Of a stretch of DNA of 64,000 nt, positions 1 through 64,000 are shown piece by piece. The stretch's first letter is position 1. Each line of letters starts with the position of its first letter. The translations under genes were made by a program, and so were the position numbers. The stretch is from Modicisalibacter xianhensis (GTDB lineage Bacteria; Pseudomonadota; Gammaproteobacteria; Pseudomonadales; Halomonadaceae): positions 248,001 to 312,000 of the forward strand of contig NZ_FOPY01000003.1 of NCBI RefSeq assembly GCF_900113605.1. The letters run 5' to 3'. The notes beneath the pieces were generated by a model that made no database searches, was not told the DNA's origin, and worked only from the letters and a program-made list of their open reading frames with translations.

Positions 1-83
1 CCCCGGCGTACTACGTCACGGCCAGCGAGAATGCCAGCAATGTCAGGCGCATGCTGGAACGTCGTGGCGGCATCGGACTGTAA
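1..83 (+). CDS. C-terminal end of a Tad-locus protein, possibly TadD (partial)
   Basis: Only the last 26 codons lie in the window, read from base 3 to a TAA at 81-83. The tail has an N-V-x-x-M-L pattern near its end, which resembles the C-terminus of TadD-type TPR lipoproteins of Flp/Tad pilus loci. Position supports this: tadE starts 12 bases further on, preceded by a GGGAGG ribosome site. Too little sequence is present to be sure of the family. Confidence 0.4.
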   Translation, partial: PAYYVTASENASNVRRMLERRGGIGL

Positions 84-95
84 GGGAGGGCTGCC

Positions 96-572
96 ATGAA
101 ATCCTTGCACCGGCAGAAGGGCGCGGAGCTGGTCGAGTTCGCGATCAGCTCGTCACTGCTGTTCATCCTGCTGTTCGGCATCATCGAGTTCAGCGTGGCG
201 CTGTTCGACAAGTCCACCCTGACCAATGCCAGCCGCGAGGGAGCCCGTCACGGCATTCTCTTTCGCCCGGGCGAGCGGGCATTGGCGGGAGGGTCCGCAC
301 AATGTCCCGAGACTGTCAGCTCGGAAAACGATGCTATTCGTGATGCCGTGTGTCGCTACGCGGAAGACTACCTGATCTCCCTGGGTGGGGCGGCAGTAAT
401 GAGCATCGATATTGCGAGAAGCGACCGCAATACCAATACGTATTTCGATGCCGGGGACGAACTGACCGTGACGGTCAATTATCCTTATCAGTTTCTCCTG
501 CTTCCTGAGTTTGTCGGCACGCTTGGCGGTATTTTGAACTTGTCTTCCACCATTGTGATGAGGGCAGAATAG
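96..572 (+). CDS. TadE-family pseudopilin-like protein
   Basis: A 158-residue protein. A short basic start is followed by the TadE signature: a Gly-Ala-Glu-Leu-Val-Glu-Phe segment (about residues 9-15) leading into one hydrophobic helix (about 18-38), then a Ser-Arg-Glu-Gly-Ala-Arg stretch. TadE proteins are minor pseudopilins, processed by a prepilin peptidase, that help assemble Flp/Tad pili at the cell envelope. The rest is a periplasmic domain with two cysteines (about residues 67 and 88) that could pair. A GGGAGGG ribosome site lies just before the ATG. tadG follows with a 2-base gap, so the two are co-transcribed with the upstream gene. Confidence 0.85.
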   Translation: MKSLHRQKGAELVEFAISSSLLFILLFGIIEFSVALFDKSTLTNASREGARHGILFRPGERALAGGSAQCPETVSSENDAIRDAVCRYAEDYLISLGGAAVMSIDIARSDRNTNTYFDAGDELTVTVNYPYQFLLLPEFVGTLGGILNLSSTIVMRAE

Positions 573-574
573 CC

Positions 575-1840
575 ATGAACCCTTCCTTGACCAGACGCCG
601 AGCAGGTAGTGGCCGTAGCCTGCATGGTCAGCGCGGTGTGTCTACGGTGTTGATGGCGGTCGCGCTGTTCATGCTGCTTGGGTTTACGGCGTTGGCCGTG
701 GATGGCAGCAATCTCTACGTGGCCCGCAATGAACTCCACAATGCGGCGGATGCCGGTGCCCTGGCCGGGGCCAGGTGGCTTTATTCCCTGGATGGAAGCA
801 GCGTGAATGCCGGGGCCAATGTGGTAGCACAAGACGCTGCCATGGCCAATACCAGCCAGGGGACTCCGGTTGAAGTCGTCAGCGTATTGCGCGGCCACTG
901 GAGCTTCGCGACACGCACGTTTACCCCTAACGAGTCGCTCTTGCCCGTGGACCTGGCAGGGCGGACCACGGCCGAGCTGGATGCCGACCCCAATTTCATC
1001 AACGCTATCGAGGTCGTGACAGCACGGCAGACCACGCCTGTTGAAGCCTTTTTTGGCACTGTGTTGGGATTCGACAACTATGACGTGTCTGCACGTGCCG
1101 TCGCTTATATCGGGTTTGCCGGTGCATTGCGGCCGAACGATGCCGACCAGCCGATTGCCATGTGCAAGCAGGCGTTGCTGAACACGGATGGCAGCTACGA
1201 CTGCAGTGTCGGACGTTTCATCCCCGAGGGGGACCAGACGGGAGGCTGGACGAATTTCCTCCACGACACCAGTGGTGCGACCAATGCCAGCGAACTTCAG
1301 AGTCTGATCTGTGGCGATGGTAATCCAGCGGAGATGGAGTTTGGCGAAGATATCGGTACCAACAACGGGCAGGTGCAATCGGCGTTTAGTGCGCTGTATG
1401 ACTGCTGGACCGAGGAGACCGAACGTAAGCGGTTATGGAGCTTGACCCTGCCGGTCATCGACTGCGAATCGGGGGTTGCGCCACAGAACCCGCTGGTAGG
1501 GGCTGTGGAGTTGAATATTGTCTGGATGGTCAATGGAGAAAACAAGATCGACCATTCTCCTTATGACCAGCAGGCCGGAGCGCCGACGGAAATGACATTG
1601 CCTGCGGAAGACGTCGACAGCTCTTCTCCAGGAACCTGGACCAATACCAGCCCCAGTGGTGAAACGCGCTGGTCAAATTTTGTCGATAACTTCAATCTTC
1701 GCGACCAATACGATGAGCCAGCCGATTGGCGACAAAAGAGCATCTATTTCCTCCCTAGTTGCACTGTTCATGAGCCCAAAGGCCAGACAGGCGGAGAAAA
1801 CTACGGCATCCTGGCCCGCATACCGGTGCTGGTAGATTGA
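575..1840 (+). CDS. TadG-like pilus assembly protein
   Basis: A 421-residue protein with a basic N-terminus, one membrane helix (about residues 23-42) and the TadG/TadE-like N-terminal pattern: Gly-Val-Ser-Thr before the helix, then Ala-Val-Asp-Gly-Ser-Asn-Leu-Tyr and the Ala-Ala-Asp-Ala-Ala/Gly-Ala-Leu-Ala-Gly repeat typical of this family. The long C-terminal part is predicted periplasmic and has several cysteines (near 197, 210, 246, 272, 297 and 398). I do not recognise a von Willebrand domain in it, although many TadG proteins carry one. It is the last gene of the Tad operon visible here and converges on the AraC-type gene. Confidence 0.8.
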   Translation: MNPSLTRRRAGSGRSLHGQRGVSTVLMAVALFMLLGFTALAVDGSNLYVARNELHNAADAGALAGARWLYSLDGSSVNAGANVVAQDAAMANTSQGTPVEVVSVLRGHWSFATRTFTPNESLLPVDLAGRTTAELDADPNFINAIEVVTARQTTPVEAFFGTVLGFDNYDVSARAVAYIGFAGALRPNDADQPIAMCKQALLNTDGSYDCSVGRFIPEGDQTGGWTNFLHDTSGATNASELQSLICGDGNPAEMEFGEDIGTNNGQVQSAFSALYDCWTEETERKRLWSLTLPVIDCESGVAPQNPLVGAVELNIVWMVNGENKIDHSPYDQQAGAPTEMTLPAEDVDSSSPGTWTNTSPSGETRWSNFVDNFNLRDQYDEPADWRQKSIYFLPSCTVHEPKGQTGGENYGILARIPVLVD

Positions 1841-1858
1841 GTAGATCCAATAAGATTG

Positions 1859-2773
1859 TTATTCCTGCGTGTACTCCCGGAGCTTTTTTCCTGTTCCGGG
1901 AGTCACCTGTTCCGTTTTTGATCCCGGTCGCGTTGCGTCTTGTCGAGGGACCTCCCGCTGGCTCTTGGTCAGTAACGTCGTGGCTGGCTCAAGCGATTGC
2001 CGATAGCGTGACGGGGGTAGACCGACATATCGCTGGAACACCCGAGTAAAATAGGACAGGTCACGAAACCCGACGGTAAAGCAGACGTCGGTGACGGATA
2101 TTCTGGGATTGGCCAACAGGCGCTTGGCCTCTTCGATGCGTCGGGACAGAAGATAATCCTGGAAGGTGACCTTCATCACACGCCGAAACAGGCGGCTGAA
2201 CTGGAAAGGACTCAGGCCACAGAGTTCGGCGACTTCCGACTGGACGATCTTCTTGTGCAGATTCTTGTCCAGGTAGGCCAGGGCTCGATCCAGCGTCGCT
2301 TTGTCCTCGTTCTGATTGGCACGGTGCTGGCGGGCTTCAGGAGGAATCGTGTTGGTCATGTCCAGCTTGGCGCGTGAATCCACATCCATCTGGCCGTGCT
2401 GCTTCAAGCTGGCCAAGACCTCGAGCACGCTGAGCAGGCGTGAGGTATCGAGCGGGTAAACGAAATAATCCCATACTCGGGTCCGAAACGCCCAGACGGC
2501 GAGCTGTTCGGAGTGGGCCTGTGTAATCATCAACAATGGAACGGCGGGGGCCTGCTGCTTTGCACGCCGAAGATCTGACAAGCCGGCAGTATCGGGATAG
2601 TCGAACTGGAAGCAGGCAGCAATAGGGGGACGGCGCTGCATGAGGGGAACAGGATCGACGCCTGGCAACACGTACTCTATATGATAGCCTTGCGCAGTAA
2701 GTTTAGTTGTGTAATCACTGGCAGGGTTGCTATTCAAGTCCCTGATAACTATAAGTATATAGTTATTTTTCAT
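1859..2773 (-). CDS. AraC-family regulator with degenerate receiver domain
   Basis: A 304-residue protein. Residues about 1-125 have the order and spacing of a response-regulator receiver. However, the acidic pair expected near residues 8-12 is absent, and the conserved Lys-Pro pair after 'DYxV' is Tyr-Pro. An aspartate is still present near the usual phosphate-acceptor position (the 'FDYPD' segment, about 78-82). Residues about 165-265 are a clear AraC-type double helix-turn-helix, with the Gly-Phe-x-x-x-Ser-Tyr-Phe-x-x-x-Phe signature. It ends 18 bases from tadG on the opposite strand, so it is a candidate regulator of the Tad pilus locus. Its start has an AGGGG ribosome site 8 bases upstream. 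The degenerate pocket suggests phosphorylation-independent control. Confidence 0.8.
   Translation of the reverse strand: MKNNYILIVIRDLNSNPASDYTTKLTAQGYHIEYVLPGVDPVPLMQRRPPIAACFQFDYPDTAGLSDLRRAKQQAPAVPLLMITQAHSEQLAVWAFRTRVWDYFVYPLDTSRLLSVLEVLASLKQHGQMDVDSRAKLDMTNTIPPEARQHRANQNEDKATLDRALAYLDKNLHKKIVQSEVAELCGLSPFQFSRLFRRVMKVTFQDYLLSRRIEEAKRLLANPRISVTDVCFTVGFRDLSYFTRVFQRYVGLPPSRYRQSLEPATTLLTKSQREVPRQDATRPGSKTEQVTPGTGKKLREYTQE
1873..1903 (+). terminator. Possible terminator hairpin after tadG
   Basis: Nine-base arms ACTCCCGGA (1873-1881) and TCCGGGAGT (1895-1903) enclose a 13-base loop, starting 33 bases after the tadG stop. The T-run lies in the loop rather than after the stem, and the hairpin sits inside the 3' end of the opposing regulator gene. 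It is therefore a weak call. Confidence 0.35.
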
Positions 2774-2843
2774 CGCTTGCCCCTATTCCCTGAGCGTACC
2801 TTCTAAGCGTAAATTTCTTTATTTTTATAAGTTAATTTAGTTA

Positions 2844-2870
2844 GTGTAGTCTTATTTTTGTAAGCTACAC
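2844..2870. repeat. Imperfect inverted repeat upstream of the AraC-type gene
   Basis: Arms GTGTAG-t-CTTA (2844-2854) and TAAG-CTACAC (2861-2870) pair except for one bulged T, around a 6-base loop. It lies between the putative promoter and the start codon of the regulator gene. It could be an operator or a leader-RNA hairpin; the sequence alone does not decide. Confidence 0.4.
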
Positions 2871-2909
2871 CTAAGTTTACTTTAGTTTTTTGGGGCAGGC
2901 TTGTCTATA

Positions 2910-2937
2910 GTTATATTGTTTTTCAGCTTTTGGTAAA
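2910..2937 (-). promoter_or_regulatory. Putative sigma-70 promoter of the AraC-type gene
   Basis: Read on the minus strand: TTTACC (2937-2932), 16 bases, then TATAAC (2915-2910). This would give a leader of about 130 bases before the ATG at 2773. Other AT-rich matches occur nearby, so the exact site is uncertain. Confidence 0.4.
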
Positions 2938-3033
2938 TATTTCAATTCGCATGAAGCATTCATTATCAAGTCATACGGTCGTTTGTATTTTATGGCGAGT
3001 TTTAATTATTAGCTTGTTTTGTTTTTCTTCGGC

Positions 3034-3060
3034 AAAAAATGACAGGAGCCGGATCTCCTG
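3034..3060 (-). terminator. Rho-independent terminator of the GH15 gene
   Basis: On the minus strand, CAGGAG (3060-3055) pairs with CTCCTG (3048-3043) around a 6-base loop. Two bases later comes A followed by six T (3040-3034). It lies 30 bases after the stop codon of the glycosidase gene. Confidence 0.75.
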
Positions 3061-3089
3061 CCTTTGATGGTATTGGTTGCATGGCTTGG

Positions 3090-4910
3090 TCACTCCTTCC
3101 CACGCTCCTCGGCAGGCCCCTTGACCCCTTTCTGGCAGCAGCTCAGGTTATGGGCGCTATTGACCAGTCCCACATGTGAGAAGGCCTGGGGGAAATTACC
3201 GAGTTGTCGCTTCTGGATGGGATCGTACTCTTCAGCCAGCAGCCCCAGGTCGTTTCTCACCGAAAGCAGCTTGTCGAACAATTGGGCCGCTTCGTCCTGT
3301 CGACCGAGCATGACAAGGGCATCGACGAGCCAGAAGCCGCAGACCGTAAAGGCTCCCTCGCCATCGGTCAGTCCGCACTCCGCTTTCTTGTCGCTCTGAA
3401 AGCGGTACACGAACCCGTCGTGCGTGAGATCCTTCTGGATGGCGTCAATGGTACCTACCATCCTGGGGTCATCGACCGGCAGGAAACCGACCTGTGGAAT
3501 CAGCAGTAGGGAAGCATCCAGCGAGTCGGCTCCGTAGTACTGCACGAACGCGTTACGCTGCGAACTGAAGCCTTTCTCGCAGACTTCGTCGTGAATCTGC
3601 TGCCGCAGTTGCCGCCAGTGTTCGACATCCCCCTCCAGGCCGAACTCCTCGACACTCTTGATGGCACGGTCCACCGCAACCCAGGCCATGACCTTGGAAT
3701 GGGTATAGTGACGGGCCGGGCCACGATGCTCCCACAGGCTCATGCCTTTCTCCTGCCAGTGAGCCTCGAGAAAATCGAGCAGGGTGCACTGGATAGCCCA
3801 GATATCTTCGTTGGGCTCGATGTCGTGGACGCGACCGAGGTGCAGGCCATCCATCACTTCGCCATAGATATCCAGTTGGCGCTGCTGGTAGGCACCGTTG
3901 CCGGTACGTACAGGCTGGCTGCCGTTGAAACCCTTCAGCCAATCGAGTTCATGCTCGTAGAGGCGTCGCTCCCCGGCCAGGCCATAGATGGGCTGCAACT
4001 TGCTGGGATCGCCGGCCACGGCGCGGAGCAACCATTGCCGCCACGCACATGCCTCGTTCCGGTAACCTGACGAGAGCAGGGCATATAGGGTGAACGTGGC
4101 GTCGCGCAACCAGGTATAACGGTAATCCCAGTTCTTCTGACCGCCCATTTCTTCGGGCAATGATGTCGTGGCGGCGCCGACCATGCCGCCAGTTTCTGCA
4201 TGCGTGAGCGCCTTGAGCGTGATCAGCGATCGCACGACGGGCTCGCGATACTCGTCTTCGATTTCGCACTGGCTGCTCCATTCCTGCCACCAGGCTTCGG
4301 TGTCTGCGAGGGCTTGCTCGGCATCACGGGAGGGGGGCTCTTCACAGAACGAGCGATACCAGGTCAACACGAAAGGAATCTGCTCGCCGGCTTTGACTGT
4401 GAACGAGCCATGCACGTCATTGTCCTCTTCGACGAGGGGGACAGGGGTTTCCAGGCGTATGCCATCGGGGCCGGCCACGCCGGTAATCCCCTGGTCGCGA
4501 ATGCGCACCCAAGGCGCGATTCGTCCATAGCCGAAGCGGAATGCGGCATCCATACGCATATCAACACCGCCCTCGCGGCCTTCGACGATACGGATGACAT
4601 CCACCACGCTATCGTTTTCGCGAGAGAGTGGCATGAAATCAATGATGACGGCACGCCCCGAAGCCGTCTCGACTTCGGTTTCAAGGATCAGGCTTTCTTC
4701 TCGATAACGTCGCCGGGTGGAGCGGATGGCCTGGCTGGGCCAGATCTTCCAGTAGCCGTTCTCATGTTCACCCACCAATGCGGCACAACAGGCGTCCGAG
4801 TCGAAGCGGGGCAGGCACAGCCAGTCGATCGACGCATCCCGATCGACGAGAGCCGCAGTTCGCATATTGCCGATGAAACCATAATCCTCGATTCGCTTGT
4901 GGTGCTGCAT
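3090..4910 (-). CDS. Glycoside hydrolase family 15 protein (glucoamylase/trehalase type)
   Basis: A 606-residue cytosolic protein with the GH15 layout seen in bacterial glucoamylase/trehalase-like enzymes. The N-terminal beta-sandwich starts with 'IEDYGFIGNMRTAALV' (residues about 6-21) and includes 'DWLCLPRFDS'. The (alpha/alpha)6 barrel begins at 'NWDYRYTWLRDATFTLYAL'. A later 'DGEGAFTVCGFWLVDALVMLGR' segment carries the expected acidic residue and the late-barrel signature. The family inverts alpha-linked glucosides such as trehalose or maltooligosaccharides; the exact substrate cannot be read here. No signal peptide is seen. An AAGGAT ribosome site precedes the ATG. It is divergent from the TPP-enzyme operon, which suggests shared control in sugar or compatible-solute metabolism. 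Confidence 0.9.
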   Translation of the reverse strand: MQHHKRIEDYGFIGNMRTAALVDRDASIDWLCLPRFDSDACCAALVGEHENGYWKIWPSQAIRSTRRRYREESLILETEVETASGRAVIIDFMPLSRENDSVVDVIRIVEGREGGVDMRMDAAFRFGYGRIAPWVRIRDQGITGVAGPDGIRLETPVPLVEEDNDVHGSFTVKAGEQIPFVLTWYRSFCEEPPSRDAEQALADTEAWWQEWSSQCEIEDEYREPVVRSLITLKALTHAETGGMVGAATTSLPEEMGGQKNWDYRYTWLRDATFTLYALLSSGYRNEACAWRQWLLRAVAGDPSKLQPIYGLAGERRLYEHELDWLKGFNGSQPVRTGNGAYQQRQLDIYGEVMDGLHLGRVHDIEPNEDIWAIQCTLLDFLEAHWQEKGMSLWEHRGPARHYTHSKVMAWVAVDRAIKSVEEFGLEGDVEHWRQLRQQIHDEVCEKGFSSQRNAFVQYYGADSLDASLLLIPQVGFLPVDDPRMVGTIDAIQKDLTHDGFVYRFQSDKKAECGLTDGEGAFTVCGFWLVDALVMLGRQDEAAQLFDKLLSVRNDLGLLAEEYDPIQKRQLGNFPQAFSHVGLVNSAHNLSCCQKGVKGPAEERGKE

Positions 4911-5325
4911 GCAACATCCTTGTTCTGGGGTGTGGGCTGTTCCTAAGTTAAGTCATTAATGTAAGTTGCGGAGAAACATGGCGTTGTCATTTGTTACATT
5001 ATTTTAACGAAATATAATTTGAATAACGCCTTTCCCTTCAGAGCGTAGCCGTTGTCAAAAAGCCTAGGCAAATTTCAATCATCTTGCCGAGAAGCCCGGT
5101 TTCATGCCTGAATGCAGGCTTGAATTTTTGAAAAACTCAAGGAAAACAATTGCCTGTCTAGAGTTGTCGGGAGTAATGAAAAAGCGAAGCATAAGCGAAA
5201 CGAAGCGGTGTCCAGATTGACCATGTTCCTTTTGAAGGTCTATATCTTTCGACGGGTTCTTCAAATATATAACTTCGGTTAAGGCTAAAAGACAGCCTGA
5301 TCTCGTTCTGGCACGGAGGCTTGAT
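4911..5325. other. Divergent promoter region between GH15 and TPP-enzyme genes
   Basis: A 415-base gene-free stretch separates two divergently transcribed genes. It is AT-rich around 4930-5060. One reasonable plus-strand promoter is listed separately. I saw no convincing single promoter for the minus-strand GH15 gene and no open frame with coding character. Confidence 0.55.
5217..5246 (+). promoter_or_regulatory. Putative sigma-70 promoter of the sugar-acid operon
   Basis: TTGACC (5217-5222), an 18-base spacer and TATATC (5241-5246) precede the TPP-enzyme gene, giving a leader of roughly 70 bases. The start codon itself has a GGAGG ribosome site (CACGGAGGCTTGAT before the ATG). Confidence 0.45.
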
Positions 5326-7122
5326 ATGAGTGAGCTAGTCGGCGATTTTATGCTCAAACGGTTATCCCAGTGGAATGTAAAGCGCATATACGGTTACCCC
5401 GGCGACGGAAGTAACGGCATCATGGGAGCCCTGAATCGCGCGGGGGACCAATTTGAGTTTATACAGACTCGGCATGAAGAAATGGCCGCCTTCATGGCTT
5501 GTGCCCATGCCAAGTTCACTGGTGAGGTTGGAGTGTGCACGGCGACATCCGGCCCCGGGGCGATCCACTTGCTCAACGGACTGTATGATGCCAAGAAGGA
5601 TCACCAGCCGGTCGTGGCCATTGTCGGCCAGCAGGCGCGTGCCGCCATGGGCGGTGATTATCAGCAGGAAGTCGATCTGGTATCACTGTTCAAGGACGTT
5701 GCCAATGAGTACGTGCACATGGCGACCAGTCCGGCACAGATCCGTCACTTGATAGACCGCTCGATCCGGATTGCCTTGGCGGAGCGGACCGTTACCGTCA
5801 TTATCGTACCTAACGACCTGCAATCGCAGCCGGCGGTAGAAGAGCCGCCACGTGCGCATGGCACGGTGCATTCCGGGGTAGGCTATTCGCGGCCCAGAGT
5901 TGCACCGCACGAGGACGATCTCAAGCGAGCGGCTGCGGTACTCAATGAAGGCGAGCGCGTGGCGATTCTGGTTGGTGCCGGGGCACTCAACGCCACTGAC
6001 GAAGTGATCCAGGTTGCCGAGAAGCTGGGCGCCGGTGTGGCCAAGGCTCTGCTGGGGCGTGCCGCGCTACCTGATGACCTGCCGTTCGTGACGGGATCCA
6101 TCGGCCTGCTGGGGACCAACCCGAGCTGGGAACTGATGGAGAACTGCGACACGCTGCTGATGGTGGGCTCCAGCTTCCCCTATTCGGAATTCCTGCCCAA
6201 GGAGGGCCAGGCGCGCGGTGTTCAGATCGATATCGATGGCCGCATGGTCAGCATGCGCTATCCGATGGAGGTCAATCTGGTCGGCGATAGCGCGACTACC
6301 CTGCAGGCGCTATTGCCGCATCTCAAGCAGAAGACCGACCGCTCCTGGCGCGAGCACATCGAGAAGAGTGTCGCGCAGTGGTGGGACGTGCTCGAAGAGC
6401 GCGCCATGGCGGATGCCGACCCGGTCAACCCTCAGCGTGTATTCTGGGAGTTGTCGCCCAAGCTGCCCGATAATTGCATCCTGACCAGCGATTCAGGCTC
6501 GGCGGCCAACTGGTATGCGCGTGACCTCAAGCTGCGGCGTGGCATGATGGCCTCACTCTCGGGCGGGCTGGCCACCATGGGCAATGGCGTGCCCTATGCG
6601 ATCGCTGCCAAGTTCGCCCATCCCGAGCGGGCCGTGATCGCGATGGTCGGCGACGGCGCAATGCAGATGAACGGCAATGCCGAGTTGGTGACCATTGCCA
6701 AGTATTGGCAGCGCTGGTCCGATCCGCGCCTGATCGTCTTGGTGCTCAACAACCAGGACCTCAATCAGGTGACCTGGGAGATGCGCGTCATGGAGGGCGA
6801 TCCCAAGTACGAAGCCTCCCAGGATGTCCCCGACTTTCCCTATGCCGACTATGCCGAGTTGATCGGCCTGAAAGGGATCAAGGTAACCGAGTCCGAGGCG
6901 TTGGCCGGTGCCTGGGATCGTGCGCTGAATACCGATCGGCCGGTGGTATTGGAAGTGAAGACCGACCCCAACATTCCGCCGATTCCGCCGCATATCAAGC
7001 GCGAGCAGGCCCAGGCCTACATGTCGGCGCTATTGCACGGGGATCCGGACTCGCTGGGTACCATCAAGGCGTCGTTCAAGCAGTTTGCGCGGGAATTCAT
7101 TCCCAAGGCACGCAAGCACTGA
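5326..7122 (+). CDS. Thiamine-pyrophosphate-requiring enzyme (pyruvate oxidase / acetolactate synthase superfamily)
   Basis: A 598-residue protein with all three domains of the POX/ALS superfamily. The N-terminal Pyr domain has 'YGYPGDGSNG' and the 'RHEEMAAFMA' segment, whose glutamate activates the cofactor. The middle Rossmann-like domain spans about 200-330. The C-terminal PP domain has 'GDGAMQMNG...' followed about 26 residues later by 'NNQDL', the GDG-X(n)-NN motif that binds TPP and magnesium. These enzymes decarboxylate 2-oxo acids such as pyruvate. It resembles PoxB-type proteins, but substrate and electron acceptor are not proven. It heads a five-gene run, followed after 14 bases by an enolase-superfamily gene, so a sugar-acid-derived 2-oxo acid is a plausible substrate. 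Confidence 0.85.
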   Translation: MSELVGDFMLKRLSQWNVKRIYGYPGDGSNGIMGALNRAGDQFEFIQTRHEEMAAFMACAHAKFTGEVGVCTATSGPGAIHLLNGLYDAKKDHQPVVAIVGQQARAAMGGDYQQEVDLVSLFKDVANEYVHMATSPAQIRHLIDRSIRIALAERTVTVIIVPNDLQSQPAVEEPPRAHGTVHSGVGYSRPRVAPHEDDLKRAAAVLNEGERVAILVGAGALNATDEVIQVAEKLGAGVAKALLGRAALPDDLPFVTGSIGLLGTNPSWELMENCDTLLMVGSSFPYSEFLPKEGQARGVQIDIDGRMVSMRYPMEVNLVGDSATTLQALLPHLKQKTDRSWREHIEKSVAQWWDVLEERAMADADPVNPQRVFWELSPKLPDNCILTSDSGSAANWYARDLKLRRGMMASLSGGLATMGNGVPYAIAAKFAHPERAVIAMVGDGAMQMNGNAELVTIAKYWQRWSDPRLIVLVLNNQDLNQVTWEMRVMEGDPKYEASQDVPDFPYADYAELIGLKGIKVTESEALAGAWDRALNTDRPVVLEVKTDPNIPPIPPHIKREQAQAYMSALLHGDPDSLGTIKASFKQFAREFIPKARKH

Positions 7123-7136
7123 GGAGGCGTGTTTCG

Positions 7137-8231
7137 ATGACAGCACGCATTCCGATCGAAGCACTGCAGGTGTCGGCCTACAAGGTGCCTACCGATGCGC
7201 CGGAGTCGGACGGCACGCTGGCCTGGGATTCGACCACCCTGGTATTGGTCGAACTCCAGGCCGGCGGCAAGGTCGGGGTTGGCTATACCTATGGCCATCC
7301 GGCCTGTGCCGAGCTGATTCGGGACAAGCTGGCCGGGGTGATCGAAGGCCATAGCGCACTTGATGTCCGACATGGTTGGTTGAAGATGGTCGAGGCCATT
7401 CGCAACCTGGGGCGGCCCGGGATCTGCTCGATGGCGATCTCGGCCGTCGATGTGGCGCTATGGGACCTCAAGGCTCGGCTGCTGGACGTACCGCTGGTCT
7501 CGCTATTGGGGGCAATGCGTCCGGCAGCCCCGGTGTACGGCAGTGGCGGATTCACATCCTACTCGCATGACCAGCTCACCGAGCAACTGGTGCGCTGGAT
7601 CGAGGAGGGCATTCCACGTGTCAAGATGAAGATCGGTCGCGAGCCCGGGCACGATCTCGAGCGGATACGCCTGGCTCGCGAGGCGATCGGTGCCGACAGC
7701 GAACTGTATGTCGACGCCAACGGTGCCTATGCCCGCAAGCAGGCCCTGGCCATGGCCGACGCCTTTCAAGCCTACGACGTGTCCTGGTACGAGGAGCCGG
7801 TGACCTCGGACGACCTGGAAGGGCTGCGCCTGCTACGCGACCGCGCGCCAGGCGGTGTCGAGATCACGGCCGGCGAGTACGGTTATGACCTGCCGTACTT
7901 TCGCCGCATGCTCGAGGCCGGGGCCGTGGATGTACTGCAGGCCGACCTGACACGCTGTGGAGGCATCACCGCATTCATGGATGTCGCCGTACTCTGCGAT
8001 GCTTTCAAGATCCCGCTGTCGTCGCACACGGCACCGGCATTGCACATGCATCCAGGCTGTTGCGTCACGTCTCTGCGCCATCTCGAGTATTTCCATGATC
8101 ATGCCCGCATCGAAGCGATGCTCTTCGATGGGCCGGTCGTGCCGGTCGGCGGCAGGCTCGAGCCCGACCTCTTGCGGCCCGGGTTGGGGCTGACATTCAG
8201 GCGACAGGAGGCAGAACGCTACCGGCTATGA
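7137..8231 (+). CDS. Enolase-superfamily enzyme (mandelate racemase/muconate lactonising type), likely sugar-acid dehydratase
   Basis: A 364-residue protein. I chose the ATG at 7137 because GAGGAGG lies 9 bases before it; a longer open frame upstream overlaps the previous gene. An N-terminal capping domain is followed by a barrel with a 'RVKMKIG' Lys-x-Lys, metal ligands in 'VDANGAY', 'WYEEPV' and 'ITAGEYG', and the Asp/His general-base pair in 'LQADLTRCGG' and 'SSHTAPALH'. This residue set matches the mandelate-racemase subgroup that removes a proton next to a carboxylate. In bacteria such proteins often dehydrate aldonic or aldaric acids to 2-keto-3-deoxy acids. The product could feed the neighbouring TPP enzyme or FAD/Fe-S dehydrogenase. 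The exact substrate is unknown. Confidence 0.85.
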   Translation: MTARIPIEALQVSAYKVPTDAPESDGTLAWDSTTLVLVELQAGGKVGVGYTYGHPACAELIRDKLAGVIEGHSALDVRHGWLKMVEAIRNLGRPGICSMAISAVDVALWDLKARLLDVPLVSLLGAMRPAAPVYGSGGFTSYSHDQLTEQLVRWIEEGIPRVKMKIGREPGHDLERIRLAREAIGADSELYVDANGAYARKQALAMADAFQAYDVSWYEEPVTSDDLEGLRLLRDRAPGGVEITAGEYGYDLPYFRRMLEAGAVDVLQADLTRCGGITAFMDVAVLCDAFKIPLSSHTAPALHMHPGCCVTSLRHLEYFHDHARIEAMLFDGPVVPVGGRLEPDLLRPGLGLTFRRQEAERYRL

Positions 8232-8291
8232 CAGGCAAACGGCCTGTCGCCTGTCGAGAGGACGAACGGACACAATCGCAAGGAACCGGCG

Positions 8292-11200
8292 ATGAACGAT
8301 CTCAATACAAGCCAAGCACGCGAGACAGCACAAGACGATCTGGAAGACTACCGCCAGCTGGCCAGGGAGCTCGACGAGGCCATCGAGGGAGAGGTCCGCT
8401 TCGATGCCGGTAGCCGCGCCCTGTACGCCAACGATGCCTCCAACTACCGCCAGCCGCCCATCGGTGTGACCATTCCGCGAACGGTAGATGACATCATCGC
8501 CATCCATCGACTCTGCCACGAGCACGGCGTGCCGATCCTGTCCCGCGGTGCCGGGACCAGCCTGTCGGGTGAAACGGTCAACCATGCCGTGGTCATGGAT
8601 CACTCGAAATACCTCGACCATATCGTCGATATCGACACCGTGAACAAGCGGGTTACCGTGCAGGCCGGGGCGGTCAACGACAAGGTCAACCAGGCCCTGG
8701 GCCATTACAATCTGGTGTTTCCTCCCGATCCGTCGACGCACGAGTGGTGCACCATTGGCGGCAACATCGGCAACAACTCGTGCGGCGTCCACTCCGTGCA
8801 AGCCCAGTGCTACGGGCACGGCCCGCGCACCTGCGATAATGTGCATGCGCTGGATATCCTTACCTACGACGGCGTGCGCATGACGCTCAAGGATGGCTAT
8901 AGCGAGCGGGAGATCGACGAGATCATCGCAGCGGGCGGGCGCCAGGGGGAGATATTCCTCAAGCTGAAGCACCTGCGCGACAAGTACGCCGAGCGGATTC
9001 GCGAGTGCTATCCGCAGATCGAGCACATGCCGCGCCGGGTATCCGGTTACAACCTGGACGACCTGTTGCCCGAGCGGGGCTTCAATCTGGCCAGTGCATT
9101 GTGCGGTACCGAAGGCACCTGCATGACCGTGCTCCATGCCACGCTCAAGCTGACCGACAACGTCAAGCATCGCACGCTCATGGTGGTGGGTTTCGACAAT
9201 GTCGAGGAGGCGGGTGACCATGTACCGCTAATCATCGAGTCGGGCCCCATCGCACTCGAAGCCATCGATAAGCGGCTATTCGATAACGAAGCCAAGCAGC
9301 ACATGCACGAGCAGACCCTTGGCGAACTGCCCGAGGGCGATGCCTACTTGATGGTGGAGTTCGGGGGAGAGGATTCCGACGATACCTGCGCTCAGGCGCG
9401 TCGGCTGATCGACAAGCTCATGAAGGCCTCCAGCAAGATCGTCGACTATGACATCGTCGATGACAAGCAGAAGGCCAATAGCATCTGGGCGGTGCGCAAG
9501 GCCGGCCTGGGAGCGACGGCGTTTCCACCGCCGGAACAGCAGCCACACTGGCCGGGCTGGGAAGATTCCGCGGTGCCGCCCGACAAGGTGGGCGACTACG
9601 TTCGCGATCTCAAGGACCTCTACAAGAAATACGATTATGTCGGTTCCATGTACGGTCACTTCGGCCAGGGCTGCATTCATTCGCGCATCAATTTCGACCT
9701 GCAATCGACAGAAGGCGTGGAAAAATACCGTCGCTTCGCCGAAGAGGCGGCTGACCTGGTAGTGTCCTATGGTGGCTCGCTGTCCGGCGAGCACGGAGAC
9801 GGTCAGGCACGTGGCGAATTGCTGGAACGCATGTACGGCCCCGAGTTGATCGAGGCATTTCGCGAATTCAAGCGCATCTGGGATCCGCAATGGAAGATGA
9901 ACCCGGGCAAGGTCATCGATCCCTATCGGCTCGATAACAATCTACGCCTGATCCATTACCAGCCGCACCAGGTCGAGACCCACTTTAAGTTTCCCGATGA
10001 CAAGCGCAGCTTTGCCCGGGTGGCGTTCCGTTGCGTCGGTGTCGGCAAGTGCCGTAGCGATGACGGCACCATGTGCCCCAGCTACATGGTCACCCATGAG
10101 GAGAAGCACACCACACGAGGGCGGGCGCGCCTGTTGTTCGAGATGATGAACGGCGACGTCATCAAGGATGGCTGGCAGTCGGAAGAAGTCCGCGAGTCAC
10201 TGGACCTGTGCCTGGCCTGCAAGGGGTGCAAGAACGACTGCCCGGTCAACGTCGACATGGCCACCTACAAGGCGGAGTTCCTTTCACATTATTACGGCAA
10301 GGGAGCGCATCGCCGGCCATTGTTCCACTATGCCTTCGGTTTCATTGATCGCTGGTCGCGCCTGGCGTCGAAGATGCCGGCGCTGACCAACTTCGTGGCC
10401 CAGGCACCGCTGTTGCGCAACGTCACCAAGCAGGTGGTGTCCATGCCCCAGCAACGCAAGGCGCCGGTCTATGCGCCGCAGACGTTCAAGGCCTGGTTTG
10501 CCGAGCGCCCCATCGTCAACGAGCATGCCGCCGCGGTCATGCTATGGGCAGACACCTTTACCAACCACTTTTACCCGGACACGGCCCAGGCGGCGACCGA
10601 GGTGCTGGAGGCCGCCGGTTATCGCGTGGTCATCCCGCCCGAAGGCCTGTGTTGCGGTCGTCCGCTCTACGATTTCGGCATGCTCGACAATGCCAAGGCC
10701 TATCTCGAGCAGGTAATGACGACCCTGAGTGGTGCCATCGAGGCCAATATGCCGATCGTCGGGCTCGAGCCGTCGTGTATTGCCGTGTTCCGCGACGAAC
10801 TGACCAATCTGTTCCCGGACGATGCTCGGGCCAAGCGGCTGCATGACAACAGCATGATGCTCAGCGAGTTTCTGGTGAATCGGGCCGAGAACTATCAGCC
10901 ACCCAGGTTCGAGCACAAGGCGCTGGTACATGGCCATTGCCACCACAAGGCCATCATGCATCTGGATGCCGAACACGCGCTGATGCAGAAGATGGGGTTG
11001 GATTACGAGATCCTCGACTCGGGTTGTTGTGGAATGTCCGGCTCGTTCGGCTTCGAGCGTGAGAAATACGATGTGTCGATCGCTGCCGGTGAGCGGGTGC
11101 TGCTGCCCAGGGTGCGCGAGGCCGATGAGCATACGCTGATCATCACCGACGGTTTCAGTTGCCGGGAGCAGATCGCCGAGACCACGCAACGCCGGGCTTT

Positions 11201-11405
11201 GCATATTGCCGAGGTACTGCGAATGGCCATGGATCGCTCGCAAGCCACACTCGCCGAGGGGCCACCGGAGCGCGACATCGTCGAGCGCCGAGCCCGGGCT
11301 CAGCGTCAGGCCAACCGTCGTGCAGCCACGGTGGCCGGGGCCGTGGTTGCCGGTGGATTGTTGTTGTGGGGGGCCAGCCGCCGGCGCCAGCAGCACCACA
11401 GATAA
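8292..11405 (+). CDS. FAD-linked 2-hydroxyacid dehydrogenase fused to Fe-S/CCG domains, with C-terminal membrane tail
   Basis: A 1037-residue protein. It carries an FAD-binding domain of the VAO/GlcD type (about 45-260, with 'LSRGAGTSLSGE' and 'GGNIGNNSCG'), the FAD-oxidase C-terminal domain (about 290-560, with 'GEHGDGQARGE'), a ferredoxin-like Fe-S part ('CVGVGKCRSDDGTMCP' and 'CLACKGCKNDCP'), and two CCG repeats ('GLCCGRPLYDFG', 'GCCGMSGSFGFE'). This is the layout of YdiJ and related D-2-hydroxyacid dehydrogenases, which pass electrons from a hydroxy acid through FAD and clusters to the respiratory chain. Unusually, it ends (about 1009-1037) in a hydrophobic stretch and an Arg/His-rich tail that look like a tail anchor. 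A similar tail ends the next gene product. An AAGGAA ribosome site precedes the start. Confidence 0.88.
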   Translation: MNDLNTSQARETAQDDLEDYRQLARELDEAIEGEVRFDAGSRALYANDASNYRQPPIGVTIPRTVDDIIAIHRLCHEHGVPILSRGAGTSLSGETVNHAVVMDHSKYLDHIVDIDTVNKRVTVQAGAVNDKVNQALGHYNLVFPPDPSTHEWCTIGGNIGNNSCGVHSVQAQCYGHGPRTCDNVHALDILTYDGVRMTLKDGYSEREIDEIIAAGGRQGEIFLKLKHLRDKYAERIRECYPQIEHMPRRVSGYNLDDLLPERGFNLASALCGTEGTCMTVLHATLKLTDNVKHRTLMVVGFDNVEEAGDHVPLIIESGPIALEAIDKRLFDNEAKQHMHEQTLGELPEGDAYLMVEFGGEDSDDTCAQARRLIDKLMKASSKIVDYDIVDDKQKANSIWAVRKAGLGATAFPPPEQQPHWPGWEDSAVPPDKVGDYVRDLKDLYKKYDYVGSMYGHFGQGCIHSRINFDLQSTEGVEKYRRFAEEAADLVVSYGGSLSGEHGDGQARGELLERMYGPELIEAFREFKRIWDPQWKMNPGKVIDPYRLDNNLRLIHYQPHQVETHFKFPDDKRSFARVAFRCVGVGKCRSDDGTMCPSYMVTHEEKHTTRGRARLLFEMMNGDVIKDGWQSEEVRESLDLCLACKGCKNDCPVNVDMATYKAEFLSHYYGKGAHRRPLFHYAFGFIDRWSRLASKMPALTNFVAQAPLLRNVTKQVVSMPQQRKAPVYAPQTFKAWFAERPIVNEHAAAVMLWADTFTNHFYPDTAQAATEVLEAAGYRVVIPPEGLCCGRPLYDFGMLDNAKAYLEQVMTTLSGAIEANMPIVGLEPSCIAVFRDELTNLFPDDARAKRLHDNSMMLSEFLVNRAENYQPPRFEHKALVHGHCHHKAIMHLDAEHALMQKMGLDYEILDSGCCGMSGSFGFEREKYDVSIAAGERVLLPRVREADEHTLIITDGFSCREQIAETTQRRALHIAEVLRMAMDRSQATLAEGPPERDIVERRARAQRQANRRAATVAGAVVAGGLLLWGASRRRQQHHR

Positions 11406-11434
11406 TCGACCTGTGACAAAAGAGGTGGAACGAC

Positions 11435-12487
11435 ATGCAAGGACGTCAGGAAGTCGTGGTCATCACCGGCGCCGGTGCCGGCCTGGCTCGTGCAGTGGCA
11501 CGGGAATTTGCAAGGCATGGCGCATCGCTGGGGTTGATCTCACGCAACCAGGCCCGACTTGAAGCGATCAAGAGCGAGGTCGAAGCCCTGGGAGGGCAGG
11601 CCGTTACCGTCAGTGCGGATGTCGCCAACGCCGATCAGGTCGAGCAGGCCGCCGAGTTCATCGAGCGCCAGCTCGGCCCCATCGACATCTGGATCAATGG
11701 CGCAATGACCACGGTATTCTCGCCATTGCACGAGATGACCCCGGACGAGTTCAAGCGCGTGAACGATGTCACCTACCTGGGCTACGTGCACGGCACCATG
11801 GCAGCACTCAAGCGCATGCGTGCGCGCAACCATGGCACCATCGTGCAGATCGGCTCTGCGCTGGCCTACCGACCGATTCCATTGCAGACTGCCTATTGCG
11901 GTGCCAAACATGCCATCAAGGGCATGACCGAGGGGCTGCGCTGCGAGCTGATGAACGAGGGCAGCGATGTGCATGTCACCATCGTTGAGATGCCTGGCCT
12001 CAACACGCCGCAGTTCGACTGGTGCAAGAGTCACCTGCCTCAGCGAGCACGCCCCGTGTCACCCGTCTACCAGCCCGAGGTGGGCGCGCGCGCGGTCTAC
12101 TGGGCGGCCCACCAACGCCGGCGTCAGGTCTATGTAGGGATCTCCTCGGTATTGACCATCTGGGGTAACAAGCTGGCCCCCGGGTTGATGGATCGCTTTC
12201 TGGCCAGGACTGCCGTCAGCGGGCAACAGACGGCCGAGAGCGAAGATCCCGACCGTCCCGACAACCTGTGGCAGACGGTCAAGGGCGACATGGGCGCACG
12301 TGGCCGTTTCAGCCGCGAATCCCATGACGACAGCTACCAGCTTTGGATGACCACTAACCGTGCCAAGGTGGGCATGATCGCCGGCGCTGCGGTTCTGGCC
12401 GGGGTGGCGCTATGTGCAACCCGCCAGCGCCGCCATCACCGAGTGGATCGGCATGATGACGATCCCCTGGCCCTGTCGCGCCGCTGA
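11435..12487 (+). CDS. Short-chain dehydrogenase/reductase with C-terminal membrane tail
   Basis: A 350-residue SDR. The cofactor loop 'TGAGAG' is at 11-16, a Ser-containing strand 'IVQIGSALAY' lies near 140, and the catalytic Tyr-x-x-x-Lys is in 'AYCGAKHA'. The fold ends by about residue 260. The family oxidises or reduces alcohols and carbonyls with NAD(P). The C-terminal extension contains 'GDMGARGRFS', then a predicted membrane segment (about 311-328) and a basic, His-rich end. That tail resembles the end of the preceding FAD/Fe-S protein. The start has a GAGGTGG ribosome site, and only 29 bases separate the two genes, so they are probably co-expressed and co-localised at the inner membrane. 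The substrate is unknown. Confidence 0.85.
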   Translation: MQGRQEVVVITGAGAGLARAVAREFARHGASLGLISRNQARLEAIKSEVEALGGQAVTVSADVANADQVEQAAEFIERQLGPIDIWINGAMTTVFSPLHEMTPDEFKRVNDVTYLGYVHGTMAALKRMRARNHGTIVQIGSALAYRPIPLQTAYCGAKHAIKGMTEGLRCELMNEGSDVHVTIVEMPGLNTPQFDWCKSHLPQRARPVSPVYQPEVGARAVYWAAHQRRRQVYVGISSVLTIWGNKLAPGLMDRFLARTAVSGQQTAESEDPDRPDNLWQTVKGDMGARGRFSRESHDDSYQLWMTTNRAKVGMIAGAAVLAGVALCATRQRRHHRVDRHDDDPLALSRR

Positions 12488-12511
12488 AGCCCATCCAAGG
12501 AGGGAAATGCC

Positions 12512-12886
12512 ATGCCTGCCGTAGGACGAACCTGCTGGGCCATCGCCGAAGGTCACATCCCAGGCCAGAGCCACGGGCCGGAACCGCAGATGACCAGCCA
12601 CGAGACGGCCTGTATCCTCAACGCCTCTTCCGAGGTGGCTCACGTAACGATTACGCTGTACTTCGCCGACCGCGATCCGGTCGGCCCCTATCGCATCGAG
12701 GTACCGGCACAACGCACCCGACACGTGCGTTTCAATGATCTTGACGATCCCGAGCCGGTACCCCGCGATACCGATTTTGCCAGTGTCATTGAATCCAGCG
12801 TGCCGATCGTCGTGCAGCATTCGCGGCTCGACTCGCGGCAGAGTGAACTGGCATTGTTGAGCACGGTAGCGTTTCCCGTTGACTGA
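12512..12886 (+). CDS. Sensory rhodopsin transducer family protein (ASRT-like)
   Basis: A 124-residue protein matching the Anabaena sensory rhodopsin transducer family almost end to end. It shows 'GRTCWAIAEGHIP' near the start, 'HETACILNAS', 'VGPYRIEVPAQRTRHVRFNDL', 'DTDFASVIES' and 'VPIVVQHSRLDSRQ'. The family is a small soluble beta-sandwich. In Anabaena it partners a sensory rhodopsin, but homologues occur in rhodopsin-less bacteria and have been proposed to bind sugars or related metabolites. No rhodopsin gene is present in this window. An AGGAGGG ribosome site and a 24-base gap after the SDR gene place it as the last gene of the sugar-acid operon. A role as metabolite sensor for that pathway is the simplest inference. 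Confidence 0.9.
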   Translation: MPAVGRTCWAIAEGHIPGQSHGPEPQMTSHETACILNASSEVAHVTITLYFADRDPVGPYRIEVPAQRTRHVRFNDLDDPEPVPRDTDFASVIESSVPIVVQHSRLDSRQSELALLSTVAFPVD

Positions 12887-12979
12887 CTGCACAACGCACG
12901 ACATTCGATAACCGGAAGTGCTGCCGCAGGAGCGTAATCCCAAGCCAAGTGACGGGCCAGCGAGAGGGACCCTGGTGCA

Positions 12980-14893
12980 ATGAGTGTCGAATTACAGGAA
13001 GTACGCGAACACATGGGGCGACATGCGCCCTTTGATACCCTCTCGGACGAATTGCTCGACGAGGTGGCCAGCAATATCGAGGTAGCCTATTTCAAGGCCG
13101 GCACCGATATCCACCATTATGGCCAGACGATCAGCGAGCTGTGCTATATCCGCCAGGGCGCGGTAGATGTCTATCGACGCAACGGCGAGCTATACAGTCG
13201 TCGGGGCGAGGGTGAAATCTTCGGCCAGTTCAGCCTGTTGCGAGATAACCTGGTGAGGTTTCCGTCCCAGGCCATCGAGGATACGCTGCTTTACTACATA
13301 CCCGCCGAGGTGTTTCGACGCCTGTGCGAAGAAGACGACAACTTCGCCGATTTCGTCGAACTGGAGCGCCCTCGCCTGGAAGCTACCGTCGATAAGTATC
13401 GTCGGAACAATGACATGATGATCACTCGGGTGCGCAAGCTCGTCACCCGTCGTCCGGTGATGATCGAGGCCTCTGCCTCGGTGCAGCAGGCCGCCCAGCG
13501 CATGCGCGAGGAGAACGTCACCTCGGCGTTGATCTACGAGGCGTCCACGAGTGTCGACGAGAGCCAGGCGCGATATACCTTTACCGATAGCCAGGGACGC
13601 GCCTGGACGTTGATCGGTATTCTCACCGATGTCGATTTTCGCAACCGCGTCCTGGCCGCAGGACTCGCGGGGAATTTGCCGGTTATCGATATCGTCAGCC
13701 GCCCGCCACGCACCATCCAGTCCGACGAGTCGATCCACGAGGCCATGTTGTGCATGTTGCGCAACAATATTCACCATTTGCCAGTGCTGCATCGTCGCTA
13801 TCCCGTGGGTGTGCTTCATCTGTCGGATATCGTGCGTTACGAGACCAATAGCAGCCTGTATCTGGTCAACAATATCTTCAGTCAGCCCAGTGCCAAGGGC
13901 CTGGCCCAATTGAGTACGGACGTGCGCGCTGCGTTCGTACGCATGGTTTCCGATGGCGCCGATTCACGCATGATAGGCAGCGCGCTATCCACCATCGGGC
14001 GCAGCTTCACGCGGCGCTTGCTGGAACTCGCCGAGGAGGAACTGGGCCCGCCCCCGGTGCCTTACTGCTTCATGGCGCTCGGGTCCATGGCGCGCAATGA
14101 ACAGGTCATCGTCAGCGATCAGGACAACGCGCTGGTCCTGGATGACCGTTTCGATGCCGAACGACACGACGATTATTTCGCCGCCTTGGCACAACGCGTC
14201 AGCGATGGACTGGCGGCCTGTGGCTACGCCTATTGCAAGGGCAATATCATGGCCACCAACCCACGCTGGCGCCAGCCGCTCTCCGTCTGGAAACGCTATT
14301 TCAGCGAATGGATTGCAAGGCCCGACCCCCAGGCGCTGCTCGACAGTTCGATCTTCTTCGACCTGGATGCCGTGCATGGCGAAGAGACGTTCGTCGAGCA
14401 ATTGCAGGATCTCGTGGCGGAGCAGGCCTCGCAAAGCCCCCGGTTCCTGGCGGCCATGGCCCGCAATGCGCTCAACCGAAAGCCGCCGCTGGGGTTCTTT
14501 CGTGGCTTCGTGATGGAAAACACTGGCGAACACAAGAATTCAATCAACCTCAAGCGCCGCGGTACGGCACCGATGGTCGACCTGATTCGCGTCCATGCCC
14601 TGGCTTGTCGGTCGCGCGCCCAGAACTCCTTTGCGCGTCTCGATGACATTGCCCAGACCCAGCTGTTGCCTGAAGGTAGCGGGGAACGGATACGCTATGC
14701 CTTGGAGTTCATTTCCATGGTGCGCATCCGGCACCAGGCACTGGATATTGAGGAGGAGCGAGATCCCGACAATAACGTCGAGCCGGAAAACGTCTCCTCG
14801 GAAGAGCGGCACAATCTCAAGGATGCTTTCCTGGTTCTGAGCAATGCGCAGAAATTTCTGGGCTTTCGCTATCCCATGCCTCGGTCACGCTGA
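12980..14893 (+). CDS. Cyclic-nucleotide-binding / CBS / DUF294 nucleotidyltransferase-like signalling protein
   Basis: A 637-residue cytosolic protein of the DUF294 type. Domain order: a cNMP-binding-like domain (about 15-135, with 'GEGEIFGQFSLL'), a CBS pair (about 150-285, with 'GILTDVDFRNRVLA' and 'HHLPVLHRRYPVGVLHLSDIVRY'), a nucleotidyltransferase-like domain (about 340-480, with 'MALGSMARNEQVIVSDQDNALV', a GlnD-like Gly-Ser and Asp-x-Asp arrangement), and a helical C-terminal domain. Such proteins probably sense adenine nucleotides; the enzymatic role is unproven. It is paired with a DEDDh exonuclease gene 5 bases downstream, an arrangement that recurs in proteobacteria. It begins 94 bases after the ASRT gene and may have its own promoter. 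Confidence 0.82.
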   Translation: MSVELQEVREHMGRHAPFDTLSDELLDEVASNIEVAYFKAGTDIHHYGQTISELCYIRQGAVDVYRRNGELYSRRGEGEIFGQFSLLRDNLVRFPSQAIEDTLLYYIPAEVFRRLCEEDDNFADFVELERPRLEATVDKYRRNNDMMITRVRKLVTRRPVMIEASASVQQAAQRMREENVTSALIYEASTSVDESQARYTFTDSQGRAWTLIGILTDVDFRNRVLAAGLAGNLPVIDIVSRPPRTIQSDESIHEAMLCMLRNNIHHLPVLHRRYPVGVLHLSDIVRYETNSSLYLVNNIFSQPSAKGLAQLSTDVRAAFVRMVSDGADSRMIGSALSTIGRSFTRRLLELAEEELGPPPVPYCFMALGSMARNEQVIVSDQDNALVLDDRFDAERHDDYFAALAQRVSDGLAACGYAYCKGNIMATNPRWRQPLSVWKRYFSEWIARPDPQALLDSSIFFDLDAVHGEETFVEQLQDLVAEQASQSPRFLAAMARNALNRKPPLGFFRGFVMENTGEHKNSINLKRRGTAPMVDLIRVHALACRSRAQNSFARLDDIAQTQLLPEGSGERIRYALEFISMVRIRHQALDIEEERDPDNNVEPENVSSEERHNLKDAFLVLSNAQKFLGFRYPMPRSR

Positions 14894-14898
14894 TTTCC

Positions 14899-15621
14899 AT
14901 GCTGTCGTTTCGTCTGGATAACTCACAACAGCGCTCCTGGCCGGATTATCTGGCCGAGCGTGCAGCCGTCGCCCATGATCCGCGCCTGCAGCGCTTCTTT
15001 TCGACCGGGTGTCCGGCACCGGATACCCCGATCGGCGAAGCGCCGCTGCTGGCTCTGGATATGGAAACCACCGGCCTGGATGCCAACCGACACGCCATTG
15101 TCAGCATCGGGCTGGTGCCGTTCACCCTGCAACGCATCACACCCGGCGCGAGCCGCTATTGGGTGCTGAAGCCGCCCCGGCCACTGACCGAGAGTTCGAT
15201 TGCCTATCACCACATCACGCATTCGGAGATCGACCGTGCGCCCGATCTGAGCGATATCGCCGAGGAGCTGCTCGAGGCGATGGCCGGTAGGCTGATCGTA
15301 GCGCATTACTATCGCCTGGAGCGGTCGTTTCTCGACTCGGCCTTCGAGGCCCGGCTGGGAGAAGGACTGCGCTTTCCGATGCTCGATACCATGGTGCTGG
15401 AAGCCAAGCGCTACCGGCATTCATGGCGGGCCCGATTGGCCTCATGGGTGGGCAAGCCGCAAGCCTCGATCCGCTTGCAGGATAGCCGTGACCGTTATGG
15501 CCTGCCGGCGTATACCTCGCATCACGCTCTGACTGACGCGTTGGCCACGGCGGAATTGCTGCAGGCCCAGATTGCCTATCACCATTCCCCCCAGACGCCC
15601 ATCGGCTCGCTCTGGGTCTAG
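14899..15621 (+). CDS. DEDDh-type 3'-5' exonuclease (DNA polymerase III epsilon-like)
   Basis: A 240-residue protein. Exo I is 'LALDMETTGLDA' with the Asp-x-Glu pair; Exo II contains 'HYYRLERSFLDSAF'; Exo III is 'YTSHHALTDALATAELL' with the His-x(4)-Asp spacing of DEDDh enzymes. The core covers about residues 48-220. It lacks the C-terminal region of true DnaQ proofreading subunits, so it is probably a stand-alone nuclease acting on single-stranded ends or small nucleic acids. It lies 5 bases after the DUF294 gene and is presumably translated from the same message. A strong hairpin follows 22 bases after the stop. Confidence 0.85.
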   Translation: MLSFRLDNSQQRSWPDYLAERAAVAHDPRLQRFFSTGCPAPDTPIGEAPLLALDMETTGLDANRHAIVSIGLVPFTLQRITPGASRYWVLKPPRPLTESSIAYHHITHSEIDRAPDLSDIAEELLEAMAGRLIVAHYYRLERSFLDSAFEARLGEGLRFPMLDTMVLEAKRYRHSWRARLASWVGKPQASIRLQDSRDRYGLPAYTSHHALTDALATAELLQAQIAYHHSPQTPIGSLWV

Positions 15622-15642
15622 GTTGCGTTGCTGCCGAAACGA

Positions 15643-15668
15643 CGAAGGCGGCCGAGAGGCCGCCTTCG
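15643..15668. terminator. Bidirectional terminator-like hairpin
   Basis: A perfect 11-base stem, CGAAGGCGGCC (15643-15653) with GGCCGCCTTCG (15658-15668), closes a GAGA loop between the convergent exonuclease and BCCT genes. No strong T-run follows on either side, so it is called from stem strength and position. Confidence 0.6.
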
Positions 15669-15689
15669 AAGTGCACTGGCGCAGGGCGA

Positions 15690-17363
15690 TCAGGCTCCGC
15701 GGGGTTCGCTCCGCAGCCCTTGGACGATGGCAAAGCAGGCAGCCAACAAGACCAGGGTGAAGGGTAGCCCCGTCGAGATGACAGCGGCCTGGAGTGCCGT
15801 CAGGCCGCCACCCAGCAGCAGGGCGATGGCGATGGCGCCTTCGATCAATGCCCAGAAGATACGCTGTGGCTTGGGCGCATCCACCTTGCCGCCGGCAGTG
15901 ATGGCATCGATCACCAGCGAGCCGGAATCCGAGGAGGTGATGAAGAACACCATGACCAGCACGATCCCGACAAACGAGGTGATCGCGGTCCAGGGCAACT
16001 GACCGAGCATTTCGAACAATTGCAGTTCCAGCGCGGCGTTGCTGACGCCTTCGAAACCACTCAGGTACTGCTCGATGGCGGTACCGCCGAAGGCTGTCAT
16101 CCACAGCACCGAGACCAGCGAGGGGACCAGCAGCACGGCAATCAGGAACTCGCGAACCGTACGACCGCGGCTGACACGGGCAATGAACATGCCGACGAAC
16201 GGTGACCAGCTGATCCACCAGGCCCAGTAGAAGGCAGTCCAGCCCTGGCTGAAGTTGGCGTCTTCGCGACCGAAGGGGTTGGACAGAGCCGGCAGATGCA
16301 TGAGGTACGACCCCAGGTACTCGAAGAACCCGGTCGCGATCATGAGCGTCGGTCCAACAATGATCACGAACAGCAACAGCAGGAAGGCCAGTATCATGTT
16401 GAGCTGCGACAGGCGCTGCACGCCCTTGTCCACACCGGCCACAACCGACATCAGCGCAACGAGGGTAATGCCGATGATCAGGACTACCATGGTCACTTCG
16501 TTATTGGGGATACCGAACAGGAAGCCGAGCCCGGCGGTGGCCTGGGATGCGCCGAAGCCGAGAGAAGTGGCCAGGCCGAACAGGGTAGCGAACACTGCCA
16601 GGATATCGATGATATGACCCGGCCAGCCCCAGATGCGCTCACCCAGGATCGGGTAGAAGATCGAGCGCATGGTCAGCGGTAGTCCCTTGTTGAACGAGAA
16701 CAGGGCCAGGGACAGGGCAACCACGGCGTAGATGCCCCATGGGTGCAAGCCCCAGTGGAAGATGGTCGCGGCCATGGCCAGCGAGATGGCACTTTCCTCA
16801 TTGCCGCTGGCTGCGCTCAACGGGGCCCAGTCGGTGCGAATGCCGTTCTCGCCCATCTCGGTGCCCCCTAGGGCGGTGCCGAAGTGGGTCAACGGCTCCG
16901 AGACGCCATAAAACATCAGGCCGATCCCCATGCCGGCGGCGAATAGCATCGCGAACCAGCCCGCGTAGCTGAAATCCGGCCGGGCATGGGCGCCACCCAG
17001 GCGTACCTTGCCCAAGGGCGTAAATATCAGCACCACAGCTAGGATCACGAAGATATTGGCCGCCAGCAGGAAGAACCAGGTCAGGTTGCCCGTCATCCAG
17101 TCTCTCAGACCGGTGAACAGTGGATCCATCTGGTCCTGCAGTGCCAAGGTGATGATCACGAAAAACAGGATGACCAGCGACGAGAACGTGAAGACCTTGC
17201 CGTGCAGATCGAAATCCAGGCCAAACTTGTTGGCAGAGATATTGTCCTGGCCGATCACGTAATCGGTATCGATCAGGTTGGCTGGCCCTTCGGGAGCGGG
17301 AATGCCCTCGTTGCTTTCTCCGTTTCGAGACGAAGCGTTGTCGTGGGGTGAATTTTCTGCCAC
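15690..17363 (-). CDS. BCCT-family transporter (betaine/choline/carnitine type)
   Basis: A 557-residue membrane protein. I chose the GTG at 17363-17361 because AAGGAG lies 7 bases upstream; the open frame runs further but without a ribosome site. A hydrophilic N-terminus of about 55 residues is followed by 12 predicted helices. BCCT hallmarks are 'GMGIGLMFYGVSEPLTHFG' and the helix-8 'FYWAWWISWSPFVGMFIARVSRGRTVREF' signature. The family imports quaternary ammonium osmolytes such as glycine betaine or choline with sodium or protons. The C-terminal tail is short, unlike the long regulatory tails of BetT or BetP. It is a single gene bounded by hairpins and fits osmoadaptation of a halophile. Which osmolyte is moved cannot be read from the sequence. 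Confidence 0.9.
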   Translation of the reverse strand: MAENSPHDNASSRNGESNEGIPAPEGPANLIDTDYVIGQDNISANKFGLDFDLHGKVFTFSSLVILFFVIITLALQDQMDPLFTGLRDWMTGNLTWFFLLAANIFVILAVVLIFTPLGKVRLGGAHARPDFSYAGWFAMLFAAGMGIGLMFYGVSEPLTHFGTALGGTEMGENGIRTDWAPLSAASGNEESAISLAMAATIFHWGLHPWGIYAVVALSLALFSFNKGLPLTMRSIFYPILGERIWGWPGHIIDILAVFATLFGLATSLGFGASQATAGLGFLFGIPNNEVTMVVLIIGITLVALMSVVAGVDKGVQRLSQLNMILAFLLLLFVIIVGPTLMIATGFFEYLGSYLMHLPALSNPFGREDANFSQGWTAFYWAWWISWSPFVGMFIARVSRGRTVREFLIAVLLVPSLVSVLWMTAFGGTAIEQYLSGFEGVSNAALELQLFEMLGQLPWTAITSFVGIVLVMVFFITSSDSGSLVIDAITAGGKVDAPKPQRIFWALIEGAIAIALLLGGGLTALQAAVISTGLPFTLVLLAACFAIVQGLRSEPRGA

Positions 17364-17555
17364 GTGGAGTTCTCCTTGTGGACTGTGAATTTGCCGACGA
17401 AACAGACACAAGCGCCCCTGCGGCTGCCGCCTCACGACAGTCGGCAGCCAAGCTGCATGACGTTATGCTGATTGTCGGTATGTCACCTGCGCCTCGATAA
17501 TTGTAGGCGATAACCGGCCTCGGTTTCGATAACTGCTCGCTTGGGGACAGAAAGG

Positions 17556-20500
17556 CTAGCGCGACGGTGCCTCTCGCTGGCCCTCGGAAGTCTCTCCTAC
17601 AGGCTGCATTTCCAGGGCCAGGCGGCGGCTGACATCACCCGGCGAGCCGGTACGACGGGCCAGCAGGTCGTAGGCGACCGGCACCACGAACAGGGTGAAC
17701 AGGGTCGCCGTGGCCACGCCGCACAGGATGACCAGGCCAATGACACCCCGGGTCTCGGCTCCTGCGCCGGTGGATATGATCAGGGGGACGGCTCCGGCCA
17801 TGGTCGTAATGGCCGTCATCAGAATCGGGCGCAGGCGGGTGACTGACGCTTCTACCAACGCTGGCCGAAAGTCCTGGCCCTGATCCCTCAATTGATTGGC
17901 AAACTCGACGATCAGGATACCGTTCTTGGCGGCCAGGCCGACCAGCATGACCAGCCCCACCTGGCTGTAGATGTTGAGCGATTGTCCTGTCAGCCAGAGG
18001 CCGAATAGCGCACCGCACATTGCCAGCGGTACCGTCAGCATGATTACGAAAGGATGGATGAAGCTTTCGAATTGTGCCGCCAGCACAAGGAAAACGATCA
18101 CGGCACCCAGGATCAGCAGAAAGGTTGTCGCCCCGCTGGCTTCTCGGTAGTCCCGCGAGGGGCCCTTGACGTCGGTCTGGGCTTCGGCCGGCAGGATCTC
18201 GTCGGCCGTGCGTTCCAGATAAGCCAGCGCTTCGCCCAGCGGATACCCATCTGCCAGGTCGGCCTCGAGCGTGATGGCGCGCACCCGGTTGAAGCGGTTG
18301 AGTTCGCTGGCGCCGGCATAGTCGCTCAGCGTCACCAGGCTGGCCAGGGGAATCAGTTCACCGCTGCGTGCCGAGCGAACCCGGATGGTTTCTAGCGATC
18401 TCGGGCTGCGCTGGTCTTCCCGAATGCCTTCGACAATGACTTCATATTCTTCGCCGTCGTCGACATAGCGCGTGACGTTGCGCCCGCCCAGCAGGGTTTC
18501 GAGAGTGCGGCCGATGTCGGTGACGGTCACACCCAGGCTGGCGGCACGGTCGTAGTCGATATCGATGCGCAACTGCGGCTGGGTCTCCTGATAGTCGCTG
18601 TCGAGATCGGTCAGGCGTGGGTTGTTCTCCCGAATATGCTCGATCAAGGTATCCCGCCAGTCGGCCAGCTTTTCGTAGGTACCCCCGCCCAGCACGAATT
18701 GCACCGGTTTTTCCACGCCACCGCCGAAGCCCTGGCGCATGATGGGGATGGTGCGCACGCCGGGCAGGCCGGACAAGCGTTCACGCACCTCGTCCATGAT
18801 CGGCCAGGCGGCTCGCCGCTGGCTCCAGTCGGTCAGGTTGACGATGGCAAACCCGCTATTGAAGGTCTCCAGATTGCCATAGCCTCGCGGCGCACGGACC
18901 AGGACGCGTTCGATTTCGCCGGACTCCCGCATCGGCAATAGACGCGCCTCGATCTCGTCCATGTAATCCTGCATGTAATCGAAAGTGGCGCCTTCCGGGC
19001 CGTTGATCAGAATGAAGAAATTGCCGCGGTCCTCGCGCGGGGTGTACTCGTTGGGGAGCTGGCCGGCAAGCCAGATGCAGGCCCCTAGCAGGGCGGCGAA
19101 CAGGGCGACGATAACCAGGCGCAGGTTAAGGGCGTGTAGCAGTAGACTGCGGTAACCGCGCTGGCTGACGTCGAGCAGGGCATTGACGACCTGGACCAGG
19201 CGGCCCTCCTGCATGTGCCGGGACAACATCTTCGACGCCAGCATCGGCGCGAGTGTCAGCGCAATCAGGCTGGAAAACGCCACGGCAGCGGCCAATGTCA
19301 GCGCGAATTCGGAAAACAGCCGGCCGATATCGCCACGCAGGAAACTCAACGGAACGAACACGGCAATCAGGACCAGCGTCGTGGCGACCACCGCGAAGCC
19401 GATCTGTCGCGTGCCACGATAGGCGGCGACCAGTGGCGTCTCGCCATGCACGTGCATGCGTCGGTGGATGTTCTCGAGCACGACGATGGCATCATCGACG
19501 ATCAGACCAATGGCCAGCACCAGGGCGAGCAGTGTCAGCAGGTTGAGCGTGAAGCCGAATACCGCCAAGGCAATAAACGTGCCGATGATCGATATGGGTA
19601 CCGTCACGGCAGGGATCAGGGTCGTGCGCAGATTGCCAAGAAACAGGAAAATCACCACGACCACCAGCGTCATGGCCACGAACAGCGTGGTCACCACTTC
19701 ACCGATGGCACCGGCAACGAACACCGACGAATCGAAGTTTAGGGTCAGCGACATGCCTTCGGGCAGGGTGGGCTGTACGCGCGCCAGTTCGGACTTCACG
19801 GCTTCGGAGATTTCCAGCACGTTGGCTGTCGACTGCCGCATCATGCCGAGCCCGACCATGGGAATGCCGTTGCCACGGAACAGTGTGCGTGTCTCGACGG
19901 CACCGATCTCCACTTTCGCCACGTCGGCGAGTCGCACCAGGTAGCCATCGTCGCCCTCGGCGACCACCAGCTCGCGAAAATCCGCCGGCGTGGCGAAGCT
20001 TCTCGGCAGACGGGCCACGAACTGGCGCTCCTGGGATTCGATGGCACCGGCAGGCAACTCGACATTCTCGGCACGCAGGGCATCCTCGACGTCTCCTACC
20101 GTCAGGTGGCGTGCCGCCAAGGCGTTGCGATCCAGCCAGATGCGCATGGCATATTCCTGATCGCCGCCGACACGTACCCGGGCGACCCCAGGCTGGACCG
20201 AGAAACGGTCGACCAGATAGCGATTGGCGTAATCGGTCAGCTCAGGGATCGTATAGCCTTCTCCCGTCAGGCTTAGCCACAACACCACATCCTCGCTGCT
20301 GTCGGCTTTCTCGATCTCCGGTGGGTCGGCTTCCTCGGGCAGATTGTTCGCCGAGCCCGAAATCCGGTCGCGAATATCGTTGGCGGCGGCCTCGATATCG
20401 CGCGACAGGGAAAACTCGACACTGATGCTCGAACGCCCGTCCTCGCTGGAAGACTCGATGACCTGGATTCCCTCGACACCGGCAATGCGGTCCTCGATGA

Positions 20501-20696
20501 CTTGGGTGACCCGGGTTTCCACCACGCTGGCCGAGGCACCGGGATAGTTGGTGTCGATGCTGACAATAGGTGGATCGATGGCCGGATATTCCTGCAAGGG
20601 CAGGCGTTCCAGGGCCAGCAGGCCGAAAGCGATCAACAGCAGCGAAACGACGGTGGCGAGGACCGGACGCTGAATCGAGATGTCGGACAGGCGCAT
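17556..20696 (-). CDS. RND-family multidrug efflux permease (HAE1/AcrB type)
   Basis: A 1046-residue inner-membrane proton antiporter. It has the short N-terminal helix, two large periplasmic loops (about 35-330 and 560-860) and two groups of membrane helices. Motif 'LAIGLIVDDAIVVLENI' carries the paired aspartates used for proton relay, and the second half has 'AAKNGILIVEFANQLRDQG'. The family drives export through a periplasmic adaptor and an outer-membrane channel. The adaptor gene lies directly upstream with a stop/start overlap at 20696. No TolC-like gene is nearby, so an outer-membrane partner encoded elsewhere is expected. Substrates are unknown. Confidence 0.93.
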   Translation of the reverse strand: MRLSDISIQRPVLATVVSLLLIAFGLLALERLPLQEYPAIDPPIVSIDTNYPGASASVVETRVTQVIEDRIAGVEGIQVIESSSEDGRSSISVEFSLSRDIEAAANDIRDRISGSANNLPEEADPPEIEKADSSEDVVLWLSLTGEGYTIPELTDYANRYLVDRFSVQPGVARVRVGGDQEYAMRIWLDRNALAARHLTVGDVEDALRAENVELPAGAIESQERQFVARLPRSFATPADFRELVVAEGDDGYLVRLADVAKVEIGAVETRTLFRGNGIPMVGLGMMRQSTANVLEISEAVKSELARVQPTLPEGMSLTLNFDSSVFVAGAIGEVVTTLFVAMTLVVVVIFLFLGNLRTTLIPAVTVPISIIGTFIALAVFGFTLNLLTLLALVLAIGLIVDDAIVVLENIHRRMHVHGETPLVAAYRGTRQIGFAVVATTLVLIAVFVPLSFLRGDIGRLFSEFALTLAAAVAFSSLIALTLAPMLASKMLSRHMQEGRLVQVVNALLDVSQRGYRSLLLHALNLRLVIVALFAALLGACIWLAGQLPNEYTPREDRGNFFILINGPEGATFDYMQDYMDEIEARLLPMRESGEIERVLVRAPRGYGNLETFNSGFAIVNLTDWSQRRAAWPIMDEVRERLSGLPGVRTIPIMRQGFGGGVEKPVQFVLGGGTYEKLADWRDTLIEHIRENNPRLTDLDSDYQETQPQLRIDIDYDRAASLGVTVTDIGRTLETLLGGRNVTRYVDDGEEYEVIVEGIREDQRSPRSLETIRVRSARSGELIPLASLVTLSDYAGASELNRFNRVRAITLEADLADGYPLGEALAYLERTADEILPAEAQTDVKGPSRDYREASGATTFLLILGAVIVFLVLAAQFESFIHPFVIMLTVPLAMCGALFGLWLTGQSLNIYSQVGLVMLVGLAAKNGILIVEFANQLRDQGQDFRPALVEASVTRLRPILMTAITTMAGAVPLIISTGAGAETRGVIGLVILCGVATATLFTLFVVPVAYDLLARRTGSPGDVSRRLALEMQPVGETSEGQREAPSR

Positions 20697-21811
20697 CAGA
20701 CATCTTCCTTCGGCGGAACAGCGCGGCTGCGTCGGAGCAGCTCGGAGACGTCGATATTGTCGTCATCGATACCCAGCACGCTAACATGGTCACCTTCGCG
20801 TACCTGTTGCACGCCATGGCTGACCACCAGATCGCCTGGCTGCAGCCCCTCGGTAATTTCCACCACGCCGGCCCGACGCTCTCCCAGAGTGACCGGGCGA
20901 CGCTGCACGACATGGCCGTTAGCCTCATCGATTGCCAGGACATATTGGCCGTTGCCGCTGGCAATCAGTGACTCTTCGGGAAGCACCAGCGCCTGGCGCG
21001 GCTGGCGCTCGAGGGTGACTTCCATGAGCATGCCGGGGCGCAGACGCTGTTCGGTATTGGACAGGCTGGCACGTACCGGGATGGAGCGGGTCACCGGATC
21101 GATGCGTGTTCCCAGGCTGGTGACTTCGCCGTTGAAGGTACTCTCGGGATAACTGGCCGTCGTGGCCGCGAGCGACAGCCCTGGCTGCAGGGCGGACAGA
21201 TGGACCGCAGGGACGCTGAAGTCGAGCTTCATCGTGTCCAGCTTGTCGAGCGTGACCAGTTCCATGCCTGGCGAGACCAGCGCGCCAGGGCTGATGTCGC
21301 GAAAGCCGACCATGCCGTCGAACGGTGCCTTGATGTGATAGTCGTCCAGGCGGGCGCGAATGGCCTCGATCTCGGCCTCGATCTGCTGCAGACGGGCACG
21401 GTTGTCCTCGACATCGGCGCGTGGCGCCAGGTTGCGTGCCTGTAACTGTGCCGAGCGCTGCAGCACGTTATTGCGTTCGACCCGCGTTGCCTGGGCGGCA
21501 CGCAGTTCCGCCTGGACCTCGCTGTCGTCGAGCCGGATGAGCAGGTCACCTGCCTTGACGCGTGCGTTGTCCTCGAAATTGACTGACGAGACGATCTCGG
21601 TGACGGTCGCCGACAGTGTCACGCTTTCGTCGGCACGCAGCGTTCCCAGCGCCTCCAGAGGAGTGCTCCATTGACGCAACTCGGCGCGTGCGGCGATTAC
21701 TGGTGTCGGGTCGTCAGCCAGCGCTGCGGACAAGGGAAGCGGGCAAGTCAGCATCAGCAGGCAAAGGGCGCTTGTCAGGCGCAGCGCTAGACAGCGGAAT
21801 CGTCCGTTCAT
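20696..21811 (-). CDS. Periplasmic adaptor (membrane fusion) subunit of RND pump
   Basis: A 371-residue protein with a signal peptide or N-terminal anchor (about 1-32, hydrophobic core followed by 'SAALADD'). A lipoyl half-motif surrounds 'VNFEDNARVKAGDLLIRLDDSEVQAEL', then comes a helical hairpin (about 110-160), the second lipoyl half with 'IKAPFDGMVGFRDISPGALV', and beta-barrel and membrane-proximal domains. This is the normal order for RND adaptors such as MexA/AcrA. No lipobox cysteine is seen, so it is probably not a lipoprotein. Its stop overlaps the start of the permease gene. No dedicated regulator gene lies next to the operon; the divergent neighbour is a flavoprotein. Confidence 0.9.
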   Translation of the reverse strand: MNGRFRCLALRLTSALCLLMLTCPLPLSAALADDPTPVIAARAELRQWSTPLEALGTLRADESVTLSATVTEIVSSVNFEDNARVKAGDLLIRLDDSEVQAELRAAQATRVERNNVLQRSAQLQARNLAPRADVEDNRARLQQIEAEIEAIRARLDDYHIKAPFDGMVGFRDISPGALVSPGMELVTLDKLDTMKLDFSVPAVHLSALQPGLSLAATTASYPESTFNGEVTSLGTRIDPVTRSIPVRASLSNTEQRLRPGMLMEVTLERQPRQALVLPEESLIASGNGQYVLAIDEANGHVVQRRPVTLGERRAGVVEITEGLQPGDLVVSHGVQQVREGDHVSVLGIDDDNIDVSELLRRSRAVPPKEDV

Positions 21812-21920
21812 GGCGTCTCTTGGTCGGGGAGCGACAAGTTTCGATTATCAGCGACAGGCGCGTTGGAGGATATGGCGATGGCAAATCCTCATCATGTGCG
21901 AGCCGGACGCTTCGCGAAAG

Positions 21921-21948
21921 TTCCAGCACGAGCGAGGACTGGTAGAAT
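21921..21948 (+). promoter_or_regulatory. Possible promoter of the HI0933-type gene
   Basis: TTCCAG (21921-21926), 16 bases, then TAGAAT (21943-21948), 26 bases before the start codon. The -35 match is poor. The 163-base region also has to serve the divergent efflux operon. Confidence 0.3.
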
Positions 21949-21974
21949 GGCCGGCCGATGAGAAGGGGCCCGAC

Positions 21975-23156
21975 ATGACTCGCAATCCCGATGTAGTGAT
22001 TATTGGTGCTGGTGCGGCCGGCTTGATGTGTGCGCTGACAGCCGGTTACGCCGGGCGGCGTGTGCTGGTACTCGATCATGCCAACAAGCCTGGCAAGAAG
22101 ATCCTCATGTCTGGCGGCGGCCGCTGCAATTTCACCAACATGAACACCGGACCGGGCAATTTTTTCTCTTCCAATCCGCACTTCTGCATCTCCGCCCTCA
22201 AGCGCTACCGGCCCGAGCATTTTCTCGAGCTTGTCGAACGTCACGGCATCGAACCCGTGGAAAAGGCGCCCGGGCAACTGTTCTGTGCGGACTCGTCACG
22301 CCCGATTCTCGACATGCTGCTGACCGAGTGCGATTGGGCGGGTGTCGAGATACGGCTCGCGACTCGCATCGAGCGTATCGAACGCCAGGGCGAAGGCATG
22401 CAACTGGTCACGTCGGCAGGGCGCATCGATACCGGTGCCGTCGTGGTGGCCACGGGAGGGCTTTCCATCCCCACCATGGGCGCCACCGGTTTCGGCTATG
22501 ACATTGCCCGCCAATTCGGCCTGGGTGTGACCGAGACTCGCGCGGCCCTGGTGCCGTTTACCCTGACTTCCCAGTGGAAGGCGCGTGCCGCTGCACTTTC
22601 AGGCGTTGCCTGTCAGGTCGAGGTCACCTGCAATGCGGGGCGATACCGCGAGCCGATGCTGTTTACCCACCGGGGGCTGTCGGGGCCGGCCATGTTGCAG
22701 ATTTCCAGCCACTGGCTGCCTGGCGATGAACTGGTCATCGATCTGCTGCCCGGGGTCGATGCCATGGCAGCATTGACACAGGCCCGGCATGCCACGCCCA
22801 AGCGGCAACTCTCGACGTGGCTGACCGAACGCTTGCCCAAGCGTCTGGCCCAGGCACTGGTGGAGTGGTATGGCAATGATGGTGTGCTGGCCGATCAATC
22901 CAACCAACAGCTCGACGATTGGCGTGGGCGTCTCGGCCAGTGGCGTATCAAGCCTGCCGGCACAGAAGGCTGGCGTACCGCCGAAGTGACCCTGGGCGGC
23001 GTCGACACCTCGACCATTTCCTCCAAGACCTTTGAGGTCAAGGAACTGCCCCAGCTCCGCTTCATTGGTGAAGTGCTCGACGTGACGGGCGAGTTGGGTG
23101 GACACAACTTTCAGTGGGCTTGGTCGTCAGGGGTAGCTTGTGGTCAGTCTCTTTGA
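21975..23156 (+). CDS. HI0933/YhiN-family FAD-dependent oxidoreductase
   Basis: A 393-residue flavoprotein. I chose the ATG at 21975 because the dinucleotide-binding motif 'VVIIGAGAAGLMCALTAG' then starts at residue 7, and GAAGGGG lies 7 bases upstream. Family marks follow: 'KPGKKILMSGGGRCNFTN', 'VVVATGGLSIPTMGATGFGYDIA' and, near the end, 'GGHNFQWAWSSG'. The HI0933/YhiN family is widespread and of uncertain function; it binds FAD and probably acts as an oxidoreductase in the cytosol. It is divergent from the RND operon and followed by a Sel1-repeat gene. No specific substrate can be proposed. Confidence 0.9.
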   Translation: MTRNPDVVIIGAGAAGLMCALTAGYAGRRVLVLDHANKPGKKILMSGGGRCNFTNMNTGPGNFFSSNPHFCISALKRYRPEHFLELVERHGIEPVEKAPGQLFCADSSRPILDMLLTECDWAGVEIRLATRIERIERQGEGMQLVTSAGRIDTGAVVVATGGLSIPTMGATGFGYDIARQFGLGVTETRAALVPFTLTSQWKARAAALSGVACQVEVTCNAGRYREPMLFTHRGLSGPAMLQISSHWLPGDELVIDLLPGVDAMAALTQARHATPKRQLSTWLTERLPKRLAQALVEWYGNDGVLADQSNQQLDDWRGRLGQWRIKPAGTEGWRTAEVTLGGVDTSTISSKTFEVKELPQLRFIGEVLDVTGELGGHNFQWAWSSGVACGQSL

Positions 23157-23243
23157 GTGTGGGACGCCTGCCCGGATTTGGCGCTAGCGTCAGAGCCTCC
23201 TACCCTAGCTAGGCACGGTAAGCCACGACAGGGAGCAAGGCGT

Positions 23244-23735
23244 ATGGAAACGGTACCCACCTCTATTCGTAGAATGTTATTGGTTATCACGGCGCTGGGC
23301 GTTTCTTCACCGCTATTGGCACAACAGGACGAACTCGCCGGGGCTGCGCAGACCGGCAAGTATGCCGAAGCCTTCCAGCAAGTAGAGGAAGAAGCCAGGC
23401 AAGGCGTGCCCCAGGCCCAGTACAGCCTGGGCAGGATGTATGCTTTTGGGCAGGGCGTCGAAAAGAACATGGTGACGGCGGTGAAGTGGTACCGCAAGGC
23501 GGCAGACCAAGGGCTGGCCGAAGCTCAATATCACCTGGGCGAGGCGTACGGCGCCGGGGAAGGCGTGCCACAAGACTACGTGCAAGCCTATCAATGGATG
23601 GCGCGTGCCCGGCAGAACGGGGAAGAGAAGGCCAAGGCTGCCATGCAATCCTACAAGGAGCTGATGACGGAAGATCAATTGCAACAGGCGCAGCAGGGGG
23701 GGGAATCAAGCGCTGCCTCGACATCGCAACCCTAG
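23244..23735 (+). CDS. Secreted Sel1-repeat (TPR-like) protein
   Basis: A 163-residue protein. A signal peptide (about 1-25, with a hydrophobic core and 'LLAQQDE' after a likely cleavage site) is followed by Sel1-like repeats: 'PQAQYSLGRMYAFGQGVEKN', 'KWYRKAADQGLAEAQYHLGEAYGAGEGV' and a third, looser one. Such repeats form alpha-solenoids for protein-protein contacts. It is predicted periplasmic. A GGGAGCAAGG ribosome site precedes the ATG at 23244. It lies between the flavoprotein and ergothioneine genes with 87- and 93-base gaps, so a functional link is not established. Confidence 0.85.
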   Translation: METVPTSIRRMLLVITALGVSSPLLAQQDELAGAAQTGKYAEAFQQVEEEARQGVPQAQYSLGRMYAFGQGVEKNMVTAVKWYRKAADQGLAEAQYHLGEAYGAGEGVPQDYVQAYQWMARARQNGEEKAKAAMQSYKELMTEDQLQQAQQGGESSAASTSQP

Positions 23736-23828
23736 CCGTTTTACCGTTCGTTACCTGGCATGGCAGGGGGGCATGCTACGCTTCATTGACACTGCCATGG
23801 ATGCCATACCCGAGAAAGGAGCGTTCTC

Positions 23829-25127
23829 ATGTCCCCTCTAGCTCAGCGACGCGACACGCCGGATACGTTGCATACCAAGGAATGGCTTCGCTACTACCAG
23901 CGTGTGCGTGCCGCCACCGAGGCAATCTGCGCCCCCTTGCACAAGGAAGACTACATGGTGCAGAGCATGCCGGACGTCAGCCCCCCCAAGTGGCACATAG
24001 CCCATGTCAGCTGGTTTTTCGAAGCATTCATCCTCAAACCTTTCCATCCTGCCTACCGCACCCTCGATCCTGCGTACGATTATCTGTTCAATTCCTACTA
24101 TGTCACGCATGGCACGCCGTTTCCGCGCCCGGATCGCGGGATGATTTCGCGGCCTACGGTCGATGACGTGTACCGCTATCGCGCGCACATCGACCGAGCC
24201 ATGGAGGAATTGCTCAACGACCCGCCGCAGGAGCATCTCCAGGAAATCCTCCGGCGTCTGGCGCTGGGGTTGCCCCATGAGCAGCAGCATCAGGAACTGC
24301 TGTTCATGGATATCAAGCATATCCTGGCGCAGAATCCGCTGTGCCCGGCATACCGTGACGACCTGGCGCCTGCGCCCGAGCATGCCGTGGGAGAACTCGG
24401 CTGGCATGCCTATCCTGCCGGGGTCCGGCACATTGGCCATGACGCCGCCGAGAAGGGCTTCGCTTATGACAATGAAATGGGACGGCATCGCCAGTTCGTC
24501 GAGGCCTTTCAGATTGCCGACCGCCCCGTGACGAACGGGGAATTTCTCGAGTTCATGCGCGCGGGAGGCTACGACAAGCCCGATTTCTGGTTGTCGGATG
24601 GCTGGGCCACGGTCAAGGCGGAAGGCTGGAAGGCTCCGTTGTATTGGGCCGAGCGGGATGGTGTCTGGCATCACTATACCCTGGGGGGCCTGGTCCCGGT
24701 CGACATGAACGCGCCGGTATGTCATGTCAGTTTCTACGAAGCCGATGCCTATGCCCAGTGGGCTGGGGCGCGCCTGCCCACCGAAGCCGAGTGGGAAACA
24801 GTGGCCCGGGACGTGCCGATGGCGGGCAATTTCGTCGAGCAGGACCACCTGCAACCGGTTTCGGCCGAGCCTGCCACGGAAGTCCCGGGACAGATGTTCG
24901 GCGACGTCTGGGAGTGGACCGGTAGCGCCTATCGTCCCTATCCAGGGTTTCGCAAGTTGCCGGGCAGCCTGGGAGAGTACAACGGCAAGTTCATGTCAGG
25001 CCAGATGGTGCTGCGCGGCGGGTGCTGTGCCACGCCGGCCGATCATATTCGCGCGACCTATCGCAATTTCTTCCCCCCTCAGGCGCGCTGGGCGTTTTCG
25101 GGGTTTCGCCTGGCACGGGAGGCATGA
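23829..25127 (+). CDS. egtB: Ergothioneine biosynthesis protein EgtB (sulfoxide synthase)
   Basis: A 432-residue protein. An N-terminal DinB-like helical domain supplies the iron ligands: an early His in 'WHIAHVSWFFE' and the His-x(3)-His of 'LPHEQQHQELL'. The C-terminal formylglycine-generating-enzyme-like domain has 'NGEFLEFMRAGGY', 'PVCHVSFYEADAYAQWAGARLPTEAEWE' and 'LRGGCCATP'. EgtB uses oxygen and non-haem iron to join trimethylhistidine (hercynine) to a cysteine-containing thiol. AAAGGAG precedes the start. The egtD gene follows immediately, so the pair provides hercynine formation and sulfur insertion for ergothioneine, a cytosolic antioxidant. Confidence 0.93.
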   Translation: MSPLAQRRDTPDTLHTKEWLRYYQRVRAATEAICAPLHKEDYMVQSMPDVSPPKWHIAHVSWFFEAFILKPFHPAYRTLDPAYDYLFNSYYVTHGTPFPRPDRGMISRPTVDDVYRYRAHIDRAMEELLNDPPQEHLQEILRRLALGLPHEQQHQELLFMDIKHILAQNPLCPAYRDDLAPAPEHAVGELGWHAYPAGVRHIGHDAAEKGFAYDNEMGRHRQFVEAFQIADRPVTNGEFLEFMRAGGYDKPDFWLSDGWATVKAEGWKAPLYWAERDGVWHHYTLGGLVPVDMNAPVCHVSFYEADAYAQWAGARLPTEAEWETVARDVPMAGNFVEQDHLQPVSAEPATEVPGQMFGDVWEWTGSAYRPYPGFRKLPGSLGEYNGKFMSGQMVLRGGCCATPADHIRATYRNFFPPQARWAFSGFRLAREA

Positions 25128-25129
25128 GC

Positions 25130-26110
25130 ATGACCGTGATGTCGAACACGGCGACGGCCGTGCATTTTCATGACCAGCAGCCCCCTGCGGCTTCGCTGAC
25201 GCTTCGGGACGAACTGTTGCAAGGCTTGCGCGCGGCTCCCAAGAGATCATCGCCCAAGTTCTTCTACGACTTGCGAGGCTCGGAGCTGTTCGACCGGATC
25301 TGTGTCCAACCGGAATACTATCCGACGCGTACGGAAGAGGCCATTCTGCGTGATGCCGCCGACGACATTGCCGATGTGGTGGGCAAGGACGCGACATTGA
25401 TCGAACTGGGCAGCGGTGCCAGTCGCAAGGTTCGTCTACTGCTCGAGGCTGTGCGCCCGACCAGTTACCTGGGTATCGACATTTCCCGTGACTTCCTGCT
25501 GGACAGCACCCGAAGGCTTGCGGCGGATTATCCCTGGCTGGATGTCCATGCGGCCTGTGCCGATTTTTCCCAACGCATGACCATGCCGTCAGGTTTGGCT
25601 TGCGATCACCCGGTGGCGTTCTTTCCCGGTTCGAGTATCGGCAACTTCGCGCCGGAAGAGGCCGAATGCTTTCTGCGAGGCCTGCACTCCCTTTTGCCCT
25701 CGGGGAGCGGTCTGCTGATCGGTGTCGACCTGATCAAGGATGAAGCGATCCTCAATGCCGCCTACAACGATGCCGCCGGCGTGACGGCCGCTTTCAACCT
25801 CAACCTGCTCGAGCGATTGCGCCATGAGTTCGAGGGGGACCTCGACCCGGCGACCTTTTCCCACCAAGCCTTCTACAATGAGTCACGCTCACGTATCGAG
25901 ATGCATCTGGTCAGCGACATCGACCAGACTATCCGCGTGTCTGGCGAGGTGTTCCATTTCGATCAGGGCGAGACCCTGCACACCGAAAATTCCTACAAGT
26001 ACAGTGTCGAGGGATTTCGCGCACTGGCCGCGCGCGCTGGGTTCGAGTCGCGTGCCCTATGGACTGACCCCGACAAGCTGTTCAGCATCCACTATCTGGA
26101 GCGCGCTTGA
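25130..26110 (+). CDS. egtD: L-histidine N-alpha-methyltransferase EgtD
   Basis: A 326-residue SAM-dependent methyltransferase of the EgtD family. It has the early 'RSSPKFFYDLRGSELFDRI' and 'PEYYPTRTEEAIL' segments, SAM loop 'LIELGSGASRKVRLLL', 'YLGIDISRDFLL' and 'FFPGSSIGNFAPEEA'. It trimethylates histidine to hercynine, the substrate of EgtB. Two starts are possible: an ATG at 25124 that overlaps the egtB stop, and the ATG at 25130, which I prefer because GGAGG ends 7 bases before it. No EgtC or EgtE gene is adjacent, which is normal for proteobacterial sets that use other sulfur donors or unlinked lyases. Confidence 0.92.
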   Translation: MTVMSNTATAVHFHDQQPPAASLTLRDELLQGLRAAPKRSSPKFFYDLRGSELFDRICVQPEYYPTRTEEAILRDAADDIADVVGKDATLIELGSGASRKVRLLLEAVRPTSYLGIDISRDFLLDSTRRLAADYPWLDVHAACADFSQRMTMPSGLACDHPVAFFPGSSIGNFAPEEAECFLRGLHSLLPSGSGLLIGVDLIKDEAILNAAYNDAAGVTAAFNLNLLERLRHEFEGDLDPATFSHQAFYNESRSRIEMHLVSDIDQTIRVSGEVFHFDQGETLHTENSYKYSVEGFRALAARAGFESRALWTDPDKLFSIHYLERA

Positions 26111-26135
26111 GAGAGAGACGGGATGACAAGCAATG

Positions 26136-26155
26136 ACGCCGGCACAAGCCGGCGT
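26136..26155. terminator. Terminator hairpin between egtD and pldA
   Basis: ACGCCGGC (26136-26143) and GCCGGCGT (26148-26155) close an ACAA loop, followed by TCTTGGTTT on the plus strand. It lies 25 bases after egtD and before the 3' end of the convergent phospholipase gene. Confidence 0.65.
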
Positions 26156-26181
26156 TCTTGGTTTGCGACCCTGAGTGGTGC

Positions 26182-27123
26182 TCAACGCACCAGTGCTTGT
26201 GTTCCGGGAACGCCGGCCAGGAAGGTATTGAGGCTGAAGCCTATGCCCAGGCGCTGCACGTCCTGATCGTGGTCGATCAGGCTTTCGCCGTAGCCGTCGT
26301 AATACTGGACATGTCCCCGCACCTTGCCGATGAGCGGAAACGTGTAATCGAGCTGAGCGCCATAGTTATGCTCTTCCGGATTGCCTCGTACCATCAGTGA
26401 CACCTCATGATCGCCGAAGGCGCGCACGACGGTGATGTCGCCATAGCCGATATAGTCTTGCAGATCGGGATTGTCGTCTTCCTTGTCGCTTTCGGGAATA
26501 CGCCAGTGCGGTGCGATACTGACGGCCCAGTCACCACGCTGAAACAGGAAATCGGCATAGAGCCGGTTCCAGCTACGTGATAGCGGCTCGGATTGCCCAT
26601 TGGATTGGTGAGCATAGCCGATGCGGTTCTGTGTATTCGTCCAGCCGAGAAAGGTGAAGCGATTATCGAAGCTGATGAACGCTTCTGGCTCGTAATTGGT
26701 CTCGCGGAAGGGCGATGAGGCTTCCGAATTGTAGGCCTGCCACCAGCTGCGCTGGGTATAGGCGAAGTACAGGTCGCCATTGTTACCGATCAAATCATCG
26801 AAGACCTTGACCTTGAGACTGATCTGGAACTTGAGTTCTGCCTTGTCGGCATCGCCATCGTCGCTGATGCCATCGAAATCCGACTGGTTGGGATGGGTGT
26901 TGTAGGTCCAGGGCAGCAGGTAGTTACGGCGATATACCGTTATCGCCAATGGATTGTTTTCGGAATTCTGCTCGAGTTCACGCCGCGTCTCTGCCTGATC
27001 GACGGCCGCCTGGGCTGCCTCGTCACGGCTGGTCAGGCCGGAAGCGTCTTCCTGAGCCTGGGCGTGAGTCGCGAGTAGCGCCAATGAGACGAGGGTCATA
27101 CGCAAGGGGGAGGGCAATGCCAT
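26182..27123 (-). CDS. pldA: Outer-membrane phospholipase A (OMPLA)
   Basis: A 313-residue protein with a signal peptide (about 1-23, ending Ala-Gln-Ala) and a C-terminal beta-barrel. The OMPLA catalytic segment is complete: 'YAHQSNGQSEPLSRSWNRLY' holds the His, Ser and Asn. 'NYEPEAFISF' and 'YYDGYGESLIDHDQ' are further family marks. The enzyme hydrolyses phospholipids that reach the outer leaflet of the outer membrane and needs calcium and dimerisation. The mature N-terminus carries about 40 acidic, Gln/Glu-rich residues before the barrel. An AGGATG ribosome site precedes the ATG. MlaA, encoded at 59447, acts on the same problem of outer-membrane asymmetry. Confidence 0.92.
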   Translation of the reverse strand: MALPSPLRMTLVSLALLATHAQAQEDASGLTSRDEAAQAAVDQAETRRELEQNSENNPLAITVYRRNYLLPWTYNTHPNQSDFDGISDDGDADKAELKFQISLKVKVFDDLIGNNGDLYFAYTQRSWWQAYNSEASSPFRETNYEPEAFISFDNRFTFLGWTNTQNRIGYAHQSNGQSEPLSRSWNRLYADFLFQRGDWAVSIAPHWRIPESDKEDDNPDLQDYIGYGDITVVRAFGDHEVSLMVRGNPEEHNYGAQLDYTFPLIGKVRGHVQYYDGYGESLIDHDQDVQRLGIGFSLNTFLAGVPGTQALVR

Positions 27124-27263
27124 ATCAGCATCCTGTAAAAGGCATCAAACGTGTCTTTCTACCATGCCGCTCGGCTAAGTCAAATCGTCGCTTCGAGCGG
27201 ACATTGCCAACGTGTCTGACCGGGCCCACAATGCGCGGCAACGTGGTGTAGGACAAGCGACCG

Positions 27264-30200
27264 ATGACGAGGATGGTGGCGGTGGTGGCCCGAATGGGAA
27301 AAACCTGGTGGAGGAGGGTGCTGATAGGGCTACTGGTCGTAGCAATGATGATCGCCATGCCGGCCATGGCACAGGAGGCGTTGCCCGGAAAGGAGGTACT
27401 CAGTCAGCGCCTGGAGACATTAACCTCGATCGAGCAGCCTGACGCCAGCCAGAAAGAGGAAATCGATACGCTACGCGCCACGCTCGATTCGATGGAAAAA
27501 CGGGCGTCGGTCGAAACACAGCGCAGTGATCTGGAAAAGCGACTCGAGCAGGCACCCGAGGAGATGCAGCGTCTCGAGCGTCAATCGCGCCAGTACGTCG
27601 AAAGCGACATACCCAGTGCCGCGACGCTCGAGAAGATCGGTCAGGACGAACTCGAGGAGCGGGTCAATCAGGCTCTCGAGGAATTGAAGGCATTGCAGGA
27701 TCGGCTCGCGGCGACCAATTCGCGGCTGATCGAAGCACAGACGCTACCTGAGCGAGCCCAGGCAGACATCACCGAGTCGCTCAAGCGCATCGAGGAACTG
27801 CGCGCTGCGATGGACGATTACTCCGGCACCCAGGATGCGCCGCCTTACTGGGAACTGCTCAGCGAACTGCAACTGGCAGAGAGTCAACTGGCCCTAAAGC
27901 GCCGCCAATTGGCAACCAACACGCGCTTGTACGAACTGGCCAAGCTGGAACGCGACGTTCTTACCAATCGGATCGACACCGTTCAGGATCGATTGACCCT
28001 GATGCAGGCGGTACTCGACCAGAAGCGCCGGGAGAAGCTCGAGGAGGCCGTCAGCGACTCGGCGAGCCAGGACGCCGTGACGGCGGGCCACCCGGTGGTA
28101 TCCCGCGCCCAGTCAATCAACCGCGACCTGAACGCCGAGCTATTGCGTATCATCGATCGTAACAACGCCCTGGAGCGCGAGGGTATCAAGGTGCGCACGC
28201 AACTGGACCGCGTACGCCAGGTCCAGCGCACGCTCAATGAACAGATCGAGGCGATCCGCGGCAGCTTGCTGTTGTCGCGAATACTTCGCGAGCAGCGCAG
28301 TGCCCTACCCAAGCTCGATGCCGTCAAGGGCCTTCAGGAAGAGATTGCTGATATTCGTCTCAAGCAGTTCGACCTGGGCCGCCAGCGGGAAGAGCTACGT
28401 GATATCGAGCAACTGGCGCAGGCCCGGCTCGATGCAGCGGGTGTCGAAGCGACCCCGGCCCTGCTCGACTCGTTGACCCGGCTGTATCGCTCACGCCGCG
28501 AGCAGGTGGATCAATTGGAGCAGGAATATGGCGAACTGCTGACGACAGCCATCGACCTGCAGCTCAACCAGCAACAACTCCTCGATATCAGCAAGAGCCT
28601 ACGTGCCACCATCGAGGAACAGCTGTTCTGGGTTGCCAATCGGCGTCCGCTGGACCTGGCCTGGCTACGGCAAACTCCCTCGTTGACCATGGCGCAACTC
28701 GCCGAGGGTGAATGGCGCAAGATTGTCGTGGGCCTGGGCCAGACGCCGCGGCTTGCAGCGCTCTGGGCGACGGTGCCGTTGCTGCTGGCGGCGCTGCTGC
28801 TATTACGGCGTTGGCGAATCAAGGCGCACCTGCTGACCTTGCACGATCAGATCGGTCGGCTCAAGCGCGATACCCAGATGCATACGCCGCGTGCCATCCT
28901 GCTCAATGCTCTGCTGGCAGCGCCGGGTCCGTTGGCTCTCGCGGCGGTAGGCGTGGCCCTGACGCTGGGCTGGCAGGGGCTGGTCGCCACCTTCGGCGAG
29001 GCGTTGCTGCAACTGGCGCTGGCCTGGGGCGTGGTGGCGCTGGCCCGGCGTCTGCTGGTGCCTGATGGCGTTGCGATTCGTCATTTCCACTGGCCCACGG
29101 CGTATGCCGCCAGGTTGCGCCGCCTGCTGTGGTGGTTGGGGCTCACGCTGATTCCCGTGCTGTTGATAGGCGCCATCGCCCGGGGCGACGGCCCCTCGTT
29201 GGCCGAGCGGCCATTGTCGTTGCTGTTGCTGCTGGGTGGCTTGTTATCGATGAGTGTGCTCATTGCGCGGTTGATCATGGCGCACATTCCGCATTTCGGC
29301 ACCAACCCCTTCCGCCTGGCATTGGGGCTGGCGCTATCGGTCGCCACGTTGATTCTGTCCGTACTGATCGTGCTGGGGTACGAGTACACCGCCCTGCAGT
29401 TGATCGGCCGTTTCGTGATCAGCCTGTATATCTTCGGCCTGTGGATCCTGATCGAGGCTGCAGTCATTCGTGGCCTGGCAGTGGCGGCCCGGCGCCTGGC
29501 CTACCGGCGCGCCGTCGCCCGGCGTCGGGCCCAGGTACAGGAGGGGGCGGAAGGGGGATTGGAAGTCGTCGAAGAGCCCCCGCTGGATCTCGACCAGGTC
29601 AACCAGCAATCGCTGCGCCTCTCCAAGCTAATCCTGTTCCTGGGCTTCTCGCTGGTGCTCTATGTGGTCTGGGCGGACCTGCTGGCCGTGCTTTCTTATC
29701 TCGACAACGTCCGGGTATGGTCGATTACCCGGGGCGAGGGTGAGAGCCTGACCCAGACACCGATCACCGTGGCCAACCTGATGACGGGATTGGCGATTGT
29801 CGTGCTGACGTTCGTGATGGCCCGCAACCTGCCTGGCTTGCTCGAGGTCATGGTGCTGTCGCGGCTGTCGCTCAAGCAGGGCAGCGCCTATGCCATCTCC
29901 TCGTTGCTGTCGTATACCATCGTGGGTGTCGGCATCGTGGTGTCGCTGGGCACGCTCGGGGTTTCCTGGGGCAAACTGCAGTGGCTCGTAGCGGCCTTGG
30001 GCGTGGGCCTGGGTTTCGGCCTGCAGGAAATCTTCGCCAACTTCATTTCGGGGTTGATCATCCTGTTCGAACGTCCGGTACGTATCGGCGACACCATCAC
30101 GCTGGGCAACCTGCATGGCACGGTCAGTCGTATCCGCATCCGTGCGACGACCGTGACCGACTTCGACCGCAAGGAAATCATCATCCCCAACAAGACCTTC

Positions 30201-30599
30201 GTCACCGACCAACTGATCAACTGGTCGCTGTCGGACAATATCACCCGTGTCGTGCTCAATTACGGGGTCGCTCATGGTTCCGATTTGGATACCGTGCATC
30301 GGCTGCTGCGTGATGCCGCTGAAAGCAACCCGAGGGTGCTCAAGGACCCCGAGCCCCAGGTGTTCTGTACCAGCTACGGGGCCACGGCCTTCAACTTCGA
30401 GCTTCGCATCTTCGTCAATGACCTGCTCGACCGGCTGTACGCCGCCGATGAGATCAATCGGCGGCTCGATGTCCTGTTCCGTGAGCACGGCATTCGCATC
30501 GCCTTCAACCAGATGGATGTCTGGCTGCACAATGCCGATGGCCAGGCCGCGAAGGTACTGTCACAGGTCAAGGACAGGTCGGTGGGCAGCAGCAACTAG
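27264..30599 (+). CDS. Large mechanosensitive channel of the MscK/KefA type
   Basis: A 1111-residue inner-membrane protein. A signal sequence (about 11-37) is followed by a long periplasmic coiled-coil region (about 40-480), then roughly 11 predicted membrane helices (about 500-920) and the MscS pore and beta domain. The pore-lining part reads 'LQWLVAALGVGLGFGLQEIFANFISGLIILFERPVRIGDTITLGNLHGTVSRIRIRATTV', here only described by its key motifs. This is the plan of MscK (KefA) rather than small MscS. These channels release ions and solutes when membrane tension rises, as after sudden dilution. The start ATG at 27264 has only a weak AGGA; an alternative is the ATG at 27294. Its stop overlaps the tlyA stop by 4 bases. 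Confidence 0.9.
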   Translation: MTRMVAVVARMGKTWWRRVLIGLLVVAMMIAMPAMAQEALPGKEVLSQRLETLTSIEQPDASQKEEIDTLRATLDSMEKRASVETQRSDLEKRLEQAPEEMQRLERQSRQYVESDIPSAATLEKIGQDELEERVNQALEELKALQDRLAATNSRLIEAQTLPERAQADITESLKRIEELRAAMDDYSGTQDAPPYWELLSELQLAESQLALKRRQLATNTRLYELAKLERDVLTNRIDTVQDRLTLMQAVLDQKRREKLEEAVSDSASQDAVTAGHPVVSRAQSINRDLNAELLRIIDRNNALEREGIKVRTQLDRVRQVQRTLNEQIEAIRGSLLLSRILREQRSALPKLDAVKGLQEEIADIRLKQFDLGRQREELRDIEQLAQARLDAAGVEATPALLDSLTRLYRSRREQVDQLEQEYGELLTTAIDLQLNQQQLLDISKSLRATIEEQLFWVANRRPLDLAWLRQTPSLTMAQLAEGEWRKIVVGLGQTPRLAALWATVPLLLAALLLLRRWRIKAHLLTLHDQIGRLKRDTQMHTPRAILLNALLAAPGPLALAAVGVALTLGWQGLVATFGEALLQLALAWGVVALARRLLVPDGVAIRHFHWPTAYAARLRRLLWWLGLTLIPVLLIGAIARGDGPSLAERPLSLLLLLGGLLSMSVLIARLIMAHIPHFGTNPFRLALGLALSVATLILSVLIVLGYEYTALQLIGRFVISLYIFGLWILIEAAVIRGLAVAARRLAYRRAVARRRAQVQEGAEGGLEVVEEPPLDLDQVNQQSLRLSKLILFLGFSLVLYVVWADLLAVLSYLDNVRVWSITRGEGESLTQTPITVANLMTGLAIVVLTFVMARNLPGLLEVMVLSRLSLKQGSAYAISSLLSYTIVGVGIVVSLGTLGVSWGKLQWLVAALGVGLGFGLQEIFANFISGLIILFERPVRIGDTITLGNLHGTVSRIRIRATTVTDFDRKEIIIPNKTFVTDQLINWSLSDNITRVVLNYGVAHGSDLDTVHRLLRDAAESNPRVLKDPEPQVFCTSYGATAFNFELRIFVNDLLDRLYAADEINRRLDVLFREHGIRIAFNQMDVWLHNADGQAAKVLSQVKDRSVGSSN

Positions 30600-31363
30600 G
30601 CCTTGCGTGCGTAGAGCAGAAACTCGCGGTTGCCATCGCCGCCCAGGATCGGGCTGTCGCGCCAGGCCATCACCTCGAAGCCATGCGCGGCGCAGCAGGC
30701 GCGGATACGCTGCTCCACCTCGGTGTAAAGCGTGGTATCAGTAACGATGCCGCGTGGGTCCACCTTGCCGGGCCCCACCTCGAATTGTGGCTTGACCAGT
30801 GACAGCAGTTCGGCGCCGGGGGTAAGCAGGCGGCCCAGCTCGGGCAGGATCAGTGTCTGCGAGATGAACGAAACGTCCATGACGGCGACCGATACTTGTT
30901 GTGGCGCTAGTGTAGCAAGCGCGTCTATCAGCCGTGGGTCGTCGGCCATGGCGCGCGCATTGAGTCCTTCGAGGCAGGTAATGCGCGCATCCTGGCGCAA
31001 CTCGACATCCAGTTGATCATGACCGACCTCGATGCCGATGACATGGGCGGCGCCGTGGCGCAAGGCGCAATCGGTAAAACCGCCCGTGGACTGGCCGACA
31101 TCGAGCACCAGGCGCCCATCCAATTGCAGTTGCAGGGCATCGAGCAGGGCTTCCAGCTTGAGCCCGGCGCGCGACACGTAACGCTCTTCGGCATCGTCGG
31201 CGACCAGCAGTGCCGCATCGTCGGGAAGCTTCTCGCCAGGCTTGGTCAGCGTGCGGGAAGGTGTGTCGGCCAGGCTAACCCGACCATGGCGGATGAGGCG
31301 CTGGGCACGGGTGCGTGAGCGTGCCAGGCCCTGGGCGACCAGCAACTGGTCGAGTCGCATCAT
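30596..31363 (-). CDS. TlyA-family S4-domain rRNA 2'-O-methyltransferase
   Basis: A 255-residue protein. An N-terminal S4 RNA-binding domain (about 1-60, 'RLDQLLVAQGLARSRTRAQRLI') is followed by an RrmJ/FtsJ-like methyltransferase domain starting at 'YVSRAGLKLEALLDA'. The SAM loop is 'LDVGQSTGGFTDCAL', where most relatives have Ala for the Gln. 'VMDVSFISQTLILPEL' and 'VKPQFEVGPGKVDPRGIV' complete the family signature. TlyA proteins 2'-O-methylate ribosomal RNA; the old name haemolysin is misleading. Its ATG overlaps the stop of the binding-protein gene by 4 bases, so it is the last gene of a regulator operon, an unusual partner. Confidence 0.9.
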   Translation of the reverse strand: MMRLDQLLVAQGLARSRTRAQRLIRHGRVSLADTPSRTLTKPGEKLPDDAALLVADDAEERYVSRAGLKLEALLDALQLQLDGRLVLDVGQSTGGFTDCALRHGAAHVIGIEVGHDQLDVELRQDARITCLEGLNARAMADDPRLIDALATLAPQQVSVAVMDVSFISQTLILPELGRLLTPGAELLSLVKPQFEVGPGKVDPRGIVTDTTLYTEVEQRIRACCAAHGFEVMAWRDSPILGGDGNREFLLYARKA

Positions 31364-32484
31364 GGGGCTGTCTCTTCAGGTGTCGGAGGGTTCGTTGCGG
31401 TAGCGGGACGGCGAAACTCGCGATGCCAGCGTGCCAGCAACGCTTCGCGCTTGAGCTTGTCGAGCGTGGCCAGAAGTCCAGGGCCCAGACGAATCGGGCG
31501 CAATGCCTCGCCCAGCCTCTCGCGCAGCGCGCTGGCACTGCCGGGGCCTTTCAGGGCCGGATGAACGGCACCCAGCGGTGTCTGCTCGCTGATGATCCGT
31601 TGACCATGCTCGCTGAGCAGATAATCGAAGAAGCGTCGTGCCGCCTCAGGATTGTCGGCGGAGCGAGGCAGAAACGCCAGGCGCTGCATGACCAGGGCGT
31701 AATCGCTGGGAATGACGATTTCCAGTTCAGGATGCTTTGCGACGAATCCCTGGGCGTAACTGCCCAGCAGGTTGTAGCCGATCAGGTAGCGACCCACGGC
31801 CAGGCCGTCGAGCATTTCCTGGGTTGTGCCCACCAGGTCGGCCTCGACACCACCCAGCGCGGCCACCAGCTCCCAGTAGCGGGGCGACAGTCGCGCTTCT
31901 TCGACCGCATAGGTATAGCCGGCACCGCTGCGAGCGGGATCATAGGTCACTACCCGGCCCGTCAGGGCCTCGCGTTCGCGCTCGAGCAGCGTTACCAGCT
32001 CGGCGTGGCTGCCGATTGCGCCATAACGCTCGGCCAAGTCCTTGTGGTAGACGATGACCACCGGCTCGAAGGTAATGCCGAACAGTTCCTGGCGCCAGCG
32101 GGCCCAGGTCGGCCACTGCTCCGCGTTATCCAATCCGAGGGGTTGGGCGTAGCCATTGTTGGCCAGTTGATATTGCCAGGGCATGGCCGACGACATGACC
32201 ACGTCGGCCCGGGAGCCATCGCTGCCGCTCATGAAGGTCCGGTAGACCTCCAGGGTAGTAAGGTTGTGATAGTTGAGCGAGATATCCGGGTTCAGGCGAT
32301 GAAAATCCTCCAGCACGGGAGCGATGAGCGGGGTATCCAGCGCGCCGACGATATCCAGTTGCGAGCTTTCGGCAATGGCCGATTGGGTTGGATAATGCAG
32401 CATATCCGCCGCGCCTGACACTCTGGTCATGGCGAAACCCAGGCCAAGGGCGATGCCCAGGGCGCAAAGAAACCGCAGGGTCAT
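31360..32484 (-). CDS. Periplasmic ABC-type substrate-binding protein, likely co-sensor (PgtC-like)
   Basis: A 374-residue protein with a signal peptide (about 1-25). The body is a periplasmic binding protein of the Fe(III)/PgtC type: 'LEDFHRLNPDISLNYHNLTTLEVYRTFM', 'ADVVMSSAMPWQYQLANNGYAQPL' and 'LFGITFEPVVIVYHKDL'. No ABC permease or ATPase gene is nearby. Instead its gene overlaps by 4 bases both the sensor-kinase gene upstream and tlyA downstream. The set of response regulator, kinase and binding protein parallels the Salmonella pgtA-pgtB-pgtC signalling system, where the periplasmic protein takes part in sensing. I infer that it presents a ligand to the kinase. The ligand is probably the carboxylate moved by the divergent Tct transporter. 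Confidence 0.75.
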   Translation of the reverse strand: MTLRFLCALGIALGLGFAMTRVSGAADMLHYPTQSAIAESSQLDIVGALDTPLIAPVLEDFHRLNPDISLNYHNLTTLEVYRTFMSGSDGSRADVVMSSAMPWQYQLANNGYAQPLGLDNAEQWPTWARWRQELFGITFEPVVIVYHKDLAERYGAIGSHAELVTLLEREREALTGRVVTYDPARSGAGYTYAVEEARLSPRYWELVAALGGVEADLVGTTQEMLDGLAVGRYLIGYNLLGSYAQGFVAKHPELEIVIPSDYALVMQRLAFLPRSADNPEAARRFFDYLLSEHGQRIISEQTPLGAVHPALKGPGSASALRERLGEALRPIRLGPGLLATLDKLKREALLARWHREFRRPATATNPPTPEETAP

Positions 32485-33851
32485 GAACGATCCCCCATGA
32501 AGCGTATCGCCACGCGAAGCCCAGAGCCCTGGCGCGCCTCGTGCAGCGTCAGGCGGGCATGGTGGGCACGGGCGATGCTGTCGACGATGGCCAGGCCCAG
32601 GCCCGACCCTTCTCCGCTGTCCTGGCCACGAAAGAAAGGCCGCAGCACCATCAGGCGCAGGTCGGCAGGAATGCCCGGGCCATTGTCCTCCACTTCCAGC
32701 GTGGGCGGGTTGGCCAGTACGCGCACGGTGATCTGGCTGGCGCCATAGCGGCGTGCATTATCGATCAGGTTGGCCAGGCATTCCTCGAGTTGCCAGCCGA
32801 CGCCGGGGACCAAGATGGCCTCTTCGGACGTTTCCACACCCAGGTCGATGCCCTCGCGATGACAGGCGCCCAATGCGCCCAGCGTGGCAGTGCGTGCCAC
32901 CTGGTTCAGGTCTTGGGGCGTGAGTTCGGGGCTGGCTTCCGGGTTATTGAGACGCGTCATGGACAGTAGCTGCACGGCCAGGCGGGCCGTGCTGGCGCTG
33001 GTCGCCTGCATGGCTTGCAGGGCCTCGCGCCATAGCGCGGGATCATCCTGGCGCAACGCTAGTTCGGCACGGGCCGAGAGCCCGGCCAGCGGTGTACGAA
33101 GCTGGTGCGAGGCGTCACCGATAAAGCGCTCCTGGTTGGCACGTACTCGGCGCATGCGGGCCAGCAGGTCGTTCAATGTCTCGCGCAGTTCCGCAAGCTC
33201 GCGTGGCAGGTTCAGCGCAAGCGGGGCCAGGGTGCGAGGGTCGCGCTCGCGGATCGCCCGGCGCAGCCGGGTCAGGGGCGACAGGGCAAGGCGAATGGTC
33301 AGAACCAGAATGCACGCGGCCAGCAAGGCCATGATGGCGATACGTACGAGACTGCCCTGGAAGAGAGCGAGGGTCAGGCTCTCGCGGCCTTCGCGGGTGT
33401 GCGCAACCCGCACCTCGAAGCGCTCACGCTGGCTCCAGCCCTCAAGGCGGGTTTCCCGAATGCCCAGCCGTAGGTGTTGGTCGTTCCAGGTCACGTTGCC
33501 GTAATGCAGTGCTTGCTCGTCACCGTTGGCCATGGCCAGGCCGGGCAGATTGGCATTACCGGTAATGAATTCACCGCGCGCATTGTAAAGCGCATAGAAG
33601 ACGCGTTCCTCGGCATCGGTCGCCAGCATTTCCAGCGCGGCAGGGGATAGGTCGAGCCACAATTGTTCGTCCTGCCACTTGACCTGCTCGGCAATTGCCA
33701 GCGACGAGGCTTCCAGCAGACGGTCAAAGGCGCGGTCGGCAGTATCGCGGGCCCCCAGGTAGGCCTGGATCAGCATCAGGGCGCCCAGACCCAGCAGCGG
33801 CAACAATAGCCAGGCCAGCAGGCGCCGATACAGACTGTCCTGCGCGCTCAC
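32481..33851 (-). CDS. TctE-like sensor histidine kinase
   Basis: A 456-residue inner-membrane kinase. Helices near 10-30 and 165-190 enclose a periplasmic domain of about 135 residues like that of TctE (2CSK_N). A HAMP-like linker, the HisKA domain with 'IGDASHQLRTPLAGLSARAEL' and a HATPase domain with 'LANLIDNARRYG', 'VEDNGPGIP' and 'GSGLGLAIVDSIARAH' follow. The phospho-acceptor is the His in 'DASHQLRTP'. It overlaps the response-regulator gene by 4 bases and the binding-protein gene by 4 bases, showing translational coupling. By analogy with TctD/TctE it should control the divergent tricarboxylate transporter genes. Confidence 0.87.
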   Translation of the reverse strand: MSAQDSLYRRLLAWLLLPLLGLGALMLIQAYLGARDTADRAFDRLLEASSLAIAEQVKWQDEQLWLDLSPAALEMLATDAEERVFYALYNARGEFITGNANLPGLAMANGDEQALHYGNVTWNDQHLRLGIRETRLEGWSQRERFEVRVAHTREGRESLTLALFQGSLVRIAIMALLAACILVLTIRLALSPLTRLRRAIRERDPRTLAPLALNLPRELAELRETLNDLLARMRRVRANQERFIGDASHQLRTPLAGLSARAELALRQDDPALWREALQAMQATSASTARLAVQLLSMTRLNNPEASPELTPQDLNQVARTATLGALGACHREGIDLGVETSEEAILVPGVGWQLEECLANLIDNARRYGASQITVRVLANPPTLEVEDNGPGIPADLRLMVLRPFFRGQDSGEGSGLGLAIVDSIARAHHARLTLHEARQGSGLRVAIRFMGDRS

Positions 33852-34510
33852 GTGGACTCCAGCAGGTAGCCCAGGCCGCGGACGGTGCGCAACTCGACGC
33901 CACTACCGCTCAACCGGCGACGCAACCGGTGTACGTACACTTCTATAGCGTTGTCACCCATGGACTCACCTGCAAACGCCTCTTCAGCGAGGCGGGCCTT
34001 GTCGACCGGTACGCCGGCATGGCGCATCAGGCAGCCGAGCAGGCGTTGTTCGCGGGGTGGCAGGTTGAGAGGCTCTCCTCCGAGCGTAAAGCGCTGCGAA
34101 AGACTATCGAAGTCCAGATTGCCGACCTGCAGTGCCGTGCTGCGTGTATGACGGCGCAGCAGTGCACGCACGCGCGCCTCGAGTTCATCCAGTGCAAACG
34201 GCTTGGCCAGGTAATCGTCGGCGCCGAGATCGAGGCCACGCACCCTGTCCTCGATGGCGCCGCGTGCCGTCAGGATCAGTACCGGGGTCTCCTTGTCATG
34301 CTGGCGCAGGGCGGCAAGTACATCCAGGCCGTTGCACCCCGGCAGGTTGAGGTCGAGCAGGATGAGGTCCTGGCCATGCCCGGCTTGGGAGAGTGCCCGT
34401 CGTGCCTGGTCGCCGTCGGCCAGCGCCGTGACCTGATGATTATCCAGGCGCAGCACATCGGCCAGCGTTTCGGCAAGCAGGGCGTCGTCTTCGATGAGCA
34501 ACAATCGCAT
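33848..34510 (-). CDS. TctD-like OmpR-family response regulator
   Basis: A 220-residue protein. The receiver domain (about 1-118) has the acidic 'IEDD', the phospho-acceptor Asp in 'LILLDLNLPGCNG', Thr in 'ILTARG' and 'DDYLAKPF'. A winged-helix DNA-binding domain (about 125-218) ends with 'AIEVYVHRLRRRLSGSGVELRTVRGLGYLLE'. All active-site residues are present. It sits 12 bases after the IclR-type gene and overlaps the kinase gene. It most likely binds the region between 35120 and 35342 to control tctC-tctB-tctA. Confidence 0.88.
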   Translation of the reverse strand: MRLLLIEDDALLAETLADVLRLDNHQVTALADGDQARRALSQAGHGQDLILLDLNLPGCNGLDVLAALRQHDKETPVLILTARGAIEDRVRGLDLGADDYLAKPFALDELEARVRALLRRHTRSTALQVGNLDFDSLSQRFTLGGEPLNLPPREQRLLGCLMRHAGVPVDKARLAEEAFAGESMGDNAIEVYVHRLRRRLSGSGVELRTVRGLGYLLEST

Positions 34511-34522
34511 GGGAAACCTCGC

Positions 34523-35119
34523 TTAGCGCTCTGCCGGGCGCCTTTCCAGTTCGGCCAGGGCGGATGTCAGGTACTTGTCGGCCAAGGCGGGCGTGAGGCG
34601 ACTGCTTGGGCCCGACAAGGCCAGCCAGAGTGGCGAACTCTCACGGGGGTGGCCGAGTTGACGACAGTGCATGATACCACCCGGAAAAGCCTGGGCTGGA
34701 TCGCCTTCCGTCTCGATACGCCAGCGCTGGCCGGGGCGCAACTCATGACGCAATGCGCTATCGGGCACGGCTACCAGGCGGCACTCGGCATGCTGGCTCG
34801 TGACCTCGATCAGGGAGGCAGTCTCGCCGCTGGCCTGTGTGAGTGACTCCAGGACAGGCTGTATCCAGGCTTCGAGCTGTCTACTGGGCATGTGGCGCCG
34901 CGCCAGGCGTACCGGTGCATGGCCCAGCCTATAGCGGCCATCCTGCCCGCGCTGTACGTAATCGAAGCGCTCCAGCGAACTTAGCAGGCGCAACAAGGTG
35001 CTCTTGTAATACCCCGTTTCACTGGCCAGGTCGGCCAGCGTGAAATACTCCTGTGTCGAGTCGAAGACATCGAGAATGGTGAGTGCGCGCTCGACGGATT
35101 CCACGCGATCCTGTGCCAT
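34523..35119 (-). CDS. Short IclR-type transcriptional regulator
   Basis: A 198-residue protein. The N-terminal winged helix is typical of IclR ('SVERALTILDVFD', 'FTLADLASETGYYKSTLLRLLSSLERFDYVQR'). The effector domain is shortened. After 'ELRPGQRW', the stretch that normally holds the 'HATA-GKA' and 'RGYA-D-EE' segments is missing, and the frame goes straight to 'LWLALSGPSSRLT', which matches the family's C-terminal strand. About 50 residues are absent compared with the usual 250. The frame is open, so this is a compact form rather than an obvious pseudogene. It is divergent from tctC and heads the regulator operon, 12 bases from the response regulator. Confidence 0.75.
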   Translation of the reverse strand: MAQDRVESVERALTILDVFDSTQEYFTLADLASETGYYKSTLLRLLSSLERFDYVQRGQDGRYRLGHAPVRLARRHMPSRQLEAWIQPVLESLTQASGETASLIEVTSQHAECRLVAVPDSALRHELRPGQRWRIETEGDPAQAFPGGIMHCRQLGHPRESSPLWLALSGPSSRLTPALADKYLTSALAELERRPAER

Positions 35120-35194
35120 TTTTTAGGGCCTCGGTAACGAAAAAGTCTGAGCGATAGCGTCATTCAACTTTGGTCTAAACGAGCAGAATAAGCG

Positions 35195-35223
35195 TTGACG
35201 CCGGTGGGCAACATGCCTAGCTT
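35195..35223 (+). promoter_or_regulatory. Putative promoter of tctCBA
   Basis: TTGACG (35195-35200), a 17-base spacer and TAGCTT (35218-35223). The -10 is imperfect. Transcription would start near 35230, about 113 bases before tctC. Confidence 0.4.
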
Positions 35224-35247
35224 TCTACTCCAAGGAACGTTGTTCTG

Positions 35248-35265
35248 CCTTACAGAATTGTAAGG
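35248..35265. promoter_or_regulatory. Perfect 7-4-7 dyad upstream of tctC, candidate operator
   Basis: CCTTACA (35248-35254), GAAT, TGTAAGG (35259-35265). It lies just after the putative tctC promoter and between two divergent units that encode an IclR-type and an OmpR-type regulator. Either could bind it; a downstream position would suit a repressor. It is too short and T-poor to be a terminator. Confidence 0.5.
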
Positions 35266-35342
35266 TGGCTGTCAGTTCCTGGCAAGCCAAGCGTCTTGCC
35301 ATCGTTTCGTTGCAACACACTTCGCAAACCGAGGAAACGACA

Positions 35343-36329
35343 ATGTCAATGAAAACGCCGCTCAAACTTCTGGCCGCAGCGTCCCTGACGCTCGGCACCA
35401 GCATGGCCATGGCCTTCGAGCCGGAAGGCAAGGTCGAATGTCTGGCGCCCGCCGATCCGGGTGGTGGCTGGGACTTTACCTGCCGTAGTGTGGGCAACGT
35501 GATGGAAGAGCTCGACCTGGTGCCGGGCAGCGTACAGACAATCAACATGGCCGGTGCCGGTGGCGGTGTCGCTTACGCGCATACGGTCAGCAAGCGTGCC
35601 GGTGACGACCAGTTGTTGATTGCTGCCTCTACCGCCACGACCACTCGTCTCGCCCAAGGCCAGTTCCAGGGTCTGGATGCCGACATGGTCAACTGGATCG
35701 GTGCGGTAGGTGCCGATTACGGCATCATCGCCGTGTCCAAGGATTCCGAATACAAGGATCTGCCGTCACTGATGAACGCGCTGAAGGAAGACCCACGCAG
35801 CGTCAAGTTTGCCGGTGGTAGCGCCAAGGGTGGCTGGGACCACCTCAAGGTCCTCATCGCGGCCAATTCCGCAGGGGTCGATAACCTGCCGCGCATTCCC
35901 TACCTGTCGTACAACAACGGTGGTGAAGCGATGACCCAAGTCGTCGGTGGTCACGTCGATGCCTTCACCGGTGATATCACCGAAGCTCAGGGCTTCATGG
36001 AGTCCGGTGACCTGCGTGTCCTGGCGGTGCTGTCCGATGAGCGTCTGCCTGGCGAGTTCAGCGATATCCCCACCGCCAAGGAGCAGGGCATCGATGCCGT
36101 AGGTCCCAACTGGCGCGGTTTCTACATGCCGGCAGATATTCCTGACGATGCCAAGCAGTACTGGGTCAACGCCGTCGATGAACTCTACCAGAGCGAAGAG
36201 TGGAAGCAGGTCATGCAGAACAATGGCCTGATGCCGTTCCACGTCAGCGGTCCCGAGTTCGAAGAGTTCGTCAAGCAGCAGATCAATGACATCGAGTCAC
36301 TGTCCAAAGACATCGGGCTGATCAAGTAA
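35343..36329 (+). CDS. tctC: Tripartite tricarboxylate transporter substrate-binding protein TctC
   Basis: A 328-residue periplasmic protein. The ATG at 35343 has GAGGAAAC upstream; the frame extends further 5' without a ribosome site. A signal peptide (about 1-22, 'GTSMAMAFEP') precedes the mature TctC/Bug fold, with 'APADPGGGWDFTCRSVG', 'NMAGAGGGVAYAH', 'NNGGEAMTQVVGGHVDAFTGDI' and 'GPNWRGFYMPADIPDDA'. TctC captures citrate, tricarballylate or related carboxylates and delivers them to TctAB. It overlaps tctB by one base and is divergent from the regulator operon. Confidence 0.92.
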   Translation: MSMKTPLKLLAAASLTLGTSMAMAFEPEGKVECLAPADPGGGWDFTCRSVGNVMEELDLVPGSVQTINMAGAGGGVAYAHTVSKRAGDDQLLIAASTATTTRLAQGQFQGLDADMVNWIGAVGADYGIIAVSKDSEYKDLPSLMNALKEDPRSVKFAGGSAKGGWDHLKVLIAANSAGVDNLPRIPYLSYNNGGEAMTQVVGGHVDAFTGDITEAQGFMESGDLRVLAVLSDERLPGEFSDIPTAKEQGIDAVGPNWRGFYMPADIPDDAKQYWVNAVDELYQSEEWKQVMQNNGLMPFHVSGPEFEEFVKQQINDIESLSKDIGLIK

Positions 36330-36781
36330 TGACACTCAACGACCGCATCTTCGGAATACTGATGCTCGTCCTGGCCGTCGCGTACGGCTGGGGCGCCACC
36401 CAGTTTCCGGAGCCGTTCGGCGGGGCCGAGTCGGTCGGCCCCGAAACCTTTCCCAAGGTGATCGCGGTGGTGCTGGCCCTGTCCAGTCTCTACCTGATCG
36501 TCAAGCCGGATCCCGACAATGCCTGGCCCAAGGGGCGCATTGCCCTGGAGCTGATCATCGCCGTGCTGGTGCTGATCGCCTACACGCTGCTGCTGGAGCC
36601 GCTCGGCTTCATTCTCGCTACCCTGCTGGCGGTGGGTACGCTGTGCTGGCGCATGGGCGCCGCGCCGGTGCGGGCCTACGTGACCGGCGGTGTGGCAGGT
36701 GTCGTGGTCTATTTGCTGTTCACTTTTGCCCTCGACCTGGCCTTGCCGTTGGGTGTGCTTAGCGTGCTGGAGGGAAGCTGA
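36329..36781 (+). CDS. tctB: Tripartite tricarboxylate transporter small membrane subunit TctB
   Basis: A 150-residue protein with four predicted membrane helices (about 7-20, 40-55, 72-105, 112-140), the size and layout of TctB. 'GPETFPKVIAVVLALSSLYLIV' is the most family-like segment. It is the poorly conserved small subunit of the TctCBA secondary transporter. It overlaps tctC by one base (TAATG) and tctA by one base (TGATG), so the three subunits are translationally coupled. Confidence 0.88.
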   Translation: MTLNDRIFGILMLVLAVAYGWGATQFPEPFGGAESVGPETFPKVIAVVLALSSLYLIVKPDPDNAWPKGRIALELIIAVLVLIAYTLLLEPLGFILATLLAVGTLCWRMGAAPVRAYVTGGVAGVVVYLLFTFALDLALPLGVLSVLEGS

Positions 36782-38304
36782 TGGAAACCCTGGGTTATCT
36801 GATCGACGGGTTCGGCGTTGCCCTGCAGCCGCACAACCTGATGTTCGCGCTGATGGGGGCCTTCTTGGGTACCCTGATCGGCGCGCTGCCCGGCCTTGGG
36901 CCGGCCAACGGCGTGGCCATTCTGATCCCGCTGGCCTTCACCCTGGGCCTGCGCCCGGAAACCGCGCTGATCATGCTCACGGCGGTTTATGCGGGCGCCA
37001 TGTACGGCGGGCGCATTTCCTCGATTCTGTTGAACATTCCCGGCGATGAGCCGGCGATGATGACCTGCCTCGATGGCTACCCGATGGCCCAGAAGGGCAA
37101 GGCCGCCGAAGCGCTGGCCATTTCGGCGATCGCCTCGTTCATGGGCAGCCTGATCGCCACGGTGGGCCTGATTTTGCTGGCGCCGCTGTTGGCCAAGTTC
37201 GCCTTGACCTTCGGGGCGGCGGAGTACTTCGCGTTGTTCGTGCTGGCCTTCGCTACGCTGGGCGGCATTACCGGCAAGAACCCGGTCAAGACCATCCTGG
37301 CCGCGGCCATCGGCCTGATGATTGCCACGGTGGGCATCGATTCCACCGGTACGCAGCGTTTCACCTTCGGCATTCTGGAACTCTACGAAGGCATCGATTT
37401 CATCATCGCCATCGTGGGGCTGTTCGCGATCTCCGAGCTATTGTTCTTCATCGAGGACCGCGCCGGTGGCGGCAAGGGGCCGATGGTGGTCAACAAGCTC
37501 AAGCTCTCCTGGAAGGAAGTGCGTGAGATCATGCCGTCGAGCATTCGCGGCGGCATCCTTGGCTTCATCGCCGGTGTGCTGCCGGGGGCCGGGGCCTCGC
37601 TGGGCAGCTTCATCGGCTACACTCTCGAGAAGAAGGTGGTCGGCAAGAAGGGTTATTTCGGCGAGGGCGACCCGCGTGGTGTCGCCGGCCCCGAAGCAGG
37701 CAATAACGGCGCCTCGAGTGGCGCGCTGGTGCCGATGCTGACGCTCGGCGTGCCGGGCAGCGGCACCACTGCGGTGCTGCTGGCGCTGCTGATCTCGATG
37801 AACATCACGCCCGGGCCGCTGATGTTCACCCAGAACGCCGACATCGTGTGGGGCGTGATCGCGGCGCTGCTGATCGGTAACTTCCTGCTGTTGTTGCTCA
37901 ACATTCCGCTGGTGGGCATCTTCGTCAAGCTGCTGTCGGTACCGCCGAAGTACCTGCTGCCGATCGTGACCATGGTGGCCTTCGTGGGCATCTACTCGAT
38001 CAGCAACTCAGCGTTCGACCTGTACTTCATGGTCGCCTTTGGGGTGTTCGGCTATTTCTTGCGCAAGCTGGAAATTCCCATGGTACCGATCATCCTCGGT
38101 TTGCTGCTGGGGCCTGAGATGGAAAAGAACCTGCGCCACACACTGGACATCGCTGACGGCGACTGGACAGCACTGTGGGACAGTGGCCTGGCCATCGGGT
38201 TGTGGATCGTGGCTTTCGTCGGCCTGGTGCTGCCGTACATCGTCGGTCCGATTTTGCGTCGTCGCATGCAGGCAGCGGCTGGACACGGTAACCAGACGGA
38301 TTGA
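36781..38304 (+). CDS. tctA: Tripartite tricarboxylate transporter large membrane subunit TctA
   Basis: A 507-residue protein with about 12 predicted helices. Family motifs are 'GALPGLGPANGVAILIPL', 'YAGAMYGGRISSILLNIPGDEPAMMTCLDGYPMA', 'GVLPGAGASLGSFIGY' and 'GVAGPEAGNNGASSGALVPMLTLGVPGSGTTAVLL'. The two inverted Pro-Gly-x-Gly-type repeats mark its internal duplication. It forms the transport path of the cation-driven TctCBA carboxylate importer in the inner membrane. It ends the operon; a very stable hairpin follows 38 bases later. Confidence 0.94.
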   Translation: METLGYLIDGFGVALQPHNLMFALMGAFLGTLIGALPGLGPANGVAILIPLAFTLGLRPETALIMLTAVYAGAMYGGRISSILLNIPGDEPAMMTCLDGYPMAQKGKAAEALAISAIASFMGSLIATVGLILLAPLLAKFALTFGAAEYFALFVLAFATLGGITGKNPVKTILAAAIGLMIATVGIDSTGTQRFTFGILELYEGIDFIIAIVGLFAISELLFFIEDRAGGGKGPMVVNKLKLSWKEVREIMPSSIRGGILGFIAGVLPGAGASLGSFIGYTLEKKVVGKKGYFGEGDPRGVAGPEAGNNGASSGALVPMLTLGVPGSGTTAVLLALLISMNITPGPLMFTQNADIVWGVIAALLIGNFLLLLLNIPLVGIFVKLLSVPPKYLLPIVTMVAFVGIYSISNSAFDLYFMVAFGVFGYFLRKLEIPMVPIILGLLLGPEMEKNLRHTLDIADGDWTALWDSGLAIGLWIVAFVGLVLPYIVGPILRRRMQAAAGHGNQTD

Positions 38305-38342
38305 GGCGATAGCCAAGCCGGTCACCTTTGCCGGCAATAGCG

Positions 38343-38375
38343 AAGCCCCCGGTAGCTTGCCGCTACCGGGGGCTT
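38343..38375. terminator. Bidirectional terminator hairpin after tctA
   Basis: A perfect 14-base stem: AAGCCCCCGGTAGC (38343-38356) and GCTACCGGGGGCTT (38362-38375), with a 5-base loop. It separates tctA from the convergent gene ending at 38391. No long T-run follows, but the stem is very strong. Confidence 0.75.
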
Positions 38376-38390
38376 AGTCATTCAAGAGAG

Positions 38391-40415
38391 TCAAAAATCA
38401 GTCGGGGGCGGGGCTGCCTGGAGGCCTTCCGGTGGTTGCCGGTCTGCTCCCCAACTGCGCTGTACCTTGGCTATGACGGTTTCGATGCTTTGGGGATCGA
38501 CATTCGAAAGGTCGCCTGGCTCGAGCGGGTCATAGTGGAAGATGTACAGCCGGGAAGCGAAATCTTCGAAGGGTAGTGAGGACTCACCGAAGCGCTCGCC
38601 ATGCCCTGAGGTGCTGACTACGACCTCATCGCCCCAGTCCTGACCACTGTCGTTATTGGGGTTGAAAAAGTACATGCGCATGACCTGCTGGGGATCGAGG
38701 CTCACCCGCAACAGAGTGATGGCATGCCAGCCAATGAAGCGTGCCGCGCTGTCGGTTACGGCGATACCGGCCGGCTGGGGATGAATCAGCGGTTGGTTGC
38801 CGTTGTAGAACGGATGGTAGCTGGCATAGAAGTGGCGCAGGAATTCGTCGAGGCGGTAGAGGTGGCCTGTCGCGATATCCACGGCAATGCGAAAGCCGCG
38901 CCCGGTCCACCAGCCATGAAACTCCGGATTGATCCAGCGATGGGGGTCTGCGTCGCGGCCGATGCAGCGTCGCCCCATTTCCGCATAGATGCGATCCAGA
39001 TGTGGCACGACCAACAAGGATACGGGGTCGAGGTCGATCGGCAACTGCTTGGCGACGCCCTCCGGATTTTCTCGCGATGACACCGGCTGCCCCTCGAAAT
39101 GCATGATGATCTCATCATCGCGAGTGGCCCAAGCCACCATCTGCAGCAGATAGTCGGGGTCATTGTAGGACCACATCGATAGTGCGCGTGCCGACTGGCA
39201 GGTCGGGTTGTTGCCCTGGCCGACACCGAGCGGTTGACCCAGCATGCAGAGCACGCCTTCCATGAGACGGGCTTCCGGCGAGGGTGTGTCGCCAAAGGCG
39301 ATGTGCAGACGCTGTTTGGAGTAGGGCGACAACGGCAGGGCGACCTGTCGCCATAGTGCAGGAGCGACCGGGGGTTGGTAGAGAATGCCTCGTTCCAGCA
39401 GCAGGGCCAGGCCGTAGAGGGATTGCGGCGTCTGCGGGTGTACGCCAAGGTCGACCATGGCATGCACCAGCTCTCGGTAACAGAGCAGACAGTCGCGGCC
39501 CGTGCTGGAAAGCCCGAGCGCCTCACTCAGCAGGTGGTCGCCACGGTCGAGCAGAAAGCGCACCAACTGAGTGTGGTAGGGCGAGACGAGGCCCGTGTCG
39601 TGCATGGCCCGCGCGAAACCAGTGGCCTCGTATTGCAGGGCCACGTTGTCCATGGCTTCCAGGCGCTGCTGATAGATATCGAGACCCGGATCTTCGCGGC
39701 AGCCATTCGTGGTTCCGAAAAGACTACTTATCAGCCGGTCGGCGCCTTGGCCACTGCTGCCCAATTCGATGTTGGGATTGGCCTGGCAGGCAGCGATCTG
39801 CAGGATCATCTGCTTGACGGCATCGACCTGGATGGGGCGCTGCTCGAGGATGCGCCAGATCTCGTCGATCAGCTTGTCGACAATGTGCTCATAGCCAATG
39901 CCATCGGCCAGATACTGGAACAGGCGTCTCGTTAGCAATGCCAGGTTGCCCTGGCGCGTTCGCTCGGCCTCACTGGGAGGCATGAATAACAATTCCAGGT
40001 TGAGCGCGAGTACCTGGGTCAGGTGATGGTGCGCCTGCTGCTGAGAAATCGAAGGATGCTGGTAGTGGCCACGGGCGACCGCCATCATGCGCAGCTCGCT
40101 CAAGGCCTCGAGCATGACGGTTTCTGTCGCCGAGGCAGTCAGCGAATGCTTGGCCAGGGCGGGCAGCAGAATCTGAGGGTGTGCCCAATCCGACCCTTCG
40201 AATATGCCGGCGGATTCCAGGGTGGGGAGGCGGCTTTCGAGCACTTCGCAGCCGCCCTCGGCCATCAGAACGCGACGAGCGGCGTGCAGAACACGACCGC
40301 TCTTGAGCGCCTTGGCAAACGTGCTGGTCTGGGCCAATGCCTGTATGGCATCGTCCAGCTTGGCCAGCAATGCGTTCAACTCCCCACCGCCGGGGATATG
40401 TTCTTCGTTGCTCAA
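38391..40415 (-). CDS. Uncharacterised 674-residue protein with a probable C-terminal papain-like domain
   Basis: I do not recognise a named family. No signal peptide or membrane helix is seen. Residues about 1-390 look all-helical. Residues about 390-630 show a papain-like pattern: Gln400, then Cys406 in 'GQGNNPTCQSAR' (the six-residue Gln-Cys spacing found in papain), His564 in 'IGWHAITLLRVSLD', and Asn585 in 'MYFFNPNNDSGQDWG', followed by 'STSGHGERFGESSLPFEDFASRLYIF'. The His is followed by a beta-strand, a turn and the Asn, as in cysteine peptidases of that fold. The C-terminus is Pro-rich. It lies 21 bases after an ATP-grasp gene on the same strand. A peptidase or amidase working with that ligase is my inference, not an established function. 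Confidence 0.55.
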   Translation of the reverse strand: MSNEEHIPGGGELNALLAKLDDAIQALAQTSTFAKALKSGRVLHAARRVLMAEGGCEVLESRLPTLESAGIFEGSDWAHPQILLPALAKHSLTASATETVMLEALSELRMMAVARGHYQHPSISQQQAHHHLTQVLALNLELLFMPPSEAERTRQGNLALLTRRLFQYLADGIGYEHIVDKLIDEIWRILEQRPIQVDAVKQMILQIAACQANPNIELGSSGQGADRLISSLFGTTNGCREDPGLDIYQQRLEAMDNVALQYEATGFARAMHDTGLVSPYHTQLVRFLLDRGDHLLSEALGLSSTGRDCLLCYRELVHAMVDLGVHPQTPQSLYGLALLLERGILYQPPVAPALWRQVALPLSPYSKQRLHIAFGDTPSPEARLMEGVLCMLGQPLGVGQGNNPTCQSARALSMWSYNDPDYLLQMVAWATRDDEIIMHFEGQPVSSRENPEGVAKQLPIDLDPVSLLVVPHLDRIYAEMGRRCIGRDADPHRWINPEFHGWWTGRGFRIAVDIATGHLYRLDEFLRHFYASYHPFYNGNQPLIHPQPAGIAVTDSAARFIGWHAITLLRVSLDPQQVMRMYFFNPNNDSGQDWGDEVVVSTSGHGERFGESSLPFEDFASRLYIFHYDPLEPGDLSNVDPQSIETVIAKVQRSWGADRQPPEGLQAAPPPTDF

Positions 40416-40436
40416 ACAGACTCCTCTCTCACCGAA

Positions 40437-41660
40437 TCAGACATAGAAGTCAAGGTCTTCCTGATGCTTGAGAAGATCACGCATCGTATGCGGATCGTCG
40501 CCGAAGAAATAGATCAAGCCCCAGTGAGTTCCGAACGCCGTACGCTTGGTAACGGTTTCCTCGAGCGGCGGCGTCAGTTCGTGTGACTCGAAATACTCAT
40601 GCTGCTCGGTTTCCTCGGGTATTTCCAGTCGGCTGACGACGCGACGGCGTGGGTATACGCCGAAACACCCGGCATAGCCCTTGGCATCCACCACCTCTTG
40701 AGGGAAGAAGGCGGTAATCTCTTCCTCGGTGGTCTTGGGGTCGAAGGACAGCACCAGGCCCTGATAGGCGTTGAAGCCATAGGCGCGTTCGAGCAATTCG
40801 AATACCTTGAAGCCAGGCGGGCGATAAGCCACTTCGCCAAAATACATTTCGCCGTCACTAGTAACGAAGTATTCAGGATGGATGAATCCGAACTGGATAT
40901 CGAATGTCTTGATGAGTTTTTCGATCTGCGCCTTGATTTGCGGCCGGTATTTTTCCAACTCCGGTGTGGCGGGCACGAACACTGAATAGCCCAGGGTAAC
41001 GTATTCCGAAATGTTCAAGAAGCGGATCTTGCCGTCATGGATCCACGCTTCGACGGCAAATTCCCAGCCGTCCAGATGGCTTTCCATCAGTACGGGAAAT
41101 TCTTCCTCTGGAATGGTATCGATTTCGTCCGGTGTGCGAATCACGCGATGGCCCAGGCAGCCCGCCTTGTCGAAGGCCTTGAGGTGAATGGGGTCGTTGG
41201 GATCGCCGTCGAGCTTGAGCAGGGTCTGGTTGACACGCTTGAGAAAGCGAACCACATCGTCGCGGTCATGAGCTTCCTCGAAGATCCCTACGCGAATCCC
41301 GCCCAACTGTGCACGCCGCTTCATCAGTGCCTTGTCGCGGAACAGAATGGATTGGCCATATAGCCGAGGATTATCCATTAGCACGGAGTTGATCGCACCG
41401 GCCCATTCCACGGTTTCCTCGAACAGCGGAATGGCTACGTCCACGCCCATGTCCTTGAGCGTTTCGGCAATTTCCATGGAGCGGTCGTTCAGACGCTCGA
41501 AATTCCACGGAAGGTAGGGGATGGAATGCTGTTCGCAATATTCCTGAGCCCAGTCGGGGGCAACGATGACATAGCGCCGGTCAAAGCGTTCCAGAGCCTC
41601 GATGGCATTGAGGCTCCAGCCTAGCATGGCCACGTAACCTTTTTCCGGATTCTTGTCCAT
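40437..41660 (-). CDS. ATP-grasp family ligase, unknown substrate
   Basis: A 407-residue cytosolic protein. A Rossmann-like N-terminal part ('YVAMLGWSLNAIEALERF...YVIVAPDWA') precedes the ATP-grasp domain. That domain has 'RDKALMKRRAQLGGIRVGIFEE' at its start, 'GCLGHRVI...FPVLMESHLDGWEFAVEAWIHDGKIRFLNISEYV' for the nucleotide-binding strands, and 'FGFIHPEYFVTSDGEMYFGEVAYRPPG' with the metal-binding Glu and Arg. ATP-grasp enzymes join a carboxylate to an amine or thiol through an acyl phosphate. The substrate cannot be read. AAGGAG lies 9 bases before the ATG. The leader contains a perfect dyad, and the gene is followed by the papain-like gene 21 bases on, making a two-gene unit. Confidence 0.8.
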   Translation of the reverse strand: MDKNPEKGYVAMLGWSLNAIEALERFDRRYVIVAPDWAQEYCEQHSIPYLPWNFERLNDRSMEIAETLKDMGVDVAIPLFEETVEWAGAINSVLMDNPRLYGQSILFRDKALMKRRAQLGGIRVGIFEEAHDRDDVVRFLKRVNQTLLKLDGDPNDPIHLKAFDKAGCLGHRVIRTPDEIDTIPEEEFPVLMESHLDGWEFAVEAWIHDGKIRFLNISEYVTLGYSVFVPATPELEKYRPQIKAQIEKLIKTFDIQFGFIHPEYFVTSDGEMYFGEVAYRPPGFKVFELLERAYGFNAYQGLVLSFDPKTTEEEITAFFPQEVVDAKGYAGCFGVYPRRRVVSRLEIPEETEQHEYFESHELTPPLEETVTKRTAFGTHWGLIYFFGDDPHTMRDLLKHQEDLDFYV

Positions 41661-41687
41661 TATGCTGCTCCTTTTTTGTGTGACTTA

Positions 41688-41715
41688 TGAGCGAAGGTAA
41701 ATGGCTTTTCGCTCA
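41688..41715. promoter_or_regulatory. Perfect inverted repeat in the leader of the ATP-grasp gene
   Basis: TGAGCGAA (41688-41695), 12 bases, TTCGCTCA (41708-41715). It starts 27 bases upstream of the ATP-grasp start codon, outside the ribosome site. It may be an operator or an RNA hairpin in the leader. Confidence 0.45.
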
Positions 41716-41762
41716 GTAGCTTTAAAGGTAGCAGCCGCTGAGGTTAATAAAATGCCAAACTT

Positions 41763-41798
41763 TTCGTTAAATCTTTCTAATGCTTTTATTCGTTAAAT
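41763..41798. repeat. Direct repeat TTCGTTAAAT, 26-base period
   Basis: The 10-mer TTCGTTAAAT occurs at 41763-41772 and again at 41789-41798, in the AT-rich region between the ATP-grasp and ffs promoters. The 26-base period is about two and a half helical turns. A tandem regulator-binding site is possible but unproven. Confidence 0.4.
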
Positions 41799-41840
41799 AA
41801 AAAGTAAGGCCTTTATGCAGGATGGCCATAACCTCCAGGC

Positions 41841-41869
41841 TTGATCGTGCCCCCTTGGGCTGTTATAGT
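41841..41869 (+). promoter_or_regulatory. Putative sigma-70 promoter of ffs
   Basis: TTGATC (41841-41846), an exact 17-base spacer and TATAGT (41864-41869). It would start transcription near 41876, leaving a 5' leader of about 68 bases ahead of the mature 4.5S RNA, to be removed by processing. Confidence 0.6.
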
Positions 41870-41943
41870 GCTGCCTCGTTCCACAAGGCCTTGAAGAACA
41901 AGCGCTTGTGGTCGCCTGGGCAAACAGCTTCAGGCGCGTTTGT

Positions 41944-42051
41944 GGTGGCCCATCGGTCCTCCCGCAACGCTAAACCGCGAACCCCGCCAGGCCCGGAAGG
42001 GAGCAACGGTAGTGGTGGCTGCGTGTGCCGGGATGTGGCTGGTGGGCCGCC
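41944..42051 (+). ncRNA. ffs: Signal recognition particle RNA (4.5S RNA)
   Basis: The conserved SRP RNA elements are present in order: TCCTCCCGCAACGCT near the 5' side, the apical loop GGCCCGGAAGGGAGCA, and GCGTGTGCCGGGATGTGGCTGG on the 3' side. The ends pair well: GGTGGCCCA at 41944 with TGGGCCGCC ending at 42051. The molecule of about 108 bases matches the bacterial 4.5S type. It binds Ffh to target membrane proteins. Its position just before dnaX is common in gammaproteobacteria. The exact mature ends are inferred from pairing. Confidence 0.93.
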
Positions 42052-42187
42052 TCCATTTCAGGCCTCCGCCTCTCTCCGCCGCGCTTTTCGCCTCTCCCCA
42101 AGCCGTTTAGAATAGATCGCTTCGTTCACTGTTATCGATGGCTGCCATTGGCATGCCTGGTCCAAGAGTCGAGGACATCCCCGCCGC

Positions 42188-44239
42188 ATGAGCTATCAGG
42201 TACTGGCCCGCAAGTGGCGCCCACGCACCTTCCATGAATTGGTCGGACAGGAGCATGTCCAGCGTGCCTTGGTCAATGCGCTGGACCAAGGGCGGTTGCA
42301 TCATGCCTATCTGTTCACCGGCACCCGTGGGGTAGGCAAGACCACCTTGGCGCGTATCCTGGCCAAGTGCCTCAACTGCGAGAGCGGCGTGACTTCGTCG
42401 CCCTGTGGCCAGTGCGGTACCTGTCGCGAAATCGATGATGGCCGCTTCGTCGATTTGATCGAAGTCGATGCGGCGTCACGAACCAAGGTCGAAGACACCC
42501 GGGAACTACTCGATAACGTGCAGTACGCGCCAACGCATGGGCGCTACAAGGTGTACCTCATCGACGAGGTGCACATGCTTTCGACGCACAGCTTCAATGC
42601 GCTGCTCAAGACGCTCGAGGAACCGCCGCCCCACGTCAAGTTCCTGCTGGCAACCACCGATCCGCAGAAACTGCCTGTCACGGTACTGTCGCGCTGCCTG
42701 CAGTTCACGCTCAAGAACATGCCGCCCGAGCGTATCGTGGAGCACTTGGCCAAGGTGCTTCAGGCAGAAGGGGTGCCGTTCGAGGATAGTGCGCTCTGGC
42801 TGCTCGGCAAGGCGGCCGACGGCTCCATGCGCGATGCCATGAGTCTCACGGACCAGGCAATTGCCTTTGGGCAGGGGGAGATCGCACGCGCCGATGTGGC
42901 GGCCATGCTCGGCACGCTCGATCATCGACACCTGCTGGCTCTGGTCGAAGCATTGGCCGAGGTCGATGCAGCGCGTGTGCTGGCGGAAATTGCCAGCCTG
43001 GCTGAGCAGGGGCCCGATTTTGCCGGGGTGCTTGACGACCTGACCGGCGTGTTTCATCGCTTGGCCATTGCCCAGATGGTGCCTGAGGCCCTCGACAACG
43101 GACATGGTGATCGAGACGCACTCCTGACGTTGGCGGTACGCTTCACGGCTGAAGACGTCCAGCTTTATTACCAGATCGGCCTACAGGGTCGCGCCGACAT
43201 GGACAGCGCTCCGGATGCTCGCACCGCCCTGGAAATGACCTTGCTGCGCATGCTGGCCTTCCGCCCTCAGGGCGTACCCAAACCGGCGCAGACACCGTTG
43301 CCGCTGCGAGGACAGGGCGAGCACAGCTCCACGCACGATGGCACGGCTGCCGGTGGCGCCCCGGTGACACCTGGTCGCCCTGCTGTGCAGGCCCCCCGGC
43401 AAGCCGAACCGGCAGTATCTCCCGTCCCGGAAGCTATGGCGTCGATGCCTTCAGCTCCCAAAATGCCATCGTCCGATGCCTCGATCCTGCAGCCGCCGGT
43501 ATCCGAGCCGCAAGACGATATGAATGTGTCCAGCGATTCGGCCAGCAGCGGGCACGCCGAGGCGCCTCCCCCCTGGGAATACCCTGACGAGGGCGTGCCG
43601 GTTGCTTCCCGGCAGGAGGGGAACCCCGCCGAAGGCGACGCTTCGTTGCCCGTGGCTGCCGACGTGGAGCCCGTAGGGAAGCCTATGGCGGAGCCGCTTC
43701 CTGAGCCGACTACGCCCCTCCCCGAGGAGGTGGCTCCGCCAGCCCCCCCGCGGGACACGGCACCCGTGTCGGAAAACGTATCGCCCGTGGTGACGGCGCA
43801 TGAGGAAGCATTGCAAACCCGTCAGCAACCGGGTCCCACTTCACTCGACCATGCCGCCTGGCTCGATCTGTTTCCCCGCTTGAGCCTGGCTGGTCTGACG
43901 CGCAATCTGGCAGCACATTGCATTGTCGACCATGATGACGGCCAGACAGTGCAGTTGCGTTTGGCACCGAGCCAGGCCGCAATGAATGCCGAGGTGCATG
44001 TCGAGCGGGTACGACAGGCTCTGGCCGACGCCGGTATCGTGCGGCGCGTGACCATAGAGCCTGCCGAGCACCCCGAGGGGATCGAGACACCCAAGGCGCG
44101 AAGCGATCGCGAGGCTGCGGAGCGTCATGCCGCAGCGGTTGAAGCGTTGCGCGATGACCCGCATATCCAGCAACTGGAACAGGCTTTCGGTGCGCGCCTG
44201 CTCGTACAGACCGTTTCGCCCCAGGGGCAAGCGGAGTGA
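42188..44239 (+). CDS. dnaX: DNA polymerase III subunits gamma/tau
   Basis: A 683-residue clamp-loader ATPase. It begins 'MSYQVLARKWRPRTF' as dnaX products do. The AAA+ core (about 1-370) has Walker A 'GTRGVGKTTLAR', a zinc module with four cysteines in 'CLNCESGVTSSPCGQCGTC', Walker B 'LIDEVHML' and sensor 'LSRCLQFTL'. A long Pro/Glu-rich linker (about 365-560) leads to the tau domain, which binds the polymerase. I saw no A-rich slippery heptamer of the E. coli kind in the linker, so a short gamma form made by frameshifting is not evident. ybaB and recR follow in the usual order. Confidence 0.96.
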   Translation: MSYQVLARKWRPRTFHELVGQEHVQRALVNALDQGRLHHAYLFTGTRGVGKTTLARILAKCLNCESGVTSSPCGQCGTCREIDDGRFVDLIEVDAASRTKVEDTRELLDNVQYAPTHGRYKVYLIDEVHMLSTHSFNALLKTLEEPPPHVKFLLATTDPQKLPVTVLSRCLQFTLKNMPPERIVEHLAKVLQAEGVPFEDSALWLLGKAADGSMRDAMSLTDQAIAFGQGEIARADVAAMLGTLDHRHLLALVEALAEVDAARVLAEIASLAEQGPDFAGVLDDLTGVFHRLAIAQMVPEALDNGHGDRDALLTLAVRFTAEDVQLYYQIGLQGRADMDSAPDARTALEMTLLRMLAFRPQGVPKPAQTPLPLRGQGEHSSTHDGTAAGGAPVTPGRPAVQAPRQAEPAVSPVPEAMASMPSAPKMPSSDASILQPPVSEPQDDMNVSSDSASSGHAEAPPPWEYPDEGVPVASRQEGNPAEGDASLPVAADVEPVGKPMAEPLPEPTTPLPEEVAPPAPPRDTAPVSENVSPVVTAHEEALQTRQQPGPTSLDHAAWLDLFPRLSLAGLTRNLAAHCIVDHDDGQTVQLRLAPSQAAMNAEVHVERVRQALADAGIVRRVTIEPAEHPEGIETPKARSDREAAERHAAAVEALRDDPHIQQLEQAFGARLLVQTVSPQGQAE

Positions 44240-44264
44240 TTCATGACTTTTATGAGGTGACAGC

Positions 44265-44591
44265 ATGTTCAAGGGCGGAATGGGCAACCTGATGAAGCAG
44301 GCCCAGGAAATGCAGGAAAAGATGCAGAAGGTCCAGGAAGAGATCGCTCAAGCCGAAGTGATGGGTGAAGCCGGGGCCGGCATGATCAAGGTGGTGATGA
44401 ACGGGCGTCATGACGTCAGCAAGGTAGAGATCGATCCAAGCATCATGGAAGAAGACAAGGAAATGCTCGAGGACTTGCTGGCAGCCGCAGTCAATGATGC
44501 GGTCCGCAAGGTCGAGGCCAGTTCAAAAGCCAAGATGGAAGAGGCCACATCGGGGCTTAACCTGCCACCCGGTTTCAAGATGCCGTTCTGA
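44265..44591 (+). CDS. ybaB: YbaB/EbfC family nucleoid-associated protein
   Basis: A 108-residue protein. It has the Met/Gln-rich N-terminal helix ('[26 protein letters not shown]'), '[19 protein letters not shown]'-like core and a Pro-rich end of the family. It is a small dimeric DNA-binding protein that coats the nucleoid. It lies 25 bases after dnaX, and its stop overlaps the recR start by one base (TGATG), the standard dnaX-ybaB-recR operon. Confidence 0.95.
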
Positions 44592-45196
44592 TGAGCTTCT
44601 CGCCTCTCGTCGACCGGCTGCTCGAGTCCTTGCGGGTGTTACCTGGGGTAGGACCGAAGACGGCTCAGCGCATGGCTTTGCACCTTCTCGAGCGGGATAG
44701 GGAAGGTGGCCGTCGACTGGCCAGTGTGCTCGATCAGGCGCTGGAGCATGTTGGCTATTGTCGGCGCTGCCGTACCCTGACCGAGGAAGCCTTATGCTCG
44801 ATCTGCAGCAGTTCGCGGCGTGACGGCTCGGTATTGTGCATCGTCGAGTCGCCGGCGGACCTGCTGGCCATCGAGGACGCGGGGGGGTATCGCGGCTACT
44901 ATTATGTACTGCATGGCCACCTGTCGCCCCTGGATGGCATCGGTCCCGAGGATATCGGGCTCGATCAGCTCGAGGCTCGCCTCGACGAGGGTGGGGTCGA
45001 AGAGGTGATCCTGGCTACCAACCCGACCGTCGAGGGCGAGGCGACCGCACACTATATCGCCGAGCAGATCCGCGAGCGCGGCCTGAGGCTATCACGACTT
45101 GCGTACGGCTTGCCCATGGGCGGCGAGCTGGAGTATGTCGATGGTGGCACATTGAGCCGGGCCTTCAACGGGCGTCAGCCGTTTCTCGGCGAATGA
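44591..45196 (+). CDS. recR: Recombination mediator protein RecR
   Basis: A 201-residue protein of usual length. It has an N-terminal helix-hairpin-helix ('[20 protein letters not shown]'), a four-cysteine zinc motif ('[18 protein letters not shown]') and a Toprim domain ('[38 protein letters not shown]'), and ends in the '[24 protein letters not shown]' signature. RecR with RecO loads RecA onto gapped DNA. It overlaps ybaB by one base. Confidence 0.96.
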
Positions 45197-45232
45197 CGCA
45201 CCGCCACTGAATCCAACCAGATAATTGACGCA

Positions 45233-46378
45233 ATGCCTGTTGATCCCGACATCCAATGGGTGGACACCCCTGATGCCTTGAACCAAGCCTGCGAGGCGCT
45301 GGCAACGGTGTCGTTCCTGGCCGTGGATACCGAGTTTATCCGCGAGTCCAGTTTCCACCCGATTCCTGCCTTGATCCAGTTGACGGGAGGCGACACGGTA
45401 TATCTGGTCGACCCCCAGGCGCTGGAAGCCAATGATGCCATGCGTCGCCTGCTGGGCCGGGAAGGGCCGGTCAAGCTGCTGCATGCCTGCAGCGAAGACC
45501 TGGAAGTGCTGGCCAAGTGGTCCGGTGTCATCGTGCAGCCAATGATCGATACCCAGCTGGCTCAGGGCATGCTGGGCGAGACACCGGCCATGGGCTATCA
45601 GCGCCTGGTCGAACACTGGACGGGAGATGTCCTGCCAAAGGACGAGACGCGTTCCGACTGGCTTGAGCGCCCATTGAGCGATGCGCAGTGTCGCTACGCT
45701 GCACTGGATGTGGTCTATCTCCTGCCGATCTGGCAGTTGCAGCGCCAGGCGTTGGAAGAAAGGGGCCGCCTGACATGGCTCGAGGCTGACTGTGGCGAAC
45801 TCGTCAGCCAGGCCCAGCGCAGTGACGAAAACGATGAAGAATGGTATCGACGGCATCGCCAGCTGTGGCGGCTGGATCCGCGCTCGGTTGCCGCCTACCA
45901 GCGGTTGACGGCATGGCGCGAAGCCCAGGTGCGCCAGCGCGACATGCCGCGGAACTGGCTGGTCAGTGACAAAGTGCTGTACTCCATCGCCGAGTCGCTG
46001 CCCGCCAATCGTTATGAGCTGGCACAGGTGGAAGGGGTCAAGCCGACCCTGGTCAAGAGCGAGGGAGACGTCTTGCTGGCTATCCTACGCGAAGTGATCC
46101 ATCTCGAGCCGGAAGCGCTGCCGACGGCCTTGCCCTCGCCGATGTCGGGCCCATTCAAGCGTCGCCTGAAGCGGCTCAAGGGCTGCGTCAGCGAGACCGC
46201 CGATCGGCTGGGTGTTGCACCGGAACTACTGGCACGGCGGCGTGACCTCGAAGCGCTGGTCGTGGCCGACCTGGAGCAATTGCCATTGCCGCTACCCGAT
46301 GGGTGGCGGGGCGAACTGCTTACTGAACCCTTCGAAAAGGCGCTGGAAGCCATTGCCAGTGAAGTCGAGAGGAACTGA
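45233..46378 (+). CDS. rnd: Ribonuclease D
   Basis: A 381-residue DEDDy exonuclease. Exo I is 'FLAVDTEFIRESSFHPIPALIQL', Exo II lies around 'KLLHACSEDLEVLAKW' and Exo III is 'YAALDVVYLLPIW' with the Tyr of the DEDDy class. Two HRDC-type helical domains follow (about 210-290 and 300-375). The enzyme trims tRNA and other structured RNA 3' ends. It is followed after one base by ycgL and then ycgN, an order common in gammaproteobacteria. Confidence 0.93.
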   Translation: MPVDPDIQWVDTPDALNQACEALATVSFLAVDTEFIRESSFHPIPALIQLTGGDTVYLVDPQALEANDAMRRLLGREGPVKLLHACSEDLEVLAKWSGVIVQPMIDTQLAQGMLGETPAMGYQRLVEHWTGDVLPKDETRSDWLERPLSDAQCRYAALDVVYLLPIWQLQRQALEERGRLTWLEADCGELVSQAQRSDENDEEWYRRHRQLWRLDPRSVAAYQRLTAWREAQVRQRDMPRNWLVSDKVLYSIAESLPANRYELAQVEGVKPTLVKSEGDVLLAILREVIHLEPEALPTALPSPMSGPFKRRLKRLKGCVSETADRLGVAPELLARRRDLEALVVADLEQLPLPLPDGWRGELLTEPFEKALEAIASEVERN

Positions 46379-46379
46379 C

Positions 46380-46670
46380 ATGCGCAAGATGGTTTGCGAA
46401 ATCTTCAAGAGTCCCCTGAAGGATGAAATGTATCTTTACGTGGACAAGCGTCACGGCTTGCAGGATGTGCCGGAAGCCTTGCTCGAACGCTTTGGGAAGC
46501 CAGTGTCGGTGATGACGATGATCCTGACCGAGGATAAGGTCCTGGCGCGTGCCGAGGCGAGCAGGATCATGGCGGCGATCGATGACAAGGGATTCTACCT
46601 GCAGATGCCGCCAGCCAAGGAAGAATATCTGCTCGATCTGTATCGTACCCCGACGCAGGCCAGATACTGA
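46380..46670 (+). CDS. ycgL: YcgL-family protein
   Basis: A 96-residue protein. I chose the ATG at 46380, one base after the rnd stop; it gives the usual family N-terminus with 'CEIFKSPLKDEMYLYVDK'. 'LLERFGKPVSVMTMIL' and 'GFYLQMPPAKEEYL' complete the YcgL domain. The function is unknown; it is a small cytosolic alpha/beta protein that is widely conserved in gammaproteobacteria. Its stop overlaps the start of ycgN by one base. Confidence 0.9.
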   Translation: MRKMVCEIFKSPLKDEMYLYVDKRHGLQDVPEALLERFGKPVSVMTMILTEDKVLARAEASRIMAAIDDKGFYLQMPPAKEEYLLDLYRTPTQARY

Positions 46671-47119
46671 TGCGTGAGCGATTCTGGGAACGTTTTCCGC
46701 TCGAGTCGATGGATGACGAAGAATGGGAAGCGCTCTGCGACGGTTGTGGACAGTGCTGCCTGCTCAAGCTCGAAGATGAGGACAGTGGCGATGTCGTCAC
46801 CCTCGATCTTGCCTGCCGTCTACTGGACATTGCTCAGTGTCGTTGCAGTGATTACTCCAACCGTTTTTCACGCGTGCCAGGCTGCACCAAGCTTAGCCTG
46901 GATAACTTGCCGGCGTTTCGCTGGCTCCCCGACACTTGCGCCTATCGGCGCTTGCACGAAGGGCGTGGATTGACTGACTGGCATCCGCTGGTCACTGGTG
47001 ATCGCGCAAGCGTGCAGCGAGCCGGGGTGGGCGTGGCACACTTTGCGGTTCCGGAAGGCAGCGTGCCCGACGACGAGCTTGAAGACCATATCATTGCCGT
47101 GCTGCCCATAGCTGATTGA
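46670..47119 (+). CDS. ycgN: YcgN-family cysteine-cluster protein
   Basis: A 149-residue protein with the family's cysteine cluster: 'LCDGCGQCCLLKLED' near residues 23-37, then 'CRLLDIAQCRCSDYSNRF', 'PGCTKL' and 'PDTCAYRRL'. The spacing matches the CxxCxxCC proteins (UPF0260/YkgJ group) thought to bind a metal or an Fe-S cluster. Function is unproven. It ends the rnd-ycgL-ycgN run and is followed 24 bases later by a terminator. Confidence 0.9.
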   Translation: MRERFWERFPLESMDDEEWEALCDGCGQCCLLKLEDEDSGDVVTLDLACRLLDIAQCRCSDYSNRFSRVPGCTKLSLDNLPAFRWLPDTCAYRRLHEGRGLTDWHPLVTGDRASVQRAGVGVAHFAVPEGSVPDDELEDHIIAVLPIAD

Positions 47120-47143
47120 CCCAGCCCGAAGGCCCAGCCGGAT

Positions 47144-47178
47144 AGACCCGGCCATGCTCGCCATGGCTGGGTCTTTTT
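47144..47178 (+). terminator. Rho-independent terminator after ycgN
   Basis: AGACCCGGCCAT (47144-47155) and ATGGCTGGGTCT (47163-47174) form a 12-base stem with one G-T pair, followed by TTTTT. It lies 24 bases after ycgN and also faces the convergent oligopeptidase gene. Confidence 0.85.
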
Positions 47179-47192
47179 CGTTCATGAACTGG

Positions 47193-49247
47193 TCACTGCT
47201 CGCCTTTGCCCAGCGCCCAGAGTATGAAGGCATCTTGCCGGGCAACGTCTCTCCATGCCTTGAAGCGACCCGACGCGCCGCCATGGCCCGAAGTCATGTC
47301 GGTACGCAGCAGAACCGGCCCACGCGCCGTACCCAACTCGCTGAGGCGGGCATAGAGCTTGGCCGGCTCCCAGTAAGGTACCCGTGAGTCGTGCCAGCTG
47401 CCCTGCAGGAACACGCTGGGGTAGGGGCGTGCGGCCAGGTTATCGAGCGGCGAATAGGCATGGATGCGTCGCCGCGCATCGGGCTCGTCGGGGTTGCCCC
47501 ACTCGGTATATTCCGCTGTCGTCAAAGGCAGGTCGGGATTCTCCATGGTGCGCAGTACATCAACGAAGGGAACATCGAGCACGGCGGCACAGAACGCTTC
47601 GGGATCGAGATTCAGGCTGGCACCGACCAGTAGCCCACCGGCACTTGCACCGTAGGCGGCAATGCGATGCCCATCGGCCAGTTCGGATGTGACCAATGCA
47701 TCGCGGGCCGCAAGAAAGTCACGAAAGCTGTTTTCCTTGTGCTCGAGCTTGCCGGCCAGGTACCAGGGTTCGCCGCGGTCGCCACCGCCCCTGACATGGG
47801 CGACGGCGAATGCCACGCCGCGCTCGAGGAGTTCGAGGCGGGCCACCGAGAACCAAGGGTCGAGCACCTCGCCATAAGCGCCGTATCCATAGAGCAGAGT
47901 TGGCAGAGGATGCGTGCCGAGCAAGTCGGCACGAGCCACTACCGACACCGGGATACGCTCGCCGTCATGGGCGATGGCCCAGATGCGCCGGCAGACGAGC
48001 GCCTCGGGAAGGAGGCTGCCGTGGATCGGCATGCGCTTCAATAGCTTGCGTTCATCGCTGTCGAGGTCATGTTCGACCCAACGTGCCGGCAAGGTGAAGG
48101 ATTCCTCGCGAAGGCGCAGGCGCCGCGAGAAAAAGTCAGGGGTATCGCCCAGCATCAGGCTGCAGGGGGTATCGGCCAGAGGCAGGTAGCGGTCTTCGCC
48201 GATGGTGTGTCGGGCATCGAAGGCCAGGACGCGCAGCAGCACCTGGGCTTGTTCGTGATCGCGCTCGGTGAGCACCAGGCCCCAATCGAAGGCATCGACC
48301 CCTTCCAAGGTATGGTCCTGGCGATGGTCGAGCAGTGGCTGCCAGTGGGCGGGGTTGCGTTCATCGGCGACATCGAGCCGAAAGTGCGGGGCAGCGCGGT
48401 TATGCAGAATGTAAAAGTGTCCGGGACGATGCTCGATGCTGTATTCGACGCCATTCTCGCGAGGGCGGATGCAACTCGGGGGAGTCGCTGGTGAAAGCGC
48501 TGGTATCAGATGGCATTCTGAAGTGTCCTTGGAGGCAGTTTCCAGTACCAGCCAAGCCTTCGAGCGTGTCTTGCCCAGGCCGACCCAGAATTCGGGGTCG
48601 GGCTCCTCGAAAATGCATGTCGGCGTTTCGTCATCCCGGGTTACACGCCAAACGCTAGAGGGACGCTGCGTGGCATCGTAGCGCGTGAAAAGCAGGGTCC
48701 GGTTGTCCTCCGCCCAGGTCAGCTCGGGGCCAATGTCCGTCAGCATTCGGTGTGGCTCGCCATCGGGCAAGCGGCGCAGGTTAAGCTCGAAGAATTCGTC
48801 GCCTCGGCGATCCTCGGTCCAGGCAAGCCAGCCTTCATCGGGTGAAATTGCCAGATCGCCAAGCTCCAGATAGTGATGCTCGCTGGAACGCTGCTCAAGA
48901 TCGAGCAGGCACTCACGTTGGTCAGGATGCTGGTTAGGGTGGCGCCACCACACCGGATAGTCGGCATCCGCCGCGGTCTCGCTCCAGTAGGTGTAGCGTG
49001 CCAATGGTGTCTTCAACCCGTCGACGGCCAGCTCCCGGCGCGCCAGATGGCCTTGATATAACGCTTCCATCAAGGGTTCGAGTGATGACAGTGTCTCATC
49101 GCTCTGCGCATTCACGGCTTCCAGAAAACGGCGAACCTCGGGGTCGTCACGGTTTTCCAGCCAGTGCCAGTCGGGATCGTCGGCACGCGCGAAGCGGGCA
49201 ACAGGTGATTCGATGTTCGACGAATGGATCGGCGGCTGTGCTTTCAT
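47193..49247 (-). CDS. Oligopeptidase B-like serine peptidase (S9A)
   Basis: A 684-residue protein. I chose the ATG at 49247 because it gives a start shortly before the conserved 'DPDWHWLENRDDPEVRRFLEAVNA' region; the frame upstream is open but crosses the promoter space of the divergent gene. A seven-bladed propeller (about 70-400) precedes the alpha/beta-hydrolase domain. Catalytic Ser is in 'YGASAGGLLVGASLN', Asp follows near 'FLQGSWHDSRVPYWEP', and His is in 'DMTSGHGGASGR'. 'YGYGAYGEVLDPWFS' is typical of oligopeptidase B, which cuts short peptides after Arg or Lys in the cytosol. No signal peptide is seen. Confidence 0.88.
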   Translation of the reverse strand: MKAQPPIHSSNIESPVARFARADDPDWHWLENRDDPEVRRFLEAVNAQSDETLSSLEPLMEALYQGHLARRELAVDGLKTPLARYTYWSETAADADYPVWWRHPNQHPDQRECLLDLEQRSSEHHYLELGDLAISPDEGWLAWTEDRRGDEFFELNLRRLPDGEPHRMLTDIGPELTWAEDNRTLLFTRYDATQRPSSVWRVTRDDETPTCIFEEPDPEFWVGLGKTRSKAWLVLETASKDTSECHLIPALSPATPPSCIRPRENGVEYSIEHRPGHFYILHNRAAPHFRLDVADERNPAHWQPLLDHRQDHTLEGVDAFDWGLVLTERDHEQAQVLLRVLAFDARHTIGEDRYLPLADTPCSLMLGDTPDFFSRRLRLREESFTLPARWVEHDLDSDERKLLKRMPIHGSLLPEALVCRRIWAIAHDGERIPVSVVARADLLGTHPLPTLLYGYGAYGEVLDPWFSVARLELLERGVAFAVAHVRGGGDRGEPWYLAGKLEHKENSFRDFLAARDALVTSELADGHRIAAYGASAGGLLVGASLNLDPEAFCAAVLDVPFVDVLRTMENPDLPLTTAEYTEWGNPDEPDARRRIHAYSPLDNLAARPYPSVFLQGSWHDSRVPYWEPAKLYARLSELGTARGPVLLRTDMTSGHGGASGRFKAWRDVARQDAFILWALGKGEQ

Positions 49248-49294
49248 TGGGTGCGGTGTACCATGATGGGCAAATGAGTCAAGGAAATAAGCTG

Positions 49295-49723
49295 ATGCTA
49301 ATATCCGATTCCATACCATTGCTATGGCTGTGCTACGTGGCATTGTCGCTCGTTGTCCTGCTGACTGGCTACCTTGCCATTCGTTGGTTGCCGCGATTGC
49401 CGAAATTTGCCATTACAGGAGTAGTGGCCGGCCTGGTGTGGGTGCCTGCCGGTTTCACCTTGACCCGGCTGGAGGGGCAGGCCACCTATGAAGGCCTGGC
49501 GCCGGCCGTCGTGGTATCCAGCGTGGCGTTCCTGCAGCACGATAGTGAGGCCATGCAAGGCGCAATGACATTGCTGCTGCTGGGAGCAGGCATCGGTGCG
49601 GCGCTGGGCGTGATGCTATGGGCGGCGCTGAGACGTCGCGCCGACGATGATAATGATGACGCAGGGGAACGCGGTGACCCGGTCAGAGCCGCTCAGGATC
49701 GCCGGGAGCCGTCGATAAGATAA
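49295..49723 (+). CDS. Small membrane protein of unknown function
   Basis: A 142-residue protein that I do not recognise. The ATG at 49295 is preferred because AAGGAA lies 8 bases upstream; an in-frame ATG at 49274 is the alternative. Three hydrophobic segments are predicted (about 8-29, 35-55, 90-115), followed by a charged tail rich in Asp and Arg. It is divergent from the oligopeptidase gene and is followed 9 bases later by the VWA gene, so the two are probably one operon and may act together in the inner membrane. Confidence 0.65.
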   Translation: MLISDSIPLLWLCYVALSLVVLLTGYLAIRWLPRLPKFAITGVVAGLVWVPAGFTLTRLEGQATYEGLAPAVVVSSVAFLQHDSEAMQGAMTLLLLGAGIGAALGVMLWAALRRRADDDNDDAGERGDPVRAAQDRREPSIR

Positions 49724-49732
49724 GGAAACTCG

Positions 49733-51535
49733 ATGCGAAGTTTGATCGCTGCGATAGTCGTATCGCTATTGGCCTGGGCTGGCCAGGGATGGGCCCAGGA
49801 GCGCCCCGATGTACGCCTGCTGGTGGATGTCTCCGGCAGCATGAAGCAGAACGATCCCAACCGGTTGAGCGGGAGCGGCCTGGAGCTGCTGGTGTCGCTG
49901 ATGCCATCCGGGGTAAGCAGCGGTCTCTGGACGTTTGGCAGCGACGTGTCGAACATCCTTCCCACCACTCAGGTGGATCCGGCCTGGCGCCAGCGGGCCT
50001 TGGCATTGAAACCCGCACTCGTCGACTATCAGCAATATACCGATATCGAGCAGGCCATTCGCACGGTCGCCAATGCTCGACCGGCATCCGGGGAAAGGCA
50101 TCTGATCCTGCTGACTGACGGTGTGGTCGACGTACCGGCACCGCGTGGCGACAAGCGGGCCGCCGATGCTGCGTCACGGCGCCGTCTGCTCGAGGACTTA
50201 GCTCCTGAATTGGCCGAGCAGGGCGTGGTAATCCATACGATCGCCTTTTCGCCCGGCGTCGATCTGTCACTGGTCGAACAGTTATCGACGATGACTAGCG
50301 GGCTGGTCACAGTGGCGGAGAACCCGGAAGCGCTGCTGCGTGCCTTTCTCGATGTGCTCGATCGCATCTTCCCGGTCGATCAGGTGCCTTTGCAGGAAAA
50401 TCGCTTCACCATCGACGATCGGGTCGATTCCTTCTCGGCGCTATTGTTCCATGAGCCTGGCGAATCGGGACTGACGCTGATTGGACCCGGTGGGCAGCGC
50501 TATAGTGCAGAGGATCATCCCGAGTCTATCCAGTGGCAGGCTCAGGATCGCTTCGACGTGATTACCGTGACATCACCCGAGGCCGGGGAATGGCGCATCG
50601 AAGGAGAGATCGGCGGCGATAGCCGCATCAATATCGACTCATCCTTGACGCTGCGCACGCGTGAACTGCCCACGACCCTGTACCAGGGGTTCCAGACGCC
50701 AATCGAGGCCTGGATGGAGTCCAAGGGGACCCCGTTGACCGAAGAGCAGGCCGTCGGGCTCGAGATTGTCGCCGAGTTGCGTACCACGAACGGCGATGTC
50801 ATCGAAGCCGTGCCGCTGCAGCGTGAAAACGGGCACTATCAGGGGACGCTGCCATCGCTGGAGACGTTGGGCAATGCACGCCTGTCGGTCACAGCCGAGG
50901 GCGAGGGGTATATTCGGCAGTTGCATCAGGCAGTCAACATCCTGCCGGCCATCGAGGCCCGGCTCGATGAGGAGGCTGGGCGCGTCATTCTGCGCTCCGA
51001 GCATCCACATATCGACGTGGACAACACCACCATAGAGGCGCAGCTCCAGGGTGAATCGCTCATGGCGGCACCGGTCGACGCCAAGCGCTGGCGCATTGTC
51101 CTGCCTCAGATCGATCCCAATGTCAGCGTGCCGATCACGCTCACTGCCCGTGTCGAGCTTGGAGGAGAAACCCGTGTTTTGAACTTGCCTGACTTGCAGC
51201 TCAACGCCGACGCCGGGACCGGCCTGGAAAGCGTCGGCTTTGGCGACGGGCTCAGCGGGCAGGCGTTGCCGGGGCAGGAGGCGCCGCCCCCCGAGCAGCC
51301 CTCGCTGGCCGATCGTTTCAGTGCGCTACTAAACCGGGCAGCCAATGCACTGCCGCAACAGGCGCAGGAGTTCTGGGAGGACAACCCCAGGCTGCAACAG
51401 TACTTTCAGGAACACCGCATGGCGCCCTGGTTCTGGCTGACCGCCGTGATTGCGGTCCTTGTGCTATTGATCGTGCAGCGTCGGCGCGTGTTGCATCGCC
51501 GTCGCGCAGTGCGTCGGGAGGAACCGCATGTGTGA
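49733..51535 (+). CDS. Membrane-anchored VWA-domain protein
   Basis: A 600-residue protein. A signal peptide (about 1-21, ending Gly-Trp-Ala-Gln) is followed by a von Willebrand A domain (about 25-215) with the metal-ion site 'DVSGSM' and 'LLTDGVVD'. The middle (about 220-470) is beta-rich, like tandem Ig-type domains. Near the C-terminus a linker rich in Pro, Glu and Gln is followed by one membrane helix (about 563-581) and a basic cytosolic tail. Most of it should therefore face the periplasm. No MoxR-type ATPase gene is nearby, unlike in many VWA operons. AAGGAA precedes the start. It overlaps the next gene by 8 bases. Function unknown. Confidence 0.8.
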
Positions 51536-52340
51536 GTTGCTGGGCATGAGCGCCAACGTGCCCACCGATATCTGTTTCAGTCTGACCGGGTTTCTGCATC
51601 GCGGTGGCGGCACCGGCCCGCATCGTGATGGGTGGGGAATTGCCTTTTACGAGGAAGGGGGCTACCGCGATTTTCGCGATCCGCATCCCTCGGTCGATTC
51701 GCCCATAGCCCGTTTGATCCGTGACTACCCGATCAAATCGCATGTCGTGATCAGCCATATCCGCCAGGCCAACGTGGGTGGCGTGCGCCTGGCCAATACC
51801 CATCCATTCACACGCGAAATGTGGGGGCGGCAGTGGTGCTATGCGCATAACGGCCAATTGAAGGGCTGGGAAGCGCTTGGCTTGCCATTTTACGCCCCGG
51901 TCGGCTCGACCGACAGCGAGCATGCATTCTGCTGGTTGATGGGGGAGTTGAGGCAACGTTTCCCCACGCCCCCGGCACAACCTGAGCGTCTCTGGGAAGC
52001 ATTACACGAGCTCTGCGAGCACCTGCGCACGCTGGGCGTGTTCAATCTATTGCTCTCGGATGGGTATTACCTGTATTGCTTCTGCTCGACGAAGCTGGCC
52101 CACATCACGCGGCGTGCGCCTTTCGGCAAGGCACAGCTCAGCGATATCGAGATGGTGGTCGATTTCATCGAACATACCACCTGCCATGATGTGGTCTCCG
52201 TGATTGCCACCGAACCATTGACTGACAATGAGCGCTGGTGCCGCATGGAGCCGGGCGAAATGCTGGTATGGCGGCATGGCGAAATACAGGCGCGCTATGT
52301 CTCACGGATGACAGCTGAGGCTCCGCTGGTCAGTAAGTGA
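51528..52340 (+). CDS. Class II glutamine amidotransferase, YafJ type
   Basis: A 270-residue protein that begins Met-Cys, so Cys2 becomes the N-terminal nucleophile of class II amidotransferases. '[22 protein letters not shown]', '[24 protein letters not shown]' and '[12 protein letters not shown]' place the Arg, Asn and Gly of the glutaminase site. It resembles E. coli YafJ. EgtC of ergothioneine synthesis is a relative, but the sequence here fits YafJ better, and the egt genes are 25 kb away. It overlaps the VWA gene by 8 bases. Its acceptor substrate is unknown. Confidence 0.85.
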
Positions 52341-52364
52341 ACGATTGTTTCAATCGTTCGTTTT
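52339..52364 (+). terminator. Terminator or operator dyad after the YafJ-type gene
   Basis: GAACGATTG (52339-52347), TTT loop, CAATCGTTC (52351-52359), G, then TTTT. The left arm begins inside the stop codon. It reads as a compact rho-independent terminator. Because it also abuts the putative fadD promoter and resembles the GAAC-type palindromes bound by TetR-family fatty-acid regulators, a dual role is possible. Confidence 0.6.
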
Positions 52365-52388
52365 ACAGTGGGCCGGGCTTGTTATAAG
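52361..52388 (+). promoter_or_regulatory. Putative promoter of fadD
   Basis: TTTTAC (52361-52366), 16 bases, TATAAG (52383-52388). The start would be near 52395, about 106 bases before the chosen fadD ATG. The -35 touches the dyad at 52339-52359. Confidence 0.4.
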
Positions 52389-52500
52389 GTGCGACTAATG
52401 CATGGATTCGCTGTCCAAGTCATGGGACGAATGCCATTTCCCTACCGATTTCGAGATAACAAGAGACCGATATCGATCGGTTCACTGCGGAGAACAGTCC

Positions 52501-54156
52501 ATGAATCAGCACGCCAATGCCCCTGTCCTTTCCGGCCCCGCCCTCGAAGGGCTGGAGGATTACGCCTCGATCATGGATGTCTTCCATGCCTCGGTCAGGC
52601 GCTTCGCCGATAAACCGGCCTTCAGTTGCATGGGCAAAACACTGAGCTATGCCGAGCTGGATCAACTATCCGGTGATTTTGCCGCTTGGTTGCAGCACGA
52701 GACCGATCTCGAACCGGGTGACCGGATCGCCATTCAACTACCTAACCTGCTTCAGTTCCCGATTGCCGTATTTGGTGCCCTGCGTGCCGGCCTGGTGATC
52801 GTCAACACCAACCCGCTCTATACCGAGCGGGAGATGCAACACCAATTCTCGGATTCTGGCGCCAAGGCCATTCTGATTCTGGCTAACATGGCGGACAAGC
52901 TGGAGCGGGTCATTGCGCGTACCAAGATTCGCCATGTCCTGATCACCCAGATCGGCGACATACATGGCTTTCCCAAGCGCTTGCTGATCAACGCGGCGGT
53001 CAAGCACCTGAAGAAAATGGTACCGCGTTACTCGTTGCCGATGGCGGTGGGCTTTCGACAGGCGCTATCCAAGGGGCGTAGCCTGGAGCACCGCGAGGTC
53101 GTGCGCCAGCAAGAGGATGTGGCTGCACTTCAATACACGGGCGGAACGACCGGGCTGGCCAAGGGCACGATGCTGACGCACTGCAACCTTGTCGCCAATA
53201 TGTTGCAGTCGCGCGCGGTGATTTCCGATGTGCTGGGCGAGGGCTGTGAAACGGTGATAGCACCGTTGCCGGTCTACCACATCTATACGTTTACCGTGAA
53301 TTGTCTGTTCATGATGGAGACTGGCAACCACACCGTCCTCATACCCAACCCGCGCGATATCGATGGATTCATAAAGACGTTGAAGACCACGAAATACACC
53401 GGCTTCGTGGGTCTGAATACTCTCTTCAACGCGTTATGCAACCGCGAGGACTTCCGCAGTCTGGATTTTTCCTCGCTCAAGCTGACCATCTCGGGTGGCA
53501 TGGCCCTGACCAAACCGGTCGCCAAGCGCTGGGAAGAGATTACGGGCTGCCCGGTAGCCGAAGGGTACGGCATGACCGAGACGTCGCCGGTGGTCTCTTT
53601 CAACCCGCCGCGCGCAATTCAACTGGGCACTATCGGCAAGCCGGTGCCCGGCACGTCGGTCAAGGTCGTCGATGGCGATGGCGAAGCTCTGCCCTTCGGT
53701 GAGGCCGGGGAGTTGTGCGTGAAAGGCCCTCAGGTCATGAGGGGGTACTGGAACCGTCCGGAGGATACGGCGGTGACGCTTGATGCGGAGGGCTGGATTC
53801 GTACCGGTGACATCGCCGTGCTGCAGGAGGACGGATATATACGGATCGTCGATCGCAAGAAGGACATGATCATCGTCTCGGGGTTCAACGTCTATCCCAA
53901 CGAGATCGAGGATGTCGTGGCAGGGCATCCCGACGTGATCGAGGCCTGTGCTGTGGGGGTCCCCGACGAGACCAATGGCGAAGTGATCAAGCTGTTCGTC
54001 GTCTCGCGCAACGAGGCGCTGGATGCCGAAACGCTGCGTCAGTGGTGCCGCAAGCAGTTGACTGCCTACAAGGTGCCCAAGCTGATCGAGTTTCGCGACG
54101 AACTACCCAAGACCAACGTCGGCAAGGTCTTGCGGCGCGAGCTTCGCGACGCCTGA
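52501..54156 (+). CDS. fadD: Long-chain fatty acid-CoA ligase
   Basis: A 551-residue adenylate-forming enzyme. I prefer the ATG at 52501 (GGAGAA 10 bases upstream, and the usual FadD N-terminus); an in-frame ATG at 52402 would add 33 residues. Motifs: P-loop-like 'LQYTGGTTGLAKGTMLTH', 'APLPVYHIYTF', 'GYGMTETSPVVSFNP', 'GWIRTGDIAVLQEDGYIRIVDRKKDMIIVSGFNVYPNEIE' (the FadD fatty-acid signature) and the C-terminal Lys in 'PKTNVGKVLRREL'. It activates exogenous long-chain fatty acids at the inner membrane for beta-oxidation. Expression is probably controlled from the dyad and promoter just upstream. Confidence 0.93.
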   Translation: MNQHANAPVLSGPALEGLEDYASIMDVFHASVRRFADKPAFSCMGKTLSYAELDQLSGDFAAWLQHETDLEPGDRIAIQLPNLLQFPIAVFGALRAGLVIVNTNPLYTEREMQHQFSDSGAKAILILANMADKLERVIARTKIRHVLITQIGDIHGFPKRLLINAAVKHLKKMVPRYSLPMAVGFRQALSKGRSLEHREVVRQQEDVAALQYTGGTTGLAKGTMLTHCNLVANMLQSRAVISDVLGEGCETVIAPLPVYHIYTFTVNCLFMMETGNHTVLIPNPRDIDGFIKTLKTTKYTGFVGLNTLFNALCNREDFRSLDFSSLKLTISGGMALTKPVAKRWEEITGCPVAEGYGMTETSPVVSFNPPRAIQLGTIGKPVPGTSVKVVDGDGEALPFGEAGELCVKGPQVMRGYWNRPEDTAVTLDAEGWIRTGDIAVLQEDGYIRIVDRKKDMIIVSGFNVYPNEIEDVVAGHPDVIEACAVGVPDETNGEVIKLFVVSRNEALDAETLRQWCRKQLTAYKVPKLIEFRDELPKTNVGKVLRRELRDA

Positions 54157-54191
54157 TTGCCGATTGGCCGCCGCCATCGCTCTGGCGGTAC

Positions 54192-54236
54192 AATAGCCTG
54201 TTCGCGCCGGCATGCCGACGCGAACAGGCTATTTTT
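54192..54236. terminator. Strong terminator between fadD and hrpA
   Basis: A perfect 15-base stem: AATAGCCTGTTCGCG (54192-54206) and CGCGAACAGGCTATT (54219-54233), followed by TTT. It lies 35 bases after fadD and just before the hrpA start, so hrpA needs its own promoter or read-through. Confidence 0.88.
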
Positions 54237-54252
54237 ATGATGCGAGGATGAA

Positions 54253-57200
54253 TTGAGCCCGACCTCACCCCCGACCCAGGCCCTGAAGGAACTCGACCAG
54301 CGCCGCTCGCGTCTCGACGCCTGCCTGTTACGCGATGCCCACGATCAGGCGCGTCGCATTGCAAGGCTCAGGCAGCGAGTTCGTGCCGGCAAGCCGATCG
54401 GCCGGGCATTGCGCGACATCGATGCACGGCTGTCATCATCCCAGGCGGCTCTGGCGGCACGCCGTCAATTGCCGGTGACATTGCGCTATCCCGACTCGCT
54501 GCCGGTTGCGGAAAAGCGCGAGGACATTCTCGCTGCGCTGCGCGAGCATCAGGTCGTGGTGGTGGCTGGCGAGACCGGCTCCGGCAAGACGACACAGTTG
54601 CCCAAGCTGTGCCTGGAACTGGGGTTGGGCCGGCGCGGCTTGATCGGCCATACCCAGCCACGCCGCCTGGCGGCACGTTCGGTAGCCACTCGCCTGGCCG
54701 AAGAGCTCGAAGTACCGCTGGGCGAGCAGGTCGGCTATCAGGTGCGTTTCACCGATCAGACCAACGAACGCACGCTGATCAAGCTGATGACCGATGGGAT
54801 CCTGCTTGCCGAGACGCAGCATGATCCCGATCTCGAGCGTTACGAAGCCATCATCATCGATGAGGCGCACGAGCGAAGTCTCAATATCGATTTCTTGCTT
54901 GGCTACCTCAAGCGACTCACCGAACGCCGGCCTGACCTGAAGATCATCATCACCTCGGCGACCATCGACGTGGAGCGTTTCGCGGCACATTTTGCCGCGT
55001 CGGACGAGCAGGGCAAGCGCCGTCCAGCTCCCGTGGTGCAGGTCTCGGGGCGCACTTACCCGGTCGAGGTTCGCTACCGGCCCTTGGTGCGCGAAGCGGA
55101 CGATGAAGAAGATCGCACCCTGCAGGAGGGAATTCTGCATGCCGTGGAAGAGATCGAGGCCATCGAGCGTGAAAAACGCTGGTTCAGTGGACCGCGTGAC
55201 GTATTGATATTTTTGCCCGGTGAGCGCGAGATTCGCGAAACGGCGGATACGCTGCGCCGGGCCGATCTGAAGCACACTGAAATCCTGCCGCTGTATGCGC
55301 GGCTTTCCAATGCCGAGCAGAATCGCGTATTCCAGTCGCACAGCGGGCGTCGTATCGTACTGTCGACCAACGTCGCCGAGACCTCGCTGACCGTGCCGGG
55401 GATCCGCTACGTCATCGATCCCGGCCTGGTGCGCATCAGCCGCTACAGCTACCGGGCCAAGGTCCAGCGTCTGCCCATCGAGCCGGTGAGCCAGGCCAGT
55501 GCCGATCAGCGCAAGGGGCGCTGTGGGCGTATTGCCGAAGGGGTGTGCATACGCCTTTACGGGGAAGAGGACTTTCTCGCCCGCCCCGAATTCACCGAAC
55601 CCGAGATCCAGCGTACCAACCTGGCCTCGGTCATCCTCTCCATGCTGTCGCTCAAACTGGGAGACATCGAGGCGTTTCCGTTCGTCGATGCGCCGGACTC
55701 CCGGTTCGTCAAGGACGGTTTTCGCCTGCTGTACGAACTCGGCGCGGTAGACGAGGGTAACCGTCTGACAGCTACCGGGCGCCGTCTGGCCCGGCTGCCC
55801 ATCGATCCTCGCCTGGCGCGCATGGTGCTGGCTGGGGCCGAGCGCGAGTGCCTGCGCGAGGTCCTGATTATCGTCAGCGCCCTGTCGGTCCAGGACCCCC
55901 GCGAGCGCCCCGCCGAGAAGCGTCAGGCGGCCGACCAGGCCCACAAGCGCTGGGACGACGTCGATTCGGACTTCGTAGCCTGGCTGAACCTCTGGACCGG
56001 CTTCGAACTGGCGCGTGATGAATTGTCGGGTAACCAGCTGCGTCGCTGGTGTCGCGATAACTACATCAATTACTTGCGCGTTCGTGAATGGCACGACACC
56101 TTCCGTCAGCTACGCCAATTACTGCGTGACATGGACATTGAGGTACCAGGCGTGCCGTCGGGGAAAGCCCAGGCCGAGACCGACGAAGCGGCAGCCCAGG
56201 AACGGCGTCGCCACCACTATGCCCAGTTGCATCAGGCCCTGCTGGCAGGGCTACTGTCCAACATCGGTCAATTCATTGAAAACCGGGAGTACCTCGGCGC
56301 CCGCAATCGGCGTTTCATGATCCATCCCGGTTCGGGCCTGGCCAAGAAAAACCCCAAGTGGCTCATGGCGGGCGAACTCGTCGAAACCACACGTTTATTT
56401 GCCCGCGACGTGGCTCGTATCCAGCCGGAATGGATCGAGCCATTGGCCACTCACCTGTCCAAGCGCTCCTACAGTGAGCCGCACTGGGAAATGAAGCGTG
56501 CCCAGGTCGTCGCCTTCGAGCAGGTAACGCTGTTCGGCCTGCCCATCGTGGCGCGGCGTAAGGTGCATTACGGTCCGGTGGCGCCAGCCGAGGCGCGGGA
56601 AATCTTCATCCGTCGCGCGCTGGTGGAAGGGGATTATCGTACCAATGCCGATTTCTTCACTCATAATCGGGCCTTGGTCGAGGAGGTGGAAAACCTTGAA
56701 GATCGGGCACGCAAGCGCGATATTCTAGTTGATGAAGAAACGCTGTTCGATTTCTATGACCAGCGCTTGCCCGAGGACATCGTCAACGGCAAGGGCTTCG
56801 AACACTGGCGACGTCAGGCCGAGCGTGATGACCCTAACGTACTGAGGTTCGACAAGACGGCACTCATGGCGCGTAGTGTCGAGGATGTCAGTGTCGTCCA
56901 GTACCCTGACGAGCTGGTGCTGAACGGCGTGCGCTATCCCTTGAGCTATCACTTCGCGCCGGGGGCCGAAGACGATGGGGTGACGATGACCGTGCCAGCC
57001 GCAATGCTGCCGCAACTGCCTCGCTACCGTCTCGAATGGCTGGTGCCGGGCCTTTTGCGCGAGAAGTGCATTGCGTTGCTCAAGTCGCTGCCCAAGGCGG
57101 TGCGACGCCAGGTGGTACCGATTCCCGACTGGGTCGATGCGGCCCTTGAGGCCCTGACCCCTGACGACGTGCCGCTGACCGAGGCGCTCGGTGAATTCCT

Positions 57201-58272
57201 GCGCGTCAAGACAGGGTTGCGTCTGTCAGCGGCGGAATGGCGTACCGAGCAACTCGAGCCGCACCTGCGCATGAACCTCCGCGTAGTGGATCATACCGGC
57301 AAGGTACTCGGGCAGGGGCGGGACCTGTCCGTACTGGAGCGTCGTTTCCATGCCGAGGCTAGCGCTGGCGCCCAGGCACTGGGCGACGCCGTTGACGTAC
57401 AGCAGAAAGTCGATGACTTGCCCGAGACGCCGCTGGTCGAGTCCAGCACTACCAGCCAGGCGGGGATTCATGTCAAGGCCTACCCGGCTCTGGCGGAGCA
57501 GGACAAGGGCGAGGGATTGTCGATACGCCTGTTCGATCATCCCGACAAGGCGCGCGAGATGCATCGACAGGGCGTCAGGCGCCTGGCCATGCAGCGTCTG
57601 CCTGCCCAGGCGAAGGCCATCGGGCAGCTCAAGGGCGTGGATCGCTGCGCACTGTTGTTCACCAAGGTGGGCAGCAAGAGGCAATTGCTCGATGATCTGG
57701 TGTCGGCGGTGTTCCTGCACGAGATCGCCTTTGACCCCTTGCCCCGCTCGCGCAGCGATTTTGATCAACGCCTGAACGACAAGCGAGGGGACTTGGTGCC
57801 GTATGCCGATACTCTGGTCGAGACGCTGCTCAAGGCACTCGAGGGACATTTGGCAGTGACCCAGGCGTTGAAAGGCAATCTGAACCTGGCGCTGGCCTTG
57901 GTATACAGTGATCTCAAGGCCCAGATGCAACGCCTCGTCCATCCCGGTTTCATCAGCGAGGCCGGAGAGTGGCTCAAGGAATACCCTCGCTACATGGAGG
58001 CGGCGAGGATCCGGCTGGAAAAGGCGCCGCGTGAGCGCATGCGTGACCAGATGCTGATGCAGGAAGTGCAGGATTTCGAGACGCGCTGGAACGATAGGCG
58101 ACAAGCCGAACAGCGCAGTGGCTGGGAAGATCCTCTGCTGGTCGAGTTCGGCTGGTGGCTGGAGGAGTTTCGCGTATCGTCGTTTGCCCAGCAGTTGGGT
58201 ACGCGTTTTCCTGTCTCCGCCAAGCGTCTGGAGCGGCGCTGGTCGGAAATTACCGGACGACGCAGCGAGTGA
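54253..58272 (+). CDS. hrpA: ATP-dependent RNA helicase HrpA
   Basis: A 1339-residue DEAH-box helicase, close to the 1300 of E. coli HrpA. The start is a TTG at 54253 (GCGAGG upstream; the ATG at 54249 is followed at once by a stop). Motifs: I 'GETGSGKTTQLPKL', Ia 'TQPRRLAARSVA', II 'IIDEAHERSLN', III 'SATID', V 'STNVAETSLTVPGIRYVIDPGL' and VI 'QRKGRCGRI'. The helicase-associated and OB-fold domains follow, then the long C-terminal extension of the HrpA group. It acts on RNA and resolves stalled or collided ribosomes in E. coli. A terminator precedes it closely, so the promoter must lie within or upstream of that hairpin. Confidence 0.95.
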   Translation: MSPTSPPTQALKELDQRRSRLDACLLRDAHDQARRIARLRQRVRAGKPIGRALRDIDARLSSSQAALAARRQLPVTLRYPDSLPVAEKREDILAALREHQVVVVAGETGSGKTTQLPKLCLELGLGRRGLIGHTQPRRLAARSVATRLAEELEVPLGEQVGYQVRFTDQTNERTLIKLMTDGILLAETQHDPDLERYEAIIIDEAHERSLNIDFLLGYLKRLTERRPDLKIIITSATIDVERFAAHFAASDEQGKRRPAPVVQVSGRTYPVEVRYRPLVREADDEEDRTLQEGILHAVEEIEAIEREKRWFSGPRDVLIFLPGEREIRETADTLRRADLKHTEILPLYARLSNAEQNRVFQSHSGRRIVLSTNVAETSLTVPGIRYVIDPGLVRISRYSYRAKVQRLPIEPVSQASADQRKGRCGRIAEGVCIRLYGEEDFLARPEFTEPEIQRTNLASVILSMLSLKLGDIEAFPFVDAPDSRFVKDGFRLLYELGAVDEGNRLTATGRRLARLPIDPRLARMVLAGAERECLREVLIIVSALSVQDPRERPAEKRQAADQAHKRWDDVDSDFVAWLNLWTGFELARDELSGNQLRRWCRDNYINYLRVREWHDTFRQLRQLLRDMDIEVPGVPSGKAQAETDEAAAQERRRHHYAQLHQALLAGLLSNIGQFIENREYLGARNRRFMIHPGSGLAKKNPKWLMAGELVETTRLFARDVARIQPEWIEPLATHLSKRSYSEPHWEMKRAQVVAFEQVTLFGLPIVARRKVHYGPVAPAEAREIFIRRALVEGDYRTNADFFTHNRALVEEVENLEDRARKRDILVDEETLFDFYDQRLPEDIVNGKGFEHWRRQAERDDPNVLRFDKTALMARSVEDVSVVQYPDELVLNGVRYPLSYHFAPGAEDDGVTMTVPAAMLPQLPRYRLEWLVPGLLREKCIALLKSLPKAVRRQVVPIPDWVDAALEALTPDDVPLTEALGEFLRVKTGLRLSAAEWRTEQLEPHLRMNLRVVDHTGKVLGQGRDLSVLERRFHAEASAGAQALGDAVDVQQKVDDLPETPLVESSTTSQAGIHVKAYPALAEQDKGEGLSIRLFDHPDKAREMHRQGVRRLAMQRLPAQAKAIGQLKGVDRCALLFTKVGSKRQLLDDLVSAVFLHEIAFDPLPRSRSDFDQRLNDKRGDLVPYADTLVETLLKALEGHLAVTQALKGNLNLALALVYSDLKAQMQRLVHPGFISEAGEWLKEYPRYMEAARIRLEKAPRERMRDQMLMQEVQDFETRWNDRRQAEQRSGWEDPLLVEFGWWLEEFRVSSFAQQLGTRFPVSAKRLERRWSEITGRRSE

Positions 58273-58322
58273 AGCCAAGCAAGACGGTGATGGGTGGCGA
58301 CGACCACCGCGAGGAGACGACC

Positions 58323-59450
58323 ATGAATCACGCCGTGATTACCGGCACGGGCCTTTACACGCCGGAACACGCCATCGACAACGATGCCCTGGTAGCGGCA
58401 TTCAATGCCTGGGTTGATCGAGAAAACACGCGGCATGCCGACGCCATTGCACGCGGGGACAGGCAGCCGCTGGCCTACTCGAGTAGCGAGTTCATCCTCA
58501 AGGCATCCGGTATTCGGAGCCGTTACGTGCTGGATGCCGAGGGTATACTCGATCCTGATCGCATGCGGCCACGCTTGCCCCAGCGTCGCAATGACGAGGC
58601 ATCGATCCAGTGCGATATGGGGGCGACGGCTGCACGTGCCGCGTTGCACCGTGCCCGGGTGGAGCCCGCCGAGATCGACATGCTGATCGTGGCCTGCTCC
58701 AATCTCGAGCGGCCCTATCCCGCCGTGGCGGTAGAATTGCAGGCAACGCTCGGCACGGGTGGCTACGCTTTCGACATGAACGTTGCCTGCAGTTCAGCAA
58801 CATTCGCGATCGAGACCGCCAACAATGCCATCGCCAGCGGTAGCGTAAGGCGTGCATTGATCGTCAGTCCCGAAATCTGTTCGGCCCATCTCAACTTCCG
58901 CGACCGTGACAGTCACTTCATTTTCGGCGATGCCTGTACTGCGATTGTCATCGAAGCGCAGGATCAGGCGAGAGTCGAAGATGGCTTCGAGATTCTGGGC
59001 ACCCGGTTGGCAACTCGCTTTTCCAATGCCATTCGTAATAATGCCGGGTTTCTCAACCGGGCCACCGACAGTGATCCGTTGGCATCGGACAAGCTGTTCG
59101 TTCAGGAAGGGCGTCGGGTTTTCAAGGAAGTATGCCCCCTGGTCGCGCAGCTGATCCTCGAGCATCTGGCGTCATTGCAACTGACGGGCGACGACTTGGC
59201 CAGACTGTGGCTGCACCAGGCCAACCGGCACATGAATGACCTGATTGCTCGTCGTGTGCTGGGCTTCGAGCCGACAGAAACGCAGGCGCCAGTCATTCTC
59301 GATCGTTATGCCAATACCAGCTCGGCGGGTTCGATCATTGCCTTTCATCTTCATCGCGATGATCTGCCGTCGGGGGCCTTGGGCGTGATCTGCTCTTTTG
59401 GAGCCGGCTACAGTGCCGGCAGTGTGATCGTACGCAGGATGAGCGAATGA
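58323..59450 (+). CDS. Beta-ketoacyl-ACP synthase III-like (FabH-like) enzyme
   Basis: A 375-residue thiolase-fold protein. The ATG at 58323 has GAGGAGA upstream. Catalytic Cys is in 'NVACSSATFAIET', His in 'LWLHQANRHMND' and Asn in 'YANTSSAGSI', the Cys-His-Asn triad of KAS III. It is longer than FabH (about 317): an insertion at about residues 25-75 precedes the usual 'SGIRSRYV'. It is not in a fab cluster; its stop overlaps the start of mlaA by 4 bases. It may start fatty-acid synthesis or make a specialised acyl product. The in-frame stretch upstream overlaps hrpA and is not used. Confidence 0.87.
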   Translation: MNHAVITGTGLYTPEHAIDNDALVAAFNAWVDRENTRHADAIARGDRQPLAYSSSEFILKASGIRSRYVLDAEGILDPDRMRPRLPQRRNDEASIQCDMGATAARAALHRARVEPAEIDMLIVACSNLERPYPAVAVELQATLGTGGYAFDMNVACSSATFAIETANNAIASGSVRRALIVSPEICSAHLNFRDRDSHFIFGDACTAIVIEAQDQARVEDGFEILGTRLATRFSNAIRNNAGFLNRATDSDPLASDKLFVQEGRRVFKEVCPLVAQLILEHLASLQLTGDDLARLWLHQANRHMNDLIARRVLGFEPTETQAPVILDRYANTSSAGSIIAFHLHRDDLPSGALGVICSFGAGYSAGSVIVRRMSE

Positions 59451-60181
59451 AAGCGATAGCAGTAGCTGTCACGGCAGGCTTGATGCTGGGTGGCTGTGCC
59501 AGTCAGTCTCAGCAGACCACCGCCAACCCGGCTGACCCTTGGGAGCCCTTCAATCGTAGAGTGTTCGCATTCAACGATGCACTGGATCGGTATGCCTTGA
59601 AGCCCGTGGCGCAAGGATACGACACCATCACGCCTGATCCGGTGCAGACAGGTGTCGGCAATTTTTTCACCAACCTTGGTGAAATACGCACCATAACCAA
59701 TAGCGTTCTGCAGTGGAAATGGACGAATGCGGGTGTTGCCTCGAAGCGTTTCCTGATCAACTCGACGTTGGGTCTGGGTGGGTTGCTGGATCCCGCCACG
59801 GAACTGGGCTGGACGGCGCGTGAGGAGGATTTCGGACAGACGCTGGCGACATGGGGAGTAGGCGAAGGTCCCTTCGTCGTTCTACCGGTTTTCGGAGGCC
59901 GCACGCTGCGCCATGCCGGCGGTATGCCTGCCGATTGGTACACCGACCCGATGACCTACGTCGAGGATGATGCCGTTCGTTATGGAGCGCGTGGACTCGA
60001 GCTGGTCAACTATCGGGCCAGCGTGTTGGATGAAGAGGCCTTGATTCGTGGTGATCGTTATAGCTTCCTGCGCGATACCTATCTGCAGCAGCGTCGCTAC
60101 GAGGTGAATGATGGCGAGTTGGGAGCGGATCCGTTCGCGAGTGATGACTTCGAATTCGATGATAGCGATTTCGCCGAGTAG
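59447..60181 (+). CDS. mlaA: MlaA/VacJ outer-membrane lipoprotein
   Basis: A 244-residue lipoprotein. The lipobox 'LMLGGC' puts the lipidated Cys at about residue 17. Family marks are 'DPWEPFNRRVFAFNDALDRYALKPVAQGY', 'NFFTNLGEIRTITNSVLQWK', 'RFLINSTLGLGGLLDPA' and 'DFGQTLATWGVGEGPFVVLPVFGGRTLRHAGG'. MlaA removes phospholipids misplaced in the outer leaflet of the outer membrane and passes them to MlaC. The tail is very acidic (Asp/Glu/Phe). It overlaps the FabH-like gene (ATGA) and is 12 bases from the phosphatase gene. The rest of the Mla pathway is not in this window. Confidence 0.93.
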   Translation: MKAIAVAVTAGLMLGGCASQSQQTTANPADPWEPFNRRVFAFNDALDRYALKPVAQGYDTITPDPVQTGVGNFFTNLGEIRTITNSVLQWKWTNAGVASKRFLINSTLGLGGLLDPATELGWTAREEDFGQTLATWGVGEGPFVVLPVFGGRTLRHAGGMPADWYTDPMTYVEDDAVRYGARGLELVNYRASVLDEEALIRGDRYSFLRDTYLQQRRYEVNDGELGADPFASDDFEFDDSDFAE

Positions 60182-60193
60182 AGGCCTGCCAAT

Positions 60194-61369
60194 ATGGCCA
60201 GTTCACGCATCCTGATCGGCCTGCTTGATGTGCCTGGCGAGGAACGCAACGCCTTGGCGGAAACTATAGCCAAGGGGCGTTTTGCAGTCGCTGCCGCTGA
60301 GCATATCGACGCGTTGCCCGTGGATACGCGCTTGATCGTGGCCCATGCACGTGCGGTGCCCGCCAGTGCCTGGTCGACCCTCACCCGGCGCCTGCCTACG
60401 GTGGTAGTCAGCGATACACGTCTCGATGCCGACCTGCTGAGAGCGGTAGATGCCGGATTGGTGGACTATCTGGTCGACCCCTTGAGGCATGGGGATGTGC
60501 TGCGCCGGCTCATCTCGCGGAGCCTCGAGCATCATCGCCTGGCTGAAGCGCATGCTCGAGACCGGGAACGGCTGGCCGAACTCAACGAGAATCTCGAGAC
60601 GCATCTTGCCATGCTGCGTCTCGACCAGCAGGCCGGTAGCCAGATACAGCGCCGGCTATTACCGCCGCAGCCACTCACGATCAATGGAGTCGGCTGTGAG
60701 TACTGGTTGGCCCCGTCATTGTATTTGTCGGGTGACTTTCTCGACTTTCAGCGCTTCGACGATCGTTACAGCGTGTTCTACTTTGCCGATGTATCCGGGC
60801 ATGGCGCCTCGTCGGCCTTTGTCACGGTCTTGCTGAAATACCTGAGTAATCGCTGGTTGAACGAGTGGGACGGCAGCGCGCCCGAAACACTGGCTTCACG
60901 CTGGCTGGCCCAGCTCAACAACGAACTGCTGGAGACCGGCATCGGAAAGCATGCCACACTGTTCGTCGGTGTCATCGATCGAGAGTGCCGTCGAATGCAC
61001 TATTCGCTGGGTGCACAAATGCCCATGCCTTTGCTGCAAAACGGCGATGACCTTCACGTCATCGAGGGCGAGGGTATGCCGGTAGGTTTGTTTCCAAAAG
61101 TTACCTATCCTGCCTATGATGTTACGTTGCAGGAGAACTTTCGGCTCTGGCTGTGTTCGGATGGGGTACTGGAATGCCTCCCTGGTGATACGCTGGATAA
61201 GCGGCTCGCTGAGCTGCAACGGCGGGTTTCGCGGTGCCAGGATGTAGCGACCTTGCGAACCAGCCTGGCCGTGAACCGCTCGGCTGACGACAGCGACACG
61301 GAGCGTCAAGAACTACCGGATGATTTGACCATCATGCTATTGAGCGGATTTGACCATGACGACCGGTGA
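60194..61369 (+). CDS. Receiver-like / PP2C (SpoIIE) phosphatase, HsbR-like
   Basis: A 391-residue cytosolic protein. Residues about 1-120 follow a receiver fold, but the phospho-acceptor Asp site reads 'LIVAHARAV' and the conserved Lys is Asp in 'YLVDPL', so it is degenerate. A coiled-coil linker (about 120-150) leads to a PP2C/SpoIIE phosphatase domain (about 150-385) with 'QIQRRLLPPQP', 'GDFLDFQRF', 'FYFADVSGHGASSAF' and 'CSDGVLE'. These aspartates bind the two metal ions. Such enzymes dephosphorylate STAS proteins in partner-switching circuits; the overlapping next gene encodes one. The pair resembles HsbR-HsbA of Pseudomonas. Confidence 0.85.
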   Translation: MASSRILIGLLDVPGEERNALAETIAKGRFAVAAAEHIDALPVDTRLIVAHARAVPASAWSTLTRRLPTVVVSDTRLDADLLRAVDAGLVDYLVDPLRHGDVLRRLISRSLEHHRLAEAHARDRERLAELNENLETHLAMLRLDQQAGSQIQRRLLPPQPLTINGVGCEYWLAPSLYLSGDFLDFQRFDDRYSVFYFADVSGHGASSAFVTVLLKYLSNRWLNEWDGSAPETLASRWLAQLNNELLETGIGKHATLFVGVIDRECRRMHYSLGAQMPMPLLQNGDDLHVIEGEGMPVGLFPKVTYPAYDVTLQENFRLWLCSDGVLECLPGDTLDKRLAELQRRVSRCQDVATLRTSLAVNRSADDSDTERQELPDDLTIMLLSGFDHDDR

Positions 61370-61862
61370 GGGACGGATCAAGGCGGCCTACGAGGCCGGT
61401 GTATTCGTGCTCAAGTTGTGCGGCGACGTTCGTCTCACTCTCTGCGCAACACTGGATAACGAGGCACAGCGCCTCGCCGACATGCCTGGTTTGAAATCGG
61501 TCATCGTCGATCTCCGCGAGGCTACGAATGTCGATTCTACGGCACTGGGATTTCTTGCCAAGGTGGCCATGGCCGTACAGGGGCGCTTGACTCATCCACC
61601 CACGATAGTGGCCGATCATCCCGACGTGCGCCGAATGCTGGATGTCATGGGGTTCTCACGTTATTTCACCTTGGTGCAGGCGCCTCTCGTCGAGCCTGAC
61701 GAATTGGCCGAACTGCCTCAGGTACCAGCCGATGAGACGGGGATGCAGCAGCGCATTCTCGAGGCTCATCGCATCCTGATGCGCATGAACGAGCACAATC
61801 GGGAACAGTTTCAGCCGCTGGTGGAGCTTCTCGAGGCCCAGGAAAGCAAGTCGACGCACTGA
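61356..61862 (+). CDS. STAS-domain anti-sigma-factor antagonist, HsbA-like
   Basis: A 168-residue protein. I chose the ATG at 61356, which overlaps the phosphatase gene by 14 bases. A STAS domain (about 10-110) contains 'LKSVIVDLREATNVDSTALGFLAKVA', where the Ser after Asp is the usual phosphorylation site. The C-terminal 55 residues ('QRILEAHRILMRMNEHNREQFQPLVELLEAQE') are helical and extend beyond a minimal STAS protein, as in HsbA. It should bind or release an anti-sigma factor, depending on dephosphorylation by the upstream PP2C enzyme. No anti-sigma kinase gene lies nearby. A hairpin terminator follows. Confidence 0.85.
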   Translation: MTTGEGRIKAAYEAGVFVLKLCGDVRLTLCATLDNEAQRLADMPGLKSVIVDLREATNVDSTALGFLAKVAMAVQGRLTHPPTIVADHPDVRRMLDVMGFSRYFTLVQAPLVEPDELAELPQVPADETGMQQRILEAHRILMRMNEHNREQFQPLVELLEAQESKSTH

Positions 61863-61884
61863 TTCGCAACCATGGCATCCTTGG

Positions 61885-61914
61885 CGAAACGCCCGGCTCG
61901 TGCCGGGCGTTTCG
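61885..61914. terminator. Bidirectional terminator hairpin after the STAS gene
   Basis: A perfect 13-base stem: CGAAACGCCCGGC (61885-61897) and GCCGGGCGTTTCG (61902-61914), with a TCGT loop, between the convergent STAS and transaldolase genes. Confidence 0.72.
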
Positions 61915-61936
61915 TGTATGCCACGAGATGAAAGGG

Positions 61937-62872
61937 CTAGCGGCGTAACTCGGCCAGCAACGCCTCGAGCTTACGCTGATCGGCCATGAACTTTCGGATA
62001 CCTTCGGCCAGCTTCTCCGTGGCCATGGCATCCTCATTCATTTCCCAGCGAAACTCGCTTTCATCCAGTGGCTCCGGGGGAGAGGTCTCGGCTTCCAGCG
62101 AGACGAGCTGACGTTCAAGCGTGCCTTCAGTCGTGGCCAGTTCCTCGAGCAGTTGCGGTGAGATGGTCAGTCGATCGCAGCCGGCCAGGGCTTCGATCTC
62201 ACCACAGTTGCGGAAGCTGGCGCCCATGACCACTGTCTTGTAACCGTGGCCCTTGTAGTGCTCATAGATGCGCTTGACGGACTGAACCCCGGGATCATGC
62301 TGGCCTGAAAAGTCGGCATTGGGCTCCTTGGCCTTGTGCCAGTCGAGGATGCGTCCAACGAACGGCGAGATCAGCGTCACGCCTGCATCGGCACAGGCCT
62401 GTGCCTGGGCGAAGCTGAACAATAGCGTCAGGTTGGTATGGATGCCTTCACGCTCGAGCTGCTCTGCGGCACGAATACCTTCCCAGGTCGAGGCGACTTT
62501 TATCAGGATGCGGTCCCGGGAGATACCACGCCGTTCGTAGCGCTCAATCAGCGAATGGGCACGGGTCAGAGTGGCTTGCGTGTCGAAAGAAAGCCGGGCA
62601 CTGACCTCTGTCGAGACATAGCCTGGCACCAGCTCGCTGATCTCGGATCCAACCTCGACGGCCACGGCATCGACGGCATCGTCAATGTCGGTACTCTCGC
62701 GAGCCAGTTCGGCCATTCTTGCGCGACGGCTCTCATGCTGAGCGGCCTGAAGGATCAGCGAGGGGTTGGTCGTGGCATCGGTGGGTGTGAAACGTCGTAT
62801 GGCTTCCAGGTCGCCAGTGTCGGCGACCACCGTGGTCATCGACTTGAGTTGGCTCAGCTTGTCCATTGCCAT
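61937..62872 (-). CDS. tal: Transaldolase
   Basis: A 311-residue enzyme of the TalB class. I chose the ATG at 62872, with AAGGAA 9 bases upstream; the next ATG at 62866 is possible. '[27 protein letters not shown]' is the family N-terminus. The Schiff-base Lys is in '[17 protein letters not shown]', and '[17 protein letters not shown]' and '[12 protein letters not shown]' follow. It moves a dihydroxyacetone unit between sedoheptulose 7-phosphate and glyceraldehyde 3-phosphate in the pentose phosphate pathway. It is a single gene between hairpin and chemoreceptor. Confidence 0.95.
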
Positions 62873-62944
62873 GTCGTGCAATTCCTTGGTTCGAGACGAT
62901 CGTTCACTTTATCAAGCGTGCCACGGTGCGCCTAGCGGTCATGC

Positions 62945-64000
62945 TCAGGCCGGCTCCAGGCTCACGTTCCTCGCTTCTTCGGCGGTAGGCAGTCGCTTCG
63001 CTTCCGGAGCGGGCAGGGTAGGTTGCAACGTTTCGGCGCCGTTGCCGCCGTTTTCTGCCAAGTGGAAGTGGGCAACACTGTCGCGAAGCGCCACGGCGGC
63101 CCGTTCCAGCGCCTGGGATGCATCGGCGGCCTCCAGCACCAGTTGGGTGTTCTGCTGGGTGGCTCGTTCCATCTGGCTAATGGCCTGGTTGACCTGGCCA
63201 ATGCCGAGGCTCTGCTCGGACGAGGCGGCGGCAATCTCTTCCATGATGTCGTTGACGCGCTGAATCTCGGTCACGATCTCCTGCATGGTCTTTCCGGCCT
63301 GATCCACCAGAGCCGTGCCGTTGGCAATTTTCTCCGATGACGCTTGAAGAAGCGTCCTGACCTGACTGGCTGCATTGGCGCTGCGACCGGCCAGGGCGCG
63401 GACTTCCCCGGCAACGACGGCAAACCCGCGCCCTTGTTCGCCAGCACGAGCCGCTTCGACGGAGGCATTGAGAGCGAGAATATTGGTTTGAAAAGCGATC
63501 TCATCGATAACGCCAATGATGTCATTGACCTGGCGGGCACTGTGGTCAATGGCCTGCATGGTGTCGATGACGTCACCAATCACTTCTCCACCTTGGTGTG
63601 CAGTTTGCGCGGCGCTGGCGGCCAAGCGGCTTGCCTGTCGAGCATTGTCGGCATTCTGGGATACCGTCGAGGTCAGCTCATCCATGCTGCTTGCGGTCTC
63701 GACCAAGGTGGCCGATTGCTGCTCGGTACGCGACGAAAGATCCTCGTTGCCATTGGCAATGTGATGAGCACCGTCATGCACTTCCTGGCCGCTGCTGCGC
63801 ACTCTTGCCACCGTAGTGGCCAGGCTTTGCTGCATTTTTCCGAGCCCTTGGTAGAGCTTGCCGATTTCATTGCGGCTGCGATGTGCCGGTATGGCTGATA
63901 GATCGCCTTGTGCAATGCGTTCGAAATGCTCTCCGATGTGTCGCAAGGGGCGAATGACATTGCGTGTCACACCCCATAGCACCGTGCCTATCAGAATGAG
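62945..64000 (-). CDS. Methyl-accepting chemotaxis protein (C-terminal part)
   Basis: The gene continues past the right edge; 352 codons are visible, and the frame is open to base 64000. From its N-terminal side there is the end of a membrane helix ('LILIGTV'), a HAMP domain ('NVIRPLRHIGEHFERIAQGDLSAI'), then the long helical signalling domain. The conserved hairpin tip is 'IDEIAFQTNILALNASVEAARAGEQGRGFAVVAGEVRALAGRSA'. Methylation-type Gln/Glu sites lie on both sides of the tip. The sensory domain is outside the window, so the ligand is unknown. No Trp-Phe-type CheR tether is seen at the end. Confidence 0.92.
   Translation of the reverse strand, partial: LILIGTVLWGVTRNVIRPLRHIGEHFERIAQGDLSAIPAHRSRNEIGKLYQGLGKMQQSLATTVARVRSSGQEVHDGAHHIANGNEDLSSRTEQQSATLVETASSMDELTSTVSQNADNARQASRLAASAAQTAHQGGEVIGDVIDTMQAIDHSARQVNDIIGVIDEIAFQTNILALNASVEAARAGEQGRGFAVVAGEVRALAGRSANAASQVRTLLQASSEKIANGTALVDQAGKTMQEIVTEIQRVNDIMEEIAAASSEQSLGIGQVNQAISQMERATQQNTQLVLEAADASQALERAAVALRDSVAHFHLAENGGNGAETLQPTLPAPEAKRLPTAEEARNVSLEPA

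Follow-up and report, generated by a model that had tools for sequence, protein, structure and literature searches.

A linked ATP-grasp ligase and putative calpain-like protein in Modicisalibacter xianhensis, co-inherited with an HDAC-like deacetylase, as a candidate amide-conjugate module

Thiol-polyamine conjugates are controlled by pairs of a ligase and a papain-fold enzyme. In glutathionylspermidine synthetase/amidase (GspSA) an ATP-dependent ligase is coupled to a papain-fold amidase, and the synthetase has the ATP-grasp fold. An amide ligase and a papain-fold protein also come together in the amidoligase clusters of ATP-grasp, GNAT and papain-like (DUF3335) proteins that were reportedly described by Iyer et al. 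in 2009. Among the peptidases of clan CA, calpains (family C2) and papain (family C1) share the residue order Gln, Cys, His, Asn with six residues from Gln to Cys; in m-calpain the catalytic residues are C105, H262 and N286. Among the ligases, the L-amino acid ligases of the RizA/BL00235 type (4wd3, 3vot) are ATP-grasp enzymes with an E..ExAxR active-site pattern. According to PMC6272389, both functions of GspSA reside in a single chain, whose amidase is of the CHAP type. DUF3335 and GNAT are mentioned, with Iyer et al. cited, in PMC10318531.

The window, i.e., the whole stretch of 64,000 nucleotides of Modicisalibacter xianhensis DNA that was analyzed, contains a two-gene unit composed of an ATP-grasp ligase gene and, 21 bases after it, a gene for a 674-residue protein (Table 1). 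Both reading frames, their spacing and the positions of Gln400, Cys406, His564 and Asn585 agree with a preliminary description of this DNA. The same description assigned to the pair an AT-rich control region of its own. The region is indeed AT-rich, with a GC content of 0.42 at 41625–41874 against 0.50–0.69 in the remaining profile windows, but it is not exclusive to the pair: a divergent gene for the bacterial small SRP RNA lies on its other side, followed by a dnaX-type gene at 42188 that points away from the pair.

Table 1. Features of the two-gene unit and its upstream region (window coordinates).
Feature	Position	Strand	Remarks
674-aa protein ORF	38391..40415	-	TTG start
Asn585 codon, within NPN	38661..38663	-	invariant in 129/129 covering sequences; 15/144 not covering
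His564 codon, presumed general base	38724..38726	-	invariant in 129/129 covering sequences; 15/144 not covering
Cys406 codon, presumed nucleophile	39198..39200	-	invariant in 140/140 covering sequences; 4/144 not covering
Gln400 codon	39216..39218	-	invariant in 140/140 covering sequences; 4/144 not covering
407-aa ATP-grasp ligase, probably of L-amino-acid-ligase type	40437..41660	-	ATG start
AT-rich intergenic stretch separating the pair from divergent SRP RNA / dnaX	41661..41950	.	GC profile
Bacterial small SRP RNA gene	41951-42047	+	74.2 bits

Every genome with one of the two genes, ligase or peptidase, also had the other; such genomes numbered 8 of 274 in the class sample and 8 of 299 in the phylum sample, each count including the genome of the window. 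To place the genes at individual loci, tblastn with the proteins was combined with a composition-scored gene caller. At 104 of 119 distinct loci (121 were listed, two being one place given twice) an ATP-grasp gene is located no more than 2 kb from the peptidase gene, so the pair is conserved in distant genomes, as the preliminary reading required. Relative to the peptidase gene the ligase gene is co-directional and upstream in 89 cases, downstream in one, convergent in 10 and divergent in four; four arrangements without loss of linkage argue for a shared function of the pair. The 15 loci without an ATP-grasp gene within 2 kb comprise three of 80 named loci and 12 others, and 11 of these 12, the ones present in the tree, fall within one supported clade, which indicates that the peptidase can stand alone. 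Comparison of the loci revealed no constant further neighbor of the pair across lineages. GCS2 ligase, Memo protein, TRAP-like (judged by eye) and TctC/TctA genes were rejected as partners, each being found beside single lineages. It should be mentioned that an S4-domain RNA methylase-like gene (also judged by eye) lies 3' of the peptidase gene in 22 loci, which looks like local synteny.

The 674-residue protein had been described as matching no nameable family, and this holds: no family was found in Pfam, NCBIfam or PADLOC up to E 1, and no PDB sequence with phmmer up to E 10. In particular, the calpain family PF00648 (C2) was absent up to E 1 for the protein itself and up to E 5 for sets of 56 and 20 relatives; PF00112 and other peptidase families did not match the protein. 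A search with the calpain family profile stayed empty in 143 genomes and in 14 controls alike, so it offered no bacterial calpains for comparison. One genome scan yielded 553 relatives of the peptidase. Searches with three profiles for relatives of known structure, one profile being restricted to the domain, gave weak unrelated matches or none, and no credible match to a peptidase. Matches of relatives to DUF2891, ApbA_C, DUF7700, PqqD, DUF4274 and PriC (best E 0.01) were weak and scattered and were judged to be due to chance.

The clan CA order Gln, Cys, His, Asn is nevertheless present and invariant in the covering sequences of a set of 144 peptidases with identity down to 38%. Hence Cys406 and His564, on whose conservation the preliminary reading hinged, are unchanged in every relative that covers them. 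Among 44 distinct sequences (less than 60% identity), 75 positions between residues 20 and 657 are invariant, and Cys406 is the only invariant one of eight Cys. We take Gln400 to be a Gln of the oxyanion-hole type. Compared with m-calpain, the spacing from Cys to His is 158 residues here and 157 there, and from His to Asn 21 and 24; calpains have NPW where Asn585 lies in NPN.

A low-confidence structural model divides the protein into a helical N-terminal half (about residues 1–380) and a calpain/papain-like C-terminal half (about 383–630). When the C-terminal model was used for a fold search, the first 26 of 289 PDB matches were all clan CA peptidases, with calpains at the top; the best of them had an E of 0.0076 and a match probability of 0.69, and no fold match reached E 0.001. 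Around the Gln and Cys the pLDDT falls below 50 (residues 394–505 of the full model and 10–131 of the domain model). With the low confidence of such a model, the C-terminal half can be assigned a clan CA-like fold, nearer to calpain than to papain in the ranking of matches. The earlier designation as a papain-like peptidase fits the invariant residue set and, tentatively, the clan CA-like fold. The protein stands apart from calpains and papain as a bacterial protein with a recurrent ligase partner and with some 380 additional residues that make up its helical half, and from the papain-like members of the DUF3335 clusters in having no DUF3335 match.

The 407-residue partner scored 24.3 bits against ATP-grasp_4 (PF13535), short of the curated 27, at E 2.7e-5. 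Its K161, E193, E200, E263, E276 and R280, part of which were aligned to 4wd3, do not vary among the sequences from 108 loci that cover them; presumably they represent the ATP-binding Lys, the Mg-binding Glu pair and the Arg of the ExAxR motif. The protein aligns with L-amino-acid ligases at active-site residues, and two of its three solved relatives are L-amino acid ligases. It is therefore probably, as judged from these alignments, an active ATP-grasp ligase of this type, although the similarity (E 3e-4 to 4e-4) spans only part of the ATP-grasp core and the pocket is not comparable. Compared with GspSA, there are two genes here instead of one chain, and the ATP-grasp family is another one. 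As GSP_synth and CHAP domains are not among the Pfam families found for the pair, GspSA is, on domain content, an analogy and not a relative.

The pair is co-inherited with a new third member, an HDAC6-like zinc deacetylase subfamily whose gene lies outside the window. It was found in 29 of 33 peptidase-bearing genomes (one being the query's own) and in none of 333 genomes without the peptidase. In the class sample, matches of at least 340 bits were present in seven of eight peptidase-bearing and none of 266 other genomes; the corresponding numbers in one order were 16 of 17 and none of 68, and among chosen peptidase-bearing genomes, one of them the source of the query, 18 of 21 contained the subfamily. 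It was missing from the peptidase-bearing genomes G160, G286, G608 and G687, and in three genomes the matches reach only 48–50% identity. The preliminary description saw no other partner of the pair. This is correct for the locus but not genome-wide, since the deacetylase tracks the peptidase while its gene adjoins the pair in five of 119 loci (L021, L107, L109, L119 and L193) and lies apart in 114.

The third protein contains a PF00850 domain (E 1.1e-92; in L107, 311 bits against a cut-off of 27.9), and the catalytic His-His, Asp/His/Asp and Tyr, which it shares with HDAC6 and bacterial HDAC-like amidohydrolases, are invariant in all 18 aligned sequences. It is distinguished from these enzymes by its N-terminal 40–46 or so residues, which fall outside most matches to other HDACs, and by the confinement of the subfamily to peptidase-bearing genomes in the samples searched. 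HDAC matches 2.8–5 kb from the peptidase gene in L046, L066, L078 and L080 have 32–39% identity and were not counted. Likewise not counted was an HDAC gene about 3.2 kb from an orphan ligase copy in L144.

A ligase, a calpain-like enzyme and a usual deacetylase-like third gene point to an undescribed pathway. We infer the activities, the order of steps, the location and the substrate, and propose with moderate confidence that a conserved set of enzymes works in the cytosol to make, edit and break an amide conjugate. In this scheme the ligase would spend ATP on activating a carboxylate, probably that of a short peptide or a single amino acid, before joining it to an amine. The 674-residue protein would be a new calpain-like cysteine amidase or peptidase in which Cys406, His564, Asn585 and Gln400 hydrolyze (or transfer) that or a related amide, with the helical half possibly binding a substrate or partner. 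The deacetylase, whose gene adjoins the pair in a few genomes but is located away from it in most, would strip this amine, or the conjugate, of an acyl group. A cytosolic location is suggested by the lack of a signal peptide visible by eye.

The amine may be a polyamine or another cationic compound. Weak hints suggest such an amine: (i) a GNAT gene, always of one family, adjoins the HDAC gene in eight of 20 HDAC loci, and its best PDB match is spermine/spermidine acetyltransferase (E 6e-10); (ii) in L115 the peptidase ORF lies 3 bases after a gene for a PotI-like putrescine permease. The polyamine reading is weakened by the best NCBIfam model of the GNAT, which is rimI (below its cut-off), by the restriction of the PotI-like gene to a single locus with 434 bits against a cut-off of 476, and by the absence from the third protein of the HDAC10-type gatekeeper Glu. 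The gatekeeper position, read from the HDAC6 domain-1 alignment, aligns with a profile Ala beside a two-residue gap and is somewhat unsure.

Alternatively, the set could modify proteins: the ligase would, like RimK, decorate a protein side chain with an acyl group or an amino acid, the calpain-like enzyme would process or de-modify the protein, and the HDAC-like enzyme would deacylate lysine. We consider this unlikely. Across the set the ligase is 76–96% identical to the window protein whereas the peptidase drops to 38%, as might be expected if the ligase had a slow-changing macromolecular partner; the nearest solved relatives of the third protein are HDAC6 and bacterial HDAC-like amidohydrolases, and the substrates of calpains are proteins. 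However, the neighborhoods of the set share no recurrent gene for a protein substrate, and the kinship of the ligase with L-amino acid ligases also speaks against this view.

It appears quite improbable that the pair is purely biosynthetic, the calpain-like protein being a transamidase that transfers or condenses rather than a hydrolase and the joint product of both enzymes a single small peptide-like metabolite, e.g., an osmolyte or inhibitor. Many of the named hosts are members of halophilic or marine genera, which would suit such a product. PMC2922099 and the reference list of PMC10318531 mention papain-fold proteins proposed or shown to be acyl transferases or peptide ligases, and, according to PMC12568646, cysteine protease inhibitors arise in a fungal pathway that includes an ATP-grasp enzyme; these inhibitors are amide conjugates of putrescine, cadaverine and agmatine. 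Yet export, resistance and tailoring genes do not recur beside the pair across lineages, and co-inheritance of an HDAC-type deacylase suits editing or breakdown equally well.

A catabolic or scavenging set, in which imported acyl or peptidyl conjugates are opened by the peptidase and deacetylase to yield a free amine, with the ligase recycling the product, is very improbable: transport genes adjoin occasionally, like the PotI-like gene of L115 or the TRAP transporter-like genes (by eye) beside some stand-alone peptidase copies, but those next to the pair vary by lineage, and an ATP-consuming ligase would be odd in a catabolic unit. Origin from mobile elements or phages (50,697 phage records without a match), viruses (none when patterns from a single protein or an alignment were run against viral contigs) or plasmids (one match, a 1.83-Mb replicon, in 72,556 plasmid records) and a role in defense (no PADLOC match) were rejected.

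Returning to the make, edit and break module, a more specific form would be a three-enzyme pathway in which marine and halophilic proteobacteria handle a new cationic amide conjugate, for instance of a polyamine and a peptide, by means of a new family of bacterial calpain-like amidases, their ligase and a dedicated HDAC-like deacylase. We regard this form as rather unlikely; if true, it would be a functional parallel of glutathionylspermidine/trypanothione metabolism built from different families. Three co-inherited enzymes with invariant active sites, including a peptidase for which no family model was found, form a concrete, testable system. For marine and halophilic bacteria, a new pair of a ligase and a papain-fold enzyme would reveal an undescribed metabolite or a tag on proteins. 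It would also add a bacterial protein that is related to calpains in fold and whose role concerns small molecules or regulation.

The residues presumed to form a papain/calpain-type active site in the 674-aa protein (Q400, C406, H564 and N585) were invariant in a first set of 103 sequences. A wider set comprised 192 loci with 144 distinct sequences. Among the covering sequences, Q400 and C406 were each unchanged in 140 of 140 (4 without coverage at either residue), and H564 and N585 each in 129 of 129 (15 without coverage). Cys406 and His564, which the preliminary description had placed in a papain-like set with Gln400 and Asn585, are kept in every covering sequence down to the lowest identity of 38%. 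Furthermore, 75 positions were invariant in 44 sequences of less than 60% identity, and C406 was the only one of the eight Cys residues among them. In calpain, Cys and His are 157 residues apart and the conserved contexts are GHAY and NPW; the 674-aa protein has a similar spacing (158), and its GWHA and NPN contexts resemble those of calpain.

No match to the 674-aa protein was revealed in Pfam, NCBIfam, PADLOC or PDB sequences, and alignments of 56 or 20 relatives and a 17-row domain profile gave no credible family or PDB match. The full-length AlphaFold2 model had a mean pLDDT of 66 (below 50 over residues 394-505), and the C-terminal domain modeled alone had a mean pLDDT of 59 and a pTM of 0.60; the alignments used were shallow (56 rows, at least 68% identity to the window protein) because they were restricted to named loci. 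In the fold search with the full model, m-calpain took second place (probability 0.66), while staphopains stood at ranks four and eight (0.33 and 0.21), the rest of the list being mostly helical proteins of low probability. With the domain model, the first 26 of 289 PDB matches were calpains and staphopains (best E 0.0076, probability 0.69). Matches in a viral structure library were mixed, some papain-like proteins ranking close to the top. No fold match had an E of 0.001 or better, and TM-scores were low (calpains at most 0.3). Judging from these models, a clan CA fold is likely, not proven.

The assignment of the 407-aa protein to the ATP-grasp enzymes relies on a weak but consistent match. 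Its ATP-grasp_4 match scored 24.3 bits, below the cut-off of 27. A 26-sequence profile retrieved phosphoribosylglycinamide synthetase and the L-amino-acid ligases 4wd3 and 3vot (E 3e-4 to 4e-4), and aligned the putative active-site Glu/Glu/Arg with 4wd3. K161, E193, E200, E263, E276 and R280 were invariant in the covering sequences from 108 loci.

The two co-directional genes are separated by 21 bases. The spacer upstream of them is indeed AT-rich (GC 0.42), but it does not belong to the pair alone, as had been proposed: a divergent SRP RNA gene and a dnaX-type gene share it.

Features of the window and coordinates at other loci
Feature	Position	Strand	Remark
407-aa ATP-grasp gene	40437-41660	-	ORF call
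674-aa protein gene	38391-40415	-	ORF call; TTG start
Bacterial small SRP RNA gene	41951-42047	+	between pair and dnaX; divergent, AT-rich spacer in common with pair
Sigma-70-like pattern	41841-41869	+	could be SRP RNA promoter; about one such match expected by chance
TctC and TctA family transporter genes	35265-38304	+	downstream of pair, convergent
150-aa ORF			between TctC and TctA genes; candidate TctB by position only
HDAC-like gene, same genome	C43:69277-70353		on another contig; stop-free
Second HDAC-like copy, same genome (L209)	C23:51976-53074		in-frame stop
Stand-alone peptidase gene	L117:6413-10828		between Memo-family and GCS2-family (glutamate-cysteine ligase) genes, both co-directional, within about 110 bases

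The expected conservation of the gene pair was borne out. A scan of GTDB genomes yielded 553 relatives of the 674-aa protein, and in 77 of the best 80 an ATP-grasp gene lay just upstream and co-directional. Three Halomonas loci among these 80 (L042, L049, L077) kept the peptidase gene without a nearby ATP-grasp gene. In evenly drawn samples, both genes occurred in the same genomes, 8 of 274 from the class and 8 of 299 from the phylum, the window's genome being in each set of 8 and one of the phylum genomes lying outside the class. After removal of two same-place entries under another handle from 121 peptidase loci, a ligase gene was found within 2 kb in 104 of 119 distinct loci, and none within that distance in the other 15. 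It lies upstream and co-directional in 89 of the 104, downstream in 1, and is convergent in 10 and divergent in 4. A maximum-likelihood peptidase tree (47 rows, including 10 of 80 named loci chosen by us; five rows with a stop excluded) contained a canonical clade (support 100/100), a clade of the convergent arrangement together with locus L109 (100/100), and a third clade (100/99) in which 11 copies stand alone and one has the divergent arrangement. Several genomes of the last clade carry a linked copy too. Such solitary copies speak against a strict unit of two enzymes.

The pair had also been described as having no other partner, and this has to be revised, since a subfamily of HDAC-like zinc deacetylases tracks the peptidase. 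An HDAC-family gene adjoins the pair in five of the 119 loci: in the order ligase-peptidase-HDAC in L107 and in L021 (truncated at the contig end), as peptidase-HDAC-ligase in L109, convergent to the peptidase gene in L119, and between peptidase and ligase in L193. With the L119 protein as query and a threshold of 340 bits, chosen after the gap was seen, the subfamily was found in 7 of 8 peptidase-bearing class genomes (not in G160; three of the seven at just 48-50% identity) and in none of the 266 others (best 272 bits). The order of genome G171 gave 16 of 17 (not G687) and 0 of 68 (best 199 bits), and 18 of 21 chosen peptidase-bearing genomes were positive (not G286, G608 or G687). With each genome counted once and overlaps between the samples taken out by hand, the subfamily occurred in 29 of 33 genomes with the peptidase (28 of 32 if G454, from which the query came, is left out) and in none of the 333 that lack it. 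Fisher p values of 4e-13 (class) and 2e-16 (order) assume independent genomes, which these are not. Weaker homologues are common, some HDAC match occurring in 151 of 274 class genomes, so the co-inheritance claim is limited to this subfamily. Its catalytic residues were invariant in 18 of 18 aligned sequences, and among solved structures it is closest to HDAC6 and to bacterial HDAC-like amidohydrolases.

Genes, residues and co-inheritance form the observed basis of a make/edit/break reading, all steps of which come from family knowledge. The ligase would join a carboxylate and an amine into an amide at the expense of ATP, the calpain-like enzyme would cut or transfer this amide, and the HDAC-like enzyme would deacylate the same amine or conjugate. 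The likeliest rival is modification of proteins by the set, because the ligase is far more conserved than the peptidase.

A polyamine as the substrate is a lead for which the evidence points both ways. Among 20 HDAC loci of our choice, eight had a GNAT gene beside the HDAC gene, all of one family; the best PDB matches of the L220 protein were spermine/spermidine acetyltransferases (E 6e-10), whereas its best NCBIfam model was rimI, under the cut-off. At L115 the peptidase ORF starts 3 bases past a gene for a putrescine permease resembling PotI, whose score of 434 bits is under the cut-off of 476. On the other side, the polyamine deacetylase HDAC10 requires a gatekeeper Glu (PMC5454378), and the profile of the third gene appears to have Ala at that position. 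In one family, a conserved gene that by eye resembles a dehydrogenase of the ketopantoate-reductase type lies near the HDAC gene (L218, L220, L223, L224, L226 and L227).

If such a set has been described before, Iyer et al. 2009 is the most probable source. No recognisable account of a ligase/calpain-like/HDAC-like set turned up in titles and abstract openings, a search that reached few subscription papers. GspSA combines an ATP-dependent synthetase and a CHAP amidase in a single chain (PMC6272389); neither domain family was found in the window pair. The fungal pathway to E-64 relies on an ATP-grasp enzyme together with an amide synthetase to couple an epoxy acid, amino acids and polyamines to one another (PMC12568646), a reminder that such amide products exist.
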